From: Pontibacter qinzhouensis
GTDB lineage: Bacteria > Bacteroidota > Bacteroidia > Cytophagales > Hymenobacteraceae
Length of the DNA: 64,000 nt
Assembly (NCBI RefSeq): GCF_008017455.1
Contig: NZ_VRTY01000017.1
Coordinates: forward strand, 1-64,000
Direction: 5' to 3'
The translations under genes were made by a program, and so were the position numbers. Every line of letters begins with the position of its first letter. The stretch's first letter is position 1. Below are positions 1 through 64,000 of the stretch, piece by piece. The notes below the pieces were generated by a model, which worked only from the letters and a program-made list of their open reading frames with translations, ran no database searches and was not told where the DNA came from.

Positions 1-267
1 ATCATGCTGGATTCTGTAGCTACAGGCTTAAAGCCAATAGTTCGTGTAATTGATGATTGGGTTACTGCCCGTTCATTGGGTCTGATTTTCGAATGCAAAG
101 TTGGTAAGGGAAGCATGATTGTATCGGGAATTGACTTTACAGGTAATTTAAAAGACCGCCCGGAAGCACGGCAATTGCTGCATAGTTTACAGCAGTATAT
201 GACTTCGCCTGCTTTTAACCCGGAAACACCTGTTACTATCGACAAAATTAAGAGCCTGGTACATTAA
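1..267 (+). CDS. C-terminal end of a GH2-like glycoside hydrolase (5' end outside window)
   Basis: The frame is open from the first base and ends at a TAA at 265-267, so only about 88 C-terminal residues are visible. They match the C-terminus of the complete GH2-family protein encoded at 2881-5841: both have an I/V-D-x-W start, then a conserved LGLI-E--VGKG stretch, then a D-RP-ARQL--SL--YM stretch. This tail is an accessory domain after the TIM barrel, so no catalytic residue can be checked. I infer a secreted beta-glycosidase belonging to the same decayed glycosidase block as the genes that follow. The GH2 pseudogene starts 42 bases downstream, which suggests co-transcription. Confidence 0.7.
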   Translation: MMLDSVATGLKPIVRVIDDWVTARSLGLIFECKVGKGSMIVSGIDFTGNLKDRPEARQLLHSLQQYMTSPAFNPETPVTIDKIKSLVH

Positions 268-309
268 GCCTCAAGCTATCAATATTAACTATCTAAAATC
301 GCTGATTGT

Positions 310-2579
310 ATGATTAGTAGCAGAGCGTTCCGATTTTTTATTTTAGTATTCCCCCTGCTGCCTATTTTGTGTCAGGGGCAAACTATTTCTAATTCTTTTA
401 AAATTCGTCATTTTTCAAACAACAGCAATGCCAATGGCGAAACCGATTTTAAACGAAAGACGAGTGTTTTCACTGATCAGCAACGGATAGATTTTTTAAA
501 TGCTTACGCTACTTATGGAATGATTTTTTGGAAAGATGCAAATCTTAACAAAGAAGCGTATCCGCTTGAAAAAGCAGTTAATCTATCCGCAAAGATAAAG
601 TCACAGCCCCAACATCAGGTAAGAAGCCGAATGCTCACCGATGAATGGTCAAGGAAGGGCTATAAGCCGGGTAAAGAAGCCATTGATGCTGCTGAACTTG
701 ATAAATGGAAAGTATCCGGCGATGTGCGGGTTGAAAATGGTGCACTTTCTTTCAATAAGGAAACGCAGTTAATAAACCATGTTGACGCTCAAAACTGGCG
801 ATGTAAATTAGAAACAGACATCAACCTGTTTGAGGTAAAAAACTTCAGTATTTCATTAGACAATTGCGCGGAGTTCGGAAAAGACCAGTTGGGAAAGTTT
901 TACTACACAGTTAATGGTAAAAAAGTTTTTTATAAGCCTAAAGCCCAGCCGAAAGGCTTAGTCAATATTAAAATTGATCTCGATTTTACTACCCGCCGTT
1001 ATAATTTTTATGTACAGGATCAGTTAATCGGCGACTATGCTTATTTTTCAGACACTACCAGCAAAGCCTTTACAAAGCTGGTTATCAATGGCCCGGCAGG
1101 TTTTAAACTGGACAATCTACATGGTACGGGTTATAAAAGGTTAACTGCTGACGCTCATTATCCTTTCGATATCACTACGTTTGTTGATGAAGACTTTTCT
1201 CCGGCCAAACCGCTGGGTGAATGGAGCGAAGTTGCTTACAATGCTTCGGATTGGGCAACGGATAAACTTCCGATTGTGCATGGCGGCGAATGCTATAAAA
1301 AAGAAGATCTTTATTTGAGAAAAGAGTTTGAAATCAAGGATATAAAAGAATTTAAAGCCGCTAACCTCTACATTGAATCCATAACACCATCCGGGATATT
1401 GTATGTGAACGGCAAAACCGTTGAAGTTATCCATAACCCTGCCCCGGTAACTATCGATATCCGGAAATATTTAAAGCCGGGTAAAAACCTGGTAGCTATA
1501 AAGGTCGATTCTTATGAAGTTGCACCTGAACAGGTGATGACACACACTTCTACCGACAAGCATACCGGCTGGTTTGCGGGAAGAATTCACCTTGATTTAT
1601 TGAAGACCGCCTATATTAAAGATGTATTCACGTACACCGAATCCATTTCCGGAGTACGTGCGGAACAAGTTATCAAGGTAGATTACCGTAATCTGACTGA
1701 AAGTAAATTTAAGGGGAAGCTTCGGATTAGTGTATCGCCCTGGTTCCCAAAAGAGGGAGCAGTGATTGCCAGTAAAGAGGTGTTATATGATGTAATGCTA
1801 ATTGATCAGCTTAATGTAAGCAAACTAGTAATTGAAAATGCCGCGCTTTGGACAGCCGCTAACCCGCAATTATACCTTGTAAAAACAGAACGCCTTGATG
1901 CCGCCGGAAAAGTGGTAGGTGATCATCTGGTAACGACCGAAGATAACGTTAGGTTTTTATCATTCTTTCTATGATTAATGAGATGATTGGACGTGATATG
2001 AACCGTTGCAGCGTTGTACTATGGAGTGTGGTAAACGAGACATAAGCCAATAGCGACAGAAACCGAGTGTTGGCAAAGGCAATAGACGAATGCCATAAAC
2101 TGGATCCTGCCCGGCTCGTAACCGTGGCACTGGATAACATGAAATATGCTGACAGTACAATAACAATTAACGATAATATTTTTAAATCGCTGGATATAAT
2201 TTCGGTGAACGAATACCTTGGCTGGTACCAACATTGGATTGTAAAGCCAGAAGAAAAAACCTGCATATCAAACTTAAATAAACTGATTGTTATTTCTGAA
2301 TTTGGTAGCGAAACCTTGTATGGAAACCACGGGCCATCCGATATCGCCAGTTTATGGACCGAAGAACACCAGGAAAAAGTGTATCAGGATCAGGTGACGA
2401 TGTTTAAAAGAATGCCTGCTTTGCGCGGGACATGTGCCTGGTTATTGGTAGATTATAGATCGCCTAAGCGAATGCATCAAGCTTATCAGAACGGATGGAA
2501 CCGGAAAGGATTACTTTCCGATCAGGGCTTCAAGAAAAAAGCCTTGTATATATTGGCTGACTATTATAAACAAAAATAA
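310..2579 (+). pseudogene. Broken GH2 family glycosidase (internal deletion, frameshift and in-frame stop)
   Basis: The 5' part (310-1974) encodes a signal peptide, a LamG-like insert, and the GH2 sugar-binding and immunoglobulin-like domains, ending in a frame that stops at 1972-1974. The 3' part is in another frame from about 1971 and carries the end of a GH2 TIM barrel. It has a WSVVNET stretch matching the GH2 acid/base W-S-x-x-N-E motif, directly followed by a TAA at 2043-2045. After that stop the same frame continues with NSDRNRVLAKAI and a VISEFGSE stretch, which fits the nucleophile strand. Between the two parts the first half of the barrel, normally over 100 residues, is missing. One deletion-plus-frameshift near 1950-1970 and one nonsense codon therefore inactivate it. 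Originally it was probably a beta-galactosidase or beta-glucuronidase type enzyme. Separate translation of the pieces cannot give a working GH2. Confidence 0.85.
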
Positions 2580-2880
2580 GAACTGTGACTTTGGATTTAT
2601 CCTGATATGGATTAATGATTTTGCATATACTAAAAAATTGTATCCAGTCATTTTAAACCCAATACATATTTTACTGGACTTACTCCATAATCTTGAAAAT
2701 TTTGCCCTGTAAACTTGGTGTTCTTTTAGTTTTTCGAGGTGCCCATGGTACCCGGTGCTGAGCGGAATATACTTTTTGCCGCTCCCTCGGAAACAGTGAG
2801 TGGAGGCGTTCATAAATTGAAAATGGCAGGGGCAGAACAAATAATTAAAGAGTTAAATATCAAAATAAGAGTAGCTTTAT
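2580..2880. other. Intergenic stretch, no gene recognised
   Basis: These 301 bases separate the GH2 pseudogene from the complete GH2 gene. A short stretch from about 2737 reads open in the + frame (VPMVPGAERNILFAAPSE...) into the start of the next gene, which could be the tail of a lost coding sequence. It has no start codon context or homologue I can name. No hairpin terminator or recognisable promoter was seen. Confidence 0.4.
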
Positions 2881-5841
2881 ATGATGCGGTATAACTATAA
2901 TTTTATGAACCTGAATCGCCCTGCCATTTTTCGCCTATTTCTGGTAACTGTATGCTGTCTGCTGCTTTTAAGCCAAGGATCCAAAGCACAGCAAAAGGAA
3001 ATATCGCTGGCCGGTGACTGGAAATTCACCACTGACCCGACTGGCAAAGGGCTGACTGAAAAATGGTTCACCCAGAGCTTCCCCGAGCAGGTAAAGCTGC
3101 CGGGCTCTATGGCTGAAAACTTGAAGGGGAACGACATTACCCTGAAAACGGAATGGACCGCCAGCATTTACGACAGCTCCTGGTTTTACAATCCGCGGAT
3201 GGCCCGCTACCGCGAGCCAGGCAATATAAAAGTACCCTTCTGGCTTACACCTGCCAAGCACTATGTGGGACCGGCCTGGTATCAGAAAGAAGTAACCATT
3301 CCGGCCTCTTGGAAAGACAAACGGATAGTACTGGAGCTGGAGCGCGCGCACATTGCCACACACCTTTGGATTGATGAGCAGGAGATAGGGAAAGCAAACT
3401 CCCTGGTTGCACCACACCTGTACGACCTCACAGGCAAGCTCGCACCTGGCAAACACACCATCACCCTCCGGGTAGACAATACCATTACAGAAGATGTGAA
3501 TGTGGGCACAAATTCCCACAGCATCTCCGACCACACCCAGGGGAACTGGAATGGCGTAGTAGGCAACCTGATGCTGAAAGCAGGTTCTAAGGTATATTTT
3601 GATGATATACAGGTATTTCCTAATCTGAAAACAAAAACTGCCAGCGTCAAGCTGACCTTGCAAAACACCACAGATAAACCTGTAACCGGTAAAGTAAGCT
3701 TAGGAGCCAAAAGCTTTAACAGCGATAAAACCCATGCGGCACAGGCAAAGCCCGTAAATGTAAAGTTAAACCCAGGCGAAACAGTGCTCGACATAAACCT
3801 GCCGCTTGGAGAGAACATGCAAACCTGGGATGAGTTTAATCCTGCGCTGTATAAACTGACAGCAAAACTGGATGCAAAAGGAAACCAGGACGATGAGCAG
3901 GGAGTGCAGTTCGGAATGCGCGAAATAAGTGTAGAAGGAACCCGGATTATGGTGAACGGAAAGCCGGTTTTTCTGCGGGGCGACCTGAACAATTCCGAGT
4001 TTCCGCTAACAGGTTACCCGCCAACCGATGAGGCTTCCTGGGAGCGAATTTACAAAATAGCCAAGGCACACGGGCTTAATCACATCCGTTTCCACTCCTG
4101 GTGCCCGCCTGAAGCTGCTTTTATTGCCGCTGATAAGATTGGTATTTACCTGCAGCCTGAAGGCCCTACCTGGCCTAACCACAGCACCTCCCTTGGGAGT
4201 GGCAAAGCCATTGATACCTATATTTATGAGGAGACCAACCGCATGGCTAAACATTACGGCAACTATGCCTCCTTTACCATGTTGGCTGCCGGAAACGAAC
4301 CACGGGGCGGAAACCAGGCAAAATACCTGGCGGAATTCGTGAAATACTGGCAGAAGAAAGACAACCGCCGCATCTACACCGGAGCATCGGTGGCAATGAG
4401 CTGGCCCCTGGTACCCGAAAACGAATTTATGGTGAAGTCGGGGCCGCGTGGTTTAAACTGGCCGAATGCACGACCAGAAAATGAGGGCGATTACCGAACA
4501 AAGATTGAAGGCTTTACCGTGCCCTATGTTACCCATGAGATGGGCCAGTGGGTAGCCTTCCCCAACTTCGAGGAGATAAAGAAATACACCGGCGTTTACC
4601 GCGCTAAAAACTTCGAACTGTTTCAGGAAGACCTGGCGGACAGGGGGATGGGCGATCAGGCGAGAGACTTCCTGACGGCTTCGGGTAAATTACAGGCACT
4701 GTCTTATAAATTCGAGATTGAGCAATCGTTGCGTACGCCCGGGCTGGCAGGTTTCCAGCTGCTGGGGCTGCAGGATTTCCCGGGCCAGGGAACGGCGCTG
4801 GTAGGTGTACTCGATGCATTCTGGGAGAGCAAGGGCTATATTTCACCGGAAGAATTCCGCCGCTTTTGCAATACGACCGTTCCACTTACCCGAATGGCAA
4901 AGTTCGTTTACAAAAATAACGAAGTCCTGACGGCAAATGTGGAACTGTATCATTTCGGAGAGTCTGACCTGACCAATGCTATTTTGAACTGGGAGCTGAA
5001 AGATGATAAAAACAATGTAGTTGCTTCCGGTAGCTTGCCAGCCAAAGCTTTTCCACGGGGTGCCAATACCGAAGCAGGAAAGCTGGAGATACCGCTCACC
5101 AAAATTACAAAAGCCAGCAAACTGAACCTGTTTATTAAGCTGGCTGAAACCAATTTTGTAAATGACTGGAATGTGTGGGTGTACCCGGCGGAGGAGCTGC
5201 CAGTAGTAAAGTCAGATGTTTACTACACAAAGGTGCTGGACAAAAAAGCGGAAGAAGTGCTAAACAGGGGAGGCAGTGTGTTCCTGGATGCAGCCGGAAG
5301 CGTGGTAAAAGGTAAAGAGGTAATGATGTATTTCACGCCTGCTTTCTGGAACACCTCCTGGTTTAAGATGCGTCCGCCACACACCACAGGATCGCTTATA
5401 AAAGCAGATCATCCGGCTTTCGAGTATTTTCCTACAGAGTCGTTCACAGACCTGCAGTGGTGGGAGGTCGTAAACCGGGCACAGGTCATGCACCTGGAGG
5501 ACTTTCCGAAAGATTTTCGTCCAATCGTGCAGCCAATAGACACTTGGTTCATGAACCGGAAGCTGGGTCTTATCTACGAAGCCAGCGTAGGAAAAGGCAA
5601 ATTGCTTGTTTCCAGTGCCGACCTGACTTCAGACCTGGATAACCGCCCCGCTGCCCGGCAGTTGCGCTACAGCCTGCTGAGTTATATGGCTTCGGATAAG
5701 TTTCAGCCCAAAGACAAGCTTGATATGGAGTTGGTGCGGGATGTGTTCCAGACCCCATCCAGGGAAGTGTGGGATAGCTTTACCAAAGATAGTCCGGATG
5801 AGCTGAAGCCAAATCAAGGGCAGCAGCCTGTAGTAAAGTAA
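2881..5841 (+). CDS. Secreted GH2 family beta-glycosidase, 986 aa
   Basis: A signal peptide covers residues 1-36 (hydrophobic core LFLVTVCCLLLL, cut after SKA). The second ATG at 2905 is an alternative start. A GH2 sugar-binding jelly roll follows (about 40-240), then an immunoglobulin-like domain (about 240-345). The TIM barrel opens near residue 350 with VNGKPVFLRGDLNN. The acid/base candidate is Glu473 in AAGNEPRGG and the nucleophile candidate is Glu553 in YVTHEMGQW. The long C-terminal region (about 690-986) is shared with the partial protein at the window start, so this is a distinct long GH2 subgroup. GH2 enzymes cleave terminal beta-galactosyl, glucuronosyl, mannosyl or alpha-arabinopyranosyl groups; the exact substrate cannot be read from sequence. 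A remnant insertion sequence begins 30 bases after the stop. Confidence 0.85.
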   Translation: MMRYNYNFMNLNRPAIFRLFLVTVCCLLLLSQGSKAQQKEISLAGDWKFTTDPTGKGLTEKWFTQSFPEQVKLPGSMAENLKGNDITLKTEWTASIYDSSWFYNPRMARYREPGNIKVPFWLTPAKHYVGPAWYQKEVTIPASWKDKRIVLELERAHIATHLWIDEQEIGKANSLVAPHLYDLTGKLAPGKHTITLRVDNTITEDVNVGTNSHSISDHTQGNWNGVVGNLMLKAGSKVYFDDIQVFPNLKTKTASVKLTLQNTTDKPVTGKVSLGAKSFNSDKTHAAQAKPVNVKLNPGETVLDINLPLGENMQTWDEFNPALYKLTAKLDAKGNQDDEQGVQFGMREISVEGTRIMVNGKPVFLRGDLNNSEFPLTGYPPTDEASWERIYKIAKAHGLNHIRFHSWCPPEAAFIAADKIGIYLQPEGPTWPNHSTSLGSGKAIDTYIYEETNRMAKHYGNYASFTMLAAGNEPRGGNQAKYLAEFVKYWQKKDNRRIYTGASVAMSWPLVPENEFMVKSGPRGLNWPNARPENEGDYRTKIEGFTVPYVTHEMGQWVAFPNFEEIKKYTGVYRAKNFELFQEDLADRGMGDQARDFLTASGKLQALSYKFEIEQSLRTPGLAGFQLLGLQDFPGQGTALVGVLDAFWESKGYISPEEFRRFCNTTVPLTRMAKFVYKNNEVLTANVELYHFGESDLTNAILNWELKDDKNNVVASGSLPAKAFPRGANTEAGKLEIPLTKITKASKLNLFIKLAETNFVNDWNVWVYPAEELPVVKSDVYYTKVLDKKAEEVLNRGGSVFLDAAGSVVKGKEVMMYFTPAFWNTSWFKMRPPHTTGSLIKADHPAFEYFPTESFTDLQWWEVVNRAQVMHLEDFPKDFRPIVQPIDTWFMNRKLGLIYEASVGKGKLLVSSADLTSDLDNRPAARQLRYSLLSYMASDKFQPKDKLDMELVRDVFQTPSREVWDSFTKDSPDELKPNQGQQPVVK

Positions 5842-5871
5842 CAATTGAGCATAATGCATCAGGTGCAGAAC

Positions 5872-6700
5872 TGGAATTGTAATGTTTTGCTGGAGACTTT
5901 TATAGGCAGTTAAAGCTTTGTATAACAGGTTTTCATATTGGCAAAGAGTCAGGTAGCCAAATTTTGAGTCCCTCCTTTTTCTGCTGTAGAAACCTTCAAT
6001 GTATTCAAACATGGCAAGCTAGACTTCCTATCTGGTGGCAAAATGGTGGTGGTCTGCTATTTCTGTCTTTTTTGTTTTAAAGAAGCTCTCTTTCATGGCA
6101 TTGTCCCAGCAGTTTCCTTTCTTGCTCATGCTCTGCACGACCAGAATTCCCTCGAGTCGTTCTTGGGAGATACTGCAGGCATATTGTACGCCCCAGTCAG
6201 AGTAAAACAAAAGGGAATAGAGCAAGCAACTGTTTCTGATGGCCATCTGGAAGGCCTCCACCTTGATTGCTTCTGCCTCCATGGTCTTACTCAGCACCCT
6301 GCCCACCGCTTTCCCTCAGTACGACCGTCAGGTACAACCAGCCTAGCCTGGTTTTGATGTAGGAGAGATCAGAGACCCTCATCTCTGCCGGCCTTACCGC
6401 TATGGATGGCCTTTTTTTAACCAGCAAACGTGCGTCAGCATAGGGGCGCAACTCGCTCCAACTGCGCCTCCTTCAGTTTCTTTTGTAACCGATTGATCTC
6501 TTCTAGTTCCTCCCTGAGCCCATCGGTAGACCGAATGGGCTAGCCTTCCTTCTGCCGTGACTTGCTCAACCGGCCAGAATCAATCCCAAGTTCGTCTGCT
6601 GCTTCTTTTACTTCTTCCCTCGCATAGGAGAGGTCAATCGCCATCCGTTTGAAGGAGGCATCTAATACAGGCCTTTCCAGTATAGTCAATTTTATATCAA
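5872..6700 (-). mobile_element. Degenerate IS3-family insertion sequence (copy 1)
   Basis: Read on the minus strand, about 6690-6390 is an orfA remnant starting ERPVLDASFKRMAIDLSYAR with a helix-turn-helix (VKEAADELGIDSGRLSKSRQ), interrupted by stops. It is followed by orfB fragments: YSDWGVQYACS with QSMSKKGNCWDNAMKESFF (about 6220-6080), then YIEGFYSRKRRDSKFGYL (about 6005-5950). These are the C-terminal signatures of IS3-family DDE transposases. Several stops and the loss of most of the catalytic core show it is inactive. The low-coordinate end begins TGGAATTGTAATGTTTTG at 5872 and matches the inverted-repeat ends of the copy at 20191-20493. The high-coordinate end is not recognisable, so 6700 is approximate. 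Confidence 0.8.
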
Positions 6701-6719
6701 ATCACCTAAAGGCTATTCC

Positions 6720-7156
6720 GAATCCTTATATTTTATAGTGTACTTCTATGGTCAATGCTGACTGGTAGCCAAGTGCTTTTTGACGATTTTTTGTTTAAGT
6801 GTTCAGTAGTGGGGGCACGAGCCTCGTTTAGACATAATCCCCTCATGCTTGATTCTTTTGCTCACTTTAGGGAAAGAAGTCTTCGGTTCTCATCAAGGGA
6901 AAAAGTATGGCCCAGCCAGCGAGACGAATGCCATTAGAAAGCAGTCGAATATTCAATTGACAGAGCAGCAGACAGATATTATCGATAAACTTTACCTCCA
7001 ACAAACTTGAGCTTATTATTCGCAAGGTAGTTTATACTATCAGGTATTAATTAATTATTTTACTTAAGTCTGCGTAGTATAATGCCTCCAGTCAAAGGTA
7101 ACAACGCCAAAAGAGTGAGGCCATTCTCTTGCAATCAGCTTATATCCTGTCATTAC
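6720..7156. other. Intergenic stretch, no gene recognised
   Basis: This follows the eroded left end of the IS3 remnant. It contains only short open stretches (the longest about 60 codons, 6755-6937) with no recognisable family. The DNA is AT-rich and probably decayed. Confidence 0.4.
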
Positions 7157-7196
7157 TTTTGAACGTCTATCATTTATTTTGGACGTATATGATTAA
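7157..7196. promoter_or_regulatory. Two tandem 20-bp direct repeats upstream of a membrane regulator
   Basis: TTTTGAACGTCTATCATTTA (7157-7176) is immediately followed by TTTTGGACGTATATGATTAA (7177-7196); 16 of 20 positions match. The pair lies 55-95 bases before the ATG at 7251. Two head-to-tail sites on one face of the helix are typical of operator DNA, so I infer a regulator-binding site, possibly for the product of the next gene. The first bases of each repeat (TTTTG) could also serve as a Bacteroidota -33 element. Confidence 0.4.
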
Positions 7197-7250
7197 CTTG
7201 TTATTTTAGCAGGCATTAAGCATTTCCAAATTTAACATATCTTTGTTTTG

Positions 7251-8486
7251 ATGGGCAGGAAAGTTAACCTAACAGATGTGATTAAATGCTGCGAAATTCG
7301 CTTCGGTCGCGGAGCGGCTGCCCATTGGACACATAGTGACTTTATTAACCTTAATCACGATATAATACGGGCAACGAAAATAAACATCAGTATCAATACC
7401 TTAAAGCGTATTTTTGGTAAACTTGCTGTAGATGAGAAGTATATCCCCCAGCATGCCACCATTGAAGCGCTGCAAAAATATTGCGGATACACTTATCCTG
7501 AAGATGTTCAGGCACCCGTTGAAGCCCAGATAAGCGAAGTAATAGCCCCAATAAAAGTCAGAAAAAATATATTTCTGTACATCTTCATCCTTGCTATAAT
7601 CGGTATTTCAGGATTTGCTGCCTGGAAGTTGTTTAAGCCTGTCGCCTCGTTTCCCGCATATGTTACTTTACTAAAAATAGAAGGGACTATTCCGTTTACG
7701 GCCGTTTTTGATATTATGGTACCTGATAATCAGGACAGTACATTCGTAGATTTTGGAGATAAGTCACCATTAATCCACGTTAGAGCAGAGCAAAAACGGG
7801 TATCACACAATTATTTATATGCAGGTGTATTTAACGTAAGTTTGCGAACACGCCGGTCTGTTTTCGCAGAAACGACAATTAGTGTAAGTTCCAACAAATG
7901 GATCGCGCTTAGTTACCATGATCAAATGCGTAATCATTATTACGAGATCCCGGCTGTTAGAACAGGTTCTGATAGTCTTTTTAATCTCACGAACAGACAA
8001 TTACATAGTATAGGCTTAGATACCGTCAAGCGTATTTTCACCAGACTGTATAATTTCACTCCGGTAAATTATTTTGCAGACGATTTTACGTTCGAAACAA
8101 CTTTTAAAAATCCACCCCGCAGACACGGATTTTCCTGTAATAGCACCCAGTTTCAGATATCGGGTATCAATAGTATGATACGTTTTAAACTTTCGAACCC
8201 AGGGTGTAGCTCACGGGTGATCAATGTATTAAGTGAGCAACGGTTTGATGGAGATAAGGATGATCTTTCTCAGTTTGTTCTTGAGCAGGAAAATTGGAAT
8301 ACGGTAAAAATGATTAACCAGAACAAGCAAGTTTCGTTATTTGTCAATGGAGAACTGCTGTTTACGGGAAGCTATCAAAAACCATTAGGTGAAATAAAAG
8401 GATTGTTTATTGAATTTGAAGGAAATGGGTTTGTAAAAAACTGTGACCTTAAAGCTGGCGATGGACGCAGCCTCTATCAATTTTAG
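7251..8486 (+). CDS. Membrane-spanning protein with HTH-like N-terminus and PKD domain
   Basis: The ATG at 7251 is preferred over an in-frame TTG just before it. A TATCTTTG box resembling the Bacteroidota -7 promoter element lies at 7238-7245, only 5 bases upstream, so the transcript could be nearly leaderless. Residues 1-80 are cytoplasmic and contain ISINTLKRIFGKL, a helix-turn-helix-like stretch seen in many uncharacterised Bacteroidota proteins. One transmembrane helix follows (about 106-128, LYIFILAIIGISGFAAW). A PKD-like domain (about 138-205, with STFVDFGDKS) comes next. The final 150 residues look like a beta-sandwich with FVNGELLFTG. The layout suggests a one-component sensor: outside binding domains joined through one helix to a DNA-binding head. 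No experimentally known homologue comes to mind, so the function is inferred. It is the only intact gene between two decayed IS elements. Confidence 0.6.
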   Translation: MGRKVNLTDVIKCCEIRFGRGAAAHWTHSDFINLNHDIIRATKINISINTLKRIFGKLAVDEKYIPQHATIEALQKYCGYTYPEDVQAPVEAQISEVIAPIKVRKNIFLYIFILAIIGISGFAAWKLFKPVASFPAYVTLLKIEGTIPFTAVFDIMVPDNQDSTFVDFGDKSPLIHVRAEQKRVSHNYLYAGVFNVSLRTRRSVFAETTISVSSNKWIALSYHDQMRNHYYEIPAVRTGSDSLFNLTNRQLHSIGLDTVKRIFTRLYNFTPVNYFADDFTFETTFKNPPRRHGFSCNSTQFQISGINSMIRFKLSNPGCSSRVINVLSEQRFDGDKDDLSQFVLEQENWNTVKMINQNKQVSLFVNGELLFTGSYQKPLGEIKGLFIEFEGNGFVKNCDLKAGDGRSLYQF

Positions 8487-8499
8487 GCACAATGCGAAA

Positions 8500-8895
8500 C
8501 CGTTAAAAAAAGCTCTAACTGATAACTTATCTTGTTTTTGATGTATTTTTAGCGCATGCCAGCACCCTTTGTGAGCGCACATGCCTATACCTCCTTACTC
8601 CTTTAGCTTTATCTCTAGCAAATCCCTGTCTTATTTGAAAGTATAGCTTTTGTCGGCAAAGAAAAGAGATATTCTTTTTTGGTAGCTCCACTTCCTTGAG
8701 CACCTCATTTATGTAAGCTAACTCAATAGCGGCTATTTGGAGCTTTTAACTTAATGCTCATCAATAAGCTGGTAAATCGGATGCCAGTCTACTCCTTTGT
8801 TTATCTGGTCGTAAAACTCGCTATTAATCTTATGGCAATCAACTACAAGGTTGGCAAAACCTATACAGGCTGTCTCATTGATATGCCTAAAATAA
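8500..8895 (-). mobile_element. Heavily decayed IS5-like transposase remnant
   Basis: Read on the minus strand, about 8880-8755 encodes INSEFYDQINKGVDWHPIYQ, which resembles the N-terminus of IS5-group transposases (FY-QLDKLIDW-PI pattern). It then runs almost directly into about 8745-8590, which has a VLKEVELPKK stretch and, in another frame, ADKSYTFK and DRDLLEIKLKE. That pattern resembles the ADKGY...N---L----LKDGI region near the transposase C-terminus. Frame changes, stops and a missing middle show a dead remnant. Terminal repeats were not found, so the limits are approximate and the family call is tentative. Confidence 0.45.
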
Positions 8896-9409
8896 TAATT
8901 TTTAACACACATACACTAAAATTATAAGCCATAAGACAGTAGCGTACCTGCAACGGCCTCAATGTTCATTTTATTAATTATTTGATTGTCAAATACATAC
9001 TTCATCCATAATTTGGATGAGCTTTGGGCAGGCTCATTAGCCCTTTAAAAATAAAACTTCTTTCTATTTTTGGTTATTGTTCTGATGAGGAATGATTTGG
9101 TAGTTTATTATTACCATAAAATTCGGCAATTTCATTTACAAACATTTGTTCAATATTAGCCTATTAATTTTCTTGTTCGGTTTAACCTCTATTGCTTCCA
9201 TTTAATTAAAGAGACAGATCTTGTCTTGCAAAGAGGATATTATTGCCAGCATCGGGCTGGCTAATAAATAGTGGCAGGACCCAGGAACCCCTGTTTCCGT
9301 CCTTAAGGCTAATAAACTGGTTATGCGAAGCAGCAAGCTTTAAAAACATTGAAAAAATAAATAAACTTAAATAGCTATACCTGATACATATTACCAAATT
9401 ACTAACAAT
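8896..9409. other. Intergenic stretch, no gene recognised
   Basis: AT-rich DNA between the IS5-like remnant and the GH43 gene. No open frame of note, no clear hairpin and no repeat shared with other gaps was found. The promoter of the GH43 gene should lie here, but no convincing box was seen. Confidence 0.4.
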
Positions 9410-10495
9410 ATGCACAAAACAGAAATGCGCCAATTAATGCCATGGTCACACCCACTCTTTTATGGTTTTAAAGCAGCATTTTGCCTGCTACTTACCCTAT
9501 CTTTTTGCGCCAGCGATGCGCTGGGCCAGGGTAAAACCAATACAATCTATCCGGGCGAAGTATGGCCAGATAACAACGGAAACCACATACAGGCGCATGG
9601 CGGGGGAATTACTAAATGGAAAGGCCATTATTATTGGTATGGCGAGGACCGGCGGGAGGGGTTAGACCCAAACTACCGCTACACAAGTTGTTATAGATCT
9701 AAAGATCTGGTGAATTGGACTCATCTTGGATATGCTTTAAAAGTTTCAAAGCCTGACACTATACTGGGTGAATGGGTGGTTGAGCGGCCCAAAGTTTATT
9801 ACAATGCTAAAACAAAAAAGTTTGTGATGTACGTGCATGTGGACGGTTCAGTGAAAGGAGTATCTCCTGATCCTAGCATTATAGCCTACCACTACGCACG
9901 GGTTGGTGTGGCTATTAGTGACAAACCTGAGGGACCCTTTAAATTTATAAGAACCTTTAGGCCATTGGGCCATGAAAGCAGGGACATTGGCCAGTTTATA
10001 GATGATGATGGATCGGCGTACTTAATCTTTGAAGACCGCCCGGTTCGTGGTTTTAGAATCGCGAAGTTGTCAGATGACTATTTGGATGTCGAAAAAGAAA
10101 TGTGCCTGATTACTGAACGCATAGAAGGGGGAGCAATTGTAAAGTATGAAGGGCTTTATTATGTTATAGGTTCCGGATTAACGGGTTGGAACGCAAATCC
10201 GAATAAATATGCTACTGCTACCTCATTAAGCGGCCCCTGGTCCGAATTTAAAGACATTGCACCGCCGGAAACAAACACCTATGGCTCTCAATCCAGCATG
10301 TTAGTTAAAGTACAGGGAACCAAAACAACCTCGATAATTTTTACCGGGGATGTGTGGAAACCCAAAACACAATGGGATTCACGCTACCTGTGGATGCCCC
10401 TGGAAATAGGAGATGGAAAGCTTTGGTTGCCAGAGCCGGCACCATGGACATTGAATATAAAAACCGGCGAGACAAAAATTTTAAAGAAAAAATAA
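9410..10495 (+). CDS. Secreted GH43 family glycosidase of the exo-galactanase-like type
   Basis: A signal peptide spans about residues 1-40 (FKAAFCLLLTLSFCAS, cut near ALG). A second ATG lies at 9425. The rest is one five-bladed GH43 propeller. The first blade reads HIQAHGGGITKWKGHYYWYGE, as in GH43 subfamilies that include exo-beta-1,3-galactanases. There the Asp general base found in most GH43 enzymes (DPDV) is replaced, and no DPD motif appears here either. Later blades contain SRDIGQFIDDDGSAYLIFED and RIEGGAIVKYEGLYYVIGS, where the Glu of EGG is the likely general acid. I infer a galactan- or arabinogalactan-directed exo-enzyme. It is followed 203 bases later by the GH28 gene. Confidence 0.75.
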   Translation: MHKTEMRQLMPWSHPLFYGFKAAFCLLLTLSFCASDALGQGKTNTIYPGEVWPDNNGNHIQAHGGGITKWKGHYYWYGEDRREGLDPNYRYTSCYRSKDLVNWTHLGYALKVSKPDTILGEWVVERPKVYYNAKTKKFVMYVHVDGSVKGVSPDPSIIAYHYARVGVAISDKPEGPFKFIRTFRPLGHESRDIGQFIDDDGSAYLIFEDRPVRGFRIAKLSDDYLDVEKEMCLITERIEGGAIVKYEGLYYVIGSGLTGWNANPNKYATATSLSGPWSEFKDIAPPETNTYGSQSSMLVKVQGTKTTSIIFTGDVWKPKTQWDSRYLWMPLEIGDGKLWLPEPAPWTLNIKTGETKILKKK

Positions 10496-10698
10496 CCTCT
10501 TCGCAAAAAGTATTGATTACACGCAAGGTTCCATTCTTTAGTTTATGCGTAGACTGTCGCTCCCGAATCGAGGACATGTCTTCAGTTGAAAAAAGGATAT
10601 TGTACCTATCTCAATGCTTTTTGTAGAAAATAAATAAGGCCTGTTCAGGGAAGTACTTTCCTGAACAGACCAGTTCACCCAGCAAAATAATTGCTTTA

Positions 10699-12048
10699 AT
10701 GAAATATGCATCCCTCTCCTGTTTACTGAGCGTTTTCCTGCTGATGGCCTCCTGCAGTAAACAACCTCTTGCCACTTCGGGGCAGCAGGTGTATGATGTA
10801 AAAAGGTTCGGAGCTGTAGGAGATTCCGTAACCGTAAATACAGCCGCTATTCAGCGAGCCATTGATGCGTGTTTTCAGAATGGTGGCGGCACAGTTTTAG
10901 TTGCTGATGGTGTTTTTTCCTCAGGAGCTCTTTTCCTGAAGGAGAATGTGCACCTACAGGTGGAAAAGGGAGCCAAGCTCAGAGGAGTTGCAGGACTGGA
11001 AAATTACCCGGAGTTAGAGAATACCCGCATTGCAGGTATCGAAATGAAATGGCCTTCTGCCTTCATCAATGCAATTGATACAAAAAATGTGAAAATTTTC
11101 GGGGAAGGCACCATTGATGGTTCGGGCTACTACTGGTGGGAACACTACTGGACAAAACGCGACAGCCTTTCTAAAACAGAACTCCGCGGCATAATCGACT
11201 GGCATGTGCCTCGTCCCCGGCTGGTGCTCTTTCACAACGTTTCAGAATCTGAGCTGCAAAGCATTAACCTGATAAACGCTGGTTTCTGGACGGTTCAAAT
11301 CTGCTACAGCAATGCTATTAAAATAACAGATGTAAACATTTTCAATCCTGTGCTTGAAAAGGGAAAGAGAGCAGCCAGTACAGACGGCATTGACGTGGAT
11401 TCGAGTCAGGATGTTTTTATCCGGAACTGCTCTGTTTCGGTGGATGATGATTGTATTGCGGTGAAATCAGGAAGAGGCTCTGATGGGTTACGGGTTAATA
11501 TTCCGAGTGAAAATGTACTGATCGAAAACTGTTTTTTCGGCACTGGCCATGGCGGCGTCTCGATCGGAACAGAAACTGCCGGAGGAGTTAAAAATGTACT
11601 GGTCCGAAACTGCAAATCCGACGGAAATGTGGCGCCTATTAAATTTAAGCCGCGCCCGGGCAGAGGCGGCGTAATTGAAAACATTACGCACGAAGGCTGG
11701 GAGATTAAAAATGCAGGTACTGTTATCGACTATGCTTTAATTGATATTACCGCAGAAGATTACATTGATGAGTGGCAGAATATAAGGGTGCCCTTCGAAA
11801 AAGCCAATCCTGTATACAGAAACATTACCATCCGCAATGTAAATGCTACGGGTTCTGGTAAAGCTATCAGTTTCCTGGGTTGGCCTTTGGTGCATGCCGA
11901 AAACGTGATCCTGGAGAATATTAAAATTCAGGCGGAGAAAGGAGCCCGGTTCCAGTACATTGACAACCTACTGCTCAAAAACGTGAAGATAGAAACGCCC
12001 GGGACTCCAATAGAGTTCCTTGAAATCGCTAACATGACACGGTTATAG
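10699..12048 (+). CDS. GH28 family polygalacturonase-like lipoprotein
   Basis: The N-terminus is a lipoprotein signal with lipobox MASC (Cys near residue 19). The fold is a right-handed parallel beta-helix. All GH28 signatures are present: STDGID with Asp229, VDDDCIAVKSG with Asp249-251, GTGHGGVSIG with His284, and an IKFKPRPGRGG stretch near residue 314 in the place of the RIK motif. The enzyme should hydrolyse terminal or internal galacturonosyl linkages at the cell surface or in the periplasm. The 3' end of the gene and its downstream flank recur as a decayed copy at 13912-14160. The next intact enzyme in the same direction is the GH106 rhamnosidase; GH28 and GH106 commonly act together on rhamnogalacturonan. 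Confidence 0.88.
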   Translation: MKYASLSCLLSVFLLMASCSKQPLATSGQQVYDVKRFGAVGDSVTVNTAAIQRAIDACFQNGGGTVLVADGVFSSGALFLKENVHLQVEKGAKLRGVAGLENYPELENTRIAGIEMKWPSAFINAIDTKNVKIFGEGTIDGSGYYWWEHYWTKRDSLSKTELRGIIDWHVPRPRLVLFHNVSESELQSINLINAGFWTVQICYSNAIKITDVNIFNPVLEKGKRAASTDGIDVDSSQDVFIRNCSVSVDDDCIAVKSGRGSDGLRVNIPSENVLIENCFFGTGHGGVSIGTETAGGVKNVLVRNCKSDGNVAPIKFKPRPGRGGVIENITHEGWEIKNAGTVIDYALIDITAEDYIDEWQNIRVPFEKANPVYRNITIRNVNATGSGKAISFLGWPLVHAENVILENIKIQAEKGARFQYIDNLLLKNVKIETPGTPIEFLEIANMTRL

Positions 12049-12310
12049 GCAATACAGAAGTAGATCATCATCTAAATAAGTTAAGCATAATACTCCTAAA
12101 CAGTTGATTAACAGAAAAAAAAACAACATTACCTGATTCTGCTGAGCTGCATCACGGCTTTTTGTAGTTTGCCTGTTTTGGCCAGAACAAACCTTTGGTA
12201 AAACAAGTCAAAAGCGAGTTATATCACCCCCCGGACATCGCCCGCACAAAGCTTTGGTGGTTCCATAGCGAAACCGAAACAACACGAGAAGGCGTTGGCG
12301 GTTTTACAAG
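12049..12310 (+). pseudogene. 5' remnant of a second GH106 gene
   Basis: The first 65 bases match the DNA between 14093 and 14159 upstream of the intact GH106 gene. The following ~200 bases match that gene's first ~190 bases. Recognisable are the signal peptide region (CGGCTTTTTGTAGTTTGCC in both) and the stretch for ARTKLWWFHGETETTREG, here with changes. The start codon is lost in an A-run and frameshifts are present. The copy ends around 12300, where sequence corresponding to about 30 bases of the intact gene is missing before a last GGCGTTGGCGG match. From there to 12465 nothing further is recognised apart from AT-rich DNA leading to the next gene. Confidence 0.8.
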
Positions 12311-12465
12311 ATTTATAAAAAATGATTTCTTCAAAAATTTGTAAATGAACCTGATATTAAAGCTTTGAGCATTGTAAGTATCAGGAAAGTACAGGCTTTA
12401 ACAGTTAGCTACATTGGATAAATTTTAATCAAATTTCATATTTCTATAAACCTAAATCCATTTTT

Positions 12466-13722
12466 ATGAACTACAAATTTAATAAAGCATCTTCAAGAAT
12501 AATGGTAGGACTTTTTCTGCTATTTATGGTTGGCTCCTGTTCATCCATTGATGAGGATCTGGTGCAACAGGAAATGCAGCAAATTAAGGCATCAACTCAG
12601 TCTGCTTCTGGAGAAGTTAAATTAATTGATGATACCTGGCACAGTTACACTTACGGGGTAGAAGTCTATGTGGGAACTGATATGATAACAGCCATTCAGC
12701 AGGCAATAGATCGTCTTAATCCGAATAGACGAGAAAAAGAACTGGTAGTAGTACATCATTCAGGTAATTCAGGGCCTGATAATGGAAGTGGAGATGTACA
12801 TGGGGTTTATTTAAGGAATTTTACTGCCCTCGATTTTTTGAATAATACGATGCATGTAAATGATACAGATAGAGAGCTTATCGTGCCTATTATAGCCAGG
12901 AGAGCTCATAATATAGAAATCAGGAATTTTAAAATCACAGGCAATCCGCGGTATGGTATCTGGATACAGAGCAGTGAAAACGTAATTATTAATGGCATTA
13001 ACATCTCAATCCCTGAAGCGAAGGATGTCGGTTTAGGAATTCGTATAGATAATGGCAGGGGTACCAGGTCAAAAAATGTAGCTATCGATAATATTTATGT
13101 TGAAAAGGCGAAGAACCATGGTGTGGAAACAGCTGGTGTAGATAGTTTAACAATAGGTAAAATTACAACTGTAGATACAGGAGGCTGTGGACTATTACTT
13201 AACGGTACCAAAGATGCAGTCGTAGATCTGGTGCATGCCACCAGGGCAAACAAAGGAGGAGGATATGCTGGTTTTAGAACTGCAAATGATTGTGGCCCCA
13301 ATATTTTGGTTAAAAAGGTAATAGCCTCCGAATGCGGTAGAGGTGTATTCAGCGTATCAGGAAGTTATGGTATTACCATTGAAGAAGTAGATATTTCCGG
13401 TTCTACCAGCCAGGGTGTGTTGATAGAGAACACGCAGGATTATACCATAAAAAGAGGAGTAATCAAAAATTCGGGAAATCAAGGGCTTAGAATTGCTTCC
13501 AGAAATGATGGCACCTACCATCCTTCCAGAAATGTAATGGTTAGAAATTTAAGGATATACGATGATAGAACTCCCATGATACAAACTCATGGTATTTTGG
13601 AGACTGCTCCTAGTTCTCATAATCGTATCGTGAATAATGATCTTCGAAACAGTGGTACTCAAAGCAGTCTTGAATATCATGGCGAGAAAACCATAGCAGC
13701 TGGAAATAGAGTTGACAAATAA
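12466..13722 (+). CDS. Right-handed parallel beta-helix lipoprotein
   Basis: The lipoprotein signal has lipobox VGSC (Cys near residue 25). After an alpha-helical linker, residues about 70-415 show regular ~22-residue repeats with I-N-x-x-I and V-x-I-x-x type strands, the pattern of pectate-lyase-like beta-helix proteins. No GH28 DD motif or recognised polysaccharide-lyase motif was found, so it may be a lyase, an epimerase-like enzyme or a binding protein. The gene is AT-richer than its neighbours. It sits exactly between two copies of a ~430 bp direct repeat, which suggests insertion or a rearranged duplication. It has its own strong terminator downstream. Confidence 0.7.
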   Translation: MNYKFNKASSRIMVGLFLLFMVGSCSSIDEDLVQQEMQQIKASTQSASGEVKLIDDTWHSYTYGVEVYVGTDMITAIQQAIDRLNPNRREKELVVVHHSGNSGPDNGSGDVHGVYLRNFTALDFLNNTMHVNDTDRELIVPIIARRAHNIEIRNFKITGNPRYGIWIQSSENVIINGINISIPEAKDVGLGIRIDNGRGTRSKNVAIDNIYVEKAKNHGVETAGVDSLTIGKITTVDTGGCGLLLNGTKDAVVDLVHATRANKGGGYAGFRTANDCGPNILVKKVIASECGRGVFSVSGSYGITIEEVDISGSTSQGVLIENTQDYTIKRGVIKNSGNQGLRIASRNDGTYHPSRNVMVRNLRIYDDRTPMIQTHGILETAPSSHNRIVNNDLRNSGTQSSLEYHGEKTIAAGNRVDK

Positions 13723-13791
13723 TCTTTTTTCAATATTGAATAAAAGGGAGGCTGTTCTCCATTTTATCTATAGCAACAGCATGATTAAATT

Positions 13792-13832
13792 AACTGAGGC
13801 CGATTCATACATTTTCGGCCTCAGTTTTTTCT
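13792..13832 (+). terminator. Rho-independent terminator after the beta-helix gene
   Basis: A perfect 12-bp stem (AACTGAGGCCGA / TCGGCCTCAGTT) with an 11-base loop runs into TTTTTT. It is placed 70 bases after the stop of the beta-helix gene and isolates that gene from the GH106 gene downstream. Confidence 0.88.
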
Positions 13833-13911
13833 CGCTATTGCATTTTAAAACCCAAAATCGATAAGGAGGTTAACCCTATTTGTTCTTAGAAAACGAAAGA
13901 AATAAAAGCCG

Positions 13912-14092
13912 CTGATGACCTGGATTCGCCTTTGGTGCACGCCGAAAACATCATCGTGGAAAATATCAAAATTCAGTCGGAGAAAGGAGCCAGATGCCGG
14001 TACATTGACAACCTGCTGCTCAAAAACGTGAAGATAGAGATGCCCGGAACCCCATAGAGTTCCTTGAAATTACCAATATAACACAGTTGTAG
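13912..14092 (+). pseudogene. 3' remnant of a second GH28 gene
   Basis: From about 13920 the sequence matches the last ~165 bases of the GH28 gene at 10699-12048, including TACATTGACAACCT and CTGCTCAAAAACGTGAAGAT in both. A one-base loss gives a premature TAG at 14055-14057 (CCCCATAGAG versus CCAATAGAG in the intact gene). The copy lacks all catalytic parts. Its 3' flank continues into the DNA just before the intact GH106 gene. Together with the GH106 remnant at 12049-12310 it forms one long direct repeat. Confidence 0.82.
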
Positions 14093-14159
14093 GCTGTGCA
14101 GAAGTAGATCATCATTTAAATAAAGCTACACCTAATACCTCTAAACAATTTATTAACAG

Positions 14160-17100
14160 ATGAGAAAACAACTCTGCGTCATTCTGCTAAGCTGCATGAC
14201 GGCTTTTTGTAGTTTGCCTGTTTTGGCCCAGACCAGCAATAATTCGTTAAAACAAATCCGGAACGAATTTTCTCACCCCTCGGACATCGCACGCACTAAG
14301 CTTTGGTGGTTTCATGGCGAAACCGAAACAACACGCGAAGGCATTACTGCGGATTTAGAGGCATTTAAACGTGAGGGCGTTGGCGGCGTGGTGTATTACG
14401 ACCAGCAACATGGTAAAGGAGAAAATGCCCTGGTTGCTTTTTCTAATGAATGGTGGAATATGTTCCGCTTTGCCGCTTCCGAAGCAAAACGTTTAGGACT
14501 AACTTTTGAAACACATCTCTCTAACGGGTATGTTTCTGGCGGACCCTGGATTACAGAAGAATTAAGCATGCAACGCCTTGAAGCAACTGATACATTGGTT
14601 AATGGTGGCCAGCGTTTTAATGCTAAACTTCCTGCCCCTGCCCGTAAAAGCAAATCGGGAATAGTGCGTGATGTGGCTGTTGTAGCCTTTCCCGTTCCGG
14701 AAGGAAACTGGGAAACAAGTCGTAACCAATTTCCCAAGGTATCCAGTAATATCGCGCAACTGAACGCGAAGGCAATCGTTTTTCCAACAGATAATAAACT
14801 AATTAGTATCCCGTCTCAACAACCCGGAGCTGCTGTATTCATTAATTTGGAATTTAATAAATCTTTTACGGTGCGTAGCATCACCTACCGTGTTCGTCCG
14901 AGGGGTAAATCAAGAACGGGCGCCATGAATATGCCAGGTCCCCCATCAGAAACCTTTTATGGCTATGGCCATGTAAAGCAACCTGACCTGGGCCAGTTGG
15001 AAGTTTCGAACGATGGCATCACCTATACCAAAGTTTGTGATTTAAAACCCATGTATGAGTCGCCTTCCTGGAACCAGAGAACCATCTCTTTCCCGGCTGT
15101 AAAAGGAAAATATTTCCGGCTTAACCTGCACGACTGGAATAACCCCAATAATGCCGGTCAGGACATGCCGTTTGGCGATGTGGTGATTTCGTCACAGGCA
15201 AAAATGGACCAATGGGAAGAAAAGGCAGCGCTCAACTCGGAATATATTGAAAAAGATTTAACACCAGTCTATTCTAAATCGGCCGTTATTGATCCTAAAA
15301 AAATAGTGGATTTAACCTCTAAAATGGATAAAAACGGCCAACTGAATTGGAACGTACCTGCTGGGAAATGGGTGGTTATGCGGTTTATTCGTGTACCTAT
15401 AGGAGTAAACACCAAGCATGGGCGGCCTAACTTAATGGGGCCTGAAAGTGACAAACTATCGGCCACAGCTACTAAAGTGCAGTGGAACAGCTATTTTAAA
15501 GTAATGGCCGATTCTTTAAAAAAAGTTGGAATTCCGTTAACTGGCTTGCACATGGATAGCCACGAAGCCGGTTCGCAAAACTGGACACCTGGATATGAAG
15601 CGAAATTTAAACAGCGTCGGGGTTACGATATACATCAATACCTTCCCGCATTAGCAGGTTACATTGTTGGTTCAAAAGAAGAAACCAGCGGCTTTCTTTA
15701 CGACATGCGACGTACCCTTTCCGATTTAGTTTCGGATGAATATTTTGGTACGTTAGATAGCTTGTGCCGACAGGCAGGCGTAACATTTACTGCCCAGGCA
15801 GTGGGCAATGGACTTACAATCGTAGCAGATAACTTTAAAGCAAAAGGGCGGGTTGAGAAGCCTCAAGGCGAGTTCTGGGCATATCAAACCCACGGAAGTT
15901 ATGATGTAAAGGAAACATCTTCTGCCGCCCATATTTACGGAAAGCCAATTGCCTCAGCAGAAGCTTTTACGGATTTAAAGTTCAGCCAATCATTGGCCGA
16001 TGCTAAGAATGTAGCTGATTACGCCTATGTTTTTGGTTCCCAGGAATTTGTTGTTTGTGCCTCAGCGTATCAGCCCTGGCTCGACAAAATTCCGGGAAGT
16101 ACCGGTGGAGGCAGGCAGTACGTGCTGAACAGAAATAATACCTACTGGAACTACAGCCGTCCATTCTGGGACTACCAGGCAAGATGTGCTGCCTTAATGC
16201 GAAACGGACGTTCCGTAGCAGATTTGTGCATATATCTGGGAGAAAATGCCCCTGTAAAACTGTTGGCTCACCGCTTGCCGGAAATGCCGGAAGGATACGA
16301 CTTTGATGTGTGCACAGAAGATGGTTTACTAACCCGGATGGCACACAAAGATGGCCGGATTGTTCTTCCGGATGGCGTTAGCTACCAACTATTGGTTCTT
16401 GAGCCTAATGGAGACGTTTCGCTGGCCGCATTGCGGCAGATTGCGAAGTTAGTGAAAGAAGGTATCCCAGTATATGGAACGCGTCCATCTGGTTCAGTGT
16501 CTTTAAAAGACGCTGCTTCTGCAAAGGAATATCAGAAATTGGTAAAGCAATTATGGGGCACAGCACAATCAGGAACTAAAGTATTCGGTAAGGGTAAAGT
16601 GTATTGGGGCATGACCCTCGCCGAAGCGTTAGAAACACAAGGCATTAAACCAGATGCCGGGTTTAAAAGCGGGAATACTGTTACCGACAAAGTGTATTTT
16701 GCACATCGCCAGTTAGAAGATTCTGATATTTACTTTTTGAACAATCATAGTCAACGCGTATATAATGATACAATCCGTTTACGCACCCATGCCACCAATG
16801 CCGAATATTGGGATCCGGTAACCGGCCTGCAATATGCACTTCCCGTTTCAGCATCCGGAAAAGATGGACTGTTACTACATGTTGTTTTGCAACCCAACGA
16901 ATCCGGATTCATTGTCACCTCTAACCAAGCTTCATCATCTCTTCCGACAAAGTTGAAAGGGATCGAAGAACAAGTTACACCGATAGAAGGGGAATGGAAA
17001 GTATTTTTTGATCCAAAATGGGGCGGTCCTGGGGAAGTTACTTTTACCAGCTTAACAGACTGGACGAAGAACTCGGATAATCGGATCAGGTATTATTCCG

Positions 17101-17453
17101 GAACAGGAGTGTACCGAAAAACAATTCAATTCAAGAATCCGGTATCGGGGGCACAAGTATTGCTTCGTTTCCCAAAATTAGGCTCTCTTGCCCGTGTTTT
17201 TGTTAATGGGAAAGAAGTTTCGACCGTCTGGTGCAGTCCGTGGGAAGCAGATGTAACACCTTATATACAGAAAGGCGAAAATGCACTTGAAATTCAGGTT
17301 GTAAATTCATTGACCAATCGCATGGTGGGAGATGCTTCCTTACCTGTTGCTGACCGTTTTACTTATGCTTATCCGGAGATAGCCACCCCTCAAACCTCCC
17401 TGGTACCTTCGGGCATCATGGATAAAGTATTGCTTGTACAACGAACAAAATAG
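14160..17453 (+). CDS. GH106 family alpha-L-rhamnosidase, secreted, 1097 aa
   Basis: A signal peptide covers residues 1-24 (cut after VLA-Q). The start of the mature protein has the GH106 pattern KLWWFHGETETTREGITADL, where the family usually reads WWHW-N---T-EGI--DL. A (beta/alpha)8 barrel occupies roughly 30-120 and 390-720 around an inserted beta-sandwich. DSHEAGS (about 466-472) lies at the active-site face. The C-terminal ~150 residues form a galactose-binding-like sandwich (FVNGKEVSTVWCSPWEADVT). GH106 enzymes release alpha-linked L-rhamnose from rhamnogalacturonans and similar glycans, consistent with the GH28, GH43 and GH2 neighbours. The length is normal for the family. A GH2 gene follows after 39 bases, probably in the same operon. 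Confidence 0.87.
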   Translation: MRKQLCVILLSCMTAFCSLPVLAQTSNNSLKQIRNEFSHPSDIARTKLWWFHGETETTREGITADLEAFKREGVGGVVYYDQQHGKGENALVAFSNEWWNMFRFAASEAKRLGLTFETHLSNGYVSGGPWITEELSMQRLEATDTLVNGGQRFNAKLPAPARKSKSGIVRDVAVVAFPVPEGNWETSRNQFPKVSSNIAQLNAKAIVFPTDNKLISIPSQQPGAAVFINLEFNKSFTVRSITYRVRPRGKSRTGAMNMPGPPSETFYGYGHVKQPDLGQLEVSNDGITYTKVCDLKPMYESPSWNQRTISFPAVKGKYFRLNLHDWNNPNNAGQDMPFGDVVISSQAKMDQWEEKAALNSEYIEKDLTPVYSKSAVIDPKKIVDLTSKMDKNGQLNWNVPAGKWVVMRFIRVPIGVNTKHGRPNLMGPESDKLSATATKVQWNSYFKVMADSLKKVGIPLTGLHMDSHEAGSQNWTPGYEAKFKQRRGYDIHQYLPALAGYIVGSKEETSGFLYDMRRTLSDLVSDEYFGTLDSLCRQAGVTFTAQAVGNGLTIVADNFKAKGRVEKPQGEFWAYQTHGSYDVKETSSAAHIYGKPIASAEAFTDLKFSQSLADAKNVADYAYVFGSQEFVVCASAYQPWLDKIPGSTGGGRQYVLNRNNTYWNYSRPFWDYQARCAALMRNGRSVADLCIYLGENAPVKLLAHRLPEMPEGYDFDVCTEDGLLTRMAHKDGRIVLPDGVSYQLLVLEPNGDVSLAALRQIAKLVKEGIPVYGTRPSGSVSLKDAASAKEYQKLVKQLWGTAQSGTKVFGKGKVYWGMTLAEALETQGIKPDAGFKSGNTVTDKVYFAHRQLEDSDIYFLNNHSQRVYNDTIRLRTHATNAEYWDPVTGLQYALPVSASGKDGLLLHVVLQPNESGFIVTSNQASSSLPTKLKGIEEQVTPIEGEWKVFFDPKWGGPGEVTFTSLTDWTKNSDNRIRYYSGTGVYRKTIQFKNPVSGAQVLLRFPKLGSLARVFVNGKEVSTVWCSPWEADVTPYIQKGENALEIQVVNSLTNRMVGDASLPVADRFTYAYPEIATPQTSLVPSGIMDKVLLVQRTK

Positions 17454-17492
17454 GCTTTAAACTTAAAAGGTATTTAAACATATAATAATAGA

Positions 17493-19910
17493 ATGAAGAA
17501 TATTAAAATTTTGCTATTTGTTATTGGATTTTTTTCAACAACATTTCTTTTTGCGCAGAAAACGCAGCAAAACAAAGAAGAAATTAGAATAAAGCAACTT
17601 TTCAATTTTGACTGGAAATTCAAAAATGGTGACGTTCCGAATGCCCAAGATATAACCTTCGACGATAGTGGCTGGCGCAAGCTGGATTTACCACACGATT
17701 TCCAGATCGAGCTGCCCTGGGATAGTACTGCCAATAGAGGTCGTGGGTTTAAACCTCTGGGAGCAGCATGGTATAGAAAAACCTTTAAAGCAGATAGTAA
17801 CTGGAAAGGAAAACAGATCCTGCTTGATTTTGAAGGCATTATGCTATCAGGAGAAGCCTGGTTGAACGGGAAAAAAATCGGGCGAACTCCTTACGGCTAT
17901 CTCGGTTTTGAAGCGGATATATCAGATATCATTAATTACGACGCCGACAATGTAATTGCCGTTCGTTCTACTACAGAAGGCAATTCCCGATGGTACACCG
18001 GTGGCGGAATCTACCGCGATGTGCATTTGGTGGTAAAAGATCCGGTTTCTATCGCACGCCATGGTATTTTTATAACCACTCCAAAAATTACTGATCAGAA
18101 TGCTGAAGTCAGTGTACAAGTGGAAGTGGCAGGAATTAAGGATAAGGAATTAGATGTCGAGATAATTACTAAGATATTTTCTCCGGATGGAAAACAAGTA
18201 GCCGAAACTAAAACGTTGGCTCCGAAAAAATCAAAATTGGTTGAAATAGAAGTGCCATTACCAAAGGTTAACATCGCTAATCCACAGCTTTGGTCCACCG
18301 AAACACCAAACCTATATTCTGCTGAAGTTTCATTGGTTTTGAACGGCAAAGTAGTGGATAGACTTACTAAGAGGTTTGGAATTCGTACCTTAGAATTCTC
18401 TAAAGAATTCGGGTTTAAATTAAACGGCAAAAAGGTCTTTCTAAAAGGTATTGCCAATCATCACGACTTAGGTGCGGTAGGAGCGGCTGCTTATGAAACT
18501 TCGATTGCCAGAATGATGGATAAAATTAAGGCTTTTGGCTTCAATCATATCCGTACCTCGCACAATCCATATTCCGAATCATTTTATGACCTTGCAGACG
18601 AAAAGGGAATTCTGGTAGTGAACGAACTTTACGATAAATGGGGCAGCAAAGTCGCCTGGGCAGGAAGTGAACCATGGAATGACATCTGGTATGATAATAT
18701 TAAGGAGTGGGTTAAACGCGACCGGAACCATCCTTCCGTAATTATGTGGAGTTTCGGGAACGAATTACAGTTTCAGGAAGAACGTTGGGAATGGCCAACA
18801 AGCGACTGGGGGGTAACGACCTACCGCATTATGGATGTAGTGGCGAAACGTTATGATCCTACCCGTAAAACGACAGTTGGTATGTATCCTGCCCGAGCTG
18901 GCGGTATTATCAGAGCCAACCCTGATTTCCGTATCAAAGAGAACATTGTTCCACCCGAATTGTCTGTAGCAACCGATGTTGCCAGTATTAACTATACCTG
19001 GGAGGATTATCAGGAGTATCTGAAGCATGCACCCGATATGATAATTTATCAAAGTGAGGCAGTAACGAACGAATTGGCGGCTCCTTTCTTCGGAATGGAC
19101 AGGGAGAAAATGGTTGGTTTGGCTTATTGGGGCGCTATCGAATATTGGGGCGAATCGCAGGGGTGGCCAAGAAAGGGCTGGAACTATTCCTTTTTCAATC
19201 ATGCCATGGAGCCTTTTCCTCAGGCATGGTTAACCAAAAGCATTTTTGAAGACAAACCGGTAGTATATATTGGTATGGTTGATAATGAGGGAGAGATGAA
19301 AATGTGGAACGATCAGGTAGTAGGCCAAAAGGTTGTCTCGTCGCACTGGAATCGACAAAACGGTGAAAAGTATAATCTCTATACTTATACGAATGCCGAT
19401 GAAGTGGAATTGTTTGTGAATGGGAAATCGATAGGTGTGCAGCAAAATTCTACAGACGTGAGAAAACGCAATACTATTTATTGGCAAAACATTCCTTATT
19501 CTCCTGGCAAAATTACCGCAATCGCCCGAAAGGGAGGTAAAGTTGTAGCACAACACGAACTGGAAACAACCGGAAAAGCAGTCGCATTAAAAGTAGAAAC
19601 TGAAAATACCGGCTGGAAAGCGGATGGTATGGATCTTCAGTACGTAAAAGTTTATGCTGTTGACAGTAAAGGGCGCAAAGTACCTACTGCAACAGGAGAG
19701 GTTACTTTTGATGTAAGTGGAGCAGCACGTTTAATTGCGGTAGATAATGGCAACCACTCAAGCGACGATTTGTTTGCAGGCAATAAGAAGGCATTTCACT
19801 ATGGCTTTGCTATGGCCATTTTACGTTCAGAACAAAAAGCTGGAAACGTAAAATTGAATGTTACAGCACCAGGACTGAAACCGGTAAAGAAAACCTTAGT
19901 AGTGAAATAA
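17493..19910 (+). CDS. Secreted GH2 family beta-galactosidase-like enzyme, 805 aa
   Basis: A signal peptide ends near residue 22 (FLFAQ). Domains in order are the GH2 sugar-binding jelly roll (about 30-190), an Ig-like domain (about 195-300), a TIM barrel (about 305-590), a DUF4982-like domain (about 610-680) and a C-terminal GH2 Ig-like domain (about 690-805). The acid/base is Glu424 in WSFGNELQF and the nucleophile is Glu522 in YQSEAVTNE. The barrel opening KKVFLKGIANHHDLGAVGAA is typical of the beta-galactosidase-like GH2 group with this architecture. The gene follows the GH106 gene by 39 bases. A small fragment of its 3' part recurs at about 20100-20190. Confidence 0.88.
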   Translation: MKNIKILLFVIGFFSTTFLFAQKTQQNKEEIRIKQLFNFDWKFKNGDVPNAQDITFDDSGWRKLDLPHDFQIELPWDSTANRGRGFKPLGAAWYRKTFKADSNWKGKQILLDFEGIMLSGEAWLNGKKIGRTPYGYLGFEADISDIINYDADNVIAVRSTTEGNSRWYTGGGIYRDVHLVVKDPVSIARHGIFITTPKITDQNAEVSVQVEVAGIKDKELDVEIITKIFSPDGKQVAETKTLAPKKSKLVEIEVPLPKVNIANPQLWSTETPNLYSAEVSLVLNGKVVDRLTKRFGIRTLEFSKEFGFKLNGKKVFLKGIANHHDLGAVGAAAYETSIARMMDKIKAFGFNHIRTSHNPYSESFYDLADEKGILVVNELYDKWGSKVAWAGSEPWNDIWYDNIKEWVKRDRNHPSVIMWSFGNELQFQEERWEWPTSDWGVTTYRIMDVVAKRYDPTRKTTVGMYPARAGGIIRANPDFRIKENIVPPELSVATDVASINYTWEDYQEYLKHAPDMIIYQSEAVTNELAAPFFGMDREKMVGLAYWGAIEYWGESQGWPRKGWNYSFFNHAMEPFPQAWLTKSIFEDKPVVYIGMVDNEGEMKMWNDQVVGQKVVSSHWNRQNGEKYNLYTYTNADEVELFVNGKSIGVQQNSTDVRKRNTIYWQNIPYSPGKITAIARKGGKVVAQHELETTGKAVALKVETENTGWKADGMDLQYVKVYAVDSKGRKVPTATGEVTFDVSGAARLIAVDNGNHSSDDLFAGNKKAFHYGFAMAILRSEQKAGNVKLNVTAPGLKPVKKTLVVK

Positions 19911-20099
19911 ACTGTTGTTTATGATCAAGTTCTGATTCAGTCCTTTCATTTTTACAAAAGATCCGAATTTGATAAATCAACGAAAATCTTAATATTACTT
20001 ACCGAAAAACAAACGCGTGCGAATTTAAAATTGAGCTAACTCAAGCATGGTGCCATCCTGCCGATCACTGCTTCCGAAGTGAAGGCAATGGCTGCTGAG

Positions 20100-20190
20100 C
20101 ACTCTATCGTCAAAACGGCTAAGCCTGTGTGTTGCGTCCTTCGGCTGCAACCGGAGAACTTACTTTTAGTGTAAGTAGAGCAGCACATTA
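20100..20190 (+). pseudogene. Fragment of a GH2 gene 3' region
   Basis: The stretch from about 20140 to 20189 matches the upstream gene's segment at about 19685-19735 encoding PTATGEVTFDVSGAARLI. Here it reads roughly AATGELTFSVSRAAH. It is cut at 20191 by the inverted-repeat end of an IS3-like remnant. This shows that a further GH2 copy once lay here and was broken by the insertion. Confidence 0.65.
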
Positions 20191-20493
20191 TGGAGTTGTT
20201 ACCTTTAACTGGAGACCTTTTTTAGGCAGATTTAGAGAAACGATTAAATCTGACTAAGATGGAAAGACGTGTATTTGATACCTCCTTTAAACGGATGGCT
20301 ATTGACCTCTCCTATGCGAGGGGATCAGTAAAAGAGGTAGCAGACGAGTTTGGAATTGATCTAGTCGGCTGAGCAAATGGCGGCAGAAGGACAGTTCACG
20401 AGTAGGTAGCTCACTCCTTGCCAGTATGAGAACCTATTATACAACCAAGCTGTGGCTGCCTAAAAAAGTACCCAGTAAAACATTGCAATTCCA
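20191..20493 (+). mobile_element. Internally deleted IS3-family element (copy 2)
   Basis: From 20260 the + strand encodes MERRVFDTSFKRMAIDLSYA followed by VKEVADEFGID, the same orfA start as in the minus-strand copy at 5872-6700. After a stop it jumps to DNA matching the extreme 3' end of that copy (from about 20424). The two ends form imperfect ~39-bp inverted repeats: TGGAGTTGTTACCTTTAACT at 20191 and, inverted at 20493, TGGAATTGCAATGTTTTACT. Only about 300 bp remain, so it cannot move by itself but could be cross-mobilised. No clear target duplication was found. Confidence 0.8.
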
Positions 20494-20583
20494 GTCAGAC
20501 GTATCGTTTGGTTTCAAAATAAAGAGCCAGAAGTTTCGGGGCTATACAGGTCATTCAGAAGCGGATTCTTTAAATTGTTTTAT

Positions 20584-20637
20584 AAGAACAGAGCTGTTGC
20601 AGTCGTTTGTCCGGCTGCAGCGGCTCTGTTCTTTTTT
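20584..20637 (+). terminator. Strong stem-loop terminator
   Basis: AGAACAGAGC pairs perfectly with GCTCTGTTCT, and the stem continues inward through TGTTGCAG / CTGCAGCG with G-T pairs, giving about 18 bp. It is followed by TTTTTT. It lies downstream of the IS remnant and probably ends transcripts coming from the GH106-GH2 pair. Confidence 0.82.
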
Positions 20638-21206
20638 AGTATAAGAAAAACATGCTGCTTTAGAGCTTAATCGACCCGCACAACCACCTTATTGTCAAGT
20701 ACTGCAAAGTAGAATCAGAACCTCCAGGGCTGGGTTCATCCGTCAGCTTTTTTCACTGAAAGGCCCTCCTCTAGGTACTTGGTCATGTTTTTATAAGTAT
20801 TTCCTGACCGTTACTCTTGTGATAGCTATAGGTTTCATTATTATTTTACTTCTATGTTCTTAAAATAGGAATAGCTACCTCATAGTTTTTATTTCAAAGT
20901 TCATTTTCAAAATCGATGTCTACTTTGCGTTTAGCGGTAGAACATTTCTTTCTGACCATGTAAAAGTACCTTATCACAAGGCTAAGGGTATGGTGAAATT
21001 TAGTTTCTGTAATAGGCAGGAGCAAAGTTTTCGGTGTTGATTTTGGCTTATACTGGAGCCTGCATTAGCAGGTGTTTCGATTAAATTTTTTTGCTACCTG
21101 GTTTTGTGTGTCATCAATCTGCTATGTTTCAGGAAAATATTAGATTAAATGCGAATACTAATTAGTTTTGTGAAACACATATCTTCTTGCATCTAGTTAA
21201 ATATAA
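20638..21206. other. Intergenic stretch, no gene recognised
   Basis: Nothing coding could be supported on either strand. A TAGTTTTG sequence at 21163-21170 resembles a Bacteroidota -7 promoter box and lies 37 bases before the GH2 start; no TTTG was seen at the expected -33 spacing. Confidence 0.4.
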
Positions 21207-23672
21207 ATGAGTTCTAACTACTATATCAAAAGAGACGTTTTCTTTCAGAAACTGAGGTTTATCTTCTTACTGGCCTTACTATCAATAGCGACAACTTCTT
21301 TTGCGCAGGTAAGGGTGGTAACAGAGCTGCGCGACAACTGGAAATTCCGGAAAGGTCAAGATGAGGCAGCTTACCAAAAAGAGTTTAATGACAAGAGCTG
21401 GCAAACGGTTACAGTGCCACACGACTGGGCCATATATGGACCTTTCAGTAAGGAAGTAGATAAGCAGGAAGTAGCCATTGTGCAGAACAACGAAAAGGTA
21501 GCCACCGAGAAAACCGGTAGAACCGGGGCGCTTCCTTACATTGGCGAAGGCTGGTACAGAAATACATTTACGCTGCCACATTATAAGCCGGGGCAAAAAG
21601 TGATACTGCTTTTCGAGGGGGCCATGAGCGAGCCAAAAGTATATCTGAACGGCGAAAAGGTGGGGGAATGGAATTTTGGGTACAATTACTTTTACTTCGA
21701 TGTAAGCGAGCATATAGTAGCCAGTAAGCCAAATACACTGGCAGTTCAATTGTCGAACAAAGGCTTATCGTCGAGGTGGTACCCCGGGGCTGGTTTGTAC
21801 CGCAAGGTGCAGGTTATCGTTAAGAACCAGGAGAGCATAGACCAGTGGGGCACGTTTATCACCACACCCTTTGTCTCTGCCGGTCTGGCTAAAGTGAACA
21901 TCAAAACGAAAGTATCCGGAGAGAATATACGGCTAGTTACTTCTATTGTAGATGCAGCAGGAGAAACGGTTGCAACAGACGAAACACAGACTATTTTTGC
22001 CAACGAATTTGAGCAAAACATAGGTGTAAAAAACCCGAAGCTCTGGAGCCCCGAATCACCGAACCTTTATACGGCCGTAACCCGCCTGTATATAGGCAAC
22101 GAGCTGAAGGATGAAATAACCACCCGCTTTGGCATCCGCGCCATCAGTTACCAGGCAGGCGTTGGATTTAGCTTGAACGGAGAAGTGCGCAAGTTCAAAG
22201 GTGTATGCTTGCACCACGACCTGGGCCCGCTGGGTGCTGCGGTTAACAAGGCGGCGTTGCGCAGGCAATTGCAGATACTGAAAGACATGGGCTGCGACGC
22301 CATCAGGAGTTCCCATAACATGCCCTCTATAGAGCAACTGGAGCTGTGTGATGAGTTGGGCTTTATGTTTCTGGCAGAATCGTTTGACGAGTGGGAAAAG
22401 CCAAAAGTTAAAAATGGTTATAACCGTTTTTTCCAGACCGATGCCGAGAAAGATATTGTGAACCTGGTGCATGCCACCCGCAACCACCCCTGTATTGTGA
22501 TGTGGAGCTCCGGCAACGAGGTACCCGACCAGCATGGTGCTGAGGGTGTAAAACATGCCAAGCGCCTGCAGGAAATATTTCGTAGGGAAGACCCCACGCG
22601 CCCCGTAACTGTTGGTATGGATCAGGTGAAAGCTACCATGGCCTCCGGGTTTGGTGCCGTACTGGATGTGCCTGGCCTGAATTACCGCACGCATTTATAC
22701 GAGGATGCTTTTAAAGCTTTTCCGCAAGGCTTCATCCTTGGTTCAGAAACGGCTTCTACTGTTAGCTCAAGAGGCGTATACAAGTTCCCGGTAGAGAAAG
22801 GTCCTGAAAAAACATATCCTGACGGGCAGTCTTCTTCTTACGACCTTGAATACTGCAACTGGTCAAATATACCGGAAGACGATTTTATACTGCAGGACAC
22901 CAAGCCCTGGGTTATCGGGCAATTTGTATGGACTGGCTTCGATTATCTGGGAGAACCAACACCCTACGACAACTTCTGGCCTTCGCGCAGCTCTTACTTC
23001 GGCATAAACGACCTGGCCGGGCTGCCTAAAGATCGGTATTTTTTGTACAGGAGCCAGTGGAACGCACAGGATCAGACGCTGCATATGCTCCCGCACTGGA
23101 ATTGGGCCGGCAGGGAAGGACAGGTAACCCCCATCTTTGTATACACTAACCACGATAGCGCAGAGCTTTTTATAAACGGCAAAAGCATGGGCGTGCAACG
23201 CAAAAACAACGCAAGCCCGCTGCACCGCTACCGCCTGATGTGGATGGATGTGAAATATGAACCTGGTACAGTACGCGTAGTCGCTTTTGATAAAGATGGC
23301 AAACCAGCAACTGAAAAAACGATGGTAACAGCCGGGAAGCCCCACAAGCTGGTGCTGGAGTCGGACCGCAAAATTATAACTGCCGACGGACAGGATATTT
23401 CTTTTGTTACCGTGTCGGTGGTTGATGAAAAAGGAAATCCTTACCCGCTGTCAAACGACCAGTTAACCTTTAGTGTAAGCGGTAACGGGAAATACCTGGC
23501 AGCCTGCAACGGAGACGCTACCTCGCTCGAACAGTTTCACCTGCCCACCATGAAGTTGTTCAGTGGCAAACTCGTGGTGCTGGTGCAGTCTACCACAAAA
23601 CCTGGCAATATTAAGTTATCTGTAAAAGGCAAAAACTTAAAGGCTGCCGAACTTCTGTTGCAATCCAGGTGA
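21207..23672 (+). CDS. Secreted GH2 family beta-galactosidase-like enzyme, 821 aa
   Basis: A signal peptide ends near residue 34 (IATTSFAQ). The architecture equals that of the GH2 at 17493-19910: sugar-binding domain (about 40-205), Ig-like domain, TIM barrel (about 320-600), DUF4982-like domain and C-terminal Ig-like domain. The acid/base is Glu438 in WSSGNEVPD and the nucleophile is Glu514 in LGSETASTVSS. The sugar-binding domain has an extra loop (about residues 75-110, KEVDKQEVAIVQNNEKVATE) that could shape substrate choice. Codon use and GC look closer to the downstream half of the window than to the genes before 20 kb. It is a single gene flanked by large gaps. Confidence 0.88.
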   Translation: MSSNYYIKRDVFFQKLRFIFLLALLSIATTSFAQVRVVTELRDNWKFRKGQDEAAYQKEFNDKSWQTVTVPHDWAIYGPFSKEVDKQEVAIVQNNEKVATEKTGRTGALPYIGEGWYRNTFTLPHYKPGQKVILLFEGAMSEPKVYLNGEKVGEWNFGYNYFYFDVSEHIVASKPNTLAVQLSNKGLSSRWYPGAGLYRKVQVIVKNQESIDQWGTFITTPFVSAGLAKVNIKTKVSGENIRLVTSIVDAAGETVATDETQTIFANEFEQNIGVKNPKLWSPESPNLYTAVTRLYIGNELKDEITTRFGIRAISYQAGVGFSLNGEVRKFKGVCLHHDLGPLGAAVNKAALRRQLQILKDMGCDAIRSSHNMPSIEQLELCDELGFMFLAESFDEWEKPKVKNGYNRFFQTDAEKDIVNLVHATRNHPCIVMWSSGNEVPDQHGAEGVKHAKRLQEIFRREDPTRPVTVGMDQVKATMASGFGAVLDVPGLNYRTHLYEDAFKAFPQGFILGSETASTVSSRGVYKFPVEKGPEKTYPDGQSSSYDLEYCNWSNIPEDDFILQDTKPWVIGQFVWTGFDYLGEPTPYDNFWPSRSSYFGINDLAGLPKDRYFLYRSQWNAQDQTLHMLPHWNWAGREGQVTPIFVYTNHDSAELFINGKSMGVQRKNNASPLHRYRLMWMDVKYEPGTVRVVAFDKDGKPATEKTMVTAGKPHKLVLESDRKIITADGQDISFVTVSVVDEKGNPYPLSNDQLTFSVSGNGKYLAACNGDATSLEQFHLPTMKLFSGKLVVLVQSTTKPGNIKLSVKGKNLKAAELLLQSR

Positions 23673-23775
23673 AGAAGATGAGATGGTTGGCCTAATAGCT
23701 GGTTAATTTTACCACCTAAGAACAGGCAAGAAAGTTTTGTCATATTAATTACCGGCATGTCAGTGTAAGTTTCTA

Positions 23776-23833
23776 AATTATTCGAATGAAACCAGCCTCC
23801 AAAAGGTTTTTCGTCAGTTTTTTGCCAAGGGTC
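23776..23833 (-). repeat. 57-bp intergenic repeat, copy 1 (inverted)
   Basis: On the minus strand it reads from ACCCTTGGC through CCTTTTGGAGGC to TTTCATTCGAATAATT. It is the first copy in the window; none was seen upstream. Confidence 0.75.
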
Positions 23834-23910
23834 TAGCCGACATGCTTTAGATAAAAATACTTGCTGCCATACGTTTCCACATTTAGTCAAACCTCTTTAC
23901 ACTGTTAAGT

Positions 23911-23955
23911 AGGAGGGTGTCATTACTGCTTGGTAAGTAATAATGGGACCCTCCT
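23911..23955. terminator. Stem-loop after the GH2 gene
   Basis: AGGAGGGT pairs with ACCCTCCT, and inside it ATTACT pairs with AGTAAT across a small internal loop. There is no T-run, so it may be a weak or Rho-assisted terminator or a transcript-stabilising hairpin. Confidence 0.5.
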
Positions 23956-24169
23956 ATATAAGTATGGCTGCTGATTTAGCTGATATTTAGCCTTATAACC
24001 TCAATTTCTGATTTGTATTTTAGGGCAGCAGCGAGTTTAGCTTTTGAACCTATGCGCTTGGTAAATGCCTTTACTGCAATAAAGTAAGTTTAAGAAGTAA
24101 CAGGCATGATTTGCCAAAATACCCCCTTCAATTACAAATTTCCCCCACCTCCCAAAAGATGCGATCAAG

Positions 24170-24177
24170 TATATTTG
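24170..24177 (+). promoter_or_regulatory. Candidate -7 promoter element before the double-GH43 gene
   Basis: TATATTTG matches the Bacteroidota -7 consensus TAnnTTTG and lies 160 bases before the chosen start. The same ATATTTGTCTA context recurs at 26862 before the SusC operon leader. The -33 element is not clear. The rest of 23834-24336 shows nothing else recognisable. Confidence 0.4.
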
Positions 24178-24336
24178 TCTAACAAATGTTTAGTAGTTAT
24201 AATAATAGCTGCCAAAGAGAGACGATCGCATAATCTTTAAAGTGTTTTTTTTACATTTATGCACTTTCTTCTATTATATTTGATTGTATCTCATTGCCTA
24301 CAATTTGCTAGCAGTAGCTTTAAAATTAGATGCCCT

Positions 24337-26550
24337 ATGTTTCTCAGAAAAGAAAAAGTAAAAAAGTACATCAGCTTTTGCCTCATGCTGGGCTTGTTGT
24401 CATCGGCTTGTTCCACCCTCAAAACCGACAGCTCCGATAAGAGAAGCAATGCCACAACGGCAGGTGTGCCGGAGGAAAAATATTCAGCTTACCTGTTTAC
24501 TTACTTTACCGGAAATAGCAAAGCCGAAGAGGCCATACGGTTTGCTATCAGCAACGATGGCTACAACTACAGGGCGCTCAATAATAACAAACCGGTAATC
24601 AAGTCAGAGGATATCAGTTCTACCGGGGGGGTGCGCGACCCGCACATTCTGCGTGGCGCCGATGGCAAAACGTTTTACATGGTGGTTACCGACATGGTGT
24701 CGGCTAATGGCTGGAGCTCGAACAGAGCCATGGTGCTGCTCAAGTCAAACGACCTCGTAAACTGGACTTCCAGTGTGGTCAATATCCAGAATAGATTTTC
24801 TGGTAACGAGGACCTGCTGCGGGTGTGGGCGCCACAAACTATTTATGACCCCGAGGCAAAGAAATATATGGTGTATTTCTCTATGAAACACGGCAACGAC
24901 CCGGATAAAATCTACTACGCCTACACCAACAAAGACTTTACTGACCTGGAGTCGGAGCCGAAGCAGCTCTTTTTCAGCCCGACCAACAACGCAGCCATCG
25001 ACGGCGACATTATCTACAAAGATGGTAAATACCACATGTTCTTTAAAACCGAAGATGCCGGCTCTGGCCTGAAAGTAGCCGTGTCGGATAAACTGACAGA
25101 AGGCTATGTACTACGCGATAAGTTTGTGCAGCAGACAAAAGATCCGGTAGAAGGATCGGGTGTGTTTAAGCTCAACAATGGCGAAGGCTACATCCTGATG
25201 TACGATGTGTATACCAAAGGGAAGTACCAGTTTACGAAAACCAAAGATCTGGAAAACTTTGAGGTGGTAGACGATGCCATCAGCATGAATTTCCATCCGC
25301 GCCACGGTACAGTATTGCCTATAACTGCCAAAGAGGCCGAAGCGCTGGTGAGCAAATGGGGCACCATAGATGAAGCCGCCTTAGCGCCACAGGCAGAGGC
25401 TATTAAAAAAATAAATGTAGTGGTAGATACAGCAGCTAAAAAGGTATACCTGCCTGTAAAACCAGGAACAGATGTAAAAGCCTTCGATCCGGATTTCAGC
25501 GCGATGCCCGGTATTACTGTTTCGCCCAAAGGCGCGCAGAACTTTGCCGCCGGACCAGTAACCTATAATGTTACTATAGCAGGTAAAGCTCCACAAGCCT
25601 ACCAGGCCATTGTGAAAAATGACCACAACCCGGTATTGGCTGGCCTGTATGCCGACCCCGATATTATTTATTCTGAAAAAACAGGCAAGTTCTACATTTA
25701 CCCCACCAGCGATGGCTTTACCGGCTGGGCTGGTACGTATTTTAAAGCCTTTTCTTCTCCTGACCTGGTAAACTGGAAAGACGAAGGCGTGATACTGGAC
25801 CTGAACAAAGATGTGAGCTGGGCCGACCGAAATGCCTGGGCTCCCTGCATTATCGAGAAGAAAGTAAACGGTGCCTACAAATACTATTACTACTTTACAG
25901 CAGCACAAAAAATAGGTGTGGCAGTAGCCGATAACCCTACTGGACCATTTGTAGATTCCGGCAAACCTCTAATTGATAAGTTTCCGGAAGGTGTTACCCG
26001 CGGGCAGCAGATTGACCCCGACGTATTTACTGACCCTAAGACCGGAAAGAGCTACCTCTACTGGGGCAACGGCTATATGGCTGCCGCAGAGTTAAACACC
26101 GATATGGTATCGCTCAAGCCAGGTACAACCAAAATTCTGACACCAGTGAGGTCTTATAACGAGGGTACGCATGTGTTCTACCGAAACGGCAAGTACTATT
26201 TTATGTGGTCAGAAAACGACACCCGCGACGAAAATTACCAGGTGCGTTACGGTACCTCCAACTCCCCAACCGGAAAAATAAGCGTGCCGGAGAATAACCT
26301 GGTGCTGGTAAAAGATACAACTTCCGGTATTTTAGGCACCGGGCATCATTCTACTATTCAATTACCAGGTACAGATACGTGGTATATCGTGTATCACCGC
26401 TTCAACTATCCGAAAGGTGCTGCTATGGGAGAGGCTGCCGGCTACAATCGCGAGGTCAGCATCGATAAAATGGAGTTTAACCCGGATGGCACCATAAAGC
26501 CGGTAAAACCGACTCATGAAGGCATAAAGCCTGTCAGCTTAAATAAGTAA
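24337..26550 (+). CDS. Lipoprotein with two GH43 domains
   Basis: The start at 24337 gives a clean lipoprotein signal (KKYISFCLMLGLLSSAC, Cys near residue 25). An in-frame ATG 26 codons upstream would add a second hydrophobic stretch. Domain 1 (about 45-345) is a GH43-type propeller with GGVRDPHIL near its start and DGDIIYKDGKYHMFFK. A small Ig-like linker follows (about 355-425, ending VKND). Domain 2 (about 430-725) is a classical GH43 with LAGLYADPDIIYSE (catalytic Asp), GQQIDPDVFTDPKTGKSYLYWG, and RSYNEGTHVFYRNGKYYFMWS (acid Glu). Domain 2 looks like an alpha-arabinofuranosidase or beta-xylosidase; domain 1 is more divergent. Both act outside the cytoplasm, anchored by lipid. Confidence 0.82.
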   Translation: MFLRKEKVKKYISFCLMLGLLSSACSTLKTDSSDKRSNATTAGVPEEKYSAYLFTYFTGNSKAEEAIRFAISNDGYNYRALNNNKPVIKSEDISSTGGVRDPHILRGADGKTFYMVVTDMVSANGWSSNRAMVLLKSNDLVNWTSSVVNIQNRFSGNEDLLRVWAPQTIYDPEAKKYMVYFSMKHGNDPDKIYYAYTNKDFTDLESEPKQLFFSPTNNAAIDGDIIYKDGKYHMFFKTEDAGSGLKVAVSDKLTEGYVLRDKFVQQTKDPVEGSGVFKLNNGEGYILMYDVYTKGKYQFTKTKDLENFEVVDDAISMNFHPRHGTVLPITAKEAEALVSKWGTIDEAALAPQAEAIKKINVVVDTAAKKVYLPVKPGTDVKAFDPDFSAMPGITVSPKGAQNFAAGPVTYNVTIAGKAPQAYQAIVKNDHNPVLAGLYADPDIIYSEKTGKFYIYPTSDGFTGWAGTYFKAFSSPDLVNWKDEGVILDLNKDVSWADRNAWAPCIIEKKVNGAYKYYYYFTAAQKIGVAVADNPTGPFVDSGKPLIDKFPEGVTRGQQIDPDVFTDPKTGKSYLYWGNGYMAAAELNTDMVSLKPGTTKILTPVRSYNEGTHVFYRNGKYYFMWSENDTRDENYQVRYGTSNSPTGKISVPENNLVLVKDTTSGILGTGHHSTIQLPGTDTWYIVYHRFNYPKGAAMGEAAGYNREVSIDKMEFNPDGTIKPVKPTHEGIKPVSLNK

Positions 26551-26572
26551 CCAGGTTTTTACCCTTACAAAG

Positions 26573-26722
26573 ATGAGCATCACGAAGAAACTACTCTGGA
26601 TAACTTTGCTGGCGCTGCTATTGGTGCCAGCAACAGGTAATGCTCAAAAAAAGGCTAAGTTGCCCATAACAAATCAACAACTCCAAAAACTAATAAAAAT
26701 GCTTCCAGATGGGCCATTGTAG
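26573..26722 (+). pseudogene. Truncated 49-codon ORF encoding a signal peptide only
   Basis: The ATG at 26573 opens a good signal peptide (KKLLWITLLALLLVPATGNA) followed by QKKAKLPI. From about 26661 the frame enters a repeated intergenic sequence also present at 36471-36570 and stops at a TAG ending at 26722. The ORF therefore seems to be the 5' end of a lost exported protein gene, cut by arrival of the repeat. It lies 22 bases after the double-GH43 gene, so the lost gene was probably the next member of that operon. Confidence 0.6.
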
Positions 26723-26755
26723 TGCCTTTTACAGCATTTTTAATATGGTGAAGCT
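26661..26755 (+). repeat. ~95-bp intergenic repeat shared with 36471-36570
   Basis: Both copies contain CATAACAAATCA, then CAACTCC, AAAATGCTTC, CCTTTT and GCATTT/ACATTT followed by a TGGTGAAG or TGGCGAAG box. Identity is high with small gaps. The second copy directly follows a 57-bp repeat; this one does not. Confidence 0.65.
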
Positions 26756-26861
26756 CCTAAGCTTAGCACCCAAAAAAGCTGTTCTTGCTATAGTTTGCTC
26801 TCATTAATGCCATTAGACTGAAAAAAAAATTAAAAGTTATGTGTCAATTATATAAATTTCC

Positions 26862-26869
26862 TATATTTG
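26862..26869 (+). promoter_or_regulatory. Candidate promoter of the SusC-sulfatase operon
   Basis: TATATTTG fits the Bacteroidota -7 element and lies about 95 bases before the leader-peptide ATG. A TTATG about 20 bases upstream could be a weak -33 element. It is the best promoter-like signal in the long gap before susC. Confidence 0.45.
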
Positions 26870-26956
26870 TCTAGTTATTTGATAGAGTTAATAGTAATAT
26901 AAGGCTTAGTTGATTCTTTTATAGCTCTGGTTGTTAAATGCATAACAAATAATAAT

Positions 26957-27061
26957 ATGAAACATCTTTATTTTATCTCACTTCCAGTCACCTTTACCTT
27001 AGCGGCGAGTTCTGCTTCTAGCTTAGGTCGTTTAAGCAACATCGCCTGCTGTTGTTGCTAA
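26957..27061 (+). CDS. 34-residue leader peptide ending in four cysteines
   Basis: ATG at 26957, TAA at 27059-27061. The N-terminus is signal-like (MKHLYFISLPVTFTLAAS), the middle is LGRLSNIA, and the last four codons before the stop are TGC TGT TGT TGC. The Cys codons lie inside a possible hairpin: AGCAACA (27035-27041) pairs with TGTTGCT (27053-27059). An exclusive alternative pairing exists between CTGC at 27046 and GCAG at 27070. Short upstream ORFs ending in a run of Cys codons are known in mycobacteria as cysteine-responsive attenuators. Here the downstream operon encodes two sulfatases and their activating enzyme, so sulfur-status control makes sense. Translation and function are inferred; a Cys-rich small secreted peptide is the alternative. 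It is too short for ordinary gene calling. Confidence 0.5.
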   Translation: MKHLYFISLPVTFTLAASSASSLGRLSNIACCCC

Positions 27062-27259
27062 TTCTATTTGCAGTTGAGGCTGCATTATAATCCTTCCTTT
27101 CAATAAATAATGGCTTTTTCAGCATCTGGTACATGATGAAAAGAGACATGGTTTTCCTGTTGCTTCCACCTTTCAGAACCTGAGAGGCAGGCAGAGATTT
27201 AATATAATAGCATATAGTAAGCAACCGGTGTAAGCTGGGATGCCAGGATATGTTATGTC

Positions 27260-27315
27260 AATAAAAAGCTTTCCCGGCTTATGGCGCCTCTGGTACAGGC
27301 ACCGGCCGGGAAAGC
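27260..27315 (-). terminator. Minus-strand terminator just upstream of susC
   Basis: GCTTTCCCGGC (27268-27278) and GCCGGGAAAGC (27305-27315) form a perfect 11-bp stem. On the minus strand the stem is followed by TTTTTATT (27267-27260). On the plus strand there is no T-run. It sits 30 bases before the susC start codon. I infer the 3' end of an antisense transcript starting inside or near the 5' part of susC. The hairpin may also fold in the sense leader. Confidence 0.65.
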
Positions 27316-27344
27316 AGCTAGAAAAATACTAACACACAAATTTA

Positions 27345-30300
27345 ATGATTAAGAAGAATTTACTGCATAAAAGTAGTAGGCTTTTGCTATTGCTGGCAGC
27401 GTATGGGCTGTCGTATCCTATACAGGCTGCTCCCCGCATTGCGTCTGACAATTCAGAAAGACGAATCTTAGAAAATAATTTTTTAAACTCACAACCGCAG
27501 CAAACGTCCATAACAGGTAGAGTTACGTCTCAGGAAGGAGAACCTCTGCCGGGTGTAACAGTTGTTCTTAAAGGGACTTCATTTGGATCCATAACAGATT
27601 TAGATGGCAATTTTAGCCTGAGTGCTTCCTTACAAGCCAACAATGTACTTGTCTTTTCTTTTGTGGGTTATCAGCCCAAAGAGGTGCCTTACAAAGCAGG
27701 GCAGCGGCTACAGGTTGTGCTTACAGAAGATGCCAAGTCGCTTAGTGAGGTAGTGGTAGTAGGGTATGGCACGCAGAAGAAAAGCGACCTGACCGGTTCG
27801 GTGGGTACGGTGTCAAAAGAACTAATTGAGCAGCAGCCAGTAAGCTCTATCGACAGAGCATTGCAAGGGGCAGCAGCAGGTGTGCAGGTAACGCAAACAT
27901 CGGGGCAGCCCGGTGGCGGTGTCAGTATTCGTATTCGGGGAGGAGGTTCTATTCAGGGAGGCAATGAGCCACTGTATGTTATAGATGGATTCCCGTTGTA
28001 TAATAATGCGGCCAGTGCAGGTGTTACCAGTGGCGCAGATGTTAACCCCCTGGCTAGTATAAACCCCAGTGACATAGAGTCGATGCATATACTGAAAGAT
28101 GCCTCTGCTACCGCTATTTATGGTTCTCGTGGGGCGAATGGGGTTATCATTATTACAACTAAAAAAGGTGCGGCAGGTACGAGCATAGTGAGTTATGAAG
28201 GAAGTTATGGCTTGCAAGCCCTGCGGCAAAAAATTGATTTACTGAACGCAAGTGAGTTTGCCCAGCTTCGCAACGAAGCATTGCAAGATAGAAACCCGGC
28301 TGGTGGTCCTTATCAGTATTTAGCCCCTGCTGAAATTGCCGCTTTGGGTACAGGAACGGATTGGCAGGATGCGGCTTTTCATCAGTCCCCTATCCAGAAC
28401 CATCAAATCTCGATATCCGGTGGAAACGAAAAAACTCGTTATGCCCTTACAGGAGGATATTTCGGACAAGATGGTATTATCAGGAATACGGACTTCAAGC
28501 GGTTAAGCGCCAGAATTAACCTCGATTCTAAAATTACCGATAAGTTCAATGTGGGGCTGAATCTTACCGGGAGCAGAACAGATGCTAACTTAGCTCCCTC
28601 CGGTATCGTGAGTTCTTTGCTTACAATGCCTCCTACCGCTACCATTTATGAAGCAGATGGAAACTATACTTTTCGGAATCCCTTTGAAAACCTTATTACT
28701 AATCCCATAGCATCATTGTTTGAGCAGACAAACAAAACAAATACCTTGCGGGTTCTCAGCACGATTTATGGCGAATACACACTGTTAGATGGACTCGTTG
28801 CTAAAGTATCTTTCGGAACAGATATTACTACTACAAAAGATGAAAGTTACATTCCGAGAACGTTGTATGAGGGAATTGCTGTAAACGGGCAGGCCGCAAT
28901 AGGTCAGTTAAACTCCTATTCCTGGTTAAACGAAAATACCTTAACCTATAGAAAGGAATCCGGCAAACATTCGCTTAATGCGTTATTAGGTTTTACCCAA
29001 CAGGAATTTTCTAATGATGTTTTCAGGGCTGGCTCTCAACAGTTCGTGTCAGATGACCTTACCTACAACAGTCTTCAAGGAGGTGCCACTCCTACAGTTC
29101 CTTACTCTGATGCTTACTCCTGGTCCTTAATATCGTATCTGGGCAGATTGAACTATTTCTTCGATCAGCGTTACTTTTTTACAGCTAGTTTAAGGGCAGA
29201 CGGTTCCTCTAGGTTTGGGAAGAACAACAAGTGGGGCTATTTCCCGTCTGTTGCTTTTGCCTGGAAAATTAGCAACGAGAACTTCTTTACGAATGTAAAT
29301 CTTCCCATCACCGATTTTAAGTTCAGGACAAGCTTTGGTGCCACCGGTAACCAGGAAATAGGCATGTACCAGTCCCTGTCGACCTTAAGCAGCGTGCGGG
29401 TGCTGCTGGGAGAACAGATAACCACTGGCTTCAGACCCGACAGAATCGCAAACGACAACCTGGGCTGGGAAACAACTTACCAGTTTGACTCCGGAATTGA
29501 CCTGGGGCTGTTCGAGAACAGGCTCCTGCTGACAGTGGATGGCTACTATAAGAAAACAGTCGATCTGCTGCTCAACGTGCAGATTCCGTGGACATCCGGG
29601 CACTCTTCTTCGCTTCAGAACTTTGGCGCTGTAGAAAACCGCGGGCTAGAGTTCGGGATTAATACAGTTAACATTGATAATGGCGCTCTTACCTGGAACT
29701 CCAGCCTCAACCTGGCCTTTAATCGGAACAAAGTATTGAAAATAGGAGATGGTCAAGAGGATTTTATCATTAGTGGAGACTACATCATAAAAGTTGGCGA
29801 ACCTTTAGGCTCTTTTTATGGCTCTGTAACAGATGGCGTTTTGCAGCCGGGCGAAGTTGCTGAAAAGGGAAATCTAACTGGTAAATCTTCACCAAAAGCC
29901 GGGGACAGGCTCTACAAAGATGTCGATAATAATGGTACCTTCTCTAATGCTGCAGATAGAGCTATTATTGGCAATGCCCAACCTGACTACTTTTTTGGAT
30001 TAACAAATAATATTGCCTGGAAAGGATTGGATTTGTCTGTTTTCTTGCAGGGGTCTGTTGGAAACCAGATTGTTAATAAAAACAGGCAAAGTCTTGAGCT
30101 CTTTACTGGTTTGCAGAATGCAGCTGGTTCTGCTCGGGATAGATGGTCTCCTTCTAACACTGATACAGATATTCCGAGAGCATCCTCTGACCCATCCAAT
30201 ATCTTTTCTAACCGGTTTGTTGAAGACGGTTCCTATATACGGCTCAAAAATATTACACTGGGTTACACACTGCCTGTTGCCCTTACCAAATGGGCACGTG

Positions 30301-30470
30301 TATCGAATGCACGTCTGTTTATAACAGGCCAAAACCTCCTTACCTGGACAAGCTATACAGGCTACGACCCCGAAGTAACATCTACTAACAACACGGTTTC
30401 TCAAGGTACAGACCAAGGTGTTTACCCCGTGGCAAAAACAGTTACAACCGGAGTAAAAGTTACCTTCTAG
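27345..30470 (+). CDS. SusC/RagA-family TonB-linked outer membrane transporter, 1041 aa
   Basis: A signal peptide ends near residue 28 (YPIQAAP). A carboxypeptidase-like regulatory domain follows (about 53-130: ITGRVTSQEGEPLPGVTVVL), then the TonB-box/plug start VVVVGYGTQKKSDLTGSVGT (about 137-156) with GGGSIQGGNEPLYVIDGFPL, then the 22-strand barrel to the C-terminal aromatic F. It imports oligosaccharides across the outer membrane together with the SusD-like protein encoded 34 bases downstream. Length and motifs are normal. Downstream sulfatases suggest that the imported glycan is sulfated. The leader carries the CCCC peptide and a minus-strand terminator. Confidence 0.96.
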   Translation: MIKKNLLHKSSRLLLLLAAYGLSYPIQAAPRIASDNSERRILENNFLNSQPQQTSITGRVTSQEGEPLPGVTVVLKGTSFGSITDLDGNFSLSASLQANNVLVFSFVGYQPKEVPYKAGQRLQVVLTEDAKSLSEVVVVGYGTQKKSDLTGSVGTVSKELIEQQPVSSIDRALQGAAAGVQVTQTSGQPGGGVSIRIRGGGSIQGGNEPLYVIDGFPLYNNAASAGVTSGADVNPLASINPSDIESMHILKDASATAIYGSRGANGVIIITTKKGAAGTSIVSYEGSYGLQALRQKIDLLNASEFAQLRNEALQDRNPAGGPYQYLAPAEIAALGTGTDWQDAAFHQSPIQNHQISISGGNEKTRYALTGGYFGQDGIIRNTDFKRLSARINLDSKITDKFNVGLNLTGSRTDANLAPSGIVSSLLTMPPTATIYEADGNYTFRNPFENLITNPIASLFEQTNKTNTLRVLSTIYGEYTLLDGLVAKVSFGTDITTTKDESYIPRTLYEGIAVNGQAAIGQLNSYSWLNENTLTYRKESGKHSLNALLGFTQQEFSNDVFRAGSQQFVSDDLTYNSLQGGATPTVPYSDAYSWSLISYLGRLNYFFDQRYFFTASLRADGSSRFGKNNKWGYFPSVAFAWKISNENFFTNVNLPITDFKFRTSFGATGNQEIGMYQSLSTLSSVRVLLGEQITTGFRPDRIANDNLGWETTYQFDSGIDLGLFENRLLLTVDGYYKKTVDLLLNVQIPWTSGHSSSLQNFGAVENRGLEFGINTVNIDNGALTWNSSLNLAFNRNKVLKIGDGQEDFIISGDYIIKVGEPLGSFYGSVTDGVLQPGEVAEKGNLTGKSSPKAGDRLYKDVDNNGTFSNAADRAIIGNAQPDYFFGLTNNIAWKGLDLSVFLQGSVGNQIVNKNRQSLELFTGLQNAAGSARDRWSPSNTDTDIPRASSDPSNIFSNRFVEDGSYIRLKNITLGYTLPVALTKWARVSNARLFITGQNLLTWTSYTGYDPEVTSTNNTVSQGTDQGVYPVAKTVTTGVKVTF

Positions 30471-30504
30471 AAGAATTTAGTAAAATTTAAAGCCAGTATG
30501 ATAC

Positions 30505-31953
30505 ATGAAAAAATTAACATATATTCTGTTGCTATTCTCTTTTTCTTGCACAAACCTTGAAGAAGTTCCACCTTCTAATTTAACTACTGAGCAATTTTAT
30601 AAAAACGAGAAAGATGCATTAGCTGCTGTAAATGCTATTTATCACCGCATGTTTACCGAACAGTTAGTGCTTTTTAACCGGCAGCTCATGATGTTAGAAA
30701 TGGCCACTGACGATGTTACAGCCGGTCCCCGTACCAGAAGCGCCCAGGTGGTGGATATGTCGAAGCTCCAACACGTGCCTAACAACACAGCCGTTGAATG
30801 GACCTGGCAATATACCTACGAAGCCATAAACAGGGCAAATATTGCGGTTGACAGGATAGAGGCATTAGGTGAAGACGTAATTAACAGTGAGCTTAAAACG
30901 AGGTTGGTGAACGAAGCCAAATTATTGAGGGCCTGGAATTATTTTAACCTTGTCAGGTGGTTTGGTCCTGTTCCTCTTATACTGCACGAAACTACGTCGC
31001 TTACAAACGAAGCCTTGCAAGTGCAACAAGCTTCGGAAGAAGTGCTCTATAACCAGATAATTCTTGACCTCACATCGGCTGAGAGTCTGCCGGCACCTGG
31101 TACTTACGCTACAGCCGATGCAGGCAGGGTAACAGCTGGTGCTGCCAAAACTCTTCTGGCCAAGGTATACCTTACCAGAAAGGAATGGGGTAAGGCGGCA
31201 GACAAGCTAAAAGAGGTAATTGATTTAGGATGGTATAGTTTGTTCGATAATTTTGCTGATGTGTATAATGTAGCCACAAAGAATGGCAAGGAACACATCT
31301 TCTCCATCCAGTTTAATGGCGACCCTTCTATTGTCAATCACCTGGCCATGTTTTCGCTGCCATTCGAGTTTAATGGCGAATACGTAGATGCCCCCCATTT
31401 GCCAGGCCAGCTTTATGAAAGTTACGACCTGCAGGACGAAAGAAGGAATTTAACACTGGCTAAACAGTTGTATAATCCGCAGACAGGGCAAACCGTAAAT
31501 CTGCAGCACCTGACCTATGTCAAGTTTTTTGATTCTTCCAAAGCGTTAGCGCCCCAGCAATCTGCCAAAAATATACCGCTTTTCAGGTATGCCGATATTC
31601 TGCTGATGTATGCAGAAGCTTTAAATGAACTTAACGGACCTACGCAGGAGGCTTATCATCCTATCAACCTGGTAAGGCAGCGGGCCCATATTCCGTTGCT
31701 TCAGGAGGTAAGCCTCAATTTAACGAAGGAGCAGTTCCGGGATGCGGTATTTCTGGAGAGGCGGAAGGAACTGGCACTGGAATACCACCGCTGGTTTGAC
31801 CTGGCCAGAAGAGGTCCGGAAGAGTATGTGAAAGCACTACATGCAGCTGGTAAAACAAATGCAGCGCCACGCCATGTGCATTTTCCTGTTCCGCAACGCG
31901 AACTGCAGCTAAACTTAAACCTCCGGCAGCATCCTGACTGGGTAGGGTTCTGA
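30505..31953 (+). CDS. SusD/RagB-family glycan-binding lipoprotein
   Basis: The N-terminus is a lipoprotein signal (LLLFSFSC, Cys near residue 15). The N-terminal SusD domain contains PPSNLTTEQFYKNEKDALAA, and the TPR-rich core contains LRAWNYFNLVRWFGPVPLI. The C-terminal half holds LFRYADILLMYAEALNEL and the family ending FPVPQRELQLNLNLRQHPDW. At 482 residues it is of usual size. It forms the lid of the SusC transporter and binds the oligosaccharide at the surface. Confidence 0.95.
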   Translation: MKKLTYILLLFSFSCTNLEEVPPSNLTTEQFYKNEKDALAAVNAIYHRMFTEQLVLFNRQLMMLEMATDDVTAGPRTRSAQVVDMSKLQHVPNNTAVEWTWQYTYEAINRANIAVDRIEALGEDVINSELKTRLVNEAKLLRAWNYFNLVRWFGPVPLILHETTSLTNEALQVQQASEEVLYNQIILDLTSAESLPAPGTYATADAGRVTAGAAKTLLAKVYLTRKEWGKAADKLKEVIDLGWYSLFDNFADVYNVATKNGKEHIFSIQFNGDPSIVNHLAMFSLPFEFNGEYVDAPHLPGQLYESYDLQDERRNLTLAKQLYNPQTGQTVNLQHLTYVKFFDSSKALAPQQSAKNIPLFRYADILLMYAEALNELNGPTQEAYHPINLVRQRAHIPLLQEVSLNLTKEQFRDAVFLERRKELALEYHRWFDLARRGPEEYVKALHAAGKTNAAPRHVHFPVPQRELQLNLNLRQHPDWVGF

Positions 31954-31988
31954 TTAGTCTATTTTTCATTGTAAACGAAACGCGATAT

Positions 31989-33662
31989 ATGATATTTCAA
32001 GGAAAATTACTGGCGCATGCACTTGCCGTGCTCCTGTTGGCCAACTCTGTTGCCGATACCACGGCACAAAAGCGAAACGAAAAACCAAATATCGTCTTGA
32101 TAATGGTAGATGATATGGGTTATTCTGACTTAGGCAGTTATGGCTCCGAAATTTCCACCCCTAATCTGGACAAACTGGCTTCGGAAGGAACACGGTTCAG
32201 AGAATTCTATAACAATTCGATCTGTGCTCCTACACGCGCATCGCTGCTTACAGGCCAGTATCAGCATAAGGCTGGTGTGGGTTATTTTGATGTGAACCTA
32301 GGATTGCCAGCCTACCAGGGCTACCTGAACCGGGAGTCGCTTACCCTGGCAGAAGTGTTGCAGGCTAATGGTTACAGCACCCTGATGGCAGGAAAGTGGC
32401 ATGTTGGTAAAGACAGCCTTGCCTGGCCAAACCAACGTGGGTTCGAGCAGTTTTATGGCTTTATTCCTGGTGCAAGCAACTACTTCGACATAGGTGAATA
32501 TGGAACTGCTCCACCGGTTGTGCTGGTAAAAAATAACCAAAAAGAACATCTGAAACCAGGTGAGTACTTAACCAATACCATAACAGATAATGCGCTGGCA
32601 TTTTTAGAGCAACAGAATAAACATAAAAAGCCATTCTTTTTATACCTCGCTTACAATGCTCCTCACTGGCCTTTGCAGGCATTACCGGAAGATATTGCCA
32701 AATACAAAGGCCGCTATAACATAGGCTGGGACTCTTTGCGGGAAGAGCGTCTGTCTCGCCAGGCAGCTTTAGGCCTGCTGCCCCCGAACCAGACAATAGC
32801 AGCAAGAGACCCGGAAGTGCCGCTCTGGGAAAACCTGAACTACGACACAAAACAACTCTGGCAAGCCAAAATGGAAGTGTATGCGGCCATGGTCGATCGG
32901 GTAGACCAGAATGTAGGCAGGGTCTTACATAAACTGAAGGATTTGGGGAAAGCTGAAAACACACTCATAGTGTTTATATCGGACAACGGGGCGCAGGGCG
33001 GCTATGTAAACCCTTTAAGAAGAGGGAGCAGCCGAAACTCCGGCCCTATCGGTACGCCAGGTTCTTACGATTACCAGGAGCAAAGCTGGGCCTATGTGTC
33101 TAATACTCCTCTTCGCCAGTACAAGAACAATATGCACGAAGGAGGATTCAGAACACCATTTATTGCCTGGTTTCCGGGTAAAATAAAGCCGGGCTCGCTA
33201 GTGAAAGGAACAGGCCATTTAATTGACCTGGCCCCAACCTTTTATGAATTGGCCGGTGCAAAATATCCTGCCACATACAAGGGAGCTACTGCACATCCTT
33301 TGGCTGGTAAAAGTCTGTTGCCAGTGCTATACGGCAGGGCAGAGGAAGTAAACAGAGGAGAACCCATATTTTGGGAACGAGCAGGAAACAGAGCTGCCAG
33401 AGAGGGCCAATGGAAAATTGTGTCTGACTACCCCGGCTACACCTGGGAGCTGTACAACCTGGATAATGACTTGGGCGAAACCAGAGACCTGGCAAGCCAG
33501 CATCCTGACATTGTGAACTCGTTAGCTGCTAAGTATTTTAAGTGGGCAGAGCGAACCGGAGTAGTAGATTACGACAAGATTAAAAGAAACGGAAACGCTG
33601 CTCCAGCCGAAGCTCCCAGAACACCAACTACGGCCCGGTCTGCCCCCCAACGAACCAACTGA
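31989..33662 (+). CDS. Secreted type I sulfatase (formylglycine-dependent)
   Basis: A signal peptide ends near residue 27. The metal-binding start NIVLIMVDDMGYSDLGSYG is followed by the sulfatase signature with Cys79 in ICAPTRASLLTGQY, so the Cys of C-x-P-x-R is available for conversion to formylglycine. Further family features are AGKWHVGKD (Lys and His of the active site), FFLYLAYNAPHWPLQ, and SDNGAQGG for the second metal site. The length of 557 is usual for S1-family arylsulfatases. It removes sulfate esters from glycan fragments in the periplasm. The C-terminal 20 residues are low-complexity (Pro/Ala/Thr). Confidence 0.93.
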   Translation: MIFQGKLLAHALAVLLLANSVADTTAQKRNEKPNIVLIMVDDMGYSDLGSYGSEISTPNLDKLASEGTRFREFYNNSICAPTRASLLTGQYQHKAGVGYFDVNLGLPAYQGYLNRESLTLAEVLQANGYSTLMAGKWHVGKDSLAWPNQRGFEQFYGFIPGASNYFDIGEYGTAPPVVLVKNNQKEHLKPGEYLTNTITDNALAFLEQQNKHKKPFFLYLAYNAPHWPLQALPEDIAKYKGRYNIGWDSLREERLSRQAALGLLPPNQTIAARDPEVPLWENLNYDTKQLWQAKMEVYAAMVDRVDQNVGRVLHKLKDLGKAENTLIVFISDNGAQGGYVNPLRRGSSRNSGPIGTPGSYDYQEQSWAYVSNTPLRQYKNNMHEGGFRTPFIAWFPGKIKPGSLVKGTGHLIDLAPTFYELAGAKYPATYKGATAHPLAGKSLLPVLYGRAEEVNRGEPIFWERAGNRAAREGQWKIVSDYPGYTWELYNLDNDLGETRDLASQHPDIVNSLAAKYFKWAERTGVVDYDKIKRNGNAAPAEAPRTPTTARSAPQRTN

Positions 33663-33700
33663 TTTAAGAATACTTGCTGATGGCGTTAAATGTAAAGCAT

Positions 33701-34594
33701 ATGAAAAGCCTTTCAAAAAAGGCTATAGCAGTATACAGCTCTATGGTGGTTGGCATATTTGCCGTGAGTAGCCTGGTAGCAGCTCCTTTCTTTATGTCAA
33801 AGGCTAATCCTGATAAGGCGCTTTATCCGGAAATGGCTTTGATTCCGGGAGGGATGCTCGAAACAGAAAATTCGGCCAGAGAGCGAACCAAAGAAAGAAT
33901 AGCTCCTTTTTACCTAGACAAAAACCTGGTTACAGTGGCTGAATTCGATGCTTTTGTAAAGGCAACCGGCTACACCACAGAGGCAGAAAAATTCGGAAAT
34001 TCGGGCGTGTTTAATTTTCAGAAGCACGGCTGGGATATAGAAGAAGGTGCCAATTACCTCTATCCTTTCGGTAAGGACAAACCAGCTGCGCAGCCAGACC
34101 ACCCCGTTACACAGGTCTCCTGGAACGATGCCAGAGCCTATGCAGCCTGGAGAGGCAAAAGGCTTCCTACCCAGTGGGAGTGGGAGTGGGCAGCCATGAA
34201 TGGGCAACAGTCGGAGCAGGTATACACCTGGGGTAACCAGCTTATGGAGGGCGGCAAGTACAAAGCTAATACCTGGCAAGGAGCCTTTCCGGCTTACAAT
34301 ACCTTACAAGATGGCTATGAAGCTACCTCGCCGGTTGGTGCCTTTGGCGAAAATAAGATGGGGCTAACCGATATGGGGGGCAATGTTTGGCAATGGTGCC
34401 ACGACGATGTTGCGCCAAACCAGGCCGACGCCAGCTTAGATCCGGGCATAAGAAAAGTATTGCGTGGCGGCTCCTTCCTTTGCGACCCTGGTGTGTGCCA
34501 TGGTTACCAGATAAAGGGGCGAGCCTCTTCTACTCCCGAATCAGCTATGGTGCATATAGGCTTCAGATGTGCAAAAGATATTAACCAAGATTAA
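33701..34594 (+). CDS. Formylglycine-generating enzyme (SUMF1/FGE family), exported
   Basis: I chose the ATG at 33701 (MKSLSKKAIAVYSS...), which gives a standard export signal; ATG 33680 is an in-frame alternative. The FGE-sulfatase domain begins at LIPGGMLETENS and includes PVTQVSWNDARAYAAWRGKR, LPTQWEWEWAA and MGGNVWQWCHD. Near the C-terminus GGSFLCDPGVCHGYQ carries Cys261 and Cys266, spaced as the two catalytic cysteines of aerobic copper-dependent FGE. RASSTPESAMVHIGFRCA completes the family signature. Many proteins of this superfamily lack those cysteines, so this one is probably a true FGE. It sits between the two CAPTR sulfatase genes and should activate both after export. Confidence 0.9.
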   Translation: MKSLSKKAIAVYSSMVVGIFAVSSLVAAPFFMSKANPDKALYPEMALIPGGMLETENSARERTKERIAPFYLDKNLVTVAEFDAFVKATGYTTEAEKFGNSGVFNFQKHGWDIEEGANYLYPFGKDKPAAQPDHPVTQVSWNDARAYAAWRGKRLPTQWEWEWAAMNGQQSEQVYTWGNQLMEGGKYKANTWQGAFPAYNTLQDGYEATSPVGAFGENKMGLTDMGGNVWQWCHDDVAPNQADASLDPGIRKVLRGGSFLCDPGVCHGYQIKGRASSTPESAMVHIGFRCAKDINQD

Positions 34595-34606
34595 ACACAA
34601 AAAAAT

Positions 34607-36286
34607 ATGAGAGTAAAAAGTAGCATTTTTATCAAGAGCAGCTTGCCGGTACTTGCTGTTCTAGTCATGTTCGCCTGCACGCGCATAGGCCAGAAAGAGG
34701 CAGAAAGCACAGAAGCAGAGCGCCCCAATGTCGTGCTCATCCTCACCGACGATTTAGGATATTCTGACATAGGAGCCTACGGAAGTGAAATTAACACCCC
34801 CAATCTCGATGCCTTGGCAGCATCTGGGGTGCGCTTTAAGGAGTTTTACAATGTCGGCATCTGTGCCCCTACACGCGCGGCTCTTTTAACAGGGCAGTAT
34901 AACCATAATGCAGGCATCGGGCACTTTTCTTCAGACCTGGGCAACGAATATTACCAAGGCTACATCAGGAAAAACGTGCCAACCATTGCCGAAGTGCTCA
35001 GAGCTAATGGGTACAACACCCTGATGTCGGGAAAATGGCACGTAGGTTCTGATTCTCTGCAAGGCCCATCCCATAGAGGGTTCGATAATTTTTACGGGTT
35101 CTTAGGTGGTGCAAGTGTTTTCTTTGCGCATAGTCCTAACACAACCAACCTGACTGCGCTAAACCGGAATGACCAGAAAATTACAGCGCCGGATGACCCG
35201 TCATTCTATCTGACAGATGCCATTACAGACGAGGCGATTCAGATGATCGGCTCTACACAGAAACCAAACAATCCGTTTTTCCTGTATCTGGCCTACAACG
35301 CGCCACACTGGCCGCTTCAGGCAATGCCTGAAGATATAGCCAAATACAAAGGCAGGTATAATACTGGCTGGGACAACTTAAGCGAAGCCAGGTTTCAGAA
35401 GCAACTGGAACTGGGTATTGTCGACAAAGGTTTTGTAAAACCCGAAAGGCCATCAACCATACCAGCCTGGACGAGTTTAAGCGAGCAAGACAGGCAGGAG
35501 TGGGCCGCCAGAATGGAAGTGCACGCTGCCATGATTGACCGGATGGACCAGAACCTGGGGAAGCTAATTGCCTACTTAAAACAGTCTGGCCAATACGACA
35601 ACACCATTTTTTTCTTTATGTCTGATAATGGCGCTGCAGGAGAAGAAATGACCAGAAACCAGGCTGGCGATAGCAAACCTGTTGTAGGAACAGCAGACTC
35701 ATATTATTCTATAACCCACCACTGGGCTTATGCTGCCAATACACCTTTTTCTTATTGGAAGTCGATACCTTACGAAGGGGGCTTAAGTTCTCCTTTTATT
35801 GCTTCGTTCCCGAAGGCTTTTAACCAGAACAGAATAGTAACAGGAAGAGGGCATTTAATTGATATACTGCCTACCATTCTGGAAGCAACCCGGAGCACCT
35901 ACCTGCAGGAAATTAATGGAAACCAAACCAGGCCACTTGCAGGTAAGTCGCTGGTGCCACTCCTGAGCGGTAACTCTACTGTGAGCCACGATACCTTGTT
36001 CTTTGAATGGGGTGGTAACAGAGCAGTTAGGGCAGGCGATTGGAAGTTGCTTGCCCTGCGCGGAAGTCCGAACTGGAAACTGTATAACATTAAAACAGAC
36101 AGAGGCGAAACAAAAGATGTGGCCGCTGCAAATCCTGGCTTGGTTAATGACTTGAAAGGCACCTACCTTAACTGGGCTAAAGCGAACCACGTAACCAATA
36201 CCGACTCCCTGCTACACGTTACCCAGAACAGCATGCTGCAATTTCAGAAAAGGATAGAACAGACCATACCTAAAGAAGTGCTGTAG
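34607..36286 (+). CDS. Type I sulfatase lipoprotein (formylglycine-dependent)
   Basis: The lipoprotein signal has lipobox MFAC (Cys near residue 24). The catalytic Cys86 lies in GICAPTRAALLTGQY. NVVLILTDDLGYSDIGAYG, SGKWHVGSD, FFLYLAYNAPHWPLQ and SDNGAAGEEM mark the active site. It is a paralogue of the sulfatase encoded upstream with the same length class, but lipid-anchored. A 12-base gap to the FGE gene supports co-translation. The different anchoring suggests that the two sulfatases handle different positions or stages of the same sulfated glycan. Confidence 0.93.
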   Translation: MRVKSSIFIKSSLPVLAVLVMFACTRIGQKEAESTEAERPNVVLILTDDLGYSDIGAYGSEINTPNLDALAASGVRFKEFYNVGICAPTRAALLTGQYNHNAGIGHFSSDLGNEYYQGYIRKNVPTIAEVLRANGYNTLMSGKWHVGSDSLQGPSHRGFDNFYGFLGGASVFFAHSPNTTNLTALNRNDQKITAPDDPSFYLTDAITDEAIQMIGSTQKPNNPFFLYLAYNAPHWPLQAMPEDIAKYKGRYNTGWDNLSEARFQKQLELGIVDKGFVKPERPSTIPAWTSLSEQDRQEWAARMEVHAAMIDRMDQNLGKLIAYLKQSGQYDNTIFFFMSDNGAAGEEMTRNQAGDSKPVVGTADSYYSITHHWAYAANTPFSYWKSIPYEGGLSSPFIASFPKAFNQNRIVTGRGHLIDILPTILEATRSTYLQEINGNQTRPLAGKSLVPLLSGNSTVSHDTLFFEWGGNRAVRAGDWKLLALRGSPNWKLYNIKTDRGETKDVAAANPGLVNDLKGTYLNWAKANHVTNTDSLLHVTQNSMLQFQKRIEQTIPKEVL

Positions 36287-36373
36287 TTTACTCTGTCAAT
36301 CACTTCCGGCTGCCACAGAGTGTAGCAGGAAACTCTGAATAAGCCAAAGGTACATGCAAGTAAACTAAGGCAC

Positions 36374-36430
36374 ACCCTTGGCAAAATTCTGACGAAACTC
36401 CTTTGGAAGGCTCATTTTATTTAAATAATT
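36374..36430 (+). repeat. 57-bp intergenic repeat, copy 2
   Basis: ACCCTTGGC ... CCTTTGGAAGGCTC ... ATTTAAATAATT. It is preceded at 36349 by GTACATGCAAG, also found before the next copy, so the unit here is about 82 bp. Confidence 0.8.
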
Positions 36431-36470
36431 GGAGTTTGGCGTTTAACTTAAACTTCCTAAACAGGTAAAG

Positions 36471-36570
36471 CTGGCATAACAAATCAGCAACTCCCAATTA
36501 AAAAACTAACGAAAATGCTTCTAAACAGGCTATTGCAGTACCTTTTGCAACATTTCTAATTTGGCGAAGC
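36471..36570 (+). repeat. ~100-bp repeat shared with 26661-26755
   Basis: Second copy of the sequence described at 26661; it lies between two 57-bp repeats, so the three may have moved or amplified as one block. Confidence 0.65.
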
Positions 36571-36610
36571 CCTCAGACAAGAAGTACATGCAAGAAAAAA
36601 CATAGAGTAG

Positions 36611-36667
36611 ACCCTTGGATATTTTTCGGTAAAAATTCTTCGGAAGGCTATTTCTATTAGCATAATT
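36611..36667 (+). repeat. 57-bp intergenic repeat, copy 3
   Basis: ACCCTTGGA ... CTTCGGAAGGC ... ATTAGCATAATT, again preceded by GTACATGCAAG (36585). Confidence 0.8.
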
Positions 36668-36904
36668 ATGAGATGCATTATAAAATAAATTTCTAGAGAA
36701 ACGAGAACGCTTATTTGCTTGCACTTGGTGTTCCTTCAATTAAATTGTTAGAGGTTTGTGCCTGCAAAGGACTTGCAAAGCTGCCAGAGACCGCAGAATA
36801 GTAGTCATGCATGGGAAGCCGCTCGCGCCATAATAATTCTTAATTTCTGATTTTTTAACTGACGAAGCACCGGTCAACTTACTTTGTAGATAGTTGCTAT
36901 TTTT

Positions 36905-36966
36905 AATTCTCCCCTCAGGAACAAGTAATAACGAGAGTTTGAAACCTGTTCTTAAGGGGAGAATTT
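36905..36966. terminator. Large stem-loop between the sulfatase operon and the transporter gene
   Basis: AATTCTCCCCT pairs perfectly with AGGGGAGAATT, and the stem continues with AGGAACA / TGTTCTT after one mismatch, around a 23-base loop. A T-rich tail (TTTCTTCTT) follows on the + strand. It is likely the end of the SusC-sulfatase transcript. Confidence 0.7.
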
Positions 36967-37039
36967 CTTCTTGAAACTAACCTGGCATGTACTGGTTAAA
37001 AGCGAGTAGGTGCTGTCGCAGTAACGTTATCAGGTTTCA

Positions 37040-37097
37040 AATTATTCGAATGAAAATAGTCTTCCAAAGGACTATCATCAGAATTACGTCAAGGGGT
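37040..37097 (-). repeat. 57-bp intergenic repeat, copy 4 (inverted)
   Basis: On the minus strand ACCCCTTGAC ... TCCTTTGGAAGACT ... TTCATTCGAATAATT. GTACATTGCAAG precedes it on that strand, as in copies 2 and 3. Confidence 0.8.
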
Positions 37098-37215
37098 ACC
37101 TGGCTTGCAATGTACTGGCCTACTTCGTTGGCTAAGAAATATGGCTGCTCTACTGCTTAATTCCATTCTTTTTTCTGCCGTACACGTTTCAATGCCATAC
37201 CTTTTACTCCGCTTT

Positions 37216-38325
37216 ATGAACATTGAAACACAGGAGCCTTTTTACAAAAAGACGACCACCATCTTAGTTGGCCTTACAGTGGCTGTCTATATACTGTACA
37301 TGCTCGCCGATTTTCTGGTGCCGCTTGCATTTTCGGGCCTTTTTGCGGTGCTCTTAAACCCGCTCTACAGCAGGTTTCTGAACATGAGAATACCCCAGGT
37401 CATAGCTATTCTGCTAACCTTGCTGCTCGCTATTTTAGTGCTCGGTGCTATTTTATATTTCCTGTCTTCCCAGATCATTCAGTTTGGAGAGATGCTGCCC
37501 GTTATGAAAGAGAAGTTCGGCCAGATACTGCTCGATCTGGAGCATTGGATTGCCCGCACCTTCGGCCTGTCGCTGGAGAAGCAGGCCCAGTATATAAACG
37601 AGGCAGCCAGCAGCAACAAAGCGCTTGTAGGCCGTACCCTCAGCGGAGCGCTAGGGCTGTTCAGTGTCGTTTTCCTGATTCCGGTGTACATCTTTCTGCT
37701 GCTGTTCTACAAAACCCTGATTCTGAACTTTATTTATGAAGTGTTTTCGAAGGAAAGCTCAGAGAGTGTAGCCGGTATTCTGCAAGGCACCAAAGCGGCT
37801 ATACAGAGCTATATTGTAGGGCTGCTGATAGAAACCTTTATAATTGCCATTATGAACTCTGCCGCACTTTTGTTGCTAGGAGTCGAGTATGCCATTCTGC
37901 TGGGTGTATTGGGGGCCATCCTGAACCTGATTCCTTATATTGGAGGCATTGTGGCTATTTTGCTGCCTGTTATAATAGCTACTATTACCACAGAGGGCTA
38001 TACAACTCAACTGGCCATAGTGGGCGCTTACGCTGTAATTCAGTTTATCGATAACAACATTATTGTGCCGCGCATTGTGTCGTCGCAGGTACAGATCAAC
38101 GCGTTGGTTTCTATTCTGGCGGTATTGCTGGGCGGGTCGCTGTGGGGGGTGTCGGGCATGTTCCTCTCTATTCCGTTTGTAGCGGTGCTCAAAATTATTT
38201 TCGATAGAATAGACGGCCTAAAACCCTGGGGCAAGCTACTGGGCGATGAGGTGCCTGTTCGGCTCATAACCATGGATTGGCGCAGAAAAAGCAAACCAAA
38301 CCCAGATGGGCAGCCACCGGTGTAA
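37216..38325 (+). CDS. AI-2E family (PerM-like) membrane transport protein
   Basis: I chose ATG 37216 (MNIETQEPFYKKTT), giving 369 residues. The longer frame from a TTG at 37105 runs just after a repeat copy and is unlikely. Two N-terminal helices (about 14-60), then a third (about 62-90), a periplasmic stretch with alpha-helices, and four to five C-terminal helices with the family motif LGAILNLIPYIGGIVA and QFIDNNIIVPRIV. AI-2E proteins are putative exporters or ion/solute transporters; the autoinducer name is historic. It has no obvious link to the polysaccharide genes on either side and seems independently transcribed. Confidence 0.88.
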   Translation: MNIETQEPFYKKTTTILVGLTVAVYILYMLADFLVPLAFSGLFAVLLNPLYSRFLNMRIPQVIAILLTLLLAILVLGAILYFLSSQIIQFGEMLPVMKEKFGQILLDLEHWIARTFGLSLEKQAQYINEAASSNKALVGRTLSGALGLFSVVFLIPVYIFLLLFYKTLILNFIYEVFSKESSESVAGILQGTKAAIQSYIVGLLIETFIIAIMNSAALLLLGVEYAILLGVLGAILNLIPYIGGIVAILLPVIIATITTEGYTTQLAIVGAYAVIQFIDNNIIVPRIVSSQVQINALVSILAVLLGGSLWGVSGMFLSIPFVAVLKIIFDRIDGLKPWGKLLGDEVPVRLITMDWRRKSKPNPDGQPPV

Positions 38326-38570
38326 CCGGCAAGTCATTAACTTTTTTGTTTCTTAGGTTTAGCATAGGCACTGCTTTTCTACATCAGGAGTTTTGTACAT
38401 GAACCTACTGGTTGTTAGGCCGATTCAGCTAAAAAGTAATGCAAAGCCGAAGTACTGCTGAAAATATATTTTTAACATTGAGTTGAGAAATAGCTTGCCT
38501 TTCAGCAGATTCAGGCATATTCCAATTCAAGGTCCTGAATAAGTTTTCAACCCGGCATTACTTCTTTAAC
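38326..38570. other. Intergenic stretch, no gene recognised
   Basis: AT-rich DNA after the AI-2E gene with no open frame of note; it leads into a promoter region rich in TACTAC/GTAGTA motifs. Confidence 0.4.
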
Positions 38571-38653
38571 ACTACCCTGTAGTACTTCTTTGTTCAGTAA
38601 ATTTTAACTTTTCAAGCCATAATTCTTTAGGCGACTTACTACATCCCGTAGTA
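38571..38653. promoter_or_regulatory. Two TACTAC/GTAGTA inverted repeats
   Basis: ACTACCCTGTAGT (38571-38583, 5-bp arms) and TACTACATCCCGTAGTA (38637-38653, perfect 6-bp arms, 5-base spacer). Both share the core of the 20-nt box at 38756. They look like a cluster of binding sites for a dimeric regulator. Confidence 0.45.
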
Positions 38654-38755
38654 CAGGCAGCAGGTATCGTATTACATCAGGTAGCGTACTTTTTGCAGTT
38701 TATGATCTCTATGCTGTTGCTACAGCATCTCACGCACGTTAAAATCCATTGTTTT

Positions 38756-38775
38756 TACTACATCATTACCTCTCA
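38756..38775 (+). promoter_or_regulatory. 20-nt box identical to one upstream of the second susC
   Basis: TACTACATCATTACCTCTCA occurs here and, base for base, at 47310-47329. It is 284 bases before the GH43 start. A 6-bp inverted repeat (ACCTCT-C-AGAGGT, 38768-38780) overlaps its right part. An inverted TGATGTAGTA lies exactly 158 bases further at 38914-38923, as also happens downstream of the other copy. I infer a shared operator for the regulator encoded at 43869-46766. Confidence 0.65.
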
Positions 38776-38869
38776 GAGGTCTGAATTGCTGTGTTGTACT
38801 ACAGCTAAAATAAAAAAACAGATTCCTGCTGATTTCAGTATGAAAGGCTAGCTGCATACAAATGGAAGT

Positions 38870-38877
38870 TAGTTTTG
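38870..38877 (+). promoter_or_regulatory. Candidate -7 promoter element before the GH43-discoidin gene
   Basis: TAGTTTTG fits TAnnTTTG and lies between the two operator-like boxes. At the matching place before the second susC, one base offset, the sequence is TAGATTCG (47425). Confidence 0.4.
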
Positions 38878-38913
38878 TGATGGTTTTATTTTAAAAATGG
38901 AAAGGCACAGGTA

Positions 38914-38923
38914 TGATGTAGTA
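38914..38923 (-). promoter_or_regulatory. Inverted TACTACATCA box
   Basis: TGATGTAGTA is the reverse complement of the first ten bases of the 20-nt box; the pair spacing of 158 bases is the same in both promoter regions. Confidence 0.5.
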
Positions 38924-39059
38924 TTGTAGGGGAACGAAATTTTGGAGGAGAAAATAAGTTGTTGAAATTGCCGGAGATCCATAGAACGTGCTGCTGTCGC
39001 TCCTGAGGATAAGAATTGCTTTTAACTTAATGGCTACCCGATAAGGTATACCTACAACT

Positions 39060-40793
39060 ATGAGAAGAACTGCTACTTTCCTGACCACGTGCTTCGGTCT
39101 CTTTTTGTGCTGCTACACCAGCCTTTGGGGGCAATCTTCGCAAATGAGCACCTACTGCAACCCTGTTAACCTCGATTACACCTACATGATCTACGATGCC
39201 CACCGCGAAATCTCCTACCGATCTGGCGCAGATCCGGCCGTGGTAGAATTCAGAGGTGAGTATTACATGTTCGTGACACGCTCTATGGGCTACTGGCACT
39301 CCACTGATCTGCTTAACTGGACCTTTATAACGCCGGAGAAATGGTATTTCCAGGGATCAAACGCACCGGCCGCACACAATTACAAAGATTCGGTACTTTA
39401 TGTAGCCGGCGATCCTTCCGGCTCTATGAGCATACTTTACACCGACAATCCAAAAAAAGGCGACTGGAAAGCTACTCCCGGCATCATCAACAACCTGCAG
39501 GACCCCGGTTTGTTTATTGACGATGACGACAAAGCCTATATGTTCTGGGGCTCTTCCAATACCTACCCGATCAGGGTAAAGGAACTCGATAAAAACAAAC
39601 GCTTCAAACCTTCCGAAGAAACGCACGAGCTCTTTAAACTCGATGGGGAAAAACATGGCTGGGAGCGTTTCGGCGAAAACCATTCTGACACGGTGCTGGC
39701 TGGCTACATGGAAGGCCCTTGGATGACAAAGCACAACAATAAATACTACCTGCAGTATGCGGCTCCCGGCACCGAGTTTAACGTGTACGGCGATGGCGTT
39801 TATACTGCAGATTCACCTCTCGGACCTTATACTTACGCACCTAACAATCCTATATCTTACAAACCGGGTGGTTTTATGAATGGAGCAGGTCATGGCAGCA
39901 CCGTTATCGGGCCTTATGGCACCTACTGGCACTTTGCCTCTAATGCTGTGTCGGTGAACGTGAACTGGGAGCGGCGCATCTGTATGTTCCCCACCTTTTT
40001 CGATAAAGATGGCCTGATGCACAGCGACACGTACTTTGGCGACTATCCGCATCATGCACCCGCAGTTGCCGGCCACAAAGGCGAGTTTACTGGTTGGATG
40101 CTGCTGTCTTACAAAAAACCGGTAAAGGCATCGTCAGCTGTAGGAGAGCACACAGTCGAAAACCTGGTAGATGAGAGTGTGAAAACCTTCTGGCTGGCCG
40201 AGAACAACAGCGACCAGCAGTGGGTGCAAGTAGACCTGCAAAAACCCGGAAAGGTGCATGCCCTGCAGGTAAATTACCACGACCACCAATCTAACATGTA
40301 TGGCCGCCTGCCAGGGCTTTACCACCGCTATGTAATAGAAGGCTCCCTCGATGGGAACAACTGGTTTACGCTGGTCGACAGAAAGAACAGCTACAAAGAT
40401 GTACCCAACGATTATGTGGAACTAGGTACACCACAGACTGCCCGCTACATTCGTTACAAAAACATACACGTGCCTACACCGCACCTGGCCATTTCCGGGC
40501 TTCGGGTATTTGGGTTAGGGCAGGGCAAGGCACCGGCTAAAGTCAAAAGCTTTACTGTAGAGCGTGGCTCCGACCGCCGCGATGCCATGATCCGGTGGAC
40601 CAAGCAGGCGGGAGCGCAAGGCTATAACGTGCTCTGGGGCATCGCACCCGACAAGCTCTACAGCTCCTGGATGGTGTACGGCGAAAACTCCCTCGACCTG
40701 AAAAGCCTGACTGTTGACCAAACCTATTACTTTACCGTGGAGGCCTTCAACGAAAACGGTGTTTCTGGCAGAGCAAACCTTATAAAACGCTAA
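39060..40793 (+). CDS. Secreted GH43 family protein with discoidin and FN3 domains
   Basis: A signal peptide ends near residue 25 (SLWGQ). The GH43 propeller (about 35-340) has SGADPAVVEFRGEYYMFVT (catalytic Asp), DPGLFIDDDDKAYMFWG and GYMEGPWMTKHNNKYYLQY (acid Glu). A discoidin/F5-8 type C domain (about 345-485: DQQWVQVDLQKPGKVHALQV) binds sugar, and a fibronectin type III domain closes the protein (about 490-577). Xylosidase or arabinofuranosidase activity is the usual expectation, but this subgroup is little studied. The promoter carries the same 20-nt box as susC in the beta-1,2-glucan-like locus, so it is likely co-regulated and may remove side groups from the same glucan. Confidence 0.8.
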   Translation: MRRTATFLTTCFGLFLCCYTSLWGQSSQMSTYCNPVNLDYTYMIYDAHREISYRSGADPAVVEFRGEYYMFVTRSMGYWHSTDLLNWTFITPEKWYFQGSNAPAAHNYKDSVLYVAGDPSGSMSILYTDNPKKGDWKATPGIINNLQDPGLFIDDDDKAYMFWGSSNTYPIRVKELDKNKRFKPSEETHELFKLDGEKHGWERFGENHSDTVLAGYMEGPWMTKHNNKYYLQYAAPGTEFNVYGDGVYTADSPLGPYTYAPNNPISYKPGGFMNGAGHGSTVIGPYGTYWHFASNAVSVNVNWERRICMFPTFFDKDGLMHSDTYFGDYPHHAPAVAGHKGEFTGWMLLSYKKPVKASSAVGEHTVENLVDESVKTFWLAENNSDQQWVQVDLQKPGKVHALQVNYHDHQSNMYGRLPGLYHRYVIEGSLDGNNWFTLVDRKNSYKDVPNDYVELGTPQTARYIRYKNIHVPTPHLAISGLRVFGLGQGKAPAKVKSFTVERGSDRRDAMIRWTKQAGAQGYNVLWGIAPDKLYSSWMVYGENSLDLKSLTVDQTYYFTVEAFNENGVSGRANLIKR

Positions 40794-40859
40794 GGCTGCC
40801 TGCGGCAAATTAAAAATTAGAAATTAAAAATTATGGATGGCAAGTGAAGAGCAAAAGGC

Positions 40860-40892
40860 AATTATTCTAATGAAAAGTGCCCTCTGGAGGCT
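40860..40892 (-). repeat. Partial 57-bp intergenic repeat, copy 5 (inverted)
   Basis: AATTATTCTAATGAAAAG ... CCTCTGGAGGC: only the CATTAGAATAATT half and the central small palindrome remain. Confidence 0.55.
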
Positions 40893-40998
40893 TTAAATAG
40901 TTGAGAATTGAACATTATGAGTTGAGTTGATTTGTGCTTTTACTATCCATCTTCAAATTTTCTAATCAACCATTAAACAATTTAACAATCAACAACCA

Positions 40999-41035
40999 AA
41001 TTATTCTAATGAAAATGGCCTTACGAAGGTTCTGC
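40999..41035 (-). repeat. Partial 57-bp intergenic repeat, copy 6 (inverted)
   Basis: AATTATTCTAATGAAAAT ... CCTTACGAAGG. On its outer side (about 40949-40998) it carries the TTGTTGATTGTTAAATTG type extension also seen beside the copies at 55135 and 60261. Confidence 0.55.
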
Positions 41036-41125
41036 CTATGCAGTTGCTGCCACAGTAAGACCTTTTATGAGTATTTCGGAAGTCTAAAATCTAACATCTA
41101 CAATCTAGTATCTAAAAATTAACAG

Positions 41126-43408
41126 ATGAAAGTCCTACGAATAATGCTGCTGCTGTGCCTGATGGCGGCAACAGGTGCCATGGCACAGAAAGCAGAAGAT
41201 GCCAAGATGAACAAGTTTATTTCGGCTCTGATGAAAAAAATGACCCTGGAAGAGAAACTGGGGCAGCTTAACCTACCCGGCGCAGGCGATATTACCACTG
41301 GGCAGGCTTCCAGTGCCGACATTGCAGGCAAAATAAAGGAAGGCAAAGTAGGCGGCTTGTTCAACATTAAATCGGTAGAAAAAATACGCGATGTGCAGCG
41401 GGTAGCTGTGGAGCAGAGCCGCCTGAAAATACCGTTGCTGTTTGGCATGGACGTAATACACGGCTACCAGACGGTATTCCCGATTCCGTTGGGTTTAAGT
41501 TGCAGCTGGGATATGGCCCTGATCGAGCAAAGTGCCCGCATTGCAGCCATAGAAGCCAGTGCTGACGGAATTAACTGGACCTTCTCGCCCATGGTAGACG
41601 TATCGCGCGACCCGCGTTGGGGCCGAATGTCAGAAGGAAATGGCGAAGATCCTTATATAGGAGCCCAGATTGCCAAAGCTATGGTAAAAGGCTACCAGGG
41701 CGATGACCTCGCCAAAAATAACACGATACTGGCGTGTGTTAAACATTTTGCCTTATACGGAGCAGGAGAGGCGGGCCGCGACTATAACACTACCGACATG
41801 AGCCGCATCCGGATGTACAACGAATACTTTGAGCCTTACAAAGCAGCTATAGAGGCAGGAGCAGGCAGCGTTATGACCTCATTTAACGAAGTAGACGGCA
41901 TACCGGCCAGTGCCAACAAATGGCTGATGACCGATGTGCTCCGCAAACAATGGGGCTTTAACGGCATGGTGGTAACCGACTACACCGCCATAAACGAAAT
42001 GGTAGATCACGGCCTCGGCGACCTGAAAACAGTGTCGGCATTGGCGCTACAGGCAGGCGTTGATATGGACATGGTAGGCGAAGGTTTCCTGACTACGCTG
42101 AAACAATCGCTGGCAGAGAAGAAAGTGACACAGCAGCAGATAGATATGGCTTGCCGCAGGATTCTGGAAGCCAAATACAAGCTAGGCTTATTCGACGACC
42201 CGTACCGCTACTGCGATGTGCAACGCAGCAAAACAGAGATATTTACAGCCGAGCACCGAAAGGCCGCCAGAGCCACAGCCGCCCAATCGTTTGTGCTGCT
42301 CAAGAACAACAACGTATTGCCCATCAAAAAGACAGGTACCATTGCGCTTATAGGACCACTTGCCGATGCTACCTTAAACATGACCGGTACCTGGAGTGTG
42401 GCCGCAGATTTCGAGAAATCGGTTTCGGTACGGGCCGGTTTGCAAAAGGCAGTGGGCAACAACGCCAAAATACTCTATGCCAAAGGCTCCAACTTAACAG
42501 CCGACAGTGTACTGGAGGCAAATTCAACCATGTTCGGTAAATCGCTGGGCCGCGACAGGCGCTCTCCGGAGGCCATTTTAAAAGAAGCCCTGGCAATAGC
42601 AAACCAGTCTGATGTAATTGTGGCGGCATTGGGCGAGGCGGCAGAGATGAGTGGCGAGAGCTCCAGCCGCACCGACATCGAAATTCCGCAGATACAAAAG
42701 GACCTGCTGCAGGCGTTGCTCAAAACCGGTAAGCCGGTGGTGCTGGTACTGTTTACAGGCCGGCCACTGGTACTAAACTGGGAAGAAGAAAACGTGCCGG
42801 CCATTCTGAATGTTTGGTTTGGAGGTTCAGAGGCCGGAGATGCCATTGCCGATGTGCTGTTTGGAGATGTGAACCCATCCGGCAAGTTAACCGCGACTTT
42901 TCCGCGGCACCTGGGGCAGGTACCTTTGTTTTACAACCACAAGAACACCGGCCGGCCGATTGAGGAAGGCAAAGGATTCCAGAAATTTCGCTCTAACTAC
43001 CTCGATGTGCCGAATGATCCGCTGTACCCATTCGGGTTTGGCCTGAGCTACACCACCTTTAGCTACAGCGATGTAAAACTGAGCAAAGCCACCTTTAAAC
43101 CAGGCGAAACCATTACAGCCTCGGTAACTGTAACCAACTCCGGCTCCAGAGAGGGGCAGGAAGTAGTGCAGTTGTACATCCGCGACCTGGTAGGCAGTGT
43201 GACGCGCCCGGTAAAAGAGCTCAAAGGTTTCCAGAAAATAAACCTGAAGGCAGGCGAGTCGCGGGAGGTAACTTTTAAGATCAGCGCAGACGATCTGAAG
43301 TTCTACAACAGCGACCTGAAATTTGTGGCAGAGCCCGGCGACTTTAAACTCTTTATCGGCACCAACAGCCGCGATGTAAAAGAAACAGCCTTTACGCTCA
43401 CGAATTAA
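41126..43408 (+). CDS. GH3 family beta-glucosidase, periplasmic (BglX-like), 760 aa
   Basis: A signal peptide ends at residue 20 (TGAMAQ). The TIM-barrel domain (about 30-355) has DVIHGYQTVFPIPLG, RDPRWGRMSEGNGEDPY, KHFALYGAGEAGRDYN and the nucleophile Asp285 in GMVVTDYTAINEM. The alpha/beta sandwich (about 395-610) contains GEAAEMSGESSSRTDIEIP, where the acid/base is expected. A fibronectin-III-like domain ends the protein. It resembles E. coli BglX in layout. With the GH144-like enzymes downstream it probably hydrolyses sophorose-type oligosaccharides to glucose. A paralogue lies at 57898-60243. Confidence 0.92.
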   Translation: MKVLRIMLLLCLMAATGAMAQKAEDAKMNKFISALMKKMTLEEKLGQLNLPGAGDITTGQASSADIAGKIKEGKVGGLFNIKSVEKIRDVQRVAVEQSRLKIPLLFGMDVIHGYQTVFPIPLGLSCSWDMALIEQSARIAAIEASADGINWTFSPMVDVSRDPRWGRMSEGNGEDPYIGAQIAKAMVKGYQGDDLAKNNTILACVKHFALYGAGEAGRDYNTTDMSRIRMYNEYFEPYKAAIEAGAGSVMTSFNEVDGIPASANKWLMTDVLRKQWGFNGMVVTDYTAINEMVDHGLGDLKTVSALALQAGVDMDMVGEGFLTTLKQSLAEKKVTQQQIDMACRRILEAKYKLGLFDDPYRYCDVQRSKTEIFTAEHRKAARATAAQSFVLLKNNNVLPIKKTGTIALIGPLADATLNMTGTWSVAADFEKSVSVRAGLQKAVGNNAKILYAKGSNLTADSVLEANSTMFGKSLGRDRRSPEAILKEALAIANQSDVIVAALGEAAEMSGESSSRTDIEIPQIQKDLLQALLKTGKPVVLVLFTGRPLVLNWEEENVPAILNVWFGGSEAGDAIADVLFGDVNPSGKLTATFPRHLGQVPLFYNHKNTGRPIEEGKGFQKFRSNYLDVPNDPLYPFGFGLSYTTFSYSDVKLSKATFKPGETITASVTVTNSGSREGQEVVQLYIRDLVGSVTRPVKELKGFQKINLKAGESREVTFKISADDLKFYNSDLKFVAEPGDFKLFIGTNSRDVKETAFTLTN

Positions 43409-43427
43409 GAAGCATTTTTTAAGCTGT

Positions 43428-43484
43428 ACCCTTGACCTGTTTGGCCCTTTTTTTCTTCTGAAGGCTAATTTCATTAGAATAATT
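43428..43484 (+). repeat. 57-bp intergenic repeat, copy 7
   Basis: ACCCTTGACC ... CTTCTGAAGGC ... TTTCATTAGAATAATT, starting 19 bases after the GH3 stop. Confidence 0.8.
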
Positions 43485-43642
43485 TGAGTGTAACATCTAT
43501 CTAGAAGCAGTTCTATTCAGATTAACAGAACTGCTGCCAGATGTTTTGATATTTATTTGGTTAACAGGTGTTTATGGTTTGATGGAGCGTGCTGTTATCC
43601 TGTTACTTGGGGCATCGTCATTTTTATGAGGGAGTATTTTTA

Positions 43643-43650
43643 TATCTTTG
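43643..43650 (+). promoter_or_regulatory. Candidate -7 promoter element before the regulator gene
   Basis: TATCTTTG fits TAnnTTTG, with a TTTTT about 18 bases upstream as a poor -33 element. The regulator start is 219 bases downstream. No 20-nt TACTACATCA box is present here, so there is no sign of autoregulation through that site. Confidence 0.4.
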
Positions 43651-43868
43651 GAGAAGCTGGCACCAGGTAACGATGCGGCTAAGGAGCCATTTAGAAAAAG
43701 CCACTGCTATGGGTTTGGGTGTGGCAGGTTTTTGAAACATTGTAGCCGGAAACATGTATATGCAGCAGCTTCAGTAGGCTTGCCAGCAGCTGTAAAAATT
43801 GGCTGTTTTATTTATTGAGTGGCATGCGTATCTGCTTCAGGTGCTGCCTAAAATTGCTGACAAACAAC

Positions 43869-46766
43869 ATGTACAGAAAGATCTTACGTGCCTTATTTAT
43901 CGTGCTGATTCTGGGTTTGGGGGCCGTAACAGAATCGGGGGCAACGGTAGATCTGGGTTTTCCTTTTATACAGAACTACACCAAACTGCTCTACCAGGCA
44001 GGTAACCAGAACTGGTCGGTTTGCGAAAGTCAGGACGGTGTGATGTATTACGGGAACTCCGAAGGCCTGATGGCGTACGACGGAGAACACTGGCAGCTGT
44101 ACCGCATGCCGAACCGCATTATTGTACGATCGGTGGCTGCCGACGATAACGGCAAAGTGTATGTGGGAGGCTATGCTGAATTCGGTTACTGGGCCAACAA
44201 CAACACAGGCAAGTTTACCTACCACTCCCTCACTAACCTGATAGAAGATAAGAACGAGCTCAAAAACGAAGTCTGGAAAATTTATGTAGAAAAGGACCGG
44301 GTGTTGTTCCAGACTTTTTCTGCGCTTTATCTTTACCAGCACGGTAAAATGAAGGTGGTAAAAGGGCCGCATGCTTTCCTGTTTCTGCTGAAAGCCCGCG
44401 ACCGCTATTTTGTGGAAGTAATTCAGCAAGGGCTTTTCGAGTTAAAAGGAGATTCGCTTGTGAAGCTCCAGAACAGCAATGTGCCTGGGTTAACGAGCGT
44501 GCATACCATATTGCCTTTCAAAGAAGATCAGTTTCTGGTGGGTACCTCCAAAAACGGAGTTTTTGTTTATGATGGTGAGGAATTTACACCCTGGCAAAAC
44601 GAGGCGCACCAGCTGCTAAAGCAGTACCAGCTGAACAACGGGGCAGTAGTGCAGGGCAAGTACTTCGCTTTTGGCACCATACTGAGCGGCGTTATTATTC
44701 TGAACGATGAGGGACAGGTGGTGCAGCACGTCAACAAACTGAAAGGCTTGCAAAACAACACTGTGCTTAATGTGTACACCGACCGGATGCAAAACCTCTG
44801 GACCGGCCTCGACAACGGCATAGATCGTATAGAAGTAAATTCGCCCTTGTTTTACTACTTCGATAAGAGCGGTAAGTTCGGCACGGTGTATTCCAGCATC
44901 ATCTACGATAACAAAATTTACATCGGCACCAACCAGGGCCTTTTCTACAGCAACTGGTCTGCCACCGAAAACCGTTCGCTGCAGCCCTTCGATTTTACCC
45001 TCATAGAAAACTCACAGGGGCAGGTCTGGGATCTGAGCCTGGTAGGAGGCGAACTGATATGCGGGCATAATGCAGGCTCCTTCAGGGTAATGGGCAATAC
45101 TATTCAGAAAATTTCGGATGTAAATGGCGGCTGGACGATTCAGCGGTTGAAGTCGAACCCGGAGCTGCTGCTGCAAGGCACCTATACCGGCCTTGTAGTG
45201 TACAAACGCAACGACTCCGGCAACTGGAGTTTCTCGCATAAAGTCGGGAATTTTGGGGAACCATCGCGTTACGTGCAGGAAGATAACACAGGGTATATCT
45301 GGGTGAGCCACAACTACAGAGGCCTCTACAAGCTAACCCTCTCCGACGACTACAGGCAGGTAAAGTCGAGCCGCAAGTACGACCAGGCAGATGGCTTGCC
45401 CGGCAATTACAACATAAACGTGTTTGACCTCGAGAACCGGATTGTTTTCTCGACAGATTCAGGATTTTATGTGTATGATGAAATCAGCGACAGGTTCCGG
45501 AAATACAACGAACTGAACAAGAAACTGGGCAGTTTTGCCGCTTCTGGCAGCGTAATTAAAGCCAACAACAAAAAATACTGGCTCATAGACCATGGCAAAG
45601 TGGCCCTTGCCGATTTTAGTGAGGCAGGTACGGTAAAAGTAAATTCAAGCCAGTTTCATATGCTGAGTGGGCACATGGTGCAGTTCTACGAAAACATAAG
45701 CCGCATCAGCAATAACATGTACCTAATCAGCATCGACGATGGTTTTGTAGTATATAATGCGGCGGTGCAGCAGCCCCAGAGAACAGCTTTGCCTGCCGTG
45801 GTTATTCGGAAAGTACAGAACACGACCAACCGCCTCAGCACCATGGCCGATACCGGTAACCCCGGTAATACAGTAGAGGTAGCCTACAACCGCAACAACA
45901 TCCGGATAACCTATGCTTTACCCTACTACAGCCAGGGCAAAGCCATGTACCAGTATAAGCTGGAAGGCTACTCAAGCAACTGGTCCGACTGGAGCAGCGA
46001 TGCCCAGAAAGACTTCACCAACCTGAACCAGGGCGATTATCGCTTTCTGGTAAGAGCCAAAATAGGCGAAGATGCCGTTTCGCCGGTTACAGCCTTTACT
46101 TTTACTGTGCTGCCGCCCTGGTATGCAAGCTTCTGGGCTTTTGCGTTTTATGTGCTGGTGGCAGTAGTGCTGCTTTTCCTGTTCCGGCACCTGTACCAGC
46201 GTAAGCTAAAGCGCGACCAGCAGCGCATACACGAAAAAATGGAGCAGGAAAAGCAGGAGTTTCTGCAGCAGGAAGCCCTGGCGAATGAGCAAAAAATTGT
46301 GAAGCTGAAAAACGAGCAGCTCCAGGCAGAGTTGGCTGCCAAAAGCCGGGAGCTTACCAATTCAGCGCTCAATATTGTGTCTAAAAACGAGATGCTGCAG
46401 AGCCTCCGCGACGAAATTAACCAGATTAAAGATGTAGCCGGCAAAAAAGTGCCTGACGATCAGCTTAAGAAAATACAAAAGATCATAGACGAGGGCATGG
46501 GCAACGAGCGCGATTGGGATCTTTTTGAAAGCAGCTTTAACGAGACGCATGAGAACTACTTTAAGAAGCTGAAATCGAGGTACCCCGACCTCACGCCCAA
46601 CGACCTGAAGTTCTGTGCCTACCTCCGCATGAACATGTCGAGCAAAGAAATTGCCTCGCTCCTGAATATAACGGTGCGCGGTGTGGAGATCAGGCGTTAC
46701 CGCCTGCGCAAACGCCTGAACATGGAGCACGAAAAGAACCTGGTGGAGTTCCTGATGGAGATTTAG
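43869..46766 (+). CDS. Membrane-spanning sensor-regulator: beta-propeller, Y_Y_Y domain, LuxR-type HTH
   Basis: ATG 43869 gives a signal peptide (ILRALFIVLILGLGAV); upstream in-frame starts add nothing sensible. Residues about 28-670 form repeated propeller blades as in two-component regulator propellers (DGVMYYGNSEGLMAYDG, NLWTGLDNGIDRIE, GYIWVSHNYRGLYKL). A Y_Y_Y domain (about 675-747) with YQYKLEGYSSNWSDWS precedes one transmembrane helix (about 752-775). A coiled coil (about 776-870) leads to a C-terminal helix-turn-helix (about 905-955: LTPNDLKFCAYLRMNMSSKE, IASLLNITVRGVEIRRYRLR). There is no histidine kinase or receiver domain. It should sense an oligosaccharide in the periplasm and act directly on DNA. 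It lies upstream of susC and is the natural candidate to bind the shared 20-nt boxes. Confidence 0.88.
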   Translation: MYRKILRALFIVLILGLGAVTESGATVDLGFPFIQNYTKLLYQAGNQNWSVCESQDGVMYYGNSEGLMAYDGEHWQLYRMPNRIIVRSVAADDNGKVYVGGYAEFGYWANNNTGKFTYHSLTNLIEDKNELKNEVWKIYVEKDRVLFQTFSALYLYQHGKMKVVKGPHAFLFLLKARDRYFVEVIQQGLFELKGDSLVKLQNSNVPGLTSVHTILPFKEDQFLVGTSKNGVFVYDGEEFTPWQNEAHQLLKQYQLNNGAVVQGKYFAFGTILSGVIILNDEGQVVQHVNKLKGLQNNTVLNVYTDRMQNLWTGLDNGIDRIEVNSPLFYYFDKSGKFGTVYSSIIYDNKIYIGTNQGLFYSNWSATENRSLQPFDFTLIENSQGQVWDLSLVGGELICGHNAGSFRVMGNTIQKISDVNGGWTIQRLKSNPELLLQGTYTGLVVYKRNDSGNWSFSHKVGNFGEPSRYVQEDNTGYIWVSHNYRGLYKLTLSDDYRQVKSSRKYDQADGLPGNYNINVFDLENRIVFSTDSGFYVYDEISDRFRKYNELNKKLGSFAASGSVIKANNKKYWLIDHGKVALADFSEAGTVKVNSSQFHMLSGHMVQFYENISRISNNMYLISIDDGFVVYNAAVQQPQRTALPAVVIRKVQNTTNRLSTMADTGNPGNTVEVAYNRNNIRITYALPYYSQGKAMYQYKLEGYSSNWSDWSSDAQKDFTNLNQGDYRFLVRAKIGEDAVSPVTAFTFTVLPPWYASFWAFAFYVLVAVVLLFLFRHLYQRKLKRDQQRIHEKMEQEKQEFLQQEALANEQKIVKLKNEQLQAELAAKSRELTNSALNIVSKNEMLQSLRDEINQIKDVAGKKVPDDQLKKIQKIIDEGMGNERDWDLFESSFNETHENYFKKLKSRYPDLTPNDLKFCAYLRMNMSSKEIASLLNITVRGVEIRRYRLRKRLNMEHEKNLVEFLMEI

Positions 46767-46816
46767 CCGGTCCGGTTTTTCCTCTTTTATAATCGCTGCA
46801 ATACTCTCAGAAAGCA

Positions 46817-46873
46817 AATATTCAAATAAAATGCCCCTTCCAAAGGCTTTTTGGCCTCCCGGCCTCCAAGGGT
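46817..46873 (-). repeat. 57-bp intergenic repeat, copy 8 (inverted)
   Basis: On the minus strand ACCCTTGGA ... CCTTTGGAAGGGGC ... TTTATTTGAATATT. It faces copy 9 fifty bases away, forming an inverted pair that could fold into a long imperfect hairpin. Confidence 0.7.
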
Positions 46874-46925
46874 GCTATTGTTTCCCGGCATATCGAGTCT
46901 TCCGCGGCAGTTGCTTCTAACCAAT

Positions 46926-46982
46926 ACCCTTGGGATTATTTACATGAAATTGCTTCTGAAGGCCTATTTCATTTAAATAATT
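46926..46982 (+). repeat. 57-bp intergenic repeat, copy 9
   Basis: ACCCTTGGG ... GCTTCTGAAGGC ... TTTCATTTAAATAATT. Confidence 0.78.
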
Positions 46983-47309
46983 GGGCTAATGCATACCTGT
47001 CTTAGGACTATTTACTACTAACTCTCTCCTTTTTTATCCGGCAAGTGTATTCGTGGCAATAGTTCCATTAAACAAATTTTTAACTGAAGCAGGTATGGGT
47101 GGAGAGGCAGCTGCATAAGAGGTTTGCGGCTGAAAGGGGAGGTGCTTTAAGGAAAAGTAATCTGCAGAAGTGCAAATTTTGTTTTCACAAACTTTCACCT
47201 TGCTACATCAGTTTGGCTTGCCACAAAATACTTGCCTGCTCAGGGTTACTTTAGCGGTTCTCCTAAAAACTTAAATTTGGCGTTAAATATGTCATTCTGG
47301 GGTATTAGG

Positions 47310-47329
47310 TACTACATCATTACCTCTCA
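47310..47329 (+). promoter_or_regulatory. 20-nt box identical to 38756-38775, before susC
   Basis: TACTACATCATTACCTCTCA, 228 bases before the susC start. A related CTACATCA lies at about 47210. No other intergenic region in the window has the full box. I infer the operator that couples the GH43-discoidin gene and the SusC/D operon. Confidence 0.65.
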
Positions 47330-47467
47330 TGCACTTGCTCATGCCATAATAGCAGAATTTATTAATGAAGATATCATCTCCGTATTAAACCCCATTTAAA
47401 GAGTATCTACGTACAACTGATTGTTAGATTCGCCTGGTAATCATCTTCAGTTATTGCTTCTTCTTTT

Positions 47468-47477
47468 TGATGTAGTA
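47468..47477 (-). promoter_or_regulatory. Inverted TACTACATCA box before susC
   Basis: TGATGTAGTA, exactly 158 bases from the start of the upstream box, as before the GH43 gene. It may be within the transcript leader. Confidence 0.5.
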
Positions 47478-47557
47478 AAGTAGAGGATGATTTTTTTGAT
47501 GACCCATTTATTTACCAGATCATTGTTGCATTATCTAAAACAAACCGGACCATACTT

Positions 47558-50500
47558 ATGAAAAACTATTTACTTCTGGTGTTGTGCATGTTTAGCTTTC
47601 AGGTGCTGTTTGCGCAGGAGAATATAAGCATTCGCGGCACTGTAACGGACGCCTCTAATGGGCAGCCCCTAATCGGAGCAGGTGTTCAGGTAAAAGGAAC
47701 CACTTCTGGTGGCCAGACAGATATTGATGGTAACTACACCATTGAAAATGTTCCTTCTAATGCAACGCTTGTGGTGAGGTACATCGGGTATCTCGATCAG
47801 GAAATTCCTGTAAATAATCGAGCAGTTATTAACATTGCCTTAGAGGTAAGTGCCAGCGAACTGGAGCAGGTGGTGGTAATTGGCTATGGTACCCAGCGTA
47901 AAAGAGACCTGACCGGCTCTATTACCTCGGTAGGCGGCGAAGAAATAGCCAAGCAGCCCAACCTTAACCCGTTGTCTTCTTTGCAGGGTAAGGTGGCAGG
48001 CTTAACAGTCGTGAACAGCGGTCAGGCTGGTGCCAGCCCGACTATTCGCATAAGGGGTGTAAACAGCACCAACAATACCAACCCGCTTTATGTGGTAGAT
48101 GGTATTTTCCAGACGAACATCGATTACCTGAACCCCGCCGATATCGAGAGTATGGAAGTTCTACGCGACCCATCTTCTATCGCTATTTTTGGTTTGCAGG
48201 GTGGTAATGGGGTAATTGTAGTAACAACCAAGCGTGCCGCCAGAGGCGAAACCCGCGTAAATTTCCAGAGTACAGTGGGTGTGCAGCGTGTGCAGAAGAA
48301 AATTGATGTAACCGATGCTGCCGGTTTCCGGCAACTCTACGATCAGCAGCTGTCTAACCTGGGAGCCGCACCTTTTGACTATACCAATTACACCGGCAAC
48401 ACCAACTGGCAAGACCTCATTTTCCGGGATGCGCTAATTACAACCAACAATCTGAGCATTTCGAACAGTGGCGAGAAAACCACGACCATGGTGAGCCTGG
48501 GTTATAACAACCAGGAAGGTGTACTGAAATACGACAAGCACGAACGGTTTATTCTGCGCCTGAACCAGGAGATCAGGGTAACCGATAAAATTAAGGTAGG
48601 AGCTGACCTGAACGGTTTCCATTACAACCAACAGCCAGCAGCAGCCAACCTGAACAATGCACTTTGGGCAGCGCCTATTGTGCCGGTGCAGACAGATGCC
48701 ACCACTTATTACGCCATGCCATCTTTCCAGCGGGCGCAGGTTGGTAACCCGATCGCTACCCTCAACAGGAACACAGGCAATGTGATAGACAAAGGCTACA
48801 GGATAGTAGGTAGCGTTTTCGCAGAAATTAATTTCCTGAACGATTTCACATTCCGATCTGCCGGTTATGCCAATCTGGGCTACAACAGTATAAGAAGATA
48901 CAATCCGCTACCTTTTACAGAACTAATTGTAGGGGAGAATGGTCAGCCAAATGAAACGTTTTTTAATCCGCTGGTAAGAACAAGTGTAGGGCAGGAGCAG
49001 GCGGAAAACCGCAGGTTTCAGCAGGACCACACCTTAACTTACTCTAAAACAATAAACGAGAAGCACTTTGTAACAGCTCTCGCCGGTTTTACAACCTTGT
49101 TTACTGCCGATAGCAGAATCGTGGGGAACAGACAAGACACTTTGCTCAACATCCCAAGAAACCCAAGTTTCTGGTACCTGGACATTGTAGATCAGTCTAC
49201 TCCTGTGCTAACCAATGAAGGCCGTGGTAATGAAAGCGCGCTCATGTCTTATTTCGGGAGAATAAATTATGCCTATAACGATCGGTATTTGCTTAACCTT
49301 ACCATTAGGCGAGATGCTAGTTCTAATATTGCTCCAAACAACAGGGCTGGCACTTTTGGTAGCGTAGGCTTAGGCTGGGTCATGAGCGACGAGGCATTTT
49401 TTGAGAACATAAAAGGCATCGACTTTTTAAAGCTGCGGGCTTCCTGGGGAACAGTGGGAAGTGCCTTAGGTATTAGAAATAACATATTCAGACCTGGTGT
49501 TACCATAGCAAACAGAGCTGTTTTCGGTGATAATGTAAACACCTCTATCGCTCCAGCCTATGTACCTGACCCTAATTTAAGATGGGAAGTAGTAAGAGGA
49601 ATTGACCTGGGCCTGGAAATGCGTTCGTTCAACAACAGGCTTACCTCCGAAATTGTGTTCTACGATAGAACTACCAAAGATATCATAACTGACCTTAGGC
49701 TGCCTGGGACTGCAGGCGACTTTACCTACACAACTAACCTGGGCGAAATTAGCAACAAAGGGGTGGAGATCTCCTTAGCCTGGAGCGATAACATTGGCTC
49801 CGACTTCTTTTATAGCTTTGCCCCGAACGTTAGCTACAACAAAAACAAAGTTGAGTCCATCGGTCCGAGCTTCGATTTTTCAATTCTAGGCAATGGTGGT
49901 ATTAACCGCACGATTACCGGCGAATCTATCGGCCACTTTTTTGGCTACCGACAAACAGGTATTTACCAAACAGCTGCTGACTTAGACAACAGAGCGAGTT
50001 GGCCTAATTCACTGCCTGGCGATATAGCGTACGAAGATGTTAATGGCGATGGTGAGATTACGCCTGCCGACCGTGTGAACCTGGGCTCTCCGTTCCCGAC
50101 CTGGAACTTTGGCGGAGCTTTCTCTGCCGGCTACAAAGCATTCGACTTTATGGTAGATGTGCAGGGTGTGGCAGGGAACAAAATCTATACCCAGCGCCGC
50201 ACGGCCAACTTTGCTGCCCTCAACTACGAGACTAACCGCCTTAACGCCTGGACTGGTCCTGGCACCACCAACATAGAGCCTATTCTAGATAATACGCGTG
50301 GCAACAACTACCTCATGAGCAGCTACTTCCTGGAACCCGGAGACTACTTCCGTTTCCGGAATGTGCAGGTAGGCTACACCTTCCGGCCAACCGGCGCATC
50401 AGCCATCGGCATCAAACAACTGAGACTCTCGATCAGTGGTCAGAACATTGCCACCTTCAGCCGCACGTCGGGTTACACACCGGAGGCCCCTCTGGAAAAC

Positions 50501-50578
50501 CCAATTTCAAGTGGTGCAGATAATGGTATATATCCATTGCCAGCTGTGTATTCATTTGGTGTAAACGCAACTTTCTAA
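47558..50578 (+). CDS. SusC/RagA-family TonB-linked outer membrane transporter, 1006 aa
   Basis: A signal peptide ends near residue 20 (FQVLFAQ). A carboxypeptidase-like regulatory domain (about 24-100: IRGTVTDASNGQPLIGAGVQ) comes first, then the TonB/plug start VVVIGYGTQRKRDLTGSITS (about 105-124), then NTNPLYVVDGIF and the barrel. SusD follows after 5 bases. With the GH144-like and GH3 enzymes downstream, it probably imports beta-1,2-linked glucooligosaccharides. It is a different subgroup from the SusC at 27345-30470. Confidence 0.96.
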   Translation: MKNYLLLVLCMFSFQVLFAQENISIRGTVTDASNGQPLIGAGVQVKGTTSGGQTDIDGNYTIENVPSNATLVVRYIGYLDQEIPVNNRAVINIALEVSASELEQVVVIGYGTQRKRDLTGSITSVGGEEIAKQPNLNPLSSLQGKVAGLTVVNSGQAGASPTIRIRGVNSTNNTNPLYVVDGIFQTNIDYLNPADIESMEVLRDPSSIAIFGLQGGNGVIVVTTKRAARGETRVNFQSTVGVQRVQKKIDVTDAAGFRQLYDQQLSNLGAAPFDYTNYTGNTNWQDLIFRDALITTNNLSISNSGEKTTTMVSLGYNNQEGVLKYDKHERFILRLNQEIRVTDKIKVGADLNGFHYNQQPAAANLNNALWAAPIVPVQTDATTYYAMPSFQRAQVGNPIATLNRNTGNVIDKGYRIVGSVFAEINFLNDFTFRSAGYANLGYNSIRRYNPLPFTELIVGENGQPNETFFNPLVRTSVGQEQAENRRFQQDHTLTYSKTINEKHFVTALAGFTTLFTADSRIVGNRQDTLLNIPRNPSFWYLDIVDQSTPVLTNEGRGNESALMSYFGRINYAYNDRYLLNLTIRRDASSNIAPNNRAGTFGSVGLGWVMSDEAFFENIKGIDFLKLRASWGTVGSALGIRNNIFRPGVTIANRAVFGDNVNTSIAPAYVPDPNLRWEVVRGIDLGLEMRSFNNRLTSEIVFYDRTTKDIITDLRLPGTAGDFTYTTNLGEISNKGVEISLAWSDNIGSDFFYSFAPNVSYNKNKVESIGPSFDFSILGNGGINRTITGESIGHFFGYRQTGIYQTAADLDNRASWPNSLPGDIAYEDVNGDGEITPADRVNLGSPFPTWNFGGAFSAGYKAFDFMVDVQGVAGNKIYTQRRTANFAALNYETNRLNAWTGPGTTNIEPILDNTRGNNYLMSSYFLEPGDYFRFRNVQVGYTFRPTGASAIGIKQLRLSISGQNIATFSRTSGYTPEAPLENPISSGADNGIYPLPAVYSFGVNATF

Positions 50579-50583
50579 GTCAC

Positions 50584-52143
50584 ATGAACAACAATAAGAT
50601 GAGATTTCTATATAAAAAAATAAGGAATTACGGCCTAACGCTCGCTCTTGCAGTTGTAGCCTCTGTTTTTCCGGCCTGCAAAGATTTTCTGGACCGTGAT
50701 CCGCAGGGAGAGTATACCGAAGATACTTACCCTTATCCACAAGGAGCAGGCCCTTACGACCAGTTTTTGTTTGCTGTCTACTCGGAGCTAAGAGATTTTG
50801 ACGTACACAGCTTATCCTTTATTGCTGTTACCAGCATCCGCAGCGACGATGCCGACAAAGGTAGTACACCTTCTGACGGTGGCTCAAACGCCATCGATAT
50901 GGATAACTTTCCGGTAACGGTGAATAATGGTTATGCCAATGCCATGTGGGAAGGCTACTACAATCTGATTACCAGAACAAATATTGCCATAGACCAGATT
51001 CAAAATAACGAGGCTATAGAAGCTTCACCTGAAGTGAAGGTGCAGTCAGAGGCTGAGGCAAGGTTTATGAGAGCTTATGCCTACTTTATGCTGGTACGCA
51101 CATATGGCAGAGTTCCGCTTATTACAGAAGTATTCGATGACCCTGCGGCACAATCTAATGTGCCGCAGAACAATCCTGCCGAAATCTATGCCCAAATCGA
51201 AAACGATTTGCAATTCGCTGCCGCTAATCTTCCTGCAAGCTGGGACCCCTTGTTTATAGGGCGAGCTACTTCAGGGGCTGCCAATGGTATGCTGGCTAAA
51301 GTATATTTAACACAGCGTAAATGGTCGCAGGCCCTGGGTGCTGCCAACATGGTTATTATGTCGGGCCAATACGACCTGTCAACTCCTTACGATCGCATTT
51401 TCAGGGAAGAAGGGGAAAATAGCCGTGAGTCGGTGTTTGAGGTTCAGGCAACGGCCAGCAGAACTTTTCCGGAAACAAATGGTGTGCAGTACGCACCAAT
51501 TCAGGGTGTAAGAGGAGCCGGTGTATGGAACTTAGGCTGGGGATGGAACACCCCAAGCGCGGCCCTCGCTGCTGCTTATGAACCCGGAGACCCACGTCGT
51601 GCACGTACTATTTTGTTTACGAGTACAACAACTGAGGCTAACGAAGGATTGACCATTTACGGAGAGAAAACGCCTCTTGGGTTACCTAACCCGCGCTACA
51701 ACCACAAAGTGTATACAAACCCTGCCCGCAGAACTGCCATTGGCAGCCAGGGCGGCTGGTGGATGAACGTGCGCATTCTGCGCTATGCCGATGTGGTGCT
51801 GATGTACGCCGAGGCTGCCAATGAAATGGGGCAGACGCAGGAAGCGCTTGATAAACTGGAAATGGTGAGAGCTAGGGCAAGAAACGGTAATCCTGATATT
51901 CTTCCACCAGTTACCACTGCCAGCCAAACTGAGTTGCGCGAAGCCATACGCCGGGAGAGACGGGTAGAGTTAGGCATGGAGCACGATCGCTTTTTTGACC
52001 TGGTGCGCTGGGGCATTGCCCGTGAAGCACTTCATGCTGCCGGTAAAACCAATTTTAACGAAAACCGCGATGTGCTGCTGCCAATTCCTCAGAACCAGAT
52101 AGACATCAGCAGAGGAGTACTTACTCAAAACCCAGGGTATTAA
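50584..52143 (+). CDS. SusD/RagB-family glycan-binding lipoprotein
   Basis: The lipoprotein signal has lipobox FPAC (Cys near residue 32, preceded by LALAVVASV). SusD features are ARFMRAYAYFMLVRTYGRVP, LRYADVVLMYAEAANEMG, RRERRVELGMEHDRFFDLVR and the ending LLPIPQNQIDISRGVLTQNP. It has 519 residues. It is the surface-binding partner of the transporter encoded just upstream. Confidence 0.95.
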   Translation: MNNNKMRFLYKKIRNYGLTLALAVVASVFPACKDFLDRDPQGEYTEDTYPYPQGAGPYDQFLFAVYSELRDFDVHSLSFIAVTSIRSDDADKGSTPSDGGSNAIDMDNFPVTVNNGYANAMWEGYYNLITRTNIAIDQIQNNEAIEASPEVKVQSEAEARFMRAYAYFMLVRTYGRVPLITEVFDDPAAQSNVPQNNPAEIYAQIENDLQFAAANLPASWDPLFIGRATSGAANGMLAKVYLTQRKWSQALGAANMVIMSGQYDLSTPYDRIFREEGENSRESVFEVQATASRTFPETNGVQYAPIQGVRGAGVWNLGWGWNTPSAALAAAYEPGDPRRARTILFTSTTTEANEGLTIYGEKTPLGLPNPRYNHKVYTNPARRTAIGSQGGWWMNVRILRYADVVLMYAEAANEMGQTQEALDKLEMVRARARNGNPDILPPVTTASQTELREAIRRERRVELGMEHDRFFDLVRWGIAREALHAAGKTNFNENRDVLLPIPQNQIDISRGVLTQNPGY

Positions 52144-52168
52144 TCCACTAATTTAAAGGTAGAAGAAA

Positions 52169-53095
52169 ATGAAACTCTCAGGAATATATAAAAACAAGCA
52201 GGTAGCTGGTCTCGCACTGGCTGCCGCGCTCCTTACCTCGTGCGAATATGATGGCAACCCCAACAAGCTCGACGATGTAAACCCTGCCGATTATGCAGGA
52301 AAAGTAGATGGTTACTCCAGCTCCGACGAGATTTACCCCAACAACCTGATCGCTTACTGGTCTTTCGACGATACCAAAAACGAACTGGTAAGTGGTACGG
52401 CTCCTACTGCTTCTGCTAACGATAGGTTTGTAGATGGCGGTGTAAGAGGCAAGGCCCTGGACCTGAATGCCGGCTGGATTTATTTTGCCCAGCAGTTCGA
52501 GAACTTTAAAACCGATAACCTCAAGAGCTTCACCATCAGCCATTGGGTGCAAATTCTGAATAACGGCTCTAATAGAACTATGACCTTTCAGCTGGCCCGG
52601 CCAGGCATGTTTAACGGCAACATCAACATAGCCCTGAACACCAATGCTTTTCCGGCTACCGACGTGGATAACCTTAAAATACAACCGACTTTCAACACCA
52701 TTGGCGGTGGCATGCAAGACAATATTAACACCCAGCGCGATAACCCCGGCGATGCTAACTACGTGCCTTACATTACTCCCCGCATCGGGGCCGACAGGTG
52801 GGTACACATTGTAGTAACTTACGATGGTACCTCCGGCACTTTCAACATCTGGTCGAATGGCATAAAAGCAGGAGCCTTCTCCAGTAGAGGCGTGGGCGAC
52901 AACTTGTTTAATGCCTTCGAACCAAGTGAGGTTATTATTGGCGCGAACTACAATAGCATACCTGGCAAAGAAGTAAACGACGACACCAACTTTGCTCCCA
53001 TGACTGGTCGCATAGACGAGATCAGGGTGTTTGATATTCCCTTGCCGGATGCACACATCCGAAGCTTGTATAACCTGGGGCTGGTAAACCAATAA
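52169..53095 (+). CDS. LamG/concanavalin-like lipoprotein, SusE-position glycan-binding protein
   Basis: A lipoprotein signal has lipobox LTSC (Cys near residue 25). Residues about 65-305 form a LamG-like jelly roll: LIAYWSFDDTKNELVSGTAP, GKALDLNAGWIYF, DRWVHIVVTYDGTSGTFNIW, GRIDEIRVFDIPL. No catalytic motif is apparent. Position directly after SusD is where surface glycan-binding proteins (SusE/SusF-like) are usually encoded, so binding of the target polysaccharide at the cell surface is the likely role. Confidence 0.8.
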   Translation: MKLSGIYKNKQVAGLALAAALLTSCEYDGNPNKLDDVNPADYAGKVDGYSSSDEIYPNNLIAYWSFDDTKNELVSGTAPTASANDRFVDGGVRGKALDLNAGWIYFAQQFENFKTDNLKSFTISHWVQILNNGSNRTMTFQLARPGMFNGNINIALNTNAFPATDVDNLKIQPTFNTIGGGMQDNINTQRDNPGDANYVPYITPRIGADRWVHIVVTYDGTSGTFNIWSNGIKAGAFSSRGVGDNLFNAFEPSEVIIGANYNSIPGKEVNDDTNFAPMTGRIDEIRVFDIPLPDAHIRSLYNLGLVNQ

Positions 53096-53107
53096 AACTC
53101 CTAAAAT

Positions 53108-53164
53108 ACCCTTCACTGTTTTTAGCCGAAAATCCTTCTGGAGGGCATTTTCATCTGAATAATT
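53108..53164 (+). repeat. 57-bp intergenic repeat, copy 10
   Basis: ACCCTTCAC ... CCTTCTGGAGGGC ... TTTCATCTGAATAATT, starting 12 bases after the LamG gene. Confidence 0.78.
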
Positions 53165-53225
53165 CAGAAAGAGAAATCTGCATGATGGGTGCAGTATTTT
53201 ATTTTAAAGTCTAGGAAGGTATTTC

Positions 53226-53303
53226 TACTCAAGCAACTAACCTGTAGTCCCTGCTATCGCAGCTTTGAGCAGGCAACCGGGCTACAGGTTAGTTACTTGA
53301 ATA
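53226..53303. terminator. Long stem-loop after the SusCD operon
   Basis: TACTCAAGCAACTAACCTGTAG (arm 1, 22 nt at 53226-53247) and the arm at 53282-53303 are complementary at 20 of 22 positions, with a smaller CTGCT/AGCAG stem inside the loop. No T-run follows, so it may act as a transcript-end stabiliser or processing site rather than a classical terminator. It separates the transporter genes from the GH144-like genes. Confidence 0.6.
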
Positions 53304-53420
53304 GAATAATTTGCTGCCTAAAGATCGCTGCTTTAACCTACTTTATGTTTTTAACAAAAGCTGAAACCATACTTGTTGTATGGCTAAAGTAATGTTTCTT
53401 TTAAGTTTTCTTTAGTGAAT

Positions 53421-55124
53421 ATGATGTTCTATACACGCGGCCTTGTTCAAGATGTACCTGTAAAACACTTCTGTTTTACCTGGAACCTTATTACTCTCGG
53501 CCTGCTCCTCCTGATCTCAGGCTGCAAAAAAGATAATGAGCAAGCTCTGGTAAATACCTCTGTGGCGTTTACGGTGAACGATGTGTATAACGGCACCCTG
53601 AACTACTCTGGCCTGAACCCGAAGCCAGTTGTCACCTTAAATTTTACAGAGCCTATTAACCAGAACTCTGTAGCTGATGGAATTAAATTAACCACTGCCG
53701 CTGGCGCAGCTGTTCCGCTAACTACTACCCTTCAGAACAACAACAGAACCGTTATTGTCACACCCGAAAACAACCTTAGTTCTTTCTCCAGCTATGAGCT
53801 GGCCGTAACCAGCAGCCTGCGATCGGCTACGGGTGGTCGTTTGGTTAACCCGGTTACGATCAGTTTAAAAACCGGCCTCGACGATACCGACAAATTCCCT
53901 CGCATACCAGATGAGGAACTGCTGACGCTCGTGCAGAAACAAACCTTTAAATATTTTTACGACTTTGCCCACCCCGCGAGCGGCCTGGCGCGCGAGCGAA
54001 ACACATCTGGCAACACAGTTACAACTGGTGGCTCCGGCTTCGGTATTATGGCTTTGGTAACGGGTATGCACCGCGGCTTTATAACCCGTGCCGAAGGCCT
54101 CGGCCGCATCACCACAATAGTTGATTTTCTGAAAAATAAGGCAGAACGACACCATGGCGCTTACCCGCACTGGCTCGATGGCAACACCGGCGCTACCCTG
54201 CCTTTCAGTGCCAACGACAACGGAGCCGACCTGGTGGAGACTGCTTTCCTGATGCAGGGCCTGCTCACAGCCCGGCAATATTTTAACACTGCCACAGCCG
54301 CAGAAACAACACTTAGAAACGATATAACTGCTATATATAATGGCGTGGAATGGGACTGGTTCCGCAAAGACGGTGGCGATGTGTTGTACTGGCACTGGAG
54401 TCCGAATATGGGGTGGGCGCAGAACCTGCCCATTCGGGGCTGGGACGAAGCTTTGGTGACCTACGTGCTGGCAGCAGCCTCGCCCACACATACCATCCCG
54501 AAAACAGTGTACGACAATGGCTGGGCCAGAAACGGCGGCATGCGCAATGGCAACACCTACTACGGTGTGCAGTTGCCGCTGGGGCCGGAGTTAGGCGGGC
54601 CACTTTTCTTTGAGCATTATTCCTTTATGGGCATCAACCCCAAAGGCTTAACCGATGCCTACGCCAACTACGAAACCCAGACCCACGCCCACACCCTGAT
54701 CAATTACAGGTATTGTGTAGACAACCCCAAGAACTTTTATGGCTACAGCGAAAACTGCTGGGGTTTAACGGCAAGCGACATCCAGAACGGCTACACGGCC
54801 AGCTCGCCCACCAACGACAGAGGCCACATTGCGCCTACTGCCGCGCTTAGCTCTTTCCCTTACACGCCCACCGAATCGATGCAGGCACTGCACTTTTTCT
54901 ATTACAAACTCGGCGATAAAATCTGGAAAGACTATGGCTTTGTAGACTCCTTTTCGCTGCACGACCAGTGGTTTGCCAGTTCACACCTGGCCATCGACCA
55001 GGGGCCTATTATCGTCATGATAGAGAACCACCGTTCCGGTTTACTCTGGGACCTGTTTATGAGTGCTCCCGAAGTGCAGGCAGGTTTAAAAAAACTAGGC
55101 TTCACGAGCCCGCACCTCCAGTAA
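53421..55124 (+). CDS. GH144-like endo-beta-1,2-glucanase family lipoprotein with Ig-like domain
   Basis: I chose ATG 53421 rather than the upstream GTG. The lipoprotein signal has lipobox LISGC. Residues about 40-150 are a Big_5-type Ig-like domain (VTLNFTEPINQNSVADGIKL). The rest (about 160-567) is the (alpha/alpha)6 'glucoamylase family' domain: DEELLTLVQKQTFKYFYDFA, SGFGIMALVTGMHRGFI, NGADLVETAFLMQGLLTARQ, IENHRSGLLWDLFMSAPEV. Proteins of this kind founded GH144, which cleaves beta-1,2-glucan to sophorose or short sophorooligosaccharides. The family assignment rests on recognition of the pattern; linkage specificity is inferred and supported by adjacent GH3 genes. Confidence 0.82.
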   Translation: MMFYTRGLVQDVPVKHFCFTWNLITLGLLLLISGCKKDNEQALVNTSVAFTVNDVYNGTLNYSGLNPKPVVTLNFTEPINQNSVADGIKLTTAAGAAVPLTTTLQNNNRTVIVTPENNLSSFSSYELAVTSSLRSATGGRLVNPVTISLKTGLDDTDKFPRIPDEELLTLVQKQTFKYFYDFAHPASGLARERNTSGNTVTTGGSGFGIMALVTGMHRGFITRAEGLGRITTIVDFLKNKAERHHGAYPHWLDGNTGATLPFSANDNGADLVETAFLMQGLLTARQYFNTATAAETTLRNDITAIYNGVEWDWFRKDGGDVLYWHWSPNMGWAQNLPIRGWDEALVTYVLAAASPTHTIPKTVYDNGWARNGGMRNGNTYYGVQLPLGPELGGPLFFEHYSFMGINPKGLTDAYANYETQTHAHTLINYRYCVDNPKNFYGYSENCWGLTASDIQNGYTASSPTNDRGHIAPTAALSSFPYTPTESMQALHFFYYKLGDKIWKDYGFVDSFSLHDQWFASSHLAIDQGPIIVMIENHRSGLLWDLFMSAPEVQAGLKKLGFTSPHLQ

Positions 55125-55134
55125 CACGGCCACA

Positions 55135-55191
55135 GCCCTGACCAAAAAAATACTGAAAAGGCTTCGGAAGGTCATTTTCATTAGAAGAATT
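55135..55191 (+). repeat. 57-bp intergenic repeat, copy 11
   Basis: GCCCTGACC ... GCTTCGGAAGG ... TTTCATTAGAAGAATT, starting 11 bases after the stop of the GH144-like gene. Confidence 0.78.
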
Positions 55192-55316
55192 GGTTGTTGT
55201 TTGCTGATTGTTGATTGCTGGGAAAATATATTGTTAAATGGCTGATTAAAATTAGCAGCAAAGACCTCGCAGCGTGCGCAGCTCCTGCGAGTGTCTGGGC
55301 AAAGCAGATAAAAAGT
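55192..55316. repeat. Extension repeat shared with 60319-60374 and 60701-60775
   Basis: GGTTGTTG...TTGATTGCTGGGAAAATA, then TTGTTAAATGGCTGATTAAA, then a CTCGCAG...CTGCGAG hairpin. The same three parts occur around the 326-bp element at 60375-60700, which interrupts them there. Short TTGTTAAATGG-type motifs also occur at about 40949-40998. Confidence 0.65.
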
Positions 55317-55355
55317 AGAACATAAAAGATTCAAAAGACCAACATTTTAAAAAAA

Positions 55356-56735
55356 ATGAGAACTGGAAAAAACTACATCCTACATCTACTCATGCTCATT
55401 TTGAGTGGCAACTTGCTTAGCTGCAACCAAACCTCCACCACTACAGACAACTCCGATGCCGCTACCACACAGGGAGCTGAGAAACTAAGCGACGACGAAC
55501 TGCTCACGCTGGTGCAGCGCAACACGTTTCAGTATTTCTGGAATGGCGCAGAGCCAACTTCCGGGCTGGCCCGCGAGCGGATTCATATGGATGGCGACTA
55601 CCCGCAAAACGACCAGAACGTGATTACAACCGGGGCCTCAGGTTTTGGTGTAATGGCCATTCTGGTAGGTATTGAGCGTGGCTTTATTACCCGACAAGAG
55701 GGCTTTGAGCGGCTGCAGAAGGCAGTAGACTACCTCGGCAAAGCCGATCGGTTTCATGGGGCCTGGCCACACTGGATGCAGGGCGAAACCGGTAAAGTAA
55801 AGCCGTTCGGCAAGAAAGACAATGGCGGGGACCTGGTGGAATCTGCTTTTTTGGTGCAGGGGCTGCTGACGGTAAGGCAGTACTTTGCCGATGGCAACGA
55901 GCAGGAAAAAGCGCTTGCCTCTAAGATTACAAAACTGTGGCAGGAAGTGGAGTGGGATTGGTACCGCAACGGCACCAACGCGCTTTTCTGGCACTGGTCG
56001 CCAAACTACGCCTGGGAAATGAACTTCCCAGTGCGCGGCTACGACGAATGTCTGGTTATGTATGTGCTCGCAGCGTCTTCGCCTACCCACTCCATTCCTG
56101 CCGAAGTATACCACGAAGGCTGGGCCCGTAGCGGAGGCATAAAAGCCAATGTGGAGCCATACGGACATAAAATTGAACTGAAGCATAATGGTGCAGAAGG
56201 CAGTGTAGGACCTCTGTTCTGGTCGCATTACTCGTACCTGGGTCTCGACCCGCGTAGCCTTAAAGACCGCTACGCCGACTACTGGCAGCATAACCGCAAC
56301 CATGCGCTGGTGCACCGGTCGTATGCGATCGAGAACCCGAAAGGCTTTAAAGGCTATGGCGAACATGCCTGGGGCTTCACGTCCAGCTACTCACCCAAAG
56401 GCTACGCCGGCCACAGCCCGCAACACGATTTAGGCGTTATCTCGCCAACGGCAGCCTTGTCTTCTTACCCCTACACACCTGAAGAGTCGATGCAGGTTAT
56501 CCGGCACCTGTACGAAAACCTCGGCGACAAAGTATGGGGCGAATACGGCTTTTACGATGCCTACAGCGAAACCGAAGACTGGTACCCGCAACGCTACCTG
56601 GGCATAGACCAGGGGCCAATTGTGGTGATGATCGAGAACGGGCGTAGCGGCATGCTCTGGGACTTGTTTATGAGTGCGCCGGAGGTGCAGCAAGGGCTGA
56701 AGAAACTGGGCTTTGAAAGTCCGAAACTAAAGTAG
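55356..56735 (+). CDS. GH144-like glucanase family lipoprotein
   Basis: The lipoprotein signal has lipobox LLSC (Cys near residue 23). It lacks the Ig-like domain of its paralogue upstream and consists almost only of the (alpha/alpha)6 domain (about 45-459): DDELLTLVQRNTFQYFWNGA, SGFGVMAILVGIERGFI, NGGDLVESAFLVQGLLTVRQ, MIENGRSGMLWDLFMSAPEV. The two paralogues are closely similar throughout but differ in several loops (for example MDGDYPQNDQN near residue 75 here), which might separate endo- from exo-acting, sophorose-releasing action. Activity is inferred from family. Confidence 0.82.
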   Translation: MRTGKNYILHLLMLILSGNLLSCNQTSTTTDNSDAATTQGAEKLSDDELLTLVQRNTFQYFWNGAEPTSGLARERIHMDGDYPQNDQNVITTGASGFGVMAILVGIERGFITRQEGFERLQKAVDYLGKADRFHGAWPHWMQGETGKVKPFGKKDNGGDLVESAFLVQGLLTVRQYFADGNEQEKALASKITKLWQEVEWDWYRNGTNALFWHWSPNYAWEMNFPVRGYDECLVMYVLAASSPTHSIPAEVYHEGWARSGGIKANVEPYGHKIELKHNGAEGSVGPLFWSHYSYLGLDPRSLKDRYADYWQHNRNHALVHRSYAIENPKGFKGYGEHAWGFTSSYSPKGYAGHSPQHDLGVISPTAALSSYPYTPEESMQVIRHLYENLGDKVWGEYGFYDAYSETEDWYPQRYLGIDQGPIVVMIENGRSGMLWDLFMSAPEVQQGLKKLGFESPKLK

Positions 56736-56933
56736 CAGAGGGTAAATTCGTTGAAAAGACTCTCTTGGCGATTTCGCAGACCATGTTTATTAGTATAACC
56801 CAGGATGTACGGTAACTGTCTTTACTAGGATATTGCAGCAGTAAGATACAGCGCGAACAAGCTTGCCAGGTGCACCCATTGAGCCGGCACTGTTGGGGGA
56901 AGGGCCCTCGGTTTTGGAGCATCTTGATTTTTC

Positions 56934-56965
56934 TTCTTCTTTTTGTATTAAGACAAAAAGAAGAA
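56934..56965. terminator. 13-bp perfect stem-loop after the second GH144-like gene
   Basis: TTCTTCTTTTTGT pairs with ACAAAAAGAAGAA around a 6-base loop. The stem is AT-rich and lacks a following T-run on the + strand; on the minus strand the 3' arm is followed by C/T-poor DNA. It lies about 200 bases after the gene. The rest of 56736-57203 shows nothing else that I can name. Confidence 0.45.
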
Positions 56966-57203
56966 GGAAGCAGGCAATGAAACAGCTCCACGCCGCTGAC
57001 ACAGCAGTAAAGGCAACTATGCGAACTTAAACCCAGAGCTGCCATTGCAAATGGATCTCGCCCACAAAATCCTTCCAGGATGACAAAAGTAGGATGGCAG
57101 ATTAGCAATAAATTATTTTTTGGCTACCGCACAACTTGGGTTAGAATAATTGCTGCGAGCCAGAAAGCTCACTCAATAAGAAGTCAGAAAACCAATACTT
57201 GCC

Positions 57204-57893
57204 ATGAAGAAGAAACATTTACTAACATCTTTGATCCTGCTGGCGCTCTGTTTTACATGCTTTTACAGGGTTCAGGCACAGGAGCTGCCATTGCCTCCCT
57301 TCTGGAACGAAATTCAGGAATTTAAGCAGCAGGATAGCGTGCAGATGCCTCCTAAAGAAGCCATTCTGTTTGTCGGGAGTTCCTCTTTCAGGTTATGGCC
57401 CAACATGCAGCAGATGCTGCCGGAGTACACTGTTATTAACCGGGGCTTTGGCGGTTCCAACCTGCTCGACCTCAAGCGCTACCTCCCCGATATTGTGTTT
57501 CCGTACCAGCCCCGGCAAATCGTAATTTACTCCGGCGAAAACGACATTGCTTCTGATACAGTGGAAGCCGAGGAAGTTCTGCTGCGGTTCGAAAATGTTT
57601 TTCAGGCGATCAGGGAAGAGTTGCCGGAGGTGCCCATTGTGTACATCACCATAAAACCGAGCCCCGACCGCGAACGCTATATGCCCCTGATGCGCAAAGC
57701 GAACGAGTTGATTAAAAATTACTTGAATGACAAGCCGAAAACAACCTTTATAGATGTGTACAAGCCCATGCTGCAGAAAAACGGCAAGCCCCGCACCGAT
57801 ATTTTTATACAGGACAACCTGCACATGAACGAGAAGGGCTATGCCATCTGGGTAAAGGCGCTTAAGCCACACCTACTAAAAAACAAACCATAA
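57204..57893 (+). CDS. Secreted SGNH/GDSL-type hydrolase, 229 aa
   Basis: A signal peptide ends near residue 26 (FYRVQAQ). The SGNH blocks are in order: block I FVGSSSFRLW with Ser60 as nucleophile, block II NRGFGGSNL (oxyanion Gly), block III YSGENDIA (Asn), block V DNLHMNEKGY with Asp204 and His207. The Asp of the classical GDS is Ser here, as in many platelet-activating-factor acetylhydrolase-like members. Such enzymes remove acyl groups such as acetyl or succinyl esters. Only 4 bases separate it from the GH3 gene, so it probably deacylates the glucan fragments that the GH3 then cleaves. Confidence 0.85.
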   Translation: MKKKHLLTSLILLALCFTCFYRVQAQELPLPPFWNEIQEFKQQDSVQMPPKEAILFVGSSSFRLWPNMQQMLPEYTVINRGFGGSNLLDLKRYLPDIVFPYQPRQIVIYSGENDIASDTVEAEEVLLRFENVFQAIREELPEVPIVYITIKPSPDRERYMPLMRKANELIKNYLNDKPKTTFIDVYKPMLQKNGKPRTDIFIQDNLHMNEKGYAIWVKALKPHLLKNKP

Positions 57894-57897
57894 AACC

Positions 57898-60243
57898 ATG
57901 AAAAAAATAAGTACTGCCCTCCTGTTTTTTTTGTGCCTTGGCTGTTCTCAGAACGTAACGCAACAAGAGCGCACCACTACTACCAACACCTCCACGCCTC
58001 CCACTACCACAGCAAGTGCAGCGCCAGCAAAAGATCCGGAGATGGACCGTTTCGTTTCTGACCTGCTGGCGAAGATGACGCTGGAAGAAAAGATAGGGCA
58101 GCTCAACCTGGCGGCCATCGGCTTTGATGTAACAGGTCCGGTAGTAAGCGAAAACGTAGACGAGAACATCCGGAAAGGGAACGTAGGTGGCGTTTTTAAC
58201 ACCTTTACACCGGTTGCTGCCCGAAAGCTGCAGGAGTTTGCCGTAAACAATACCCGCCTTAAAATTCCGCTGCTGTTTGGTTACGATGTCATACACGGGC
58301 ACCGCACCATTTTCCCGATTCCGCTTGCCCTCTCCACCAGCTGGGATATGAATGTTATTGAGCAAAGCGCCCGCATTGCAGCCGAAGAGGCCTCTGCCGA
58401 TGGACTGAACTGGGTATTTTCGCCGATGGTGGATATTGCCCGCGATGCCCGCTGGGGACGCATCTCAGAAGGAGCAGGCGAAGATCCTTATCTCGGATCG
58501 GAGGTAGCAAAAGCCATGGTGCGAGGCTACCAGGGCGATGACCTTGCCAGCAGCAATACTGTTATGGCCTGCCTCAAGCACTTCGCGCTCTATGGCGCAG
58601 CAGAGGCCGGCCGCGACTACGGCACCACCGATATGAGTCTGCAACGCATGTACAACGAGTACATGCCGCCTTACAAAGCCGCCATAGACGCCGGAGTAGG
58701 CAGCGTGATGACATCCTTTAACGACATAAACGGTATTCCGGCAACCGGCAACAGGTGGCTCATGACAGAACTGCTGCGCGATACCTATGGCTTCGATGGC
58801 TTTGTAGTAACGGATTATACTGCCATAAACGAAATGGTGGCACACGGCATGGGTACAGAAGCCGAAGCAGGAGAGCTTGCCCTGAAAGCCGGCACCGACA
58901 TGGACATGGTAGGAGAAGTGTTCCTGAAGCACCTGGGAAAATCGGTAAAAGATGGTAAAGTAACAGAGGCAGAAGTAGACCTGGCTTGTCGCCGCATTCT
59001 GGAGGCAAAATATAAGCTCGGGCTGTTCGAAGACCCTTACCGCTACACCGACGAAGCCCGTCCGGCTGCTACCATCATGAAGCCGGAGTTTATAGAAGCC
59101 TCCCGCGACATTGCCCGCAAAAGCATGGTGCTCCTCAAAAACAGCAAAAACACGTTGCCCCTGCAGCAGCGAGGTTCTATTGCGCTTATCGGGCCGCTGG
59201 CAAACCGCCAGCGCGAAATGATCGGCAACTGGAGCGCAGCCGGCGACTGGAAACAGGCGGTGTCGCTGGAGCAGGGCATCCGGAATGTGGTGGGCAACAA
59301 AGTGAAAATAAACTATGCCAAAGGCGCTAATATAGCCGACGATGAGCAGATGCTGAAACGGCTGAACGCACATGGCGGCGAGCTGGATATTGACAGCCGC
59401 AGCTCCGAAACTATGATACAGGAGGCGGTGCGGGTGGCGCGCAGCTCTGATGTAATTGTGGCCGTGGTAGGCGAATCGCAGGGCATGACCGGTGAGGCTG
59501 CCAGCCGTGCCGACATAACACTGCCCGGCCAGCAACTGGAGCTGCTGAAAGCCCTGAAAAAAACAGGCAAGCCGCTGGTGGTCGTGCTCATGAACGGCCG
59601 TCCGCTGGCACTGCAGTGGGAAGAACAAAACGCCGATGCTATACTGGAAACCTGGTTTGCCGGCACACAGGGCGGCAATGCCATAGCCGATGTGCTGTTC
59701 GGGCTTTACAATCCTTCTGGCAAGTTAACGACTACGTTCCCGCAGGTGGTGGGGCAGGTGCCGTTGTTTTATAATCACAAAAACACAGGCCGCCCGTTTG
59801 GTGGTGAGCTGCTCGACAAGTATAAATCACGTTACCTCGATGTTACAAATGAGCCGCTGTATCCGTTTGGGTTTGGCCTGAGTTACACCACTTTCAGCTA
59901 CGGTACACTACAGATCAGTAAAACGACCATTTCCCCAACCGAGTCGCTGGAGGTACGAGTAGAGGTGCGTAACTCGGGCAGCTACGATGGCGAAGAAGTC
60001 GTGCAGCTCTACATTCAGGATCTGGTTGGTTCCATCTCAAGACCTGTGAAAGAACTGAAGAACTTCCAGAAGATAGCGCTTAAAAAAGGCGAAGCTAGAA
60101 CAGTAACCTTTACTATAACCCCAGGCGACCTGAAGTTTTATAACTATGCGCTGGAGCATGTGCTGGAACCCGGCGATTTTAAAGTATTTGTCGGCACCAA
60201 CTCCCGCGATGTTCAGGAAGTGGCTTTCAGGGTACAGGAATAA
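57898..60243 (+). CDS. GH3 family beta-glucosidase lipoprotein, 781 aa
   Basis: The lipoprotein signal has lipobox CLGC (Cys near residue 17) followed by a Thr/Pro/Ala-rich linker to about residue 45. Catalytic features match the paralogue at 41126: DVIHGHRTIFPIPLA, RDARWGRISEGAGEDPY, KHFALYGAAEAGRDYG and nucleophile Asp306 in GFVVTDYTAINEM. GESQGMTGEAASRADITLP lies in the second domain, and a fibronectin-III-like domain ends the protein. Unlike the other GH3 it is lipid-anchored, so the two may work in different places on the same glucooligosaccharides. Confidence 0.92.
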   Translation: MKKISTALLFFLCLGCSQNVTQQERTTTTNTSTPPTTTASAAPAKDPEMDRFVSDLLAKMTLEEKIGQLNLAAIGFDVTGPVVSENVDENIRKGNVGGVFNTFTPVAARKLQEFAVNNTRLKIPLLFGYDVIHGHRTIFPIPLALSTSWDMNVIEQSARIAAEEASADGLNWVFSPMVDIARDARWGRISEGAGEDPYLGSEVAKAMVRGYQGDDLASSNTVMACLKHFALYGAAEAGRDYGTTDMSLQRMYNEYMPPYKAAIDAGVGSVMTSFNDINGIPATGNRWLMTELLRDTYGFDGFVVTDYTAINEMVAHGMGTEAEAGELALKAGTDMDMVGEVFLKHLGKSVKDGKVTEAEVDLACRRILEAKYKLGLFEDPYRYTDEARPAATIMKPEFIEASRDIARKSMVLLKNSKNTLPLQQRGSIALIGPLANRQREMIGNWSAAGDWKQAVSLEQGIRNVVGNKVKINYAKGANIADDEQMLKRLNAHGGELDIDSRSSETMIQEAVRVARSSDVIVAVVGESQGMTGEAASRADITLPGQQLELLKALKKTGKPLVVVLMNGRPLALQWEEQNADAILETWFAGTQGGNAIADVLFGLYNPSGKLTTTFPQVVGQVPLFYNHKNTGRPFGGELLDKYKSRYLDVTNEPLYPFGFGLSYTTFSYGTLQISKTTISPTESLEVRVEVRNSGSYDGEEVVQLYIQDLVGSISRPVKELKNFQKIALKKGEARTVTFTITPGDLKFYNYALEHVLEPGDFKVFVGTNSRDVQEVAFRVQE

Positions 60244-60260
60244 AGTTTTTTTAATGTAAT

Positions 60261-60318
60261 ACCCTTGACCTCAAAACAACAAAAATACCTTTGGAAGGCT
60301 GTTTTCATTAGAATAATT
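60261..60318 (+). repeat. 57-bp intergenic repeat, copy 12
   Basis: ACCCTTGACC ... CCTTTGGAAGGCTG ... TTTCATTAGAATAATT, 18 bases after the GH3 stop. Confidence 0.8.
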
Positions 60319-60374
60319 GTCGGTTGCTGATTGTTAATTGCTGGGAAGATAAATTGTTGGATGGTTAACTTGTT

Positions 60375-60700
60375 AACTGATGTTAGGCACTAAGGATATT
60401 CAATTACATTTTATAATCCGAACAAATTGCAGTCGCTGGCGCTTTAGCCTCAACTAAGAGCATAAATTTCCAGTTCTTGGGTTGAGCGCCTTTGCAGGTT
60501 TCCGGTGCCGCGGGAGCGGCAGCCCGCTTGCGGGCAGGGAAGATGCAGCAGTGCGATGCCAAAGAACGAGGCCCCGCGGCCGTGAGCGCTCGGAGCAAAA
60601 CAATGGAACATGCAGGCCGAGGGCACCGAATGAAGCCATTACCAAATGTATTAGAACTAACTTAAAAGTGCTGCATACTTGAAGGTGCTTAACATCAGTT
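60375..60700. mobile_element. 326-bp MITE-like element with 16-bp inverted repeats
   Basis: The left end AACTGATGTTAGGCAC (60375-60390) and the right end GTGCTTAACATCAGTT (60685-60700) are complementary at 15 of 16 positions. GTT stands directly outside both ends and may be a 3-bp target duplication. The interior is much richer in GC than its surroundings, with hairpins such as GCCCGCTTGCGGGC. There is no transposase; a ~64-codon open frame inside looks non-coding. It interrupts the extension repeat that is continuous at 55192-55316. I infer a non-autonomous transposable element. Confidence 0.6.
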
Positions 60701-60775
60701 GTTAAATGGCTGATTAAAATTAGCAGAAAAGACCTCGCAGCTCCTGCGAGCGTCTTGTGGGCCAGACAGATGAAA
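60701..60775. repeat. Right part of the interrupted extension repeat
   Basis: TTAAATGGCTGATTAAAATT followed by AGACCTCGCAGCTCCTGCGA, where CTCGCAG and CTGCGAG form a 7-bp stem. It corresponds to 55233-55310. Confidence 0.65.
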
Positions 60776-60807
60776 GCTTGATAACGAGCATCCGAAAAAC
60801 AGCTCGT

Positions 60808-60864
60808 GCCCTTGGCCTTATTACCGGAAAAATCCTTTGGGAGGGCTTTTTCATTAGAATAATT
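60808..60864 (+). repeat. 57-bp intergenic repeat, copy 13
   Basis: GCCCTTGGCC ... CCTTTGGGAGGGC ... TTTCATTAGAATAATT, about 165 bases before the GMC gene. It is the last copy in the window. Confidence 0.8.
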
Positions 60865-61028
60865 CGGTCTTTCCCAGCTGCGTCAACTGCAGTGTTGGCG
60901 GTCTTTTATTCAAAATCAGGTAGCAACAGCTATACTATTTTAACAAAATTTGTACGATAGCTTACAAATGTTTGTTTGAACAGATAGAAATCCTTATAAT
61001 TAGCATGCAATAATTTAACACCACCCTT

Positions 61029-62708
61029 ATGGCCGAAAATAGTTATGATGCGATTGTCATTGGTTCTGGCATTTCAGGCGGATGGGCAGCCAAAGAGCTC
61101 ACCGAAAAAGGCCTGAAAACGATTATGCTGGAACGTGGCCGAAACATCGAACACGTAAAAGATTATGTAAATGCTAACAAACACCCCTGGGAGTTTGAGC
61201 ACCGTGGTCGCCGTACCGAACAAATGGTACAAGATTACCCTGTTCTTAAGCGAGACTATGCGCTTAACGAACTGAACCTCGATTACTGGGTTAACGAAAA
61301 AGAAAGCCCTTATACCGAAACCAAACGTTTCGACTGGTACCGCGGCTATCATGTTGGCGGCCGTTCGCTCATGTGGGGAAGGCAAAGTTACAGGTTGGCC
61401 GACATCGACTTTGAAGCCAACGCCAAAGACGGCATTGCGGTAGACTGGCCCATCCGGTACAAAGACATTGCGCCCTGGTATAGTTATGTAGAAAAATTTG
61501 CCGGCATCAGCGGGTCTGTAGAAAATATTCCGCACCTGCCCGATGGTGAATTTATGCCAGCCATGGAGCTGAACTGTGTAGAGAAAGATATAGCAGCCCG
61601 CATAAAAGAACATTACAAAGGTAACCGCCACATGATTATAGGGCGTGTTGCCAACATTACGCAGCCGCATCACAACCGCACCAACTGCCAGTACCGCAAC
61701 AAGTGCTGGCTGGGTTGCCAGTTCGGCGGCTACTTCAGCACACAATCGGCTACACTGCCGGCTGCCATGGCTACCGGTAATCTTACCTTGCGCCCTTTCT
61801 CTATTGTTACCAAAATACTGTACGACAAAGACACCAAGAAAGCGACTGGTGTGGAAGTGCTCGATGCCGAAACGAACCAGACATACGAGTACTTTGCCAA
61901 AGTAATATTCCTGAATGCCTCTACCCTCAACTCTACCTGGGTGCTGATGAACTCCGCCACCGATGTTTGGGAAGGCGGCCTGGGCAGCAGCAGCGGGGAG
62001 TTAGGCCATAACCTCATGGATCACCATTTCAGAGCGGGAGCTTCAGGCAGAGTAGAAGGCTATGAAGATAAGTACGTATATGGTCGTCGCCCGAACGGAG
62101 TGTATATTCCGAGGTTCCGGAACATCGGCGACGACAAACGCGACTACATCAGGGGGTTTGGCTACCAGGGCAGTGCCGGCCGCGAAGGCTGGAGCCGCGA
62201 AATTGCCGAAATGGGCATTGGTGGCGATTTAAAAGATGCACTTTGCGAACCAGGCCAGTGGACCATGGGCGTTACAGGTTTTGGAGAAATTCTGCCTTAC
62301 CACGACAACAAAATAAGCCTCGACAAGAACAAGAAAGATAAGTGGGGCCTGCCAGTGCTTGCCATCGACTGTGACATAAGGGAAAATGAAAAGAAGATGC
62401 GCCTCGACATGATGGAAGATGCCAAGGAGATGCTCGAAATAGCTGGCGTAAAAGATGTCAAAACCAACGACAGCGGCTATGCCATGGGTATGGGGATACA
62501 CGAAATGGGAACAGCCCGGATGGGCCGCGATCCTAAAACCTCAGTACTAAACCAGCACAACCAGGTATGGGATGCCCCGAATGTGTACGTTACAGATGGT
62601 TCCTGCATGACCTCAGCAGGCTGCCAGAATCCATCGCTCACCTATATGGCGCTAACTGCCAGAGCTGTAGACCATGCCGTGAGCGAAATGAAAAAACTTA
62701 ATCTTTAA
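61029..62708 (+). CDS. GMC family FAD-dependent oxidoreductase
   Basis: There is no signal peptide of its own. The FAD-binding start DAIVIGSGISGGWAAKEL (about 7-24) is followed by MLERGRN, the GMC region HVGGRSLMWGRQSYR, and the C-terminal GMC motif with HEMGTARMGRDPKTSV, VTDGSCMTSAGCQNPSLTYM. The His and Asn of these stretches are the expected catalytic pair. C-rich CQYRNKCWLGC (about 219-229) could hold a small cofactor or a disulfide. The next gene encodes a small subunit with a twin-Arg-like N-terminus that could carry it through the membrane. Members of this three-gene set oxidise sugars; glucoside 3-dehydrogenase activity is a plausible but unproven assignment. Confidence 0.85.
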   Translation: MAENSYDAIVIGSGISGGWAAKELTEKGLKTIMLERGRNIEHVKDYVNANKHPWEFEHRGRRTEQMVQDYPVLKRDYALNELNLDYWVNEKESPYTETKRFDWYRGYHVGGRSLMWGRQSYRLADIDFEANAKDGIAVDWPIRYKDIAPWYSYVEKFAGISGSVENIPHLPDGEFMPAMELNCVEKDIAARIKEHYKGNRHMIIGRVANITQPHHNRTNCQYRNKCWLGCQFGGYFSTQSATLPAAMATGNLTLRPFSIVTKILYDKDTKKATGVEVLDAETNQTYEYFAKVIFLNASTLNSTWVLMNSATDVWEGGLGSSSGELGHNLMDHHFRAGASGRVEGYEDKYVYGRRPNGVYIPRFRNIGDDKRDYIRGFGYQGSAGREGWSREIAEMGIGGDLKDALCEPGQWTMGVTGFGEILPYHDNKISLDKNKKDKWGLPVLAIDCDIRENEKKMRLDMMEDAKEMLEIAGVKDVKTNDSGYAMGMGIHEMGTARMGRDPKTSVLNQHNQVWDAPNVYVTDGSCMTSAGCQNPSLTYMALTARAVDHAVSEMKKLNL

Positions 62709-62731
62709 GAATCTCTTTAGGAATAACATAA

Positions 62732-63295
62732 ATGGATAGAAGAGAAGCATTAAAAGCAGTTGGCTTGCTGATGGGTGGTGCCATGATAGGAGGCGACCTG
62801 CTCATGTCCTGCACCTCAAAGGCCACCAAGGTGAACGACCTGTTCGACCAGGACCAGGTTGCTTTCCTGAATGAGGTAGCCGACACCATTTTGCCTGCCA
62901 CCAGTACCCCCGGTGCAAAAGAAGCCGGAGTAGGACACCTGATGGCTGTAATGGTACAGGACTGCTACCCCGCCGAAGACCAGAAAGTGTTTATGAATGG
63001 CATTACAGAACTTGACAAAGTCAGCAAAAAAGAGTTTGGCAGCAAGTTTATGGACCTTAGCGCCCAAGACCGGACTAAACTCTTAACGGCCCTGGACGAG
63101 GAACAGAAAAACTACATGCGCGAAAAAGCTCCCGAAGCTCCAAACCATTATTTCAGGATGATGAAGGAGCTGACGCTGTTCGGTTACTTTACCTCAGAGA
63201 TTGGTTCTACCAAAGCCCTGCGCTATGATCCAATTCCTGGCCGCTACGATGCCTGCATCCCCTACAAAAAAGGCGACCGTGCCTGGGCAACGTAA
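62732..63295 (+). CDS. Gluconate 2-dehydrogenase subunit 3-like protein (small subunit of GMC dehydrogenase)
   Basis: The N-terminus MDRREALKAVGLLMGGAMIG has an RR pair before a hydrophobic stretch, then a LMSC lipobox-like site, so it may be Tat-exported and lipid-anchored. The body matches the gluconate_2-dh3 family: FLNEVADTILPATSTPGAKE, AGVGHLMAVMVQDCY, FGYFTSEIGSTKALRYDPIP and a final tryptophan-containing tail. At 187 residues it has usual size. It starts 23 bases after the GMC gene. In known complexes the corresponding subunit lets the flavin subunit cross the membrane and stay bound. Confidence 0.85.
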   Translation: MDRREALKAVGLLMGGAMIGGDLLMSCTSKATKVNDLFDQDQVAFLNEVADTILPATSTPGAKEAGVGHLMAVMVQDCYPAEDQKVFMNGITELDKVSKKEFGSKFMDLSAQDRTKLLTALDEEQKNYMREKAPEAPNHYFRMMKELTLFGYFTSEIGSTKALRYDPIPGRYDACIPYKKGDRAWAT

Positions 63296-63546
63296 GGCTT
63301 CGCCAAACTAAAAATTAGAAATTAAAAATTAGAAATGCGGAACATAGATTTTTGATATAGAGTATGCCGCATGTGCAGCTCCTGTTAGCGGCAGCATCTG
63401 GTAAAAGCATATTTATGTGCAGAACTGGCAGCATGTACCTTTCACTTGTAACTTTTGGGCAGGTGATAGAAAGATACACGCTGTTCCTGTTTATGCTGTA
63501 CCAGTTCAAAAATATATAATCTAGCATCTGAAATTAAGCTTCAAAC

Positions 63547-64000
63547 ATGAAAAAGAACTTACTACTCTTAAGCTCCCTTGCCTTTTTGCTGGCCTGCGGT
63601 GGCAATAACAATACGAATGACTACGACCAGTACTATAGCCGTAATGGTCAGCAGGATTCTGCAGCCGGAGCAGCCGTAAATGCTGCGGCCAGGCAATCGG
63701 AGGTAGATACGAACCTGATGAACATTGGCATAAACCGGAATGCCGGAGCCGAAACGCCAACTCCTGCCGACAACTTTGAGAAAGGAGCAAAACTCATTTC
63801 GCAATCAGACTGCCTTGCCTGCCACAAAGAAAAAGATAAATTAGTTGGGCCAGCGTACGCAGAAGTAGCTAAGAAATATGAGTTTAACGACAAGAATGTA
63901 GATTACCTGGCAGGCAAAATTAAAACAGGTGGCAAAGGCGTTTGGGGCGAAATACCCATGACACCACATCCTGACCTGAAAGACGAAGATGCCAAAGACA
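63547..64000 (+). CDS. c-type cytochrome lipoprotein (3' end outside window)
   Basis: ATG at 63547 opens a lipoprotein signal (LLLLSSLAFLLAC, Cys17) and a low-complexity linker rich in Asn and Ala. The cytochrome c domain starts near residue 75 with one heme site, CLACH at residues 89-93 (FEKGAKLISQSDCLACHKEK), and continues with GPAYAEVAKKYEF and IPMTPHP, whose Met is the likely second heme ligand. The frame is open to the last base of the window. Placed after the GMC and small-subunit genes it probably accepts their electrons and passes them to the respiratory chain. The 251 bases before it hold no recognised feature beyond AT-rich repeats such as AATTAGAAATTAAAAATTAG at about 63310, which also occur at about 40808. 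Confidence 0.85.
   Translation, partial: MKKNLLLLSSLAFLLACGGNNNTNDYDQYYSRNGQQDSAAGAAVNAAARQSEVDTNLMNIGINRNAGAETPTPADNFEKGAKLISQSDCLACHKEKDKLVGPAYAEVAKKYEFNDKNVDYLAGKIKTGGKGVWGEIPMTPHPDLKDEDAKD

Follow-up and report, generated by a model that had tools for sequence, protein, structure and literature searches.

The window analysed here, a stretch of 64,000 nucleotides of the Pontibacter qinzhouensis genome, carries on its plus strand a run of five genes that opens with susC (27345-30470), encoding a TonB-dependent outer-membrane receptor, and susD (30505-31953). These are followed by a sulfatase gene (31989-33662), a gene for a formylglycine-generating enzyme (FGE) domain protein associated with sulfatase activation (33674-34594) and a second sulfatase gene (34607-36286). 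All five were assigned with Pfam, and both sulfatases contain in addition a CAPTR motif, which we take to be the Cys-type form of the active site. Since a single gene run unites susC, susD and sulfatases, the operon is a SusCD-sulfatase locus, a class normally seen as glycan-induced carbon-use loci. Genes of families GH2 and GH43 sit 5' of it on the same strand, with one more GH43 gene on its 3' side, so that the neighbourhood is one of glycan use, and this counts against the sulfur-related reading developed below. The operon itself contains no glycoside hydrolase by Pfam, and none was found among ten proteins tested from three related loci, which comprised sulfatases, FGE, a rhodanese-thioredoxin protein, hydroxylase- or dioxygenase-type proteins and unknowns; this fits sulfate as the object of the operons without proving it.

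The 5' leader of the operon contains a 34-codon ORF on the plus strand (26957-27061; MKHLYFISLPVTFTLAASSASSLGRLSNIACCCC), counterparts of which precede related operons. The peptide ends in GRLSNIACCCC (here and below, peptide ends are written up to the stop codon). Its four Cys codons, TGC TGT TGT TGC (27047-27058), stand directly 5' of the stop codon TAA, filling positions 27047-27061 together with it, and are the proposed sensing site. Four TGY codons followed by a stop occur a single time in the window when both strands are scanned, at the end of this ORF, and the same string with a TAR stop, found once, is expected 0.01 times by shuffling. Shuffles of the 600 nt 5' of susC (n = 2000) contained an ORF with at least three Cys in its last six residues in 1.55% of cases, and an ORF ending in CCCC in none. 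The ORF is real, and its being a chance product is very unlikely. Both the 34-residue ORF ending in four cysteines and a stop, and its place in the 5' leader of a susC-susD-sulfatase-FGE-sulfatase operon, were part of the original prediction and are borne out by the ORF and by the Pfam-typed genes at 27345-36286. The signal-like N-terminus of the peptide is probably incidental, because the peptide bodies of leaders elsewhere differ; a reading of the ORF as a signal peptide or lipoprotein was rejected on the same ground.

Upstream of the ORF a Bacteroidota-type -7 promoter element, TATATTTG (26862-26869, plus strand), was placed from the sequence together with a predicted start site; we take it to match the Bacteroidota -7 consensus TAnnTTTG. 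The ATG at 26957 lies about 80 nt 3' of the start site predicted in this way. Directly 3' of the -7 element sits a palindromic putative operator of the form TCTA-N9-TAGA (26870-26886; TCTAGTTATTTGATAGA), and TTTG abuts the operator also in a P. qinzhouensis paralog, C90a, and in most of the aligned Flavobacterium rows. When the intergenic stretch 26551-27344 of the window was shuffled 3000 times, a single shuffle contained the combined string TTTGTCTA-N9-TAGA.

The stop codon of the ORF is separated from susC by a long leader of 283 nt (27062-27344, plus strand), in which no plus-strand intrinsic terminator was found; a scan for stems with loops of 3-8 bases returned no plus-strand terminator-like site in 26700-27500. 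A strong hairpin at 27268-27315 is absent from that scan, which covers these loop sizes only. Its minus-strand fold reaches -34.3 kcal/mol (z -5.5) and takes the form of an intrinsic terminator on that strand. With an A-tract (27263-27267) upstream and no T-tract behind it, the hairpin would suit the termination of an antisense RNA, as we infer from these flanks.

Cys-ending leaders in related loci

No close ortholog of the operon was found among 204 genomes of the family (best SusD identity 48%; the sole match within the genus 39%), and public genomes were therefore scanned with SusD. Relatives were picked by SusD similarity, blind to leaders, and from a scan that gave at least 597 stretches the best 80 of at least 578 Bacteroidota relatives were taken; neighbouring genes were typed with the window proteins first and leaders were read afterwards. 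A leader was scored as a short ORF with at least three Cys in its last six residues, and sulfatase linkage as a sulfatase match no more than 2 kb after susD (L099 enters solely by the 2-kb limit; the limit was 1.6 kb in the count of the immediate 600 nt). Left out of the 80 were three loci without readable upstream sequence and L087, L118 and L103, where the contig ends after susD. The region before one preceding ORF was also scanned, which adds L091, L094, L102 and L110, and L096 (leader ending NTTCCC) went uncounted since its leader overlaps the preceding ORF.

The search for Cys-ending ORFs before sulfatase-linked susC genes, which the original prediction had proposed, showed that such a leader precedes 46 of 62 sulfatase-linked operons versus 0 of 12 without a sulfatase (Fisher p 1.4e-6; best 80 of at least 578 relatives), a locus-level count that is inflated because the loci are related, 32 of the 46 positives being Flavobacterium. 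Counted by group, the figures are 11 of 20 versus 0 of 8 (p 0.0097). When only the immediate 600 nt are considered, 42 of 61 sulfatase-linked loci have a leader versus 0.39 expected from dinucleotide shuffles. Of 624 other ORFs of the same loci, nine have such a Cys-ending ORF upstream; four of these are the leaders of Dyadobacter and Paludibacter described below, and three are Flavobacterium ORFs of the YMCxCC type (one CCMCFCC) before other genes. The original prediction had also turned on whether relatives with such operons keep the ORF; outside the family most of those compared do, as the 46 of 62 show, and inside it no ortholog was found.

Sixteen of the 62 sulfatase-linked operons lack a leader by this criterion, including all three from Sphingobacterium and two gut-type Bacteroidales. 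In L095 and L140, where the susC ORF is split, the leader is absent with the correct susC start as well. The leaders before susC in Sphingobacterium L085, L090 and L095 end in RMRMCR or RMRMCS, with one Cys there. Among the 12 non-sulfatase relatives an ECF-type sigma gene lies upstream in all five checked by Pfam, and FecR is present in both of those tested for it; a sigma gene also lies upstream in L099, which is sulfatase-linked and has no Cys leader.

Across genera the leaders have unlike bodies and varying lengths, and the Cys-rich end is their common part. Before susC, the peptides end in KKQYCCCC in Pedobacter, VCMCCCC in Mucilaginibacter, CCSVCCCKM in Chitinophaga, SFCCCCC in Niastella, KVCCCCC in Ferruginibacter, EYCCCCC in Arachidicoccus and LKICCCC in another Chitinophagaceae genome, while Flavobacterium leaders usually end in YMCxCC (MCCCC in F. 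taihuense). In Dyadobacter (GKCCRRYC, GCCRCC) and Paludibacter (MCCCSVAC, MCCCCMPC) one extra ORF lies between leader and susC; this ORF (L091:5860-6804, L102:5855-6784) encodes 309-314 aa and has no Pfam match. A short upstream ORF ending SRCCSCRC was also seen at a PhyH-domain gene that lies 3' of the sulfatase gene in Niastella (L106:13919-14800).

In the Flavobacterium group 35 of 35 loci have a Cys-ending leader. Among 30 distinct 28-codon Flavobacterium forms Met24, Cys25, Cys27 and Cys28 are invariant, with both Cys codons in use; the stop is TAA in all 33 sequences, and the 25 Flavobacterium rows aligned without a filter begin with TTG or GTG. The in-frame pN/pS of the Flavobacterium leaders is 0.44 versus 1.13 and 0.70 off-frame, and without the last six codons 0.61 versus 1.12 and 0.63, in a set that excludes L109 and L114 (29 codons) and whose ORFs were chosen by a start-codon and Cys filter, which removed no locus of the group (35 of 35). 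The Cys end is held constant and the body is weakly constrained, as is expected of a leader, unlike a functional peptide.

The palindrome and leaders at sulfur genes

The operator was sought in the relatives as an exact TCTA-N9-TAGA within 800 nt of susC. It is present in 36 of 43 poly-Cys loci versus 0.45 expected, divided by kinship into 31 of 34 in the Flavobacterium group and 5 of 9 elsewhere. Sulfatase loci without a leader have it in 2 of 14 cases and the loci typed as non-sulfatase at that stage in 0 of 13; the weak-Cys loci L080, L085, L090 and L095, counted apart, have it in one of four. Of the Sphingobacterium palindromes, that of L085 matches exactly and that of L090 differs by a single letter. 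Three genomes from the same genus, picked up via the poly-Cys pattern alone, share a conserved leader ending TACCCC before a TonB receptor, and all three also carry the exact palindrome. Exact matches number three in a Flavobacterium genome and two in a Pedobacter genome.

The P. qinzhouensis genome holds five exact copies of TTTGTCTA-N9-TAGA, compared with about 0.7 in a hand estimate that assumes equal base use; with one mismatch allowed the operator shows no excess in this genome (38 versus 40 in controls). One copy is that of the window, one lies on contig C69 and three lie on contig C90 (L184, L185), in a sulfur island with an Rrf2 regulator, a TauE-type sulfite exporter, a YeiH-like protein, susC and susD genes, a SoxC-type sulfite dehydrogenase (473.8 bits, cut-off 420) and a PLP enzyme of Cys/Met metabolism. 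The first C90 operator leads to the leader MKNIYSIRSHEGLSTFESNDIVLMQNRICCCC (MKNIY…RICCCC) before susC-susD, and the second to MENKTLHQFNLAPAALHLRMFIYVVDSICC (MENK…SICC) before the PLP enzyme; the third precedes a DUF2490-TauE pair, where no Cys leader was seen. The Rrf2 protein encoded between two of the C90 operators has CymR as its best equivalog model, with 84 bits, far below the cut-off of 195. On C69 the exact operator (L186, around position 3500) stands before a TonB-dependent receptor gene with no Cys leader. In an alignment of the window leader with the first C90 leader (paralog C90a) three parts are kept, namely operator and promoter, Cys run and pre-susC hairpin, the rest having mostly drifted. 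A second susC on C90 shares the hairpin of the window; about 600 nt 5' of this gene, behind a degenerate operator recognised by eye, comes an ORF whose peptide ends in RCC. An ORF ending MPACCCC on contig C188 of P. qinzhouensis was set aside, as no sulfur context was seen there.

The hairpin element yields three matches in the P. qinzhouensis genome at E <= 0.01, each before a susC (window 27263-27345; C90:11375-11511; C90:33253-33386). The three hairpins, each with an A-tract upstream, are then followed by a shared CAAATTTA, which reads TAAATTTG on the minus strand, and this arrangement could possibly mark a short antisense RNA over the susC leader.

In Ferruginibacter paludis each of the four exact operators is found at, or next to, genes linked to sulfur. 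One precedes the sulfatase operon. Another stands ahead of a MetY-MetX-like pair (OAH/OAS sulfhydrylase 685 bits, cut-off 495; MetX 339.8 bits, below the cut-off of 500) with a Cys-rich leader ending HCCQWLPRC, and a third follows that pair directly and leads, with a leader ending YGCCC, to a short SusC-like ORF and a gene for a redoxin-domain protein. The fourth has a TauE/siroheme-synthase locus on one side and a TonB receptor gene on the other. A poly-Cys leader without the TCTA-N9-TAGA operator was found before serine O-acetyltransferase and cysK genes in a further Bacteroidota genome (G425, L071:7357-7446, minus strand; MKTFASISHSSFSLQLNCCRSNNCACCCC, ending NCACCCC).

Known systems and a proposed cysteine-sensing leader

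Seliverstov et al. (2005, PMC1262725) describe poly-Cys leader ORFs at mycobacterial and other actinobacterial cys operons, report no conserved terminator hairpin there and suggest Rho, and a further source treats poly-Cys leaders as established in Actinobacteria (PMC9094748). The window leader is like these in being a short ORF with consecutive Cys codons at the stop, in lying upstream of sulfur-acquisition genes, in recurring in relatives and in that no intrinsic terminator was found, a situation for which Rho has been suggested (PMC1262725). It is unlike them in its phylum, the Bacteroidota, in its target, an outer-membrane SusCD uptake system with sulfatases, in not being leaderless by its predicted start site and in its pairing with a promoter palindrome. 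A mycobacterial poly-Cys study of 2020 by Canestrari and colleagues is said to have a 'leaderless' ORF in its title. The window leader is thus a known kind of element in a new setting.

Leader-peptide attenuation has likewise been inferred in Bacteroidota, at amino-acid biosynthesis operons of Flavobacterium psychrophilum, and the available part of that source names no cysteine leader and no sulfatase operon (PMC9723704). Short leader ORFs are noted in the 5' UTRs of B. thetaiotaomicron in another (PMC7366714). Full-text literature searches, which covered few subscription papers, showed among the titles and abstracts listed nothing on a cysteine leader ahead of a sulfatase or susC operon in Bacteroidota. 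PULs under ECF sigma/FecR control contain the same SusCD class as the window operon; unlike them, 46 of the 62 sulfatase-linked relatives (best 80 of at least 578) carry a Cys leader. CymR-type cysteine regulons of the Rrf2 family have a counterpart in the Rrf2 domain protein of the P. qinzhouensis sulfur island, which differs in scoring 84 bits against the CymR cut-off of 195 and is a candidate for binding the operator.

What can be read directly is the ORF, its Cys run, the promoter operator, the long leader, the operon content and the recurrence of both the Cys-ending ORF and the operator at related operons and sulfur genes. That the leader is real and tied to sulfur control appears very probable to us on these grounds, and it is likely, with little less confidence, that the ORF encodes a leader peptide which senses cysteine and controls a SusCD-sulfatase operon for sulfate scavenging. 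Leader anatomy is consistent with ribosomes stalling at the terminal Cys codons, and stalling is probably how cysteine would be sensed. With plentiful Cys-tRNA(Cys) the ribosome would pass the Cys codons and stop, and downstream expression would be attenuated; with scarce cysteine it would stall on the last four codons and expression would proceed. We incline slightly towards a leader that acts mainly through transcription. Downstream, the exposed leader may be open to Rho-dependent termination, or structure may affect the expression of susC; either ranks as likelier than a classical terminator/antiterminator switch because no plus-strand intrinsic terminator was found in the window. The operator would form a second regulatory layer, with the Rrf2-family regulator of the C90 island as its candidate binding protein, and the physiological output would be the uptake of sulfated glycans or esters for sulfate.

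Slightly more probable than not is a wider reading, in which a Bacteroidota-wide set of PUL-like SusCD loci would be sulfur scavengers governed by cysteine and not by glycan. They would belong to one regulon, made up of the (TTTG)TCTA-N9-TAGA palindrome, probably read by an Rrf2 protein, of Cys-ending leaders before sulfatase, TonB-receptor, metY-metX and related operons, and of the hairpin 5' of susC, at which an antisense RNA may end. If many SusCD-sulfatase loci respond to cysteine shortage, the sulfated polymer would be a sulfur source and substrate predictions would change; an operator joined to a Cys-ending leader could serve as a signature that tells sulfur-driven from carbon-driven loci. 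Cysteine-sensing leader peptides would then extend from Actinobacteria to outer-membrane uptake in Bacteroidota. The analysis names a testable candidate operator and regulator, and the sulfur regulon is a prediction.

RNA structure and alternative explanations

The original prediction had drawn the Cys codons into a hairpin at 27035-27059 that competes with a pairing at 27070. The hairpin can indeed be drawn (-7.4 kcal/mol, next to an alternative fold of 27040-27090 at -9.4), but the 154 nt of 26957-27110 do not fold more stably than shuffled sequence (z -0.28), the Cys codons of the window show no excess pairing with the downstream leader (z +1.18) and no plus-strand intrinsic terminator was found. 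The hairpin switch thus finds no support in the window, whereas the core idea of a poly-Cys leader that links a SusCD-sulfatase operon to the supply of cysteine or sulfur is strongly supported by the comparative counts and by the recurrence at sulfur genes. The RNA families of Rfam 15 (riboswitches, T-box and others) gave no match in the window at the gathering score, and in seven further loci they matched only a tRNA far from the leader (L083:16011-16080).

The alternative that survives best is classical transcription attenuation, with the Cys codons competing in a terminator/antiterminator RNA switch. Over 16 leaders plus-strand terminator-like sites are modestly above chance, 5 versus 1.5 expected (minus-strand ones more so, 7 versus 1.4), paralog C90a among the five leaders that have one, and Cys-codon pairing with the downstream leader has a mean z of -0.63 (combined -2.5). 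A second mini-ORF, MKxMQxCCCK, which lies 29-134 nt 5' of susC in L113, L119, L128 and other Flavobacterium loci, abuts a shared hairpin whose loop and 3' arm could, by eye, pair with its Cys codons. We nevertheless consider this mechanism unlikely. The window has no intrinsic terminator between the ORF and the first gene, and its z values for folding and pairing are those just given; in 6 of the 16 leaders, that of the window included, an A-tract precedes the strongest hairpin ahead of the next gene and no T-tract comes behind it. A C-rich, G-poor (rut-like) segment after the stop, as Rho might use, is clear in C90b (35 C, 4 G) and some others of 21 leaders and absent after the window leader stop (17 C, 18 G), so that Rho is invoked for the window by inference.

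Regulation could instead rest with the operator alone, the Cys-ending ORF being translated yet incidental or encoding a functional small Cys-rich peptide, for example one that binds thiols or metals. In favour of this, Sphingobacterium L085 and Desertivirga L098 have an exact operator but no poly-Cys leader, and C69 of P. qinzhouensis has one with no Cys leader. Against it, the Cys run occupies the C-terminus of unlike bodies of differing length, as is expected of codons read by a ribosome; the P. qinzhouensis paralog keeps the run and flanking elements with a drifted body; and the leader before serine O-acetyltransferase and cysK occurs without the operator. We regard the operator acting alone as distinctly improbable.

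That the ORF arose by chance and CTGCTGTTGTTGCTAA is a coincidence is the least probable explanation: such strings do arise by chance, and of 12 poly-Cys matches outside P. qinzhouensis seven look accidental by context and one is cut by a contig end, but 0 of 2000 shuffles yield CCCC 5' of susC, and position, operator, operon type and comparative counts all agree. The raw poly-Cys string was itself rejected as evidence, with 14 matches (two in P. qinzhouensis) in 392 genomes versus 10 backward-control matches; it is not clearly enriched phylum-wide, and therefore context alone counts. The end I-A-CCCC-stop occurs in none of the other members of a 99-genome search, its six matches being the window and five strings with TGG, which the pattern admits. 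At locus L063 (G540:C170:2-19) a string reading ACCCC-stop, cut by the contig end, lies 6 nt 5' of a 438-codon ORF.
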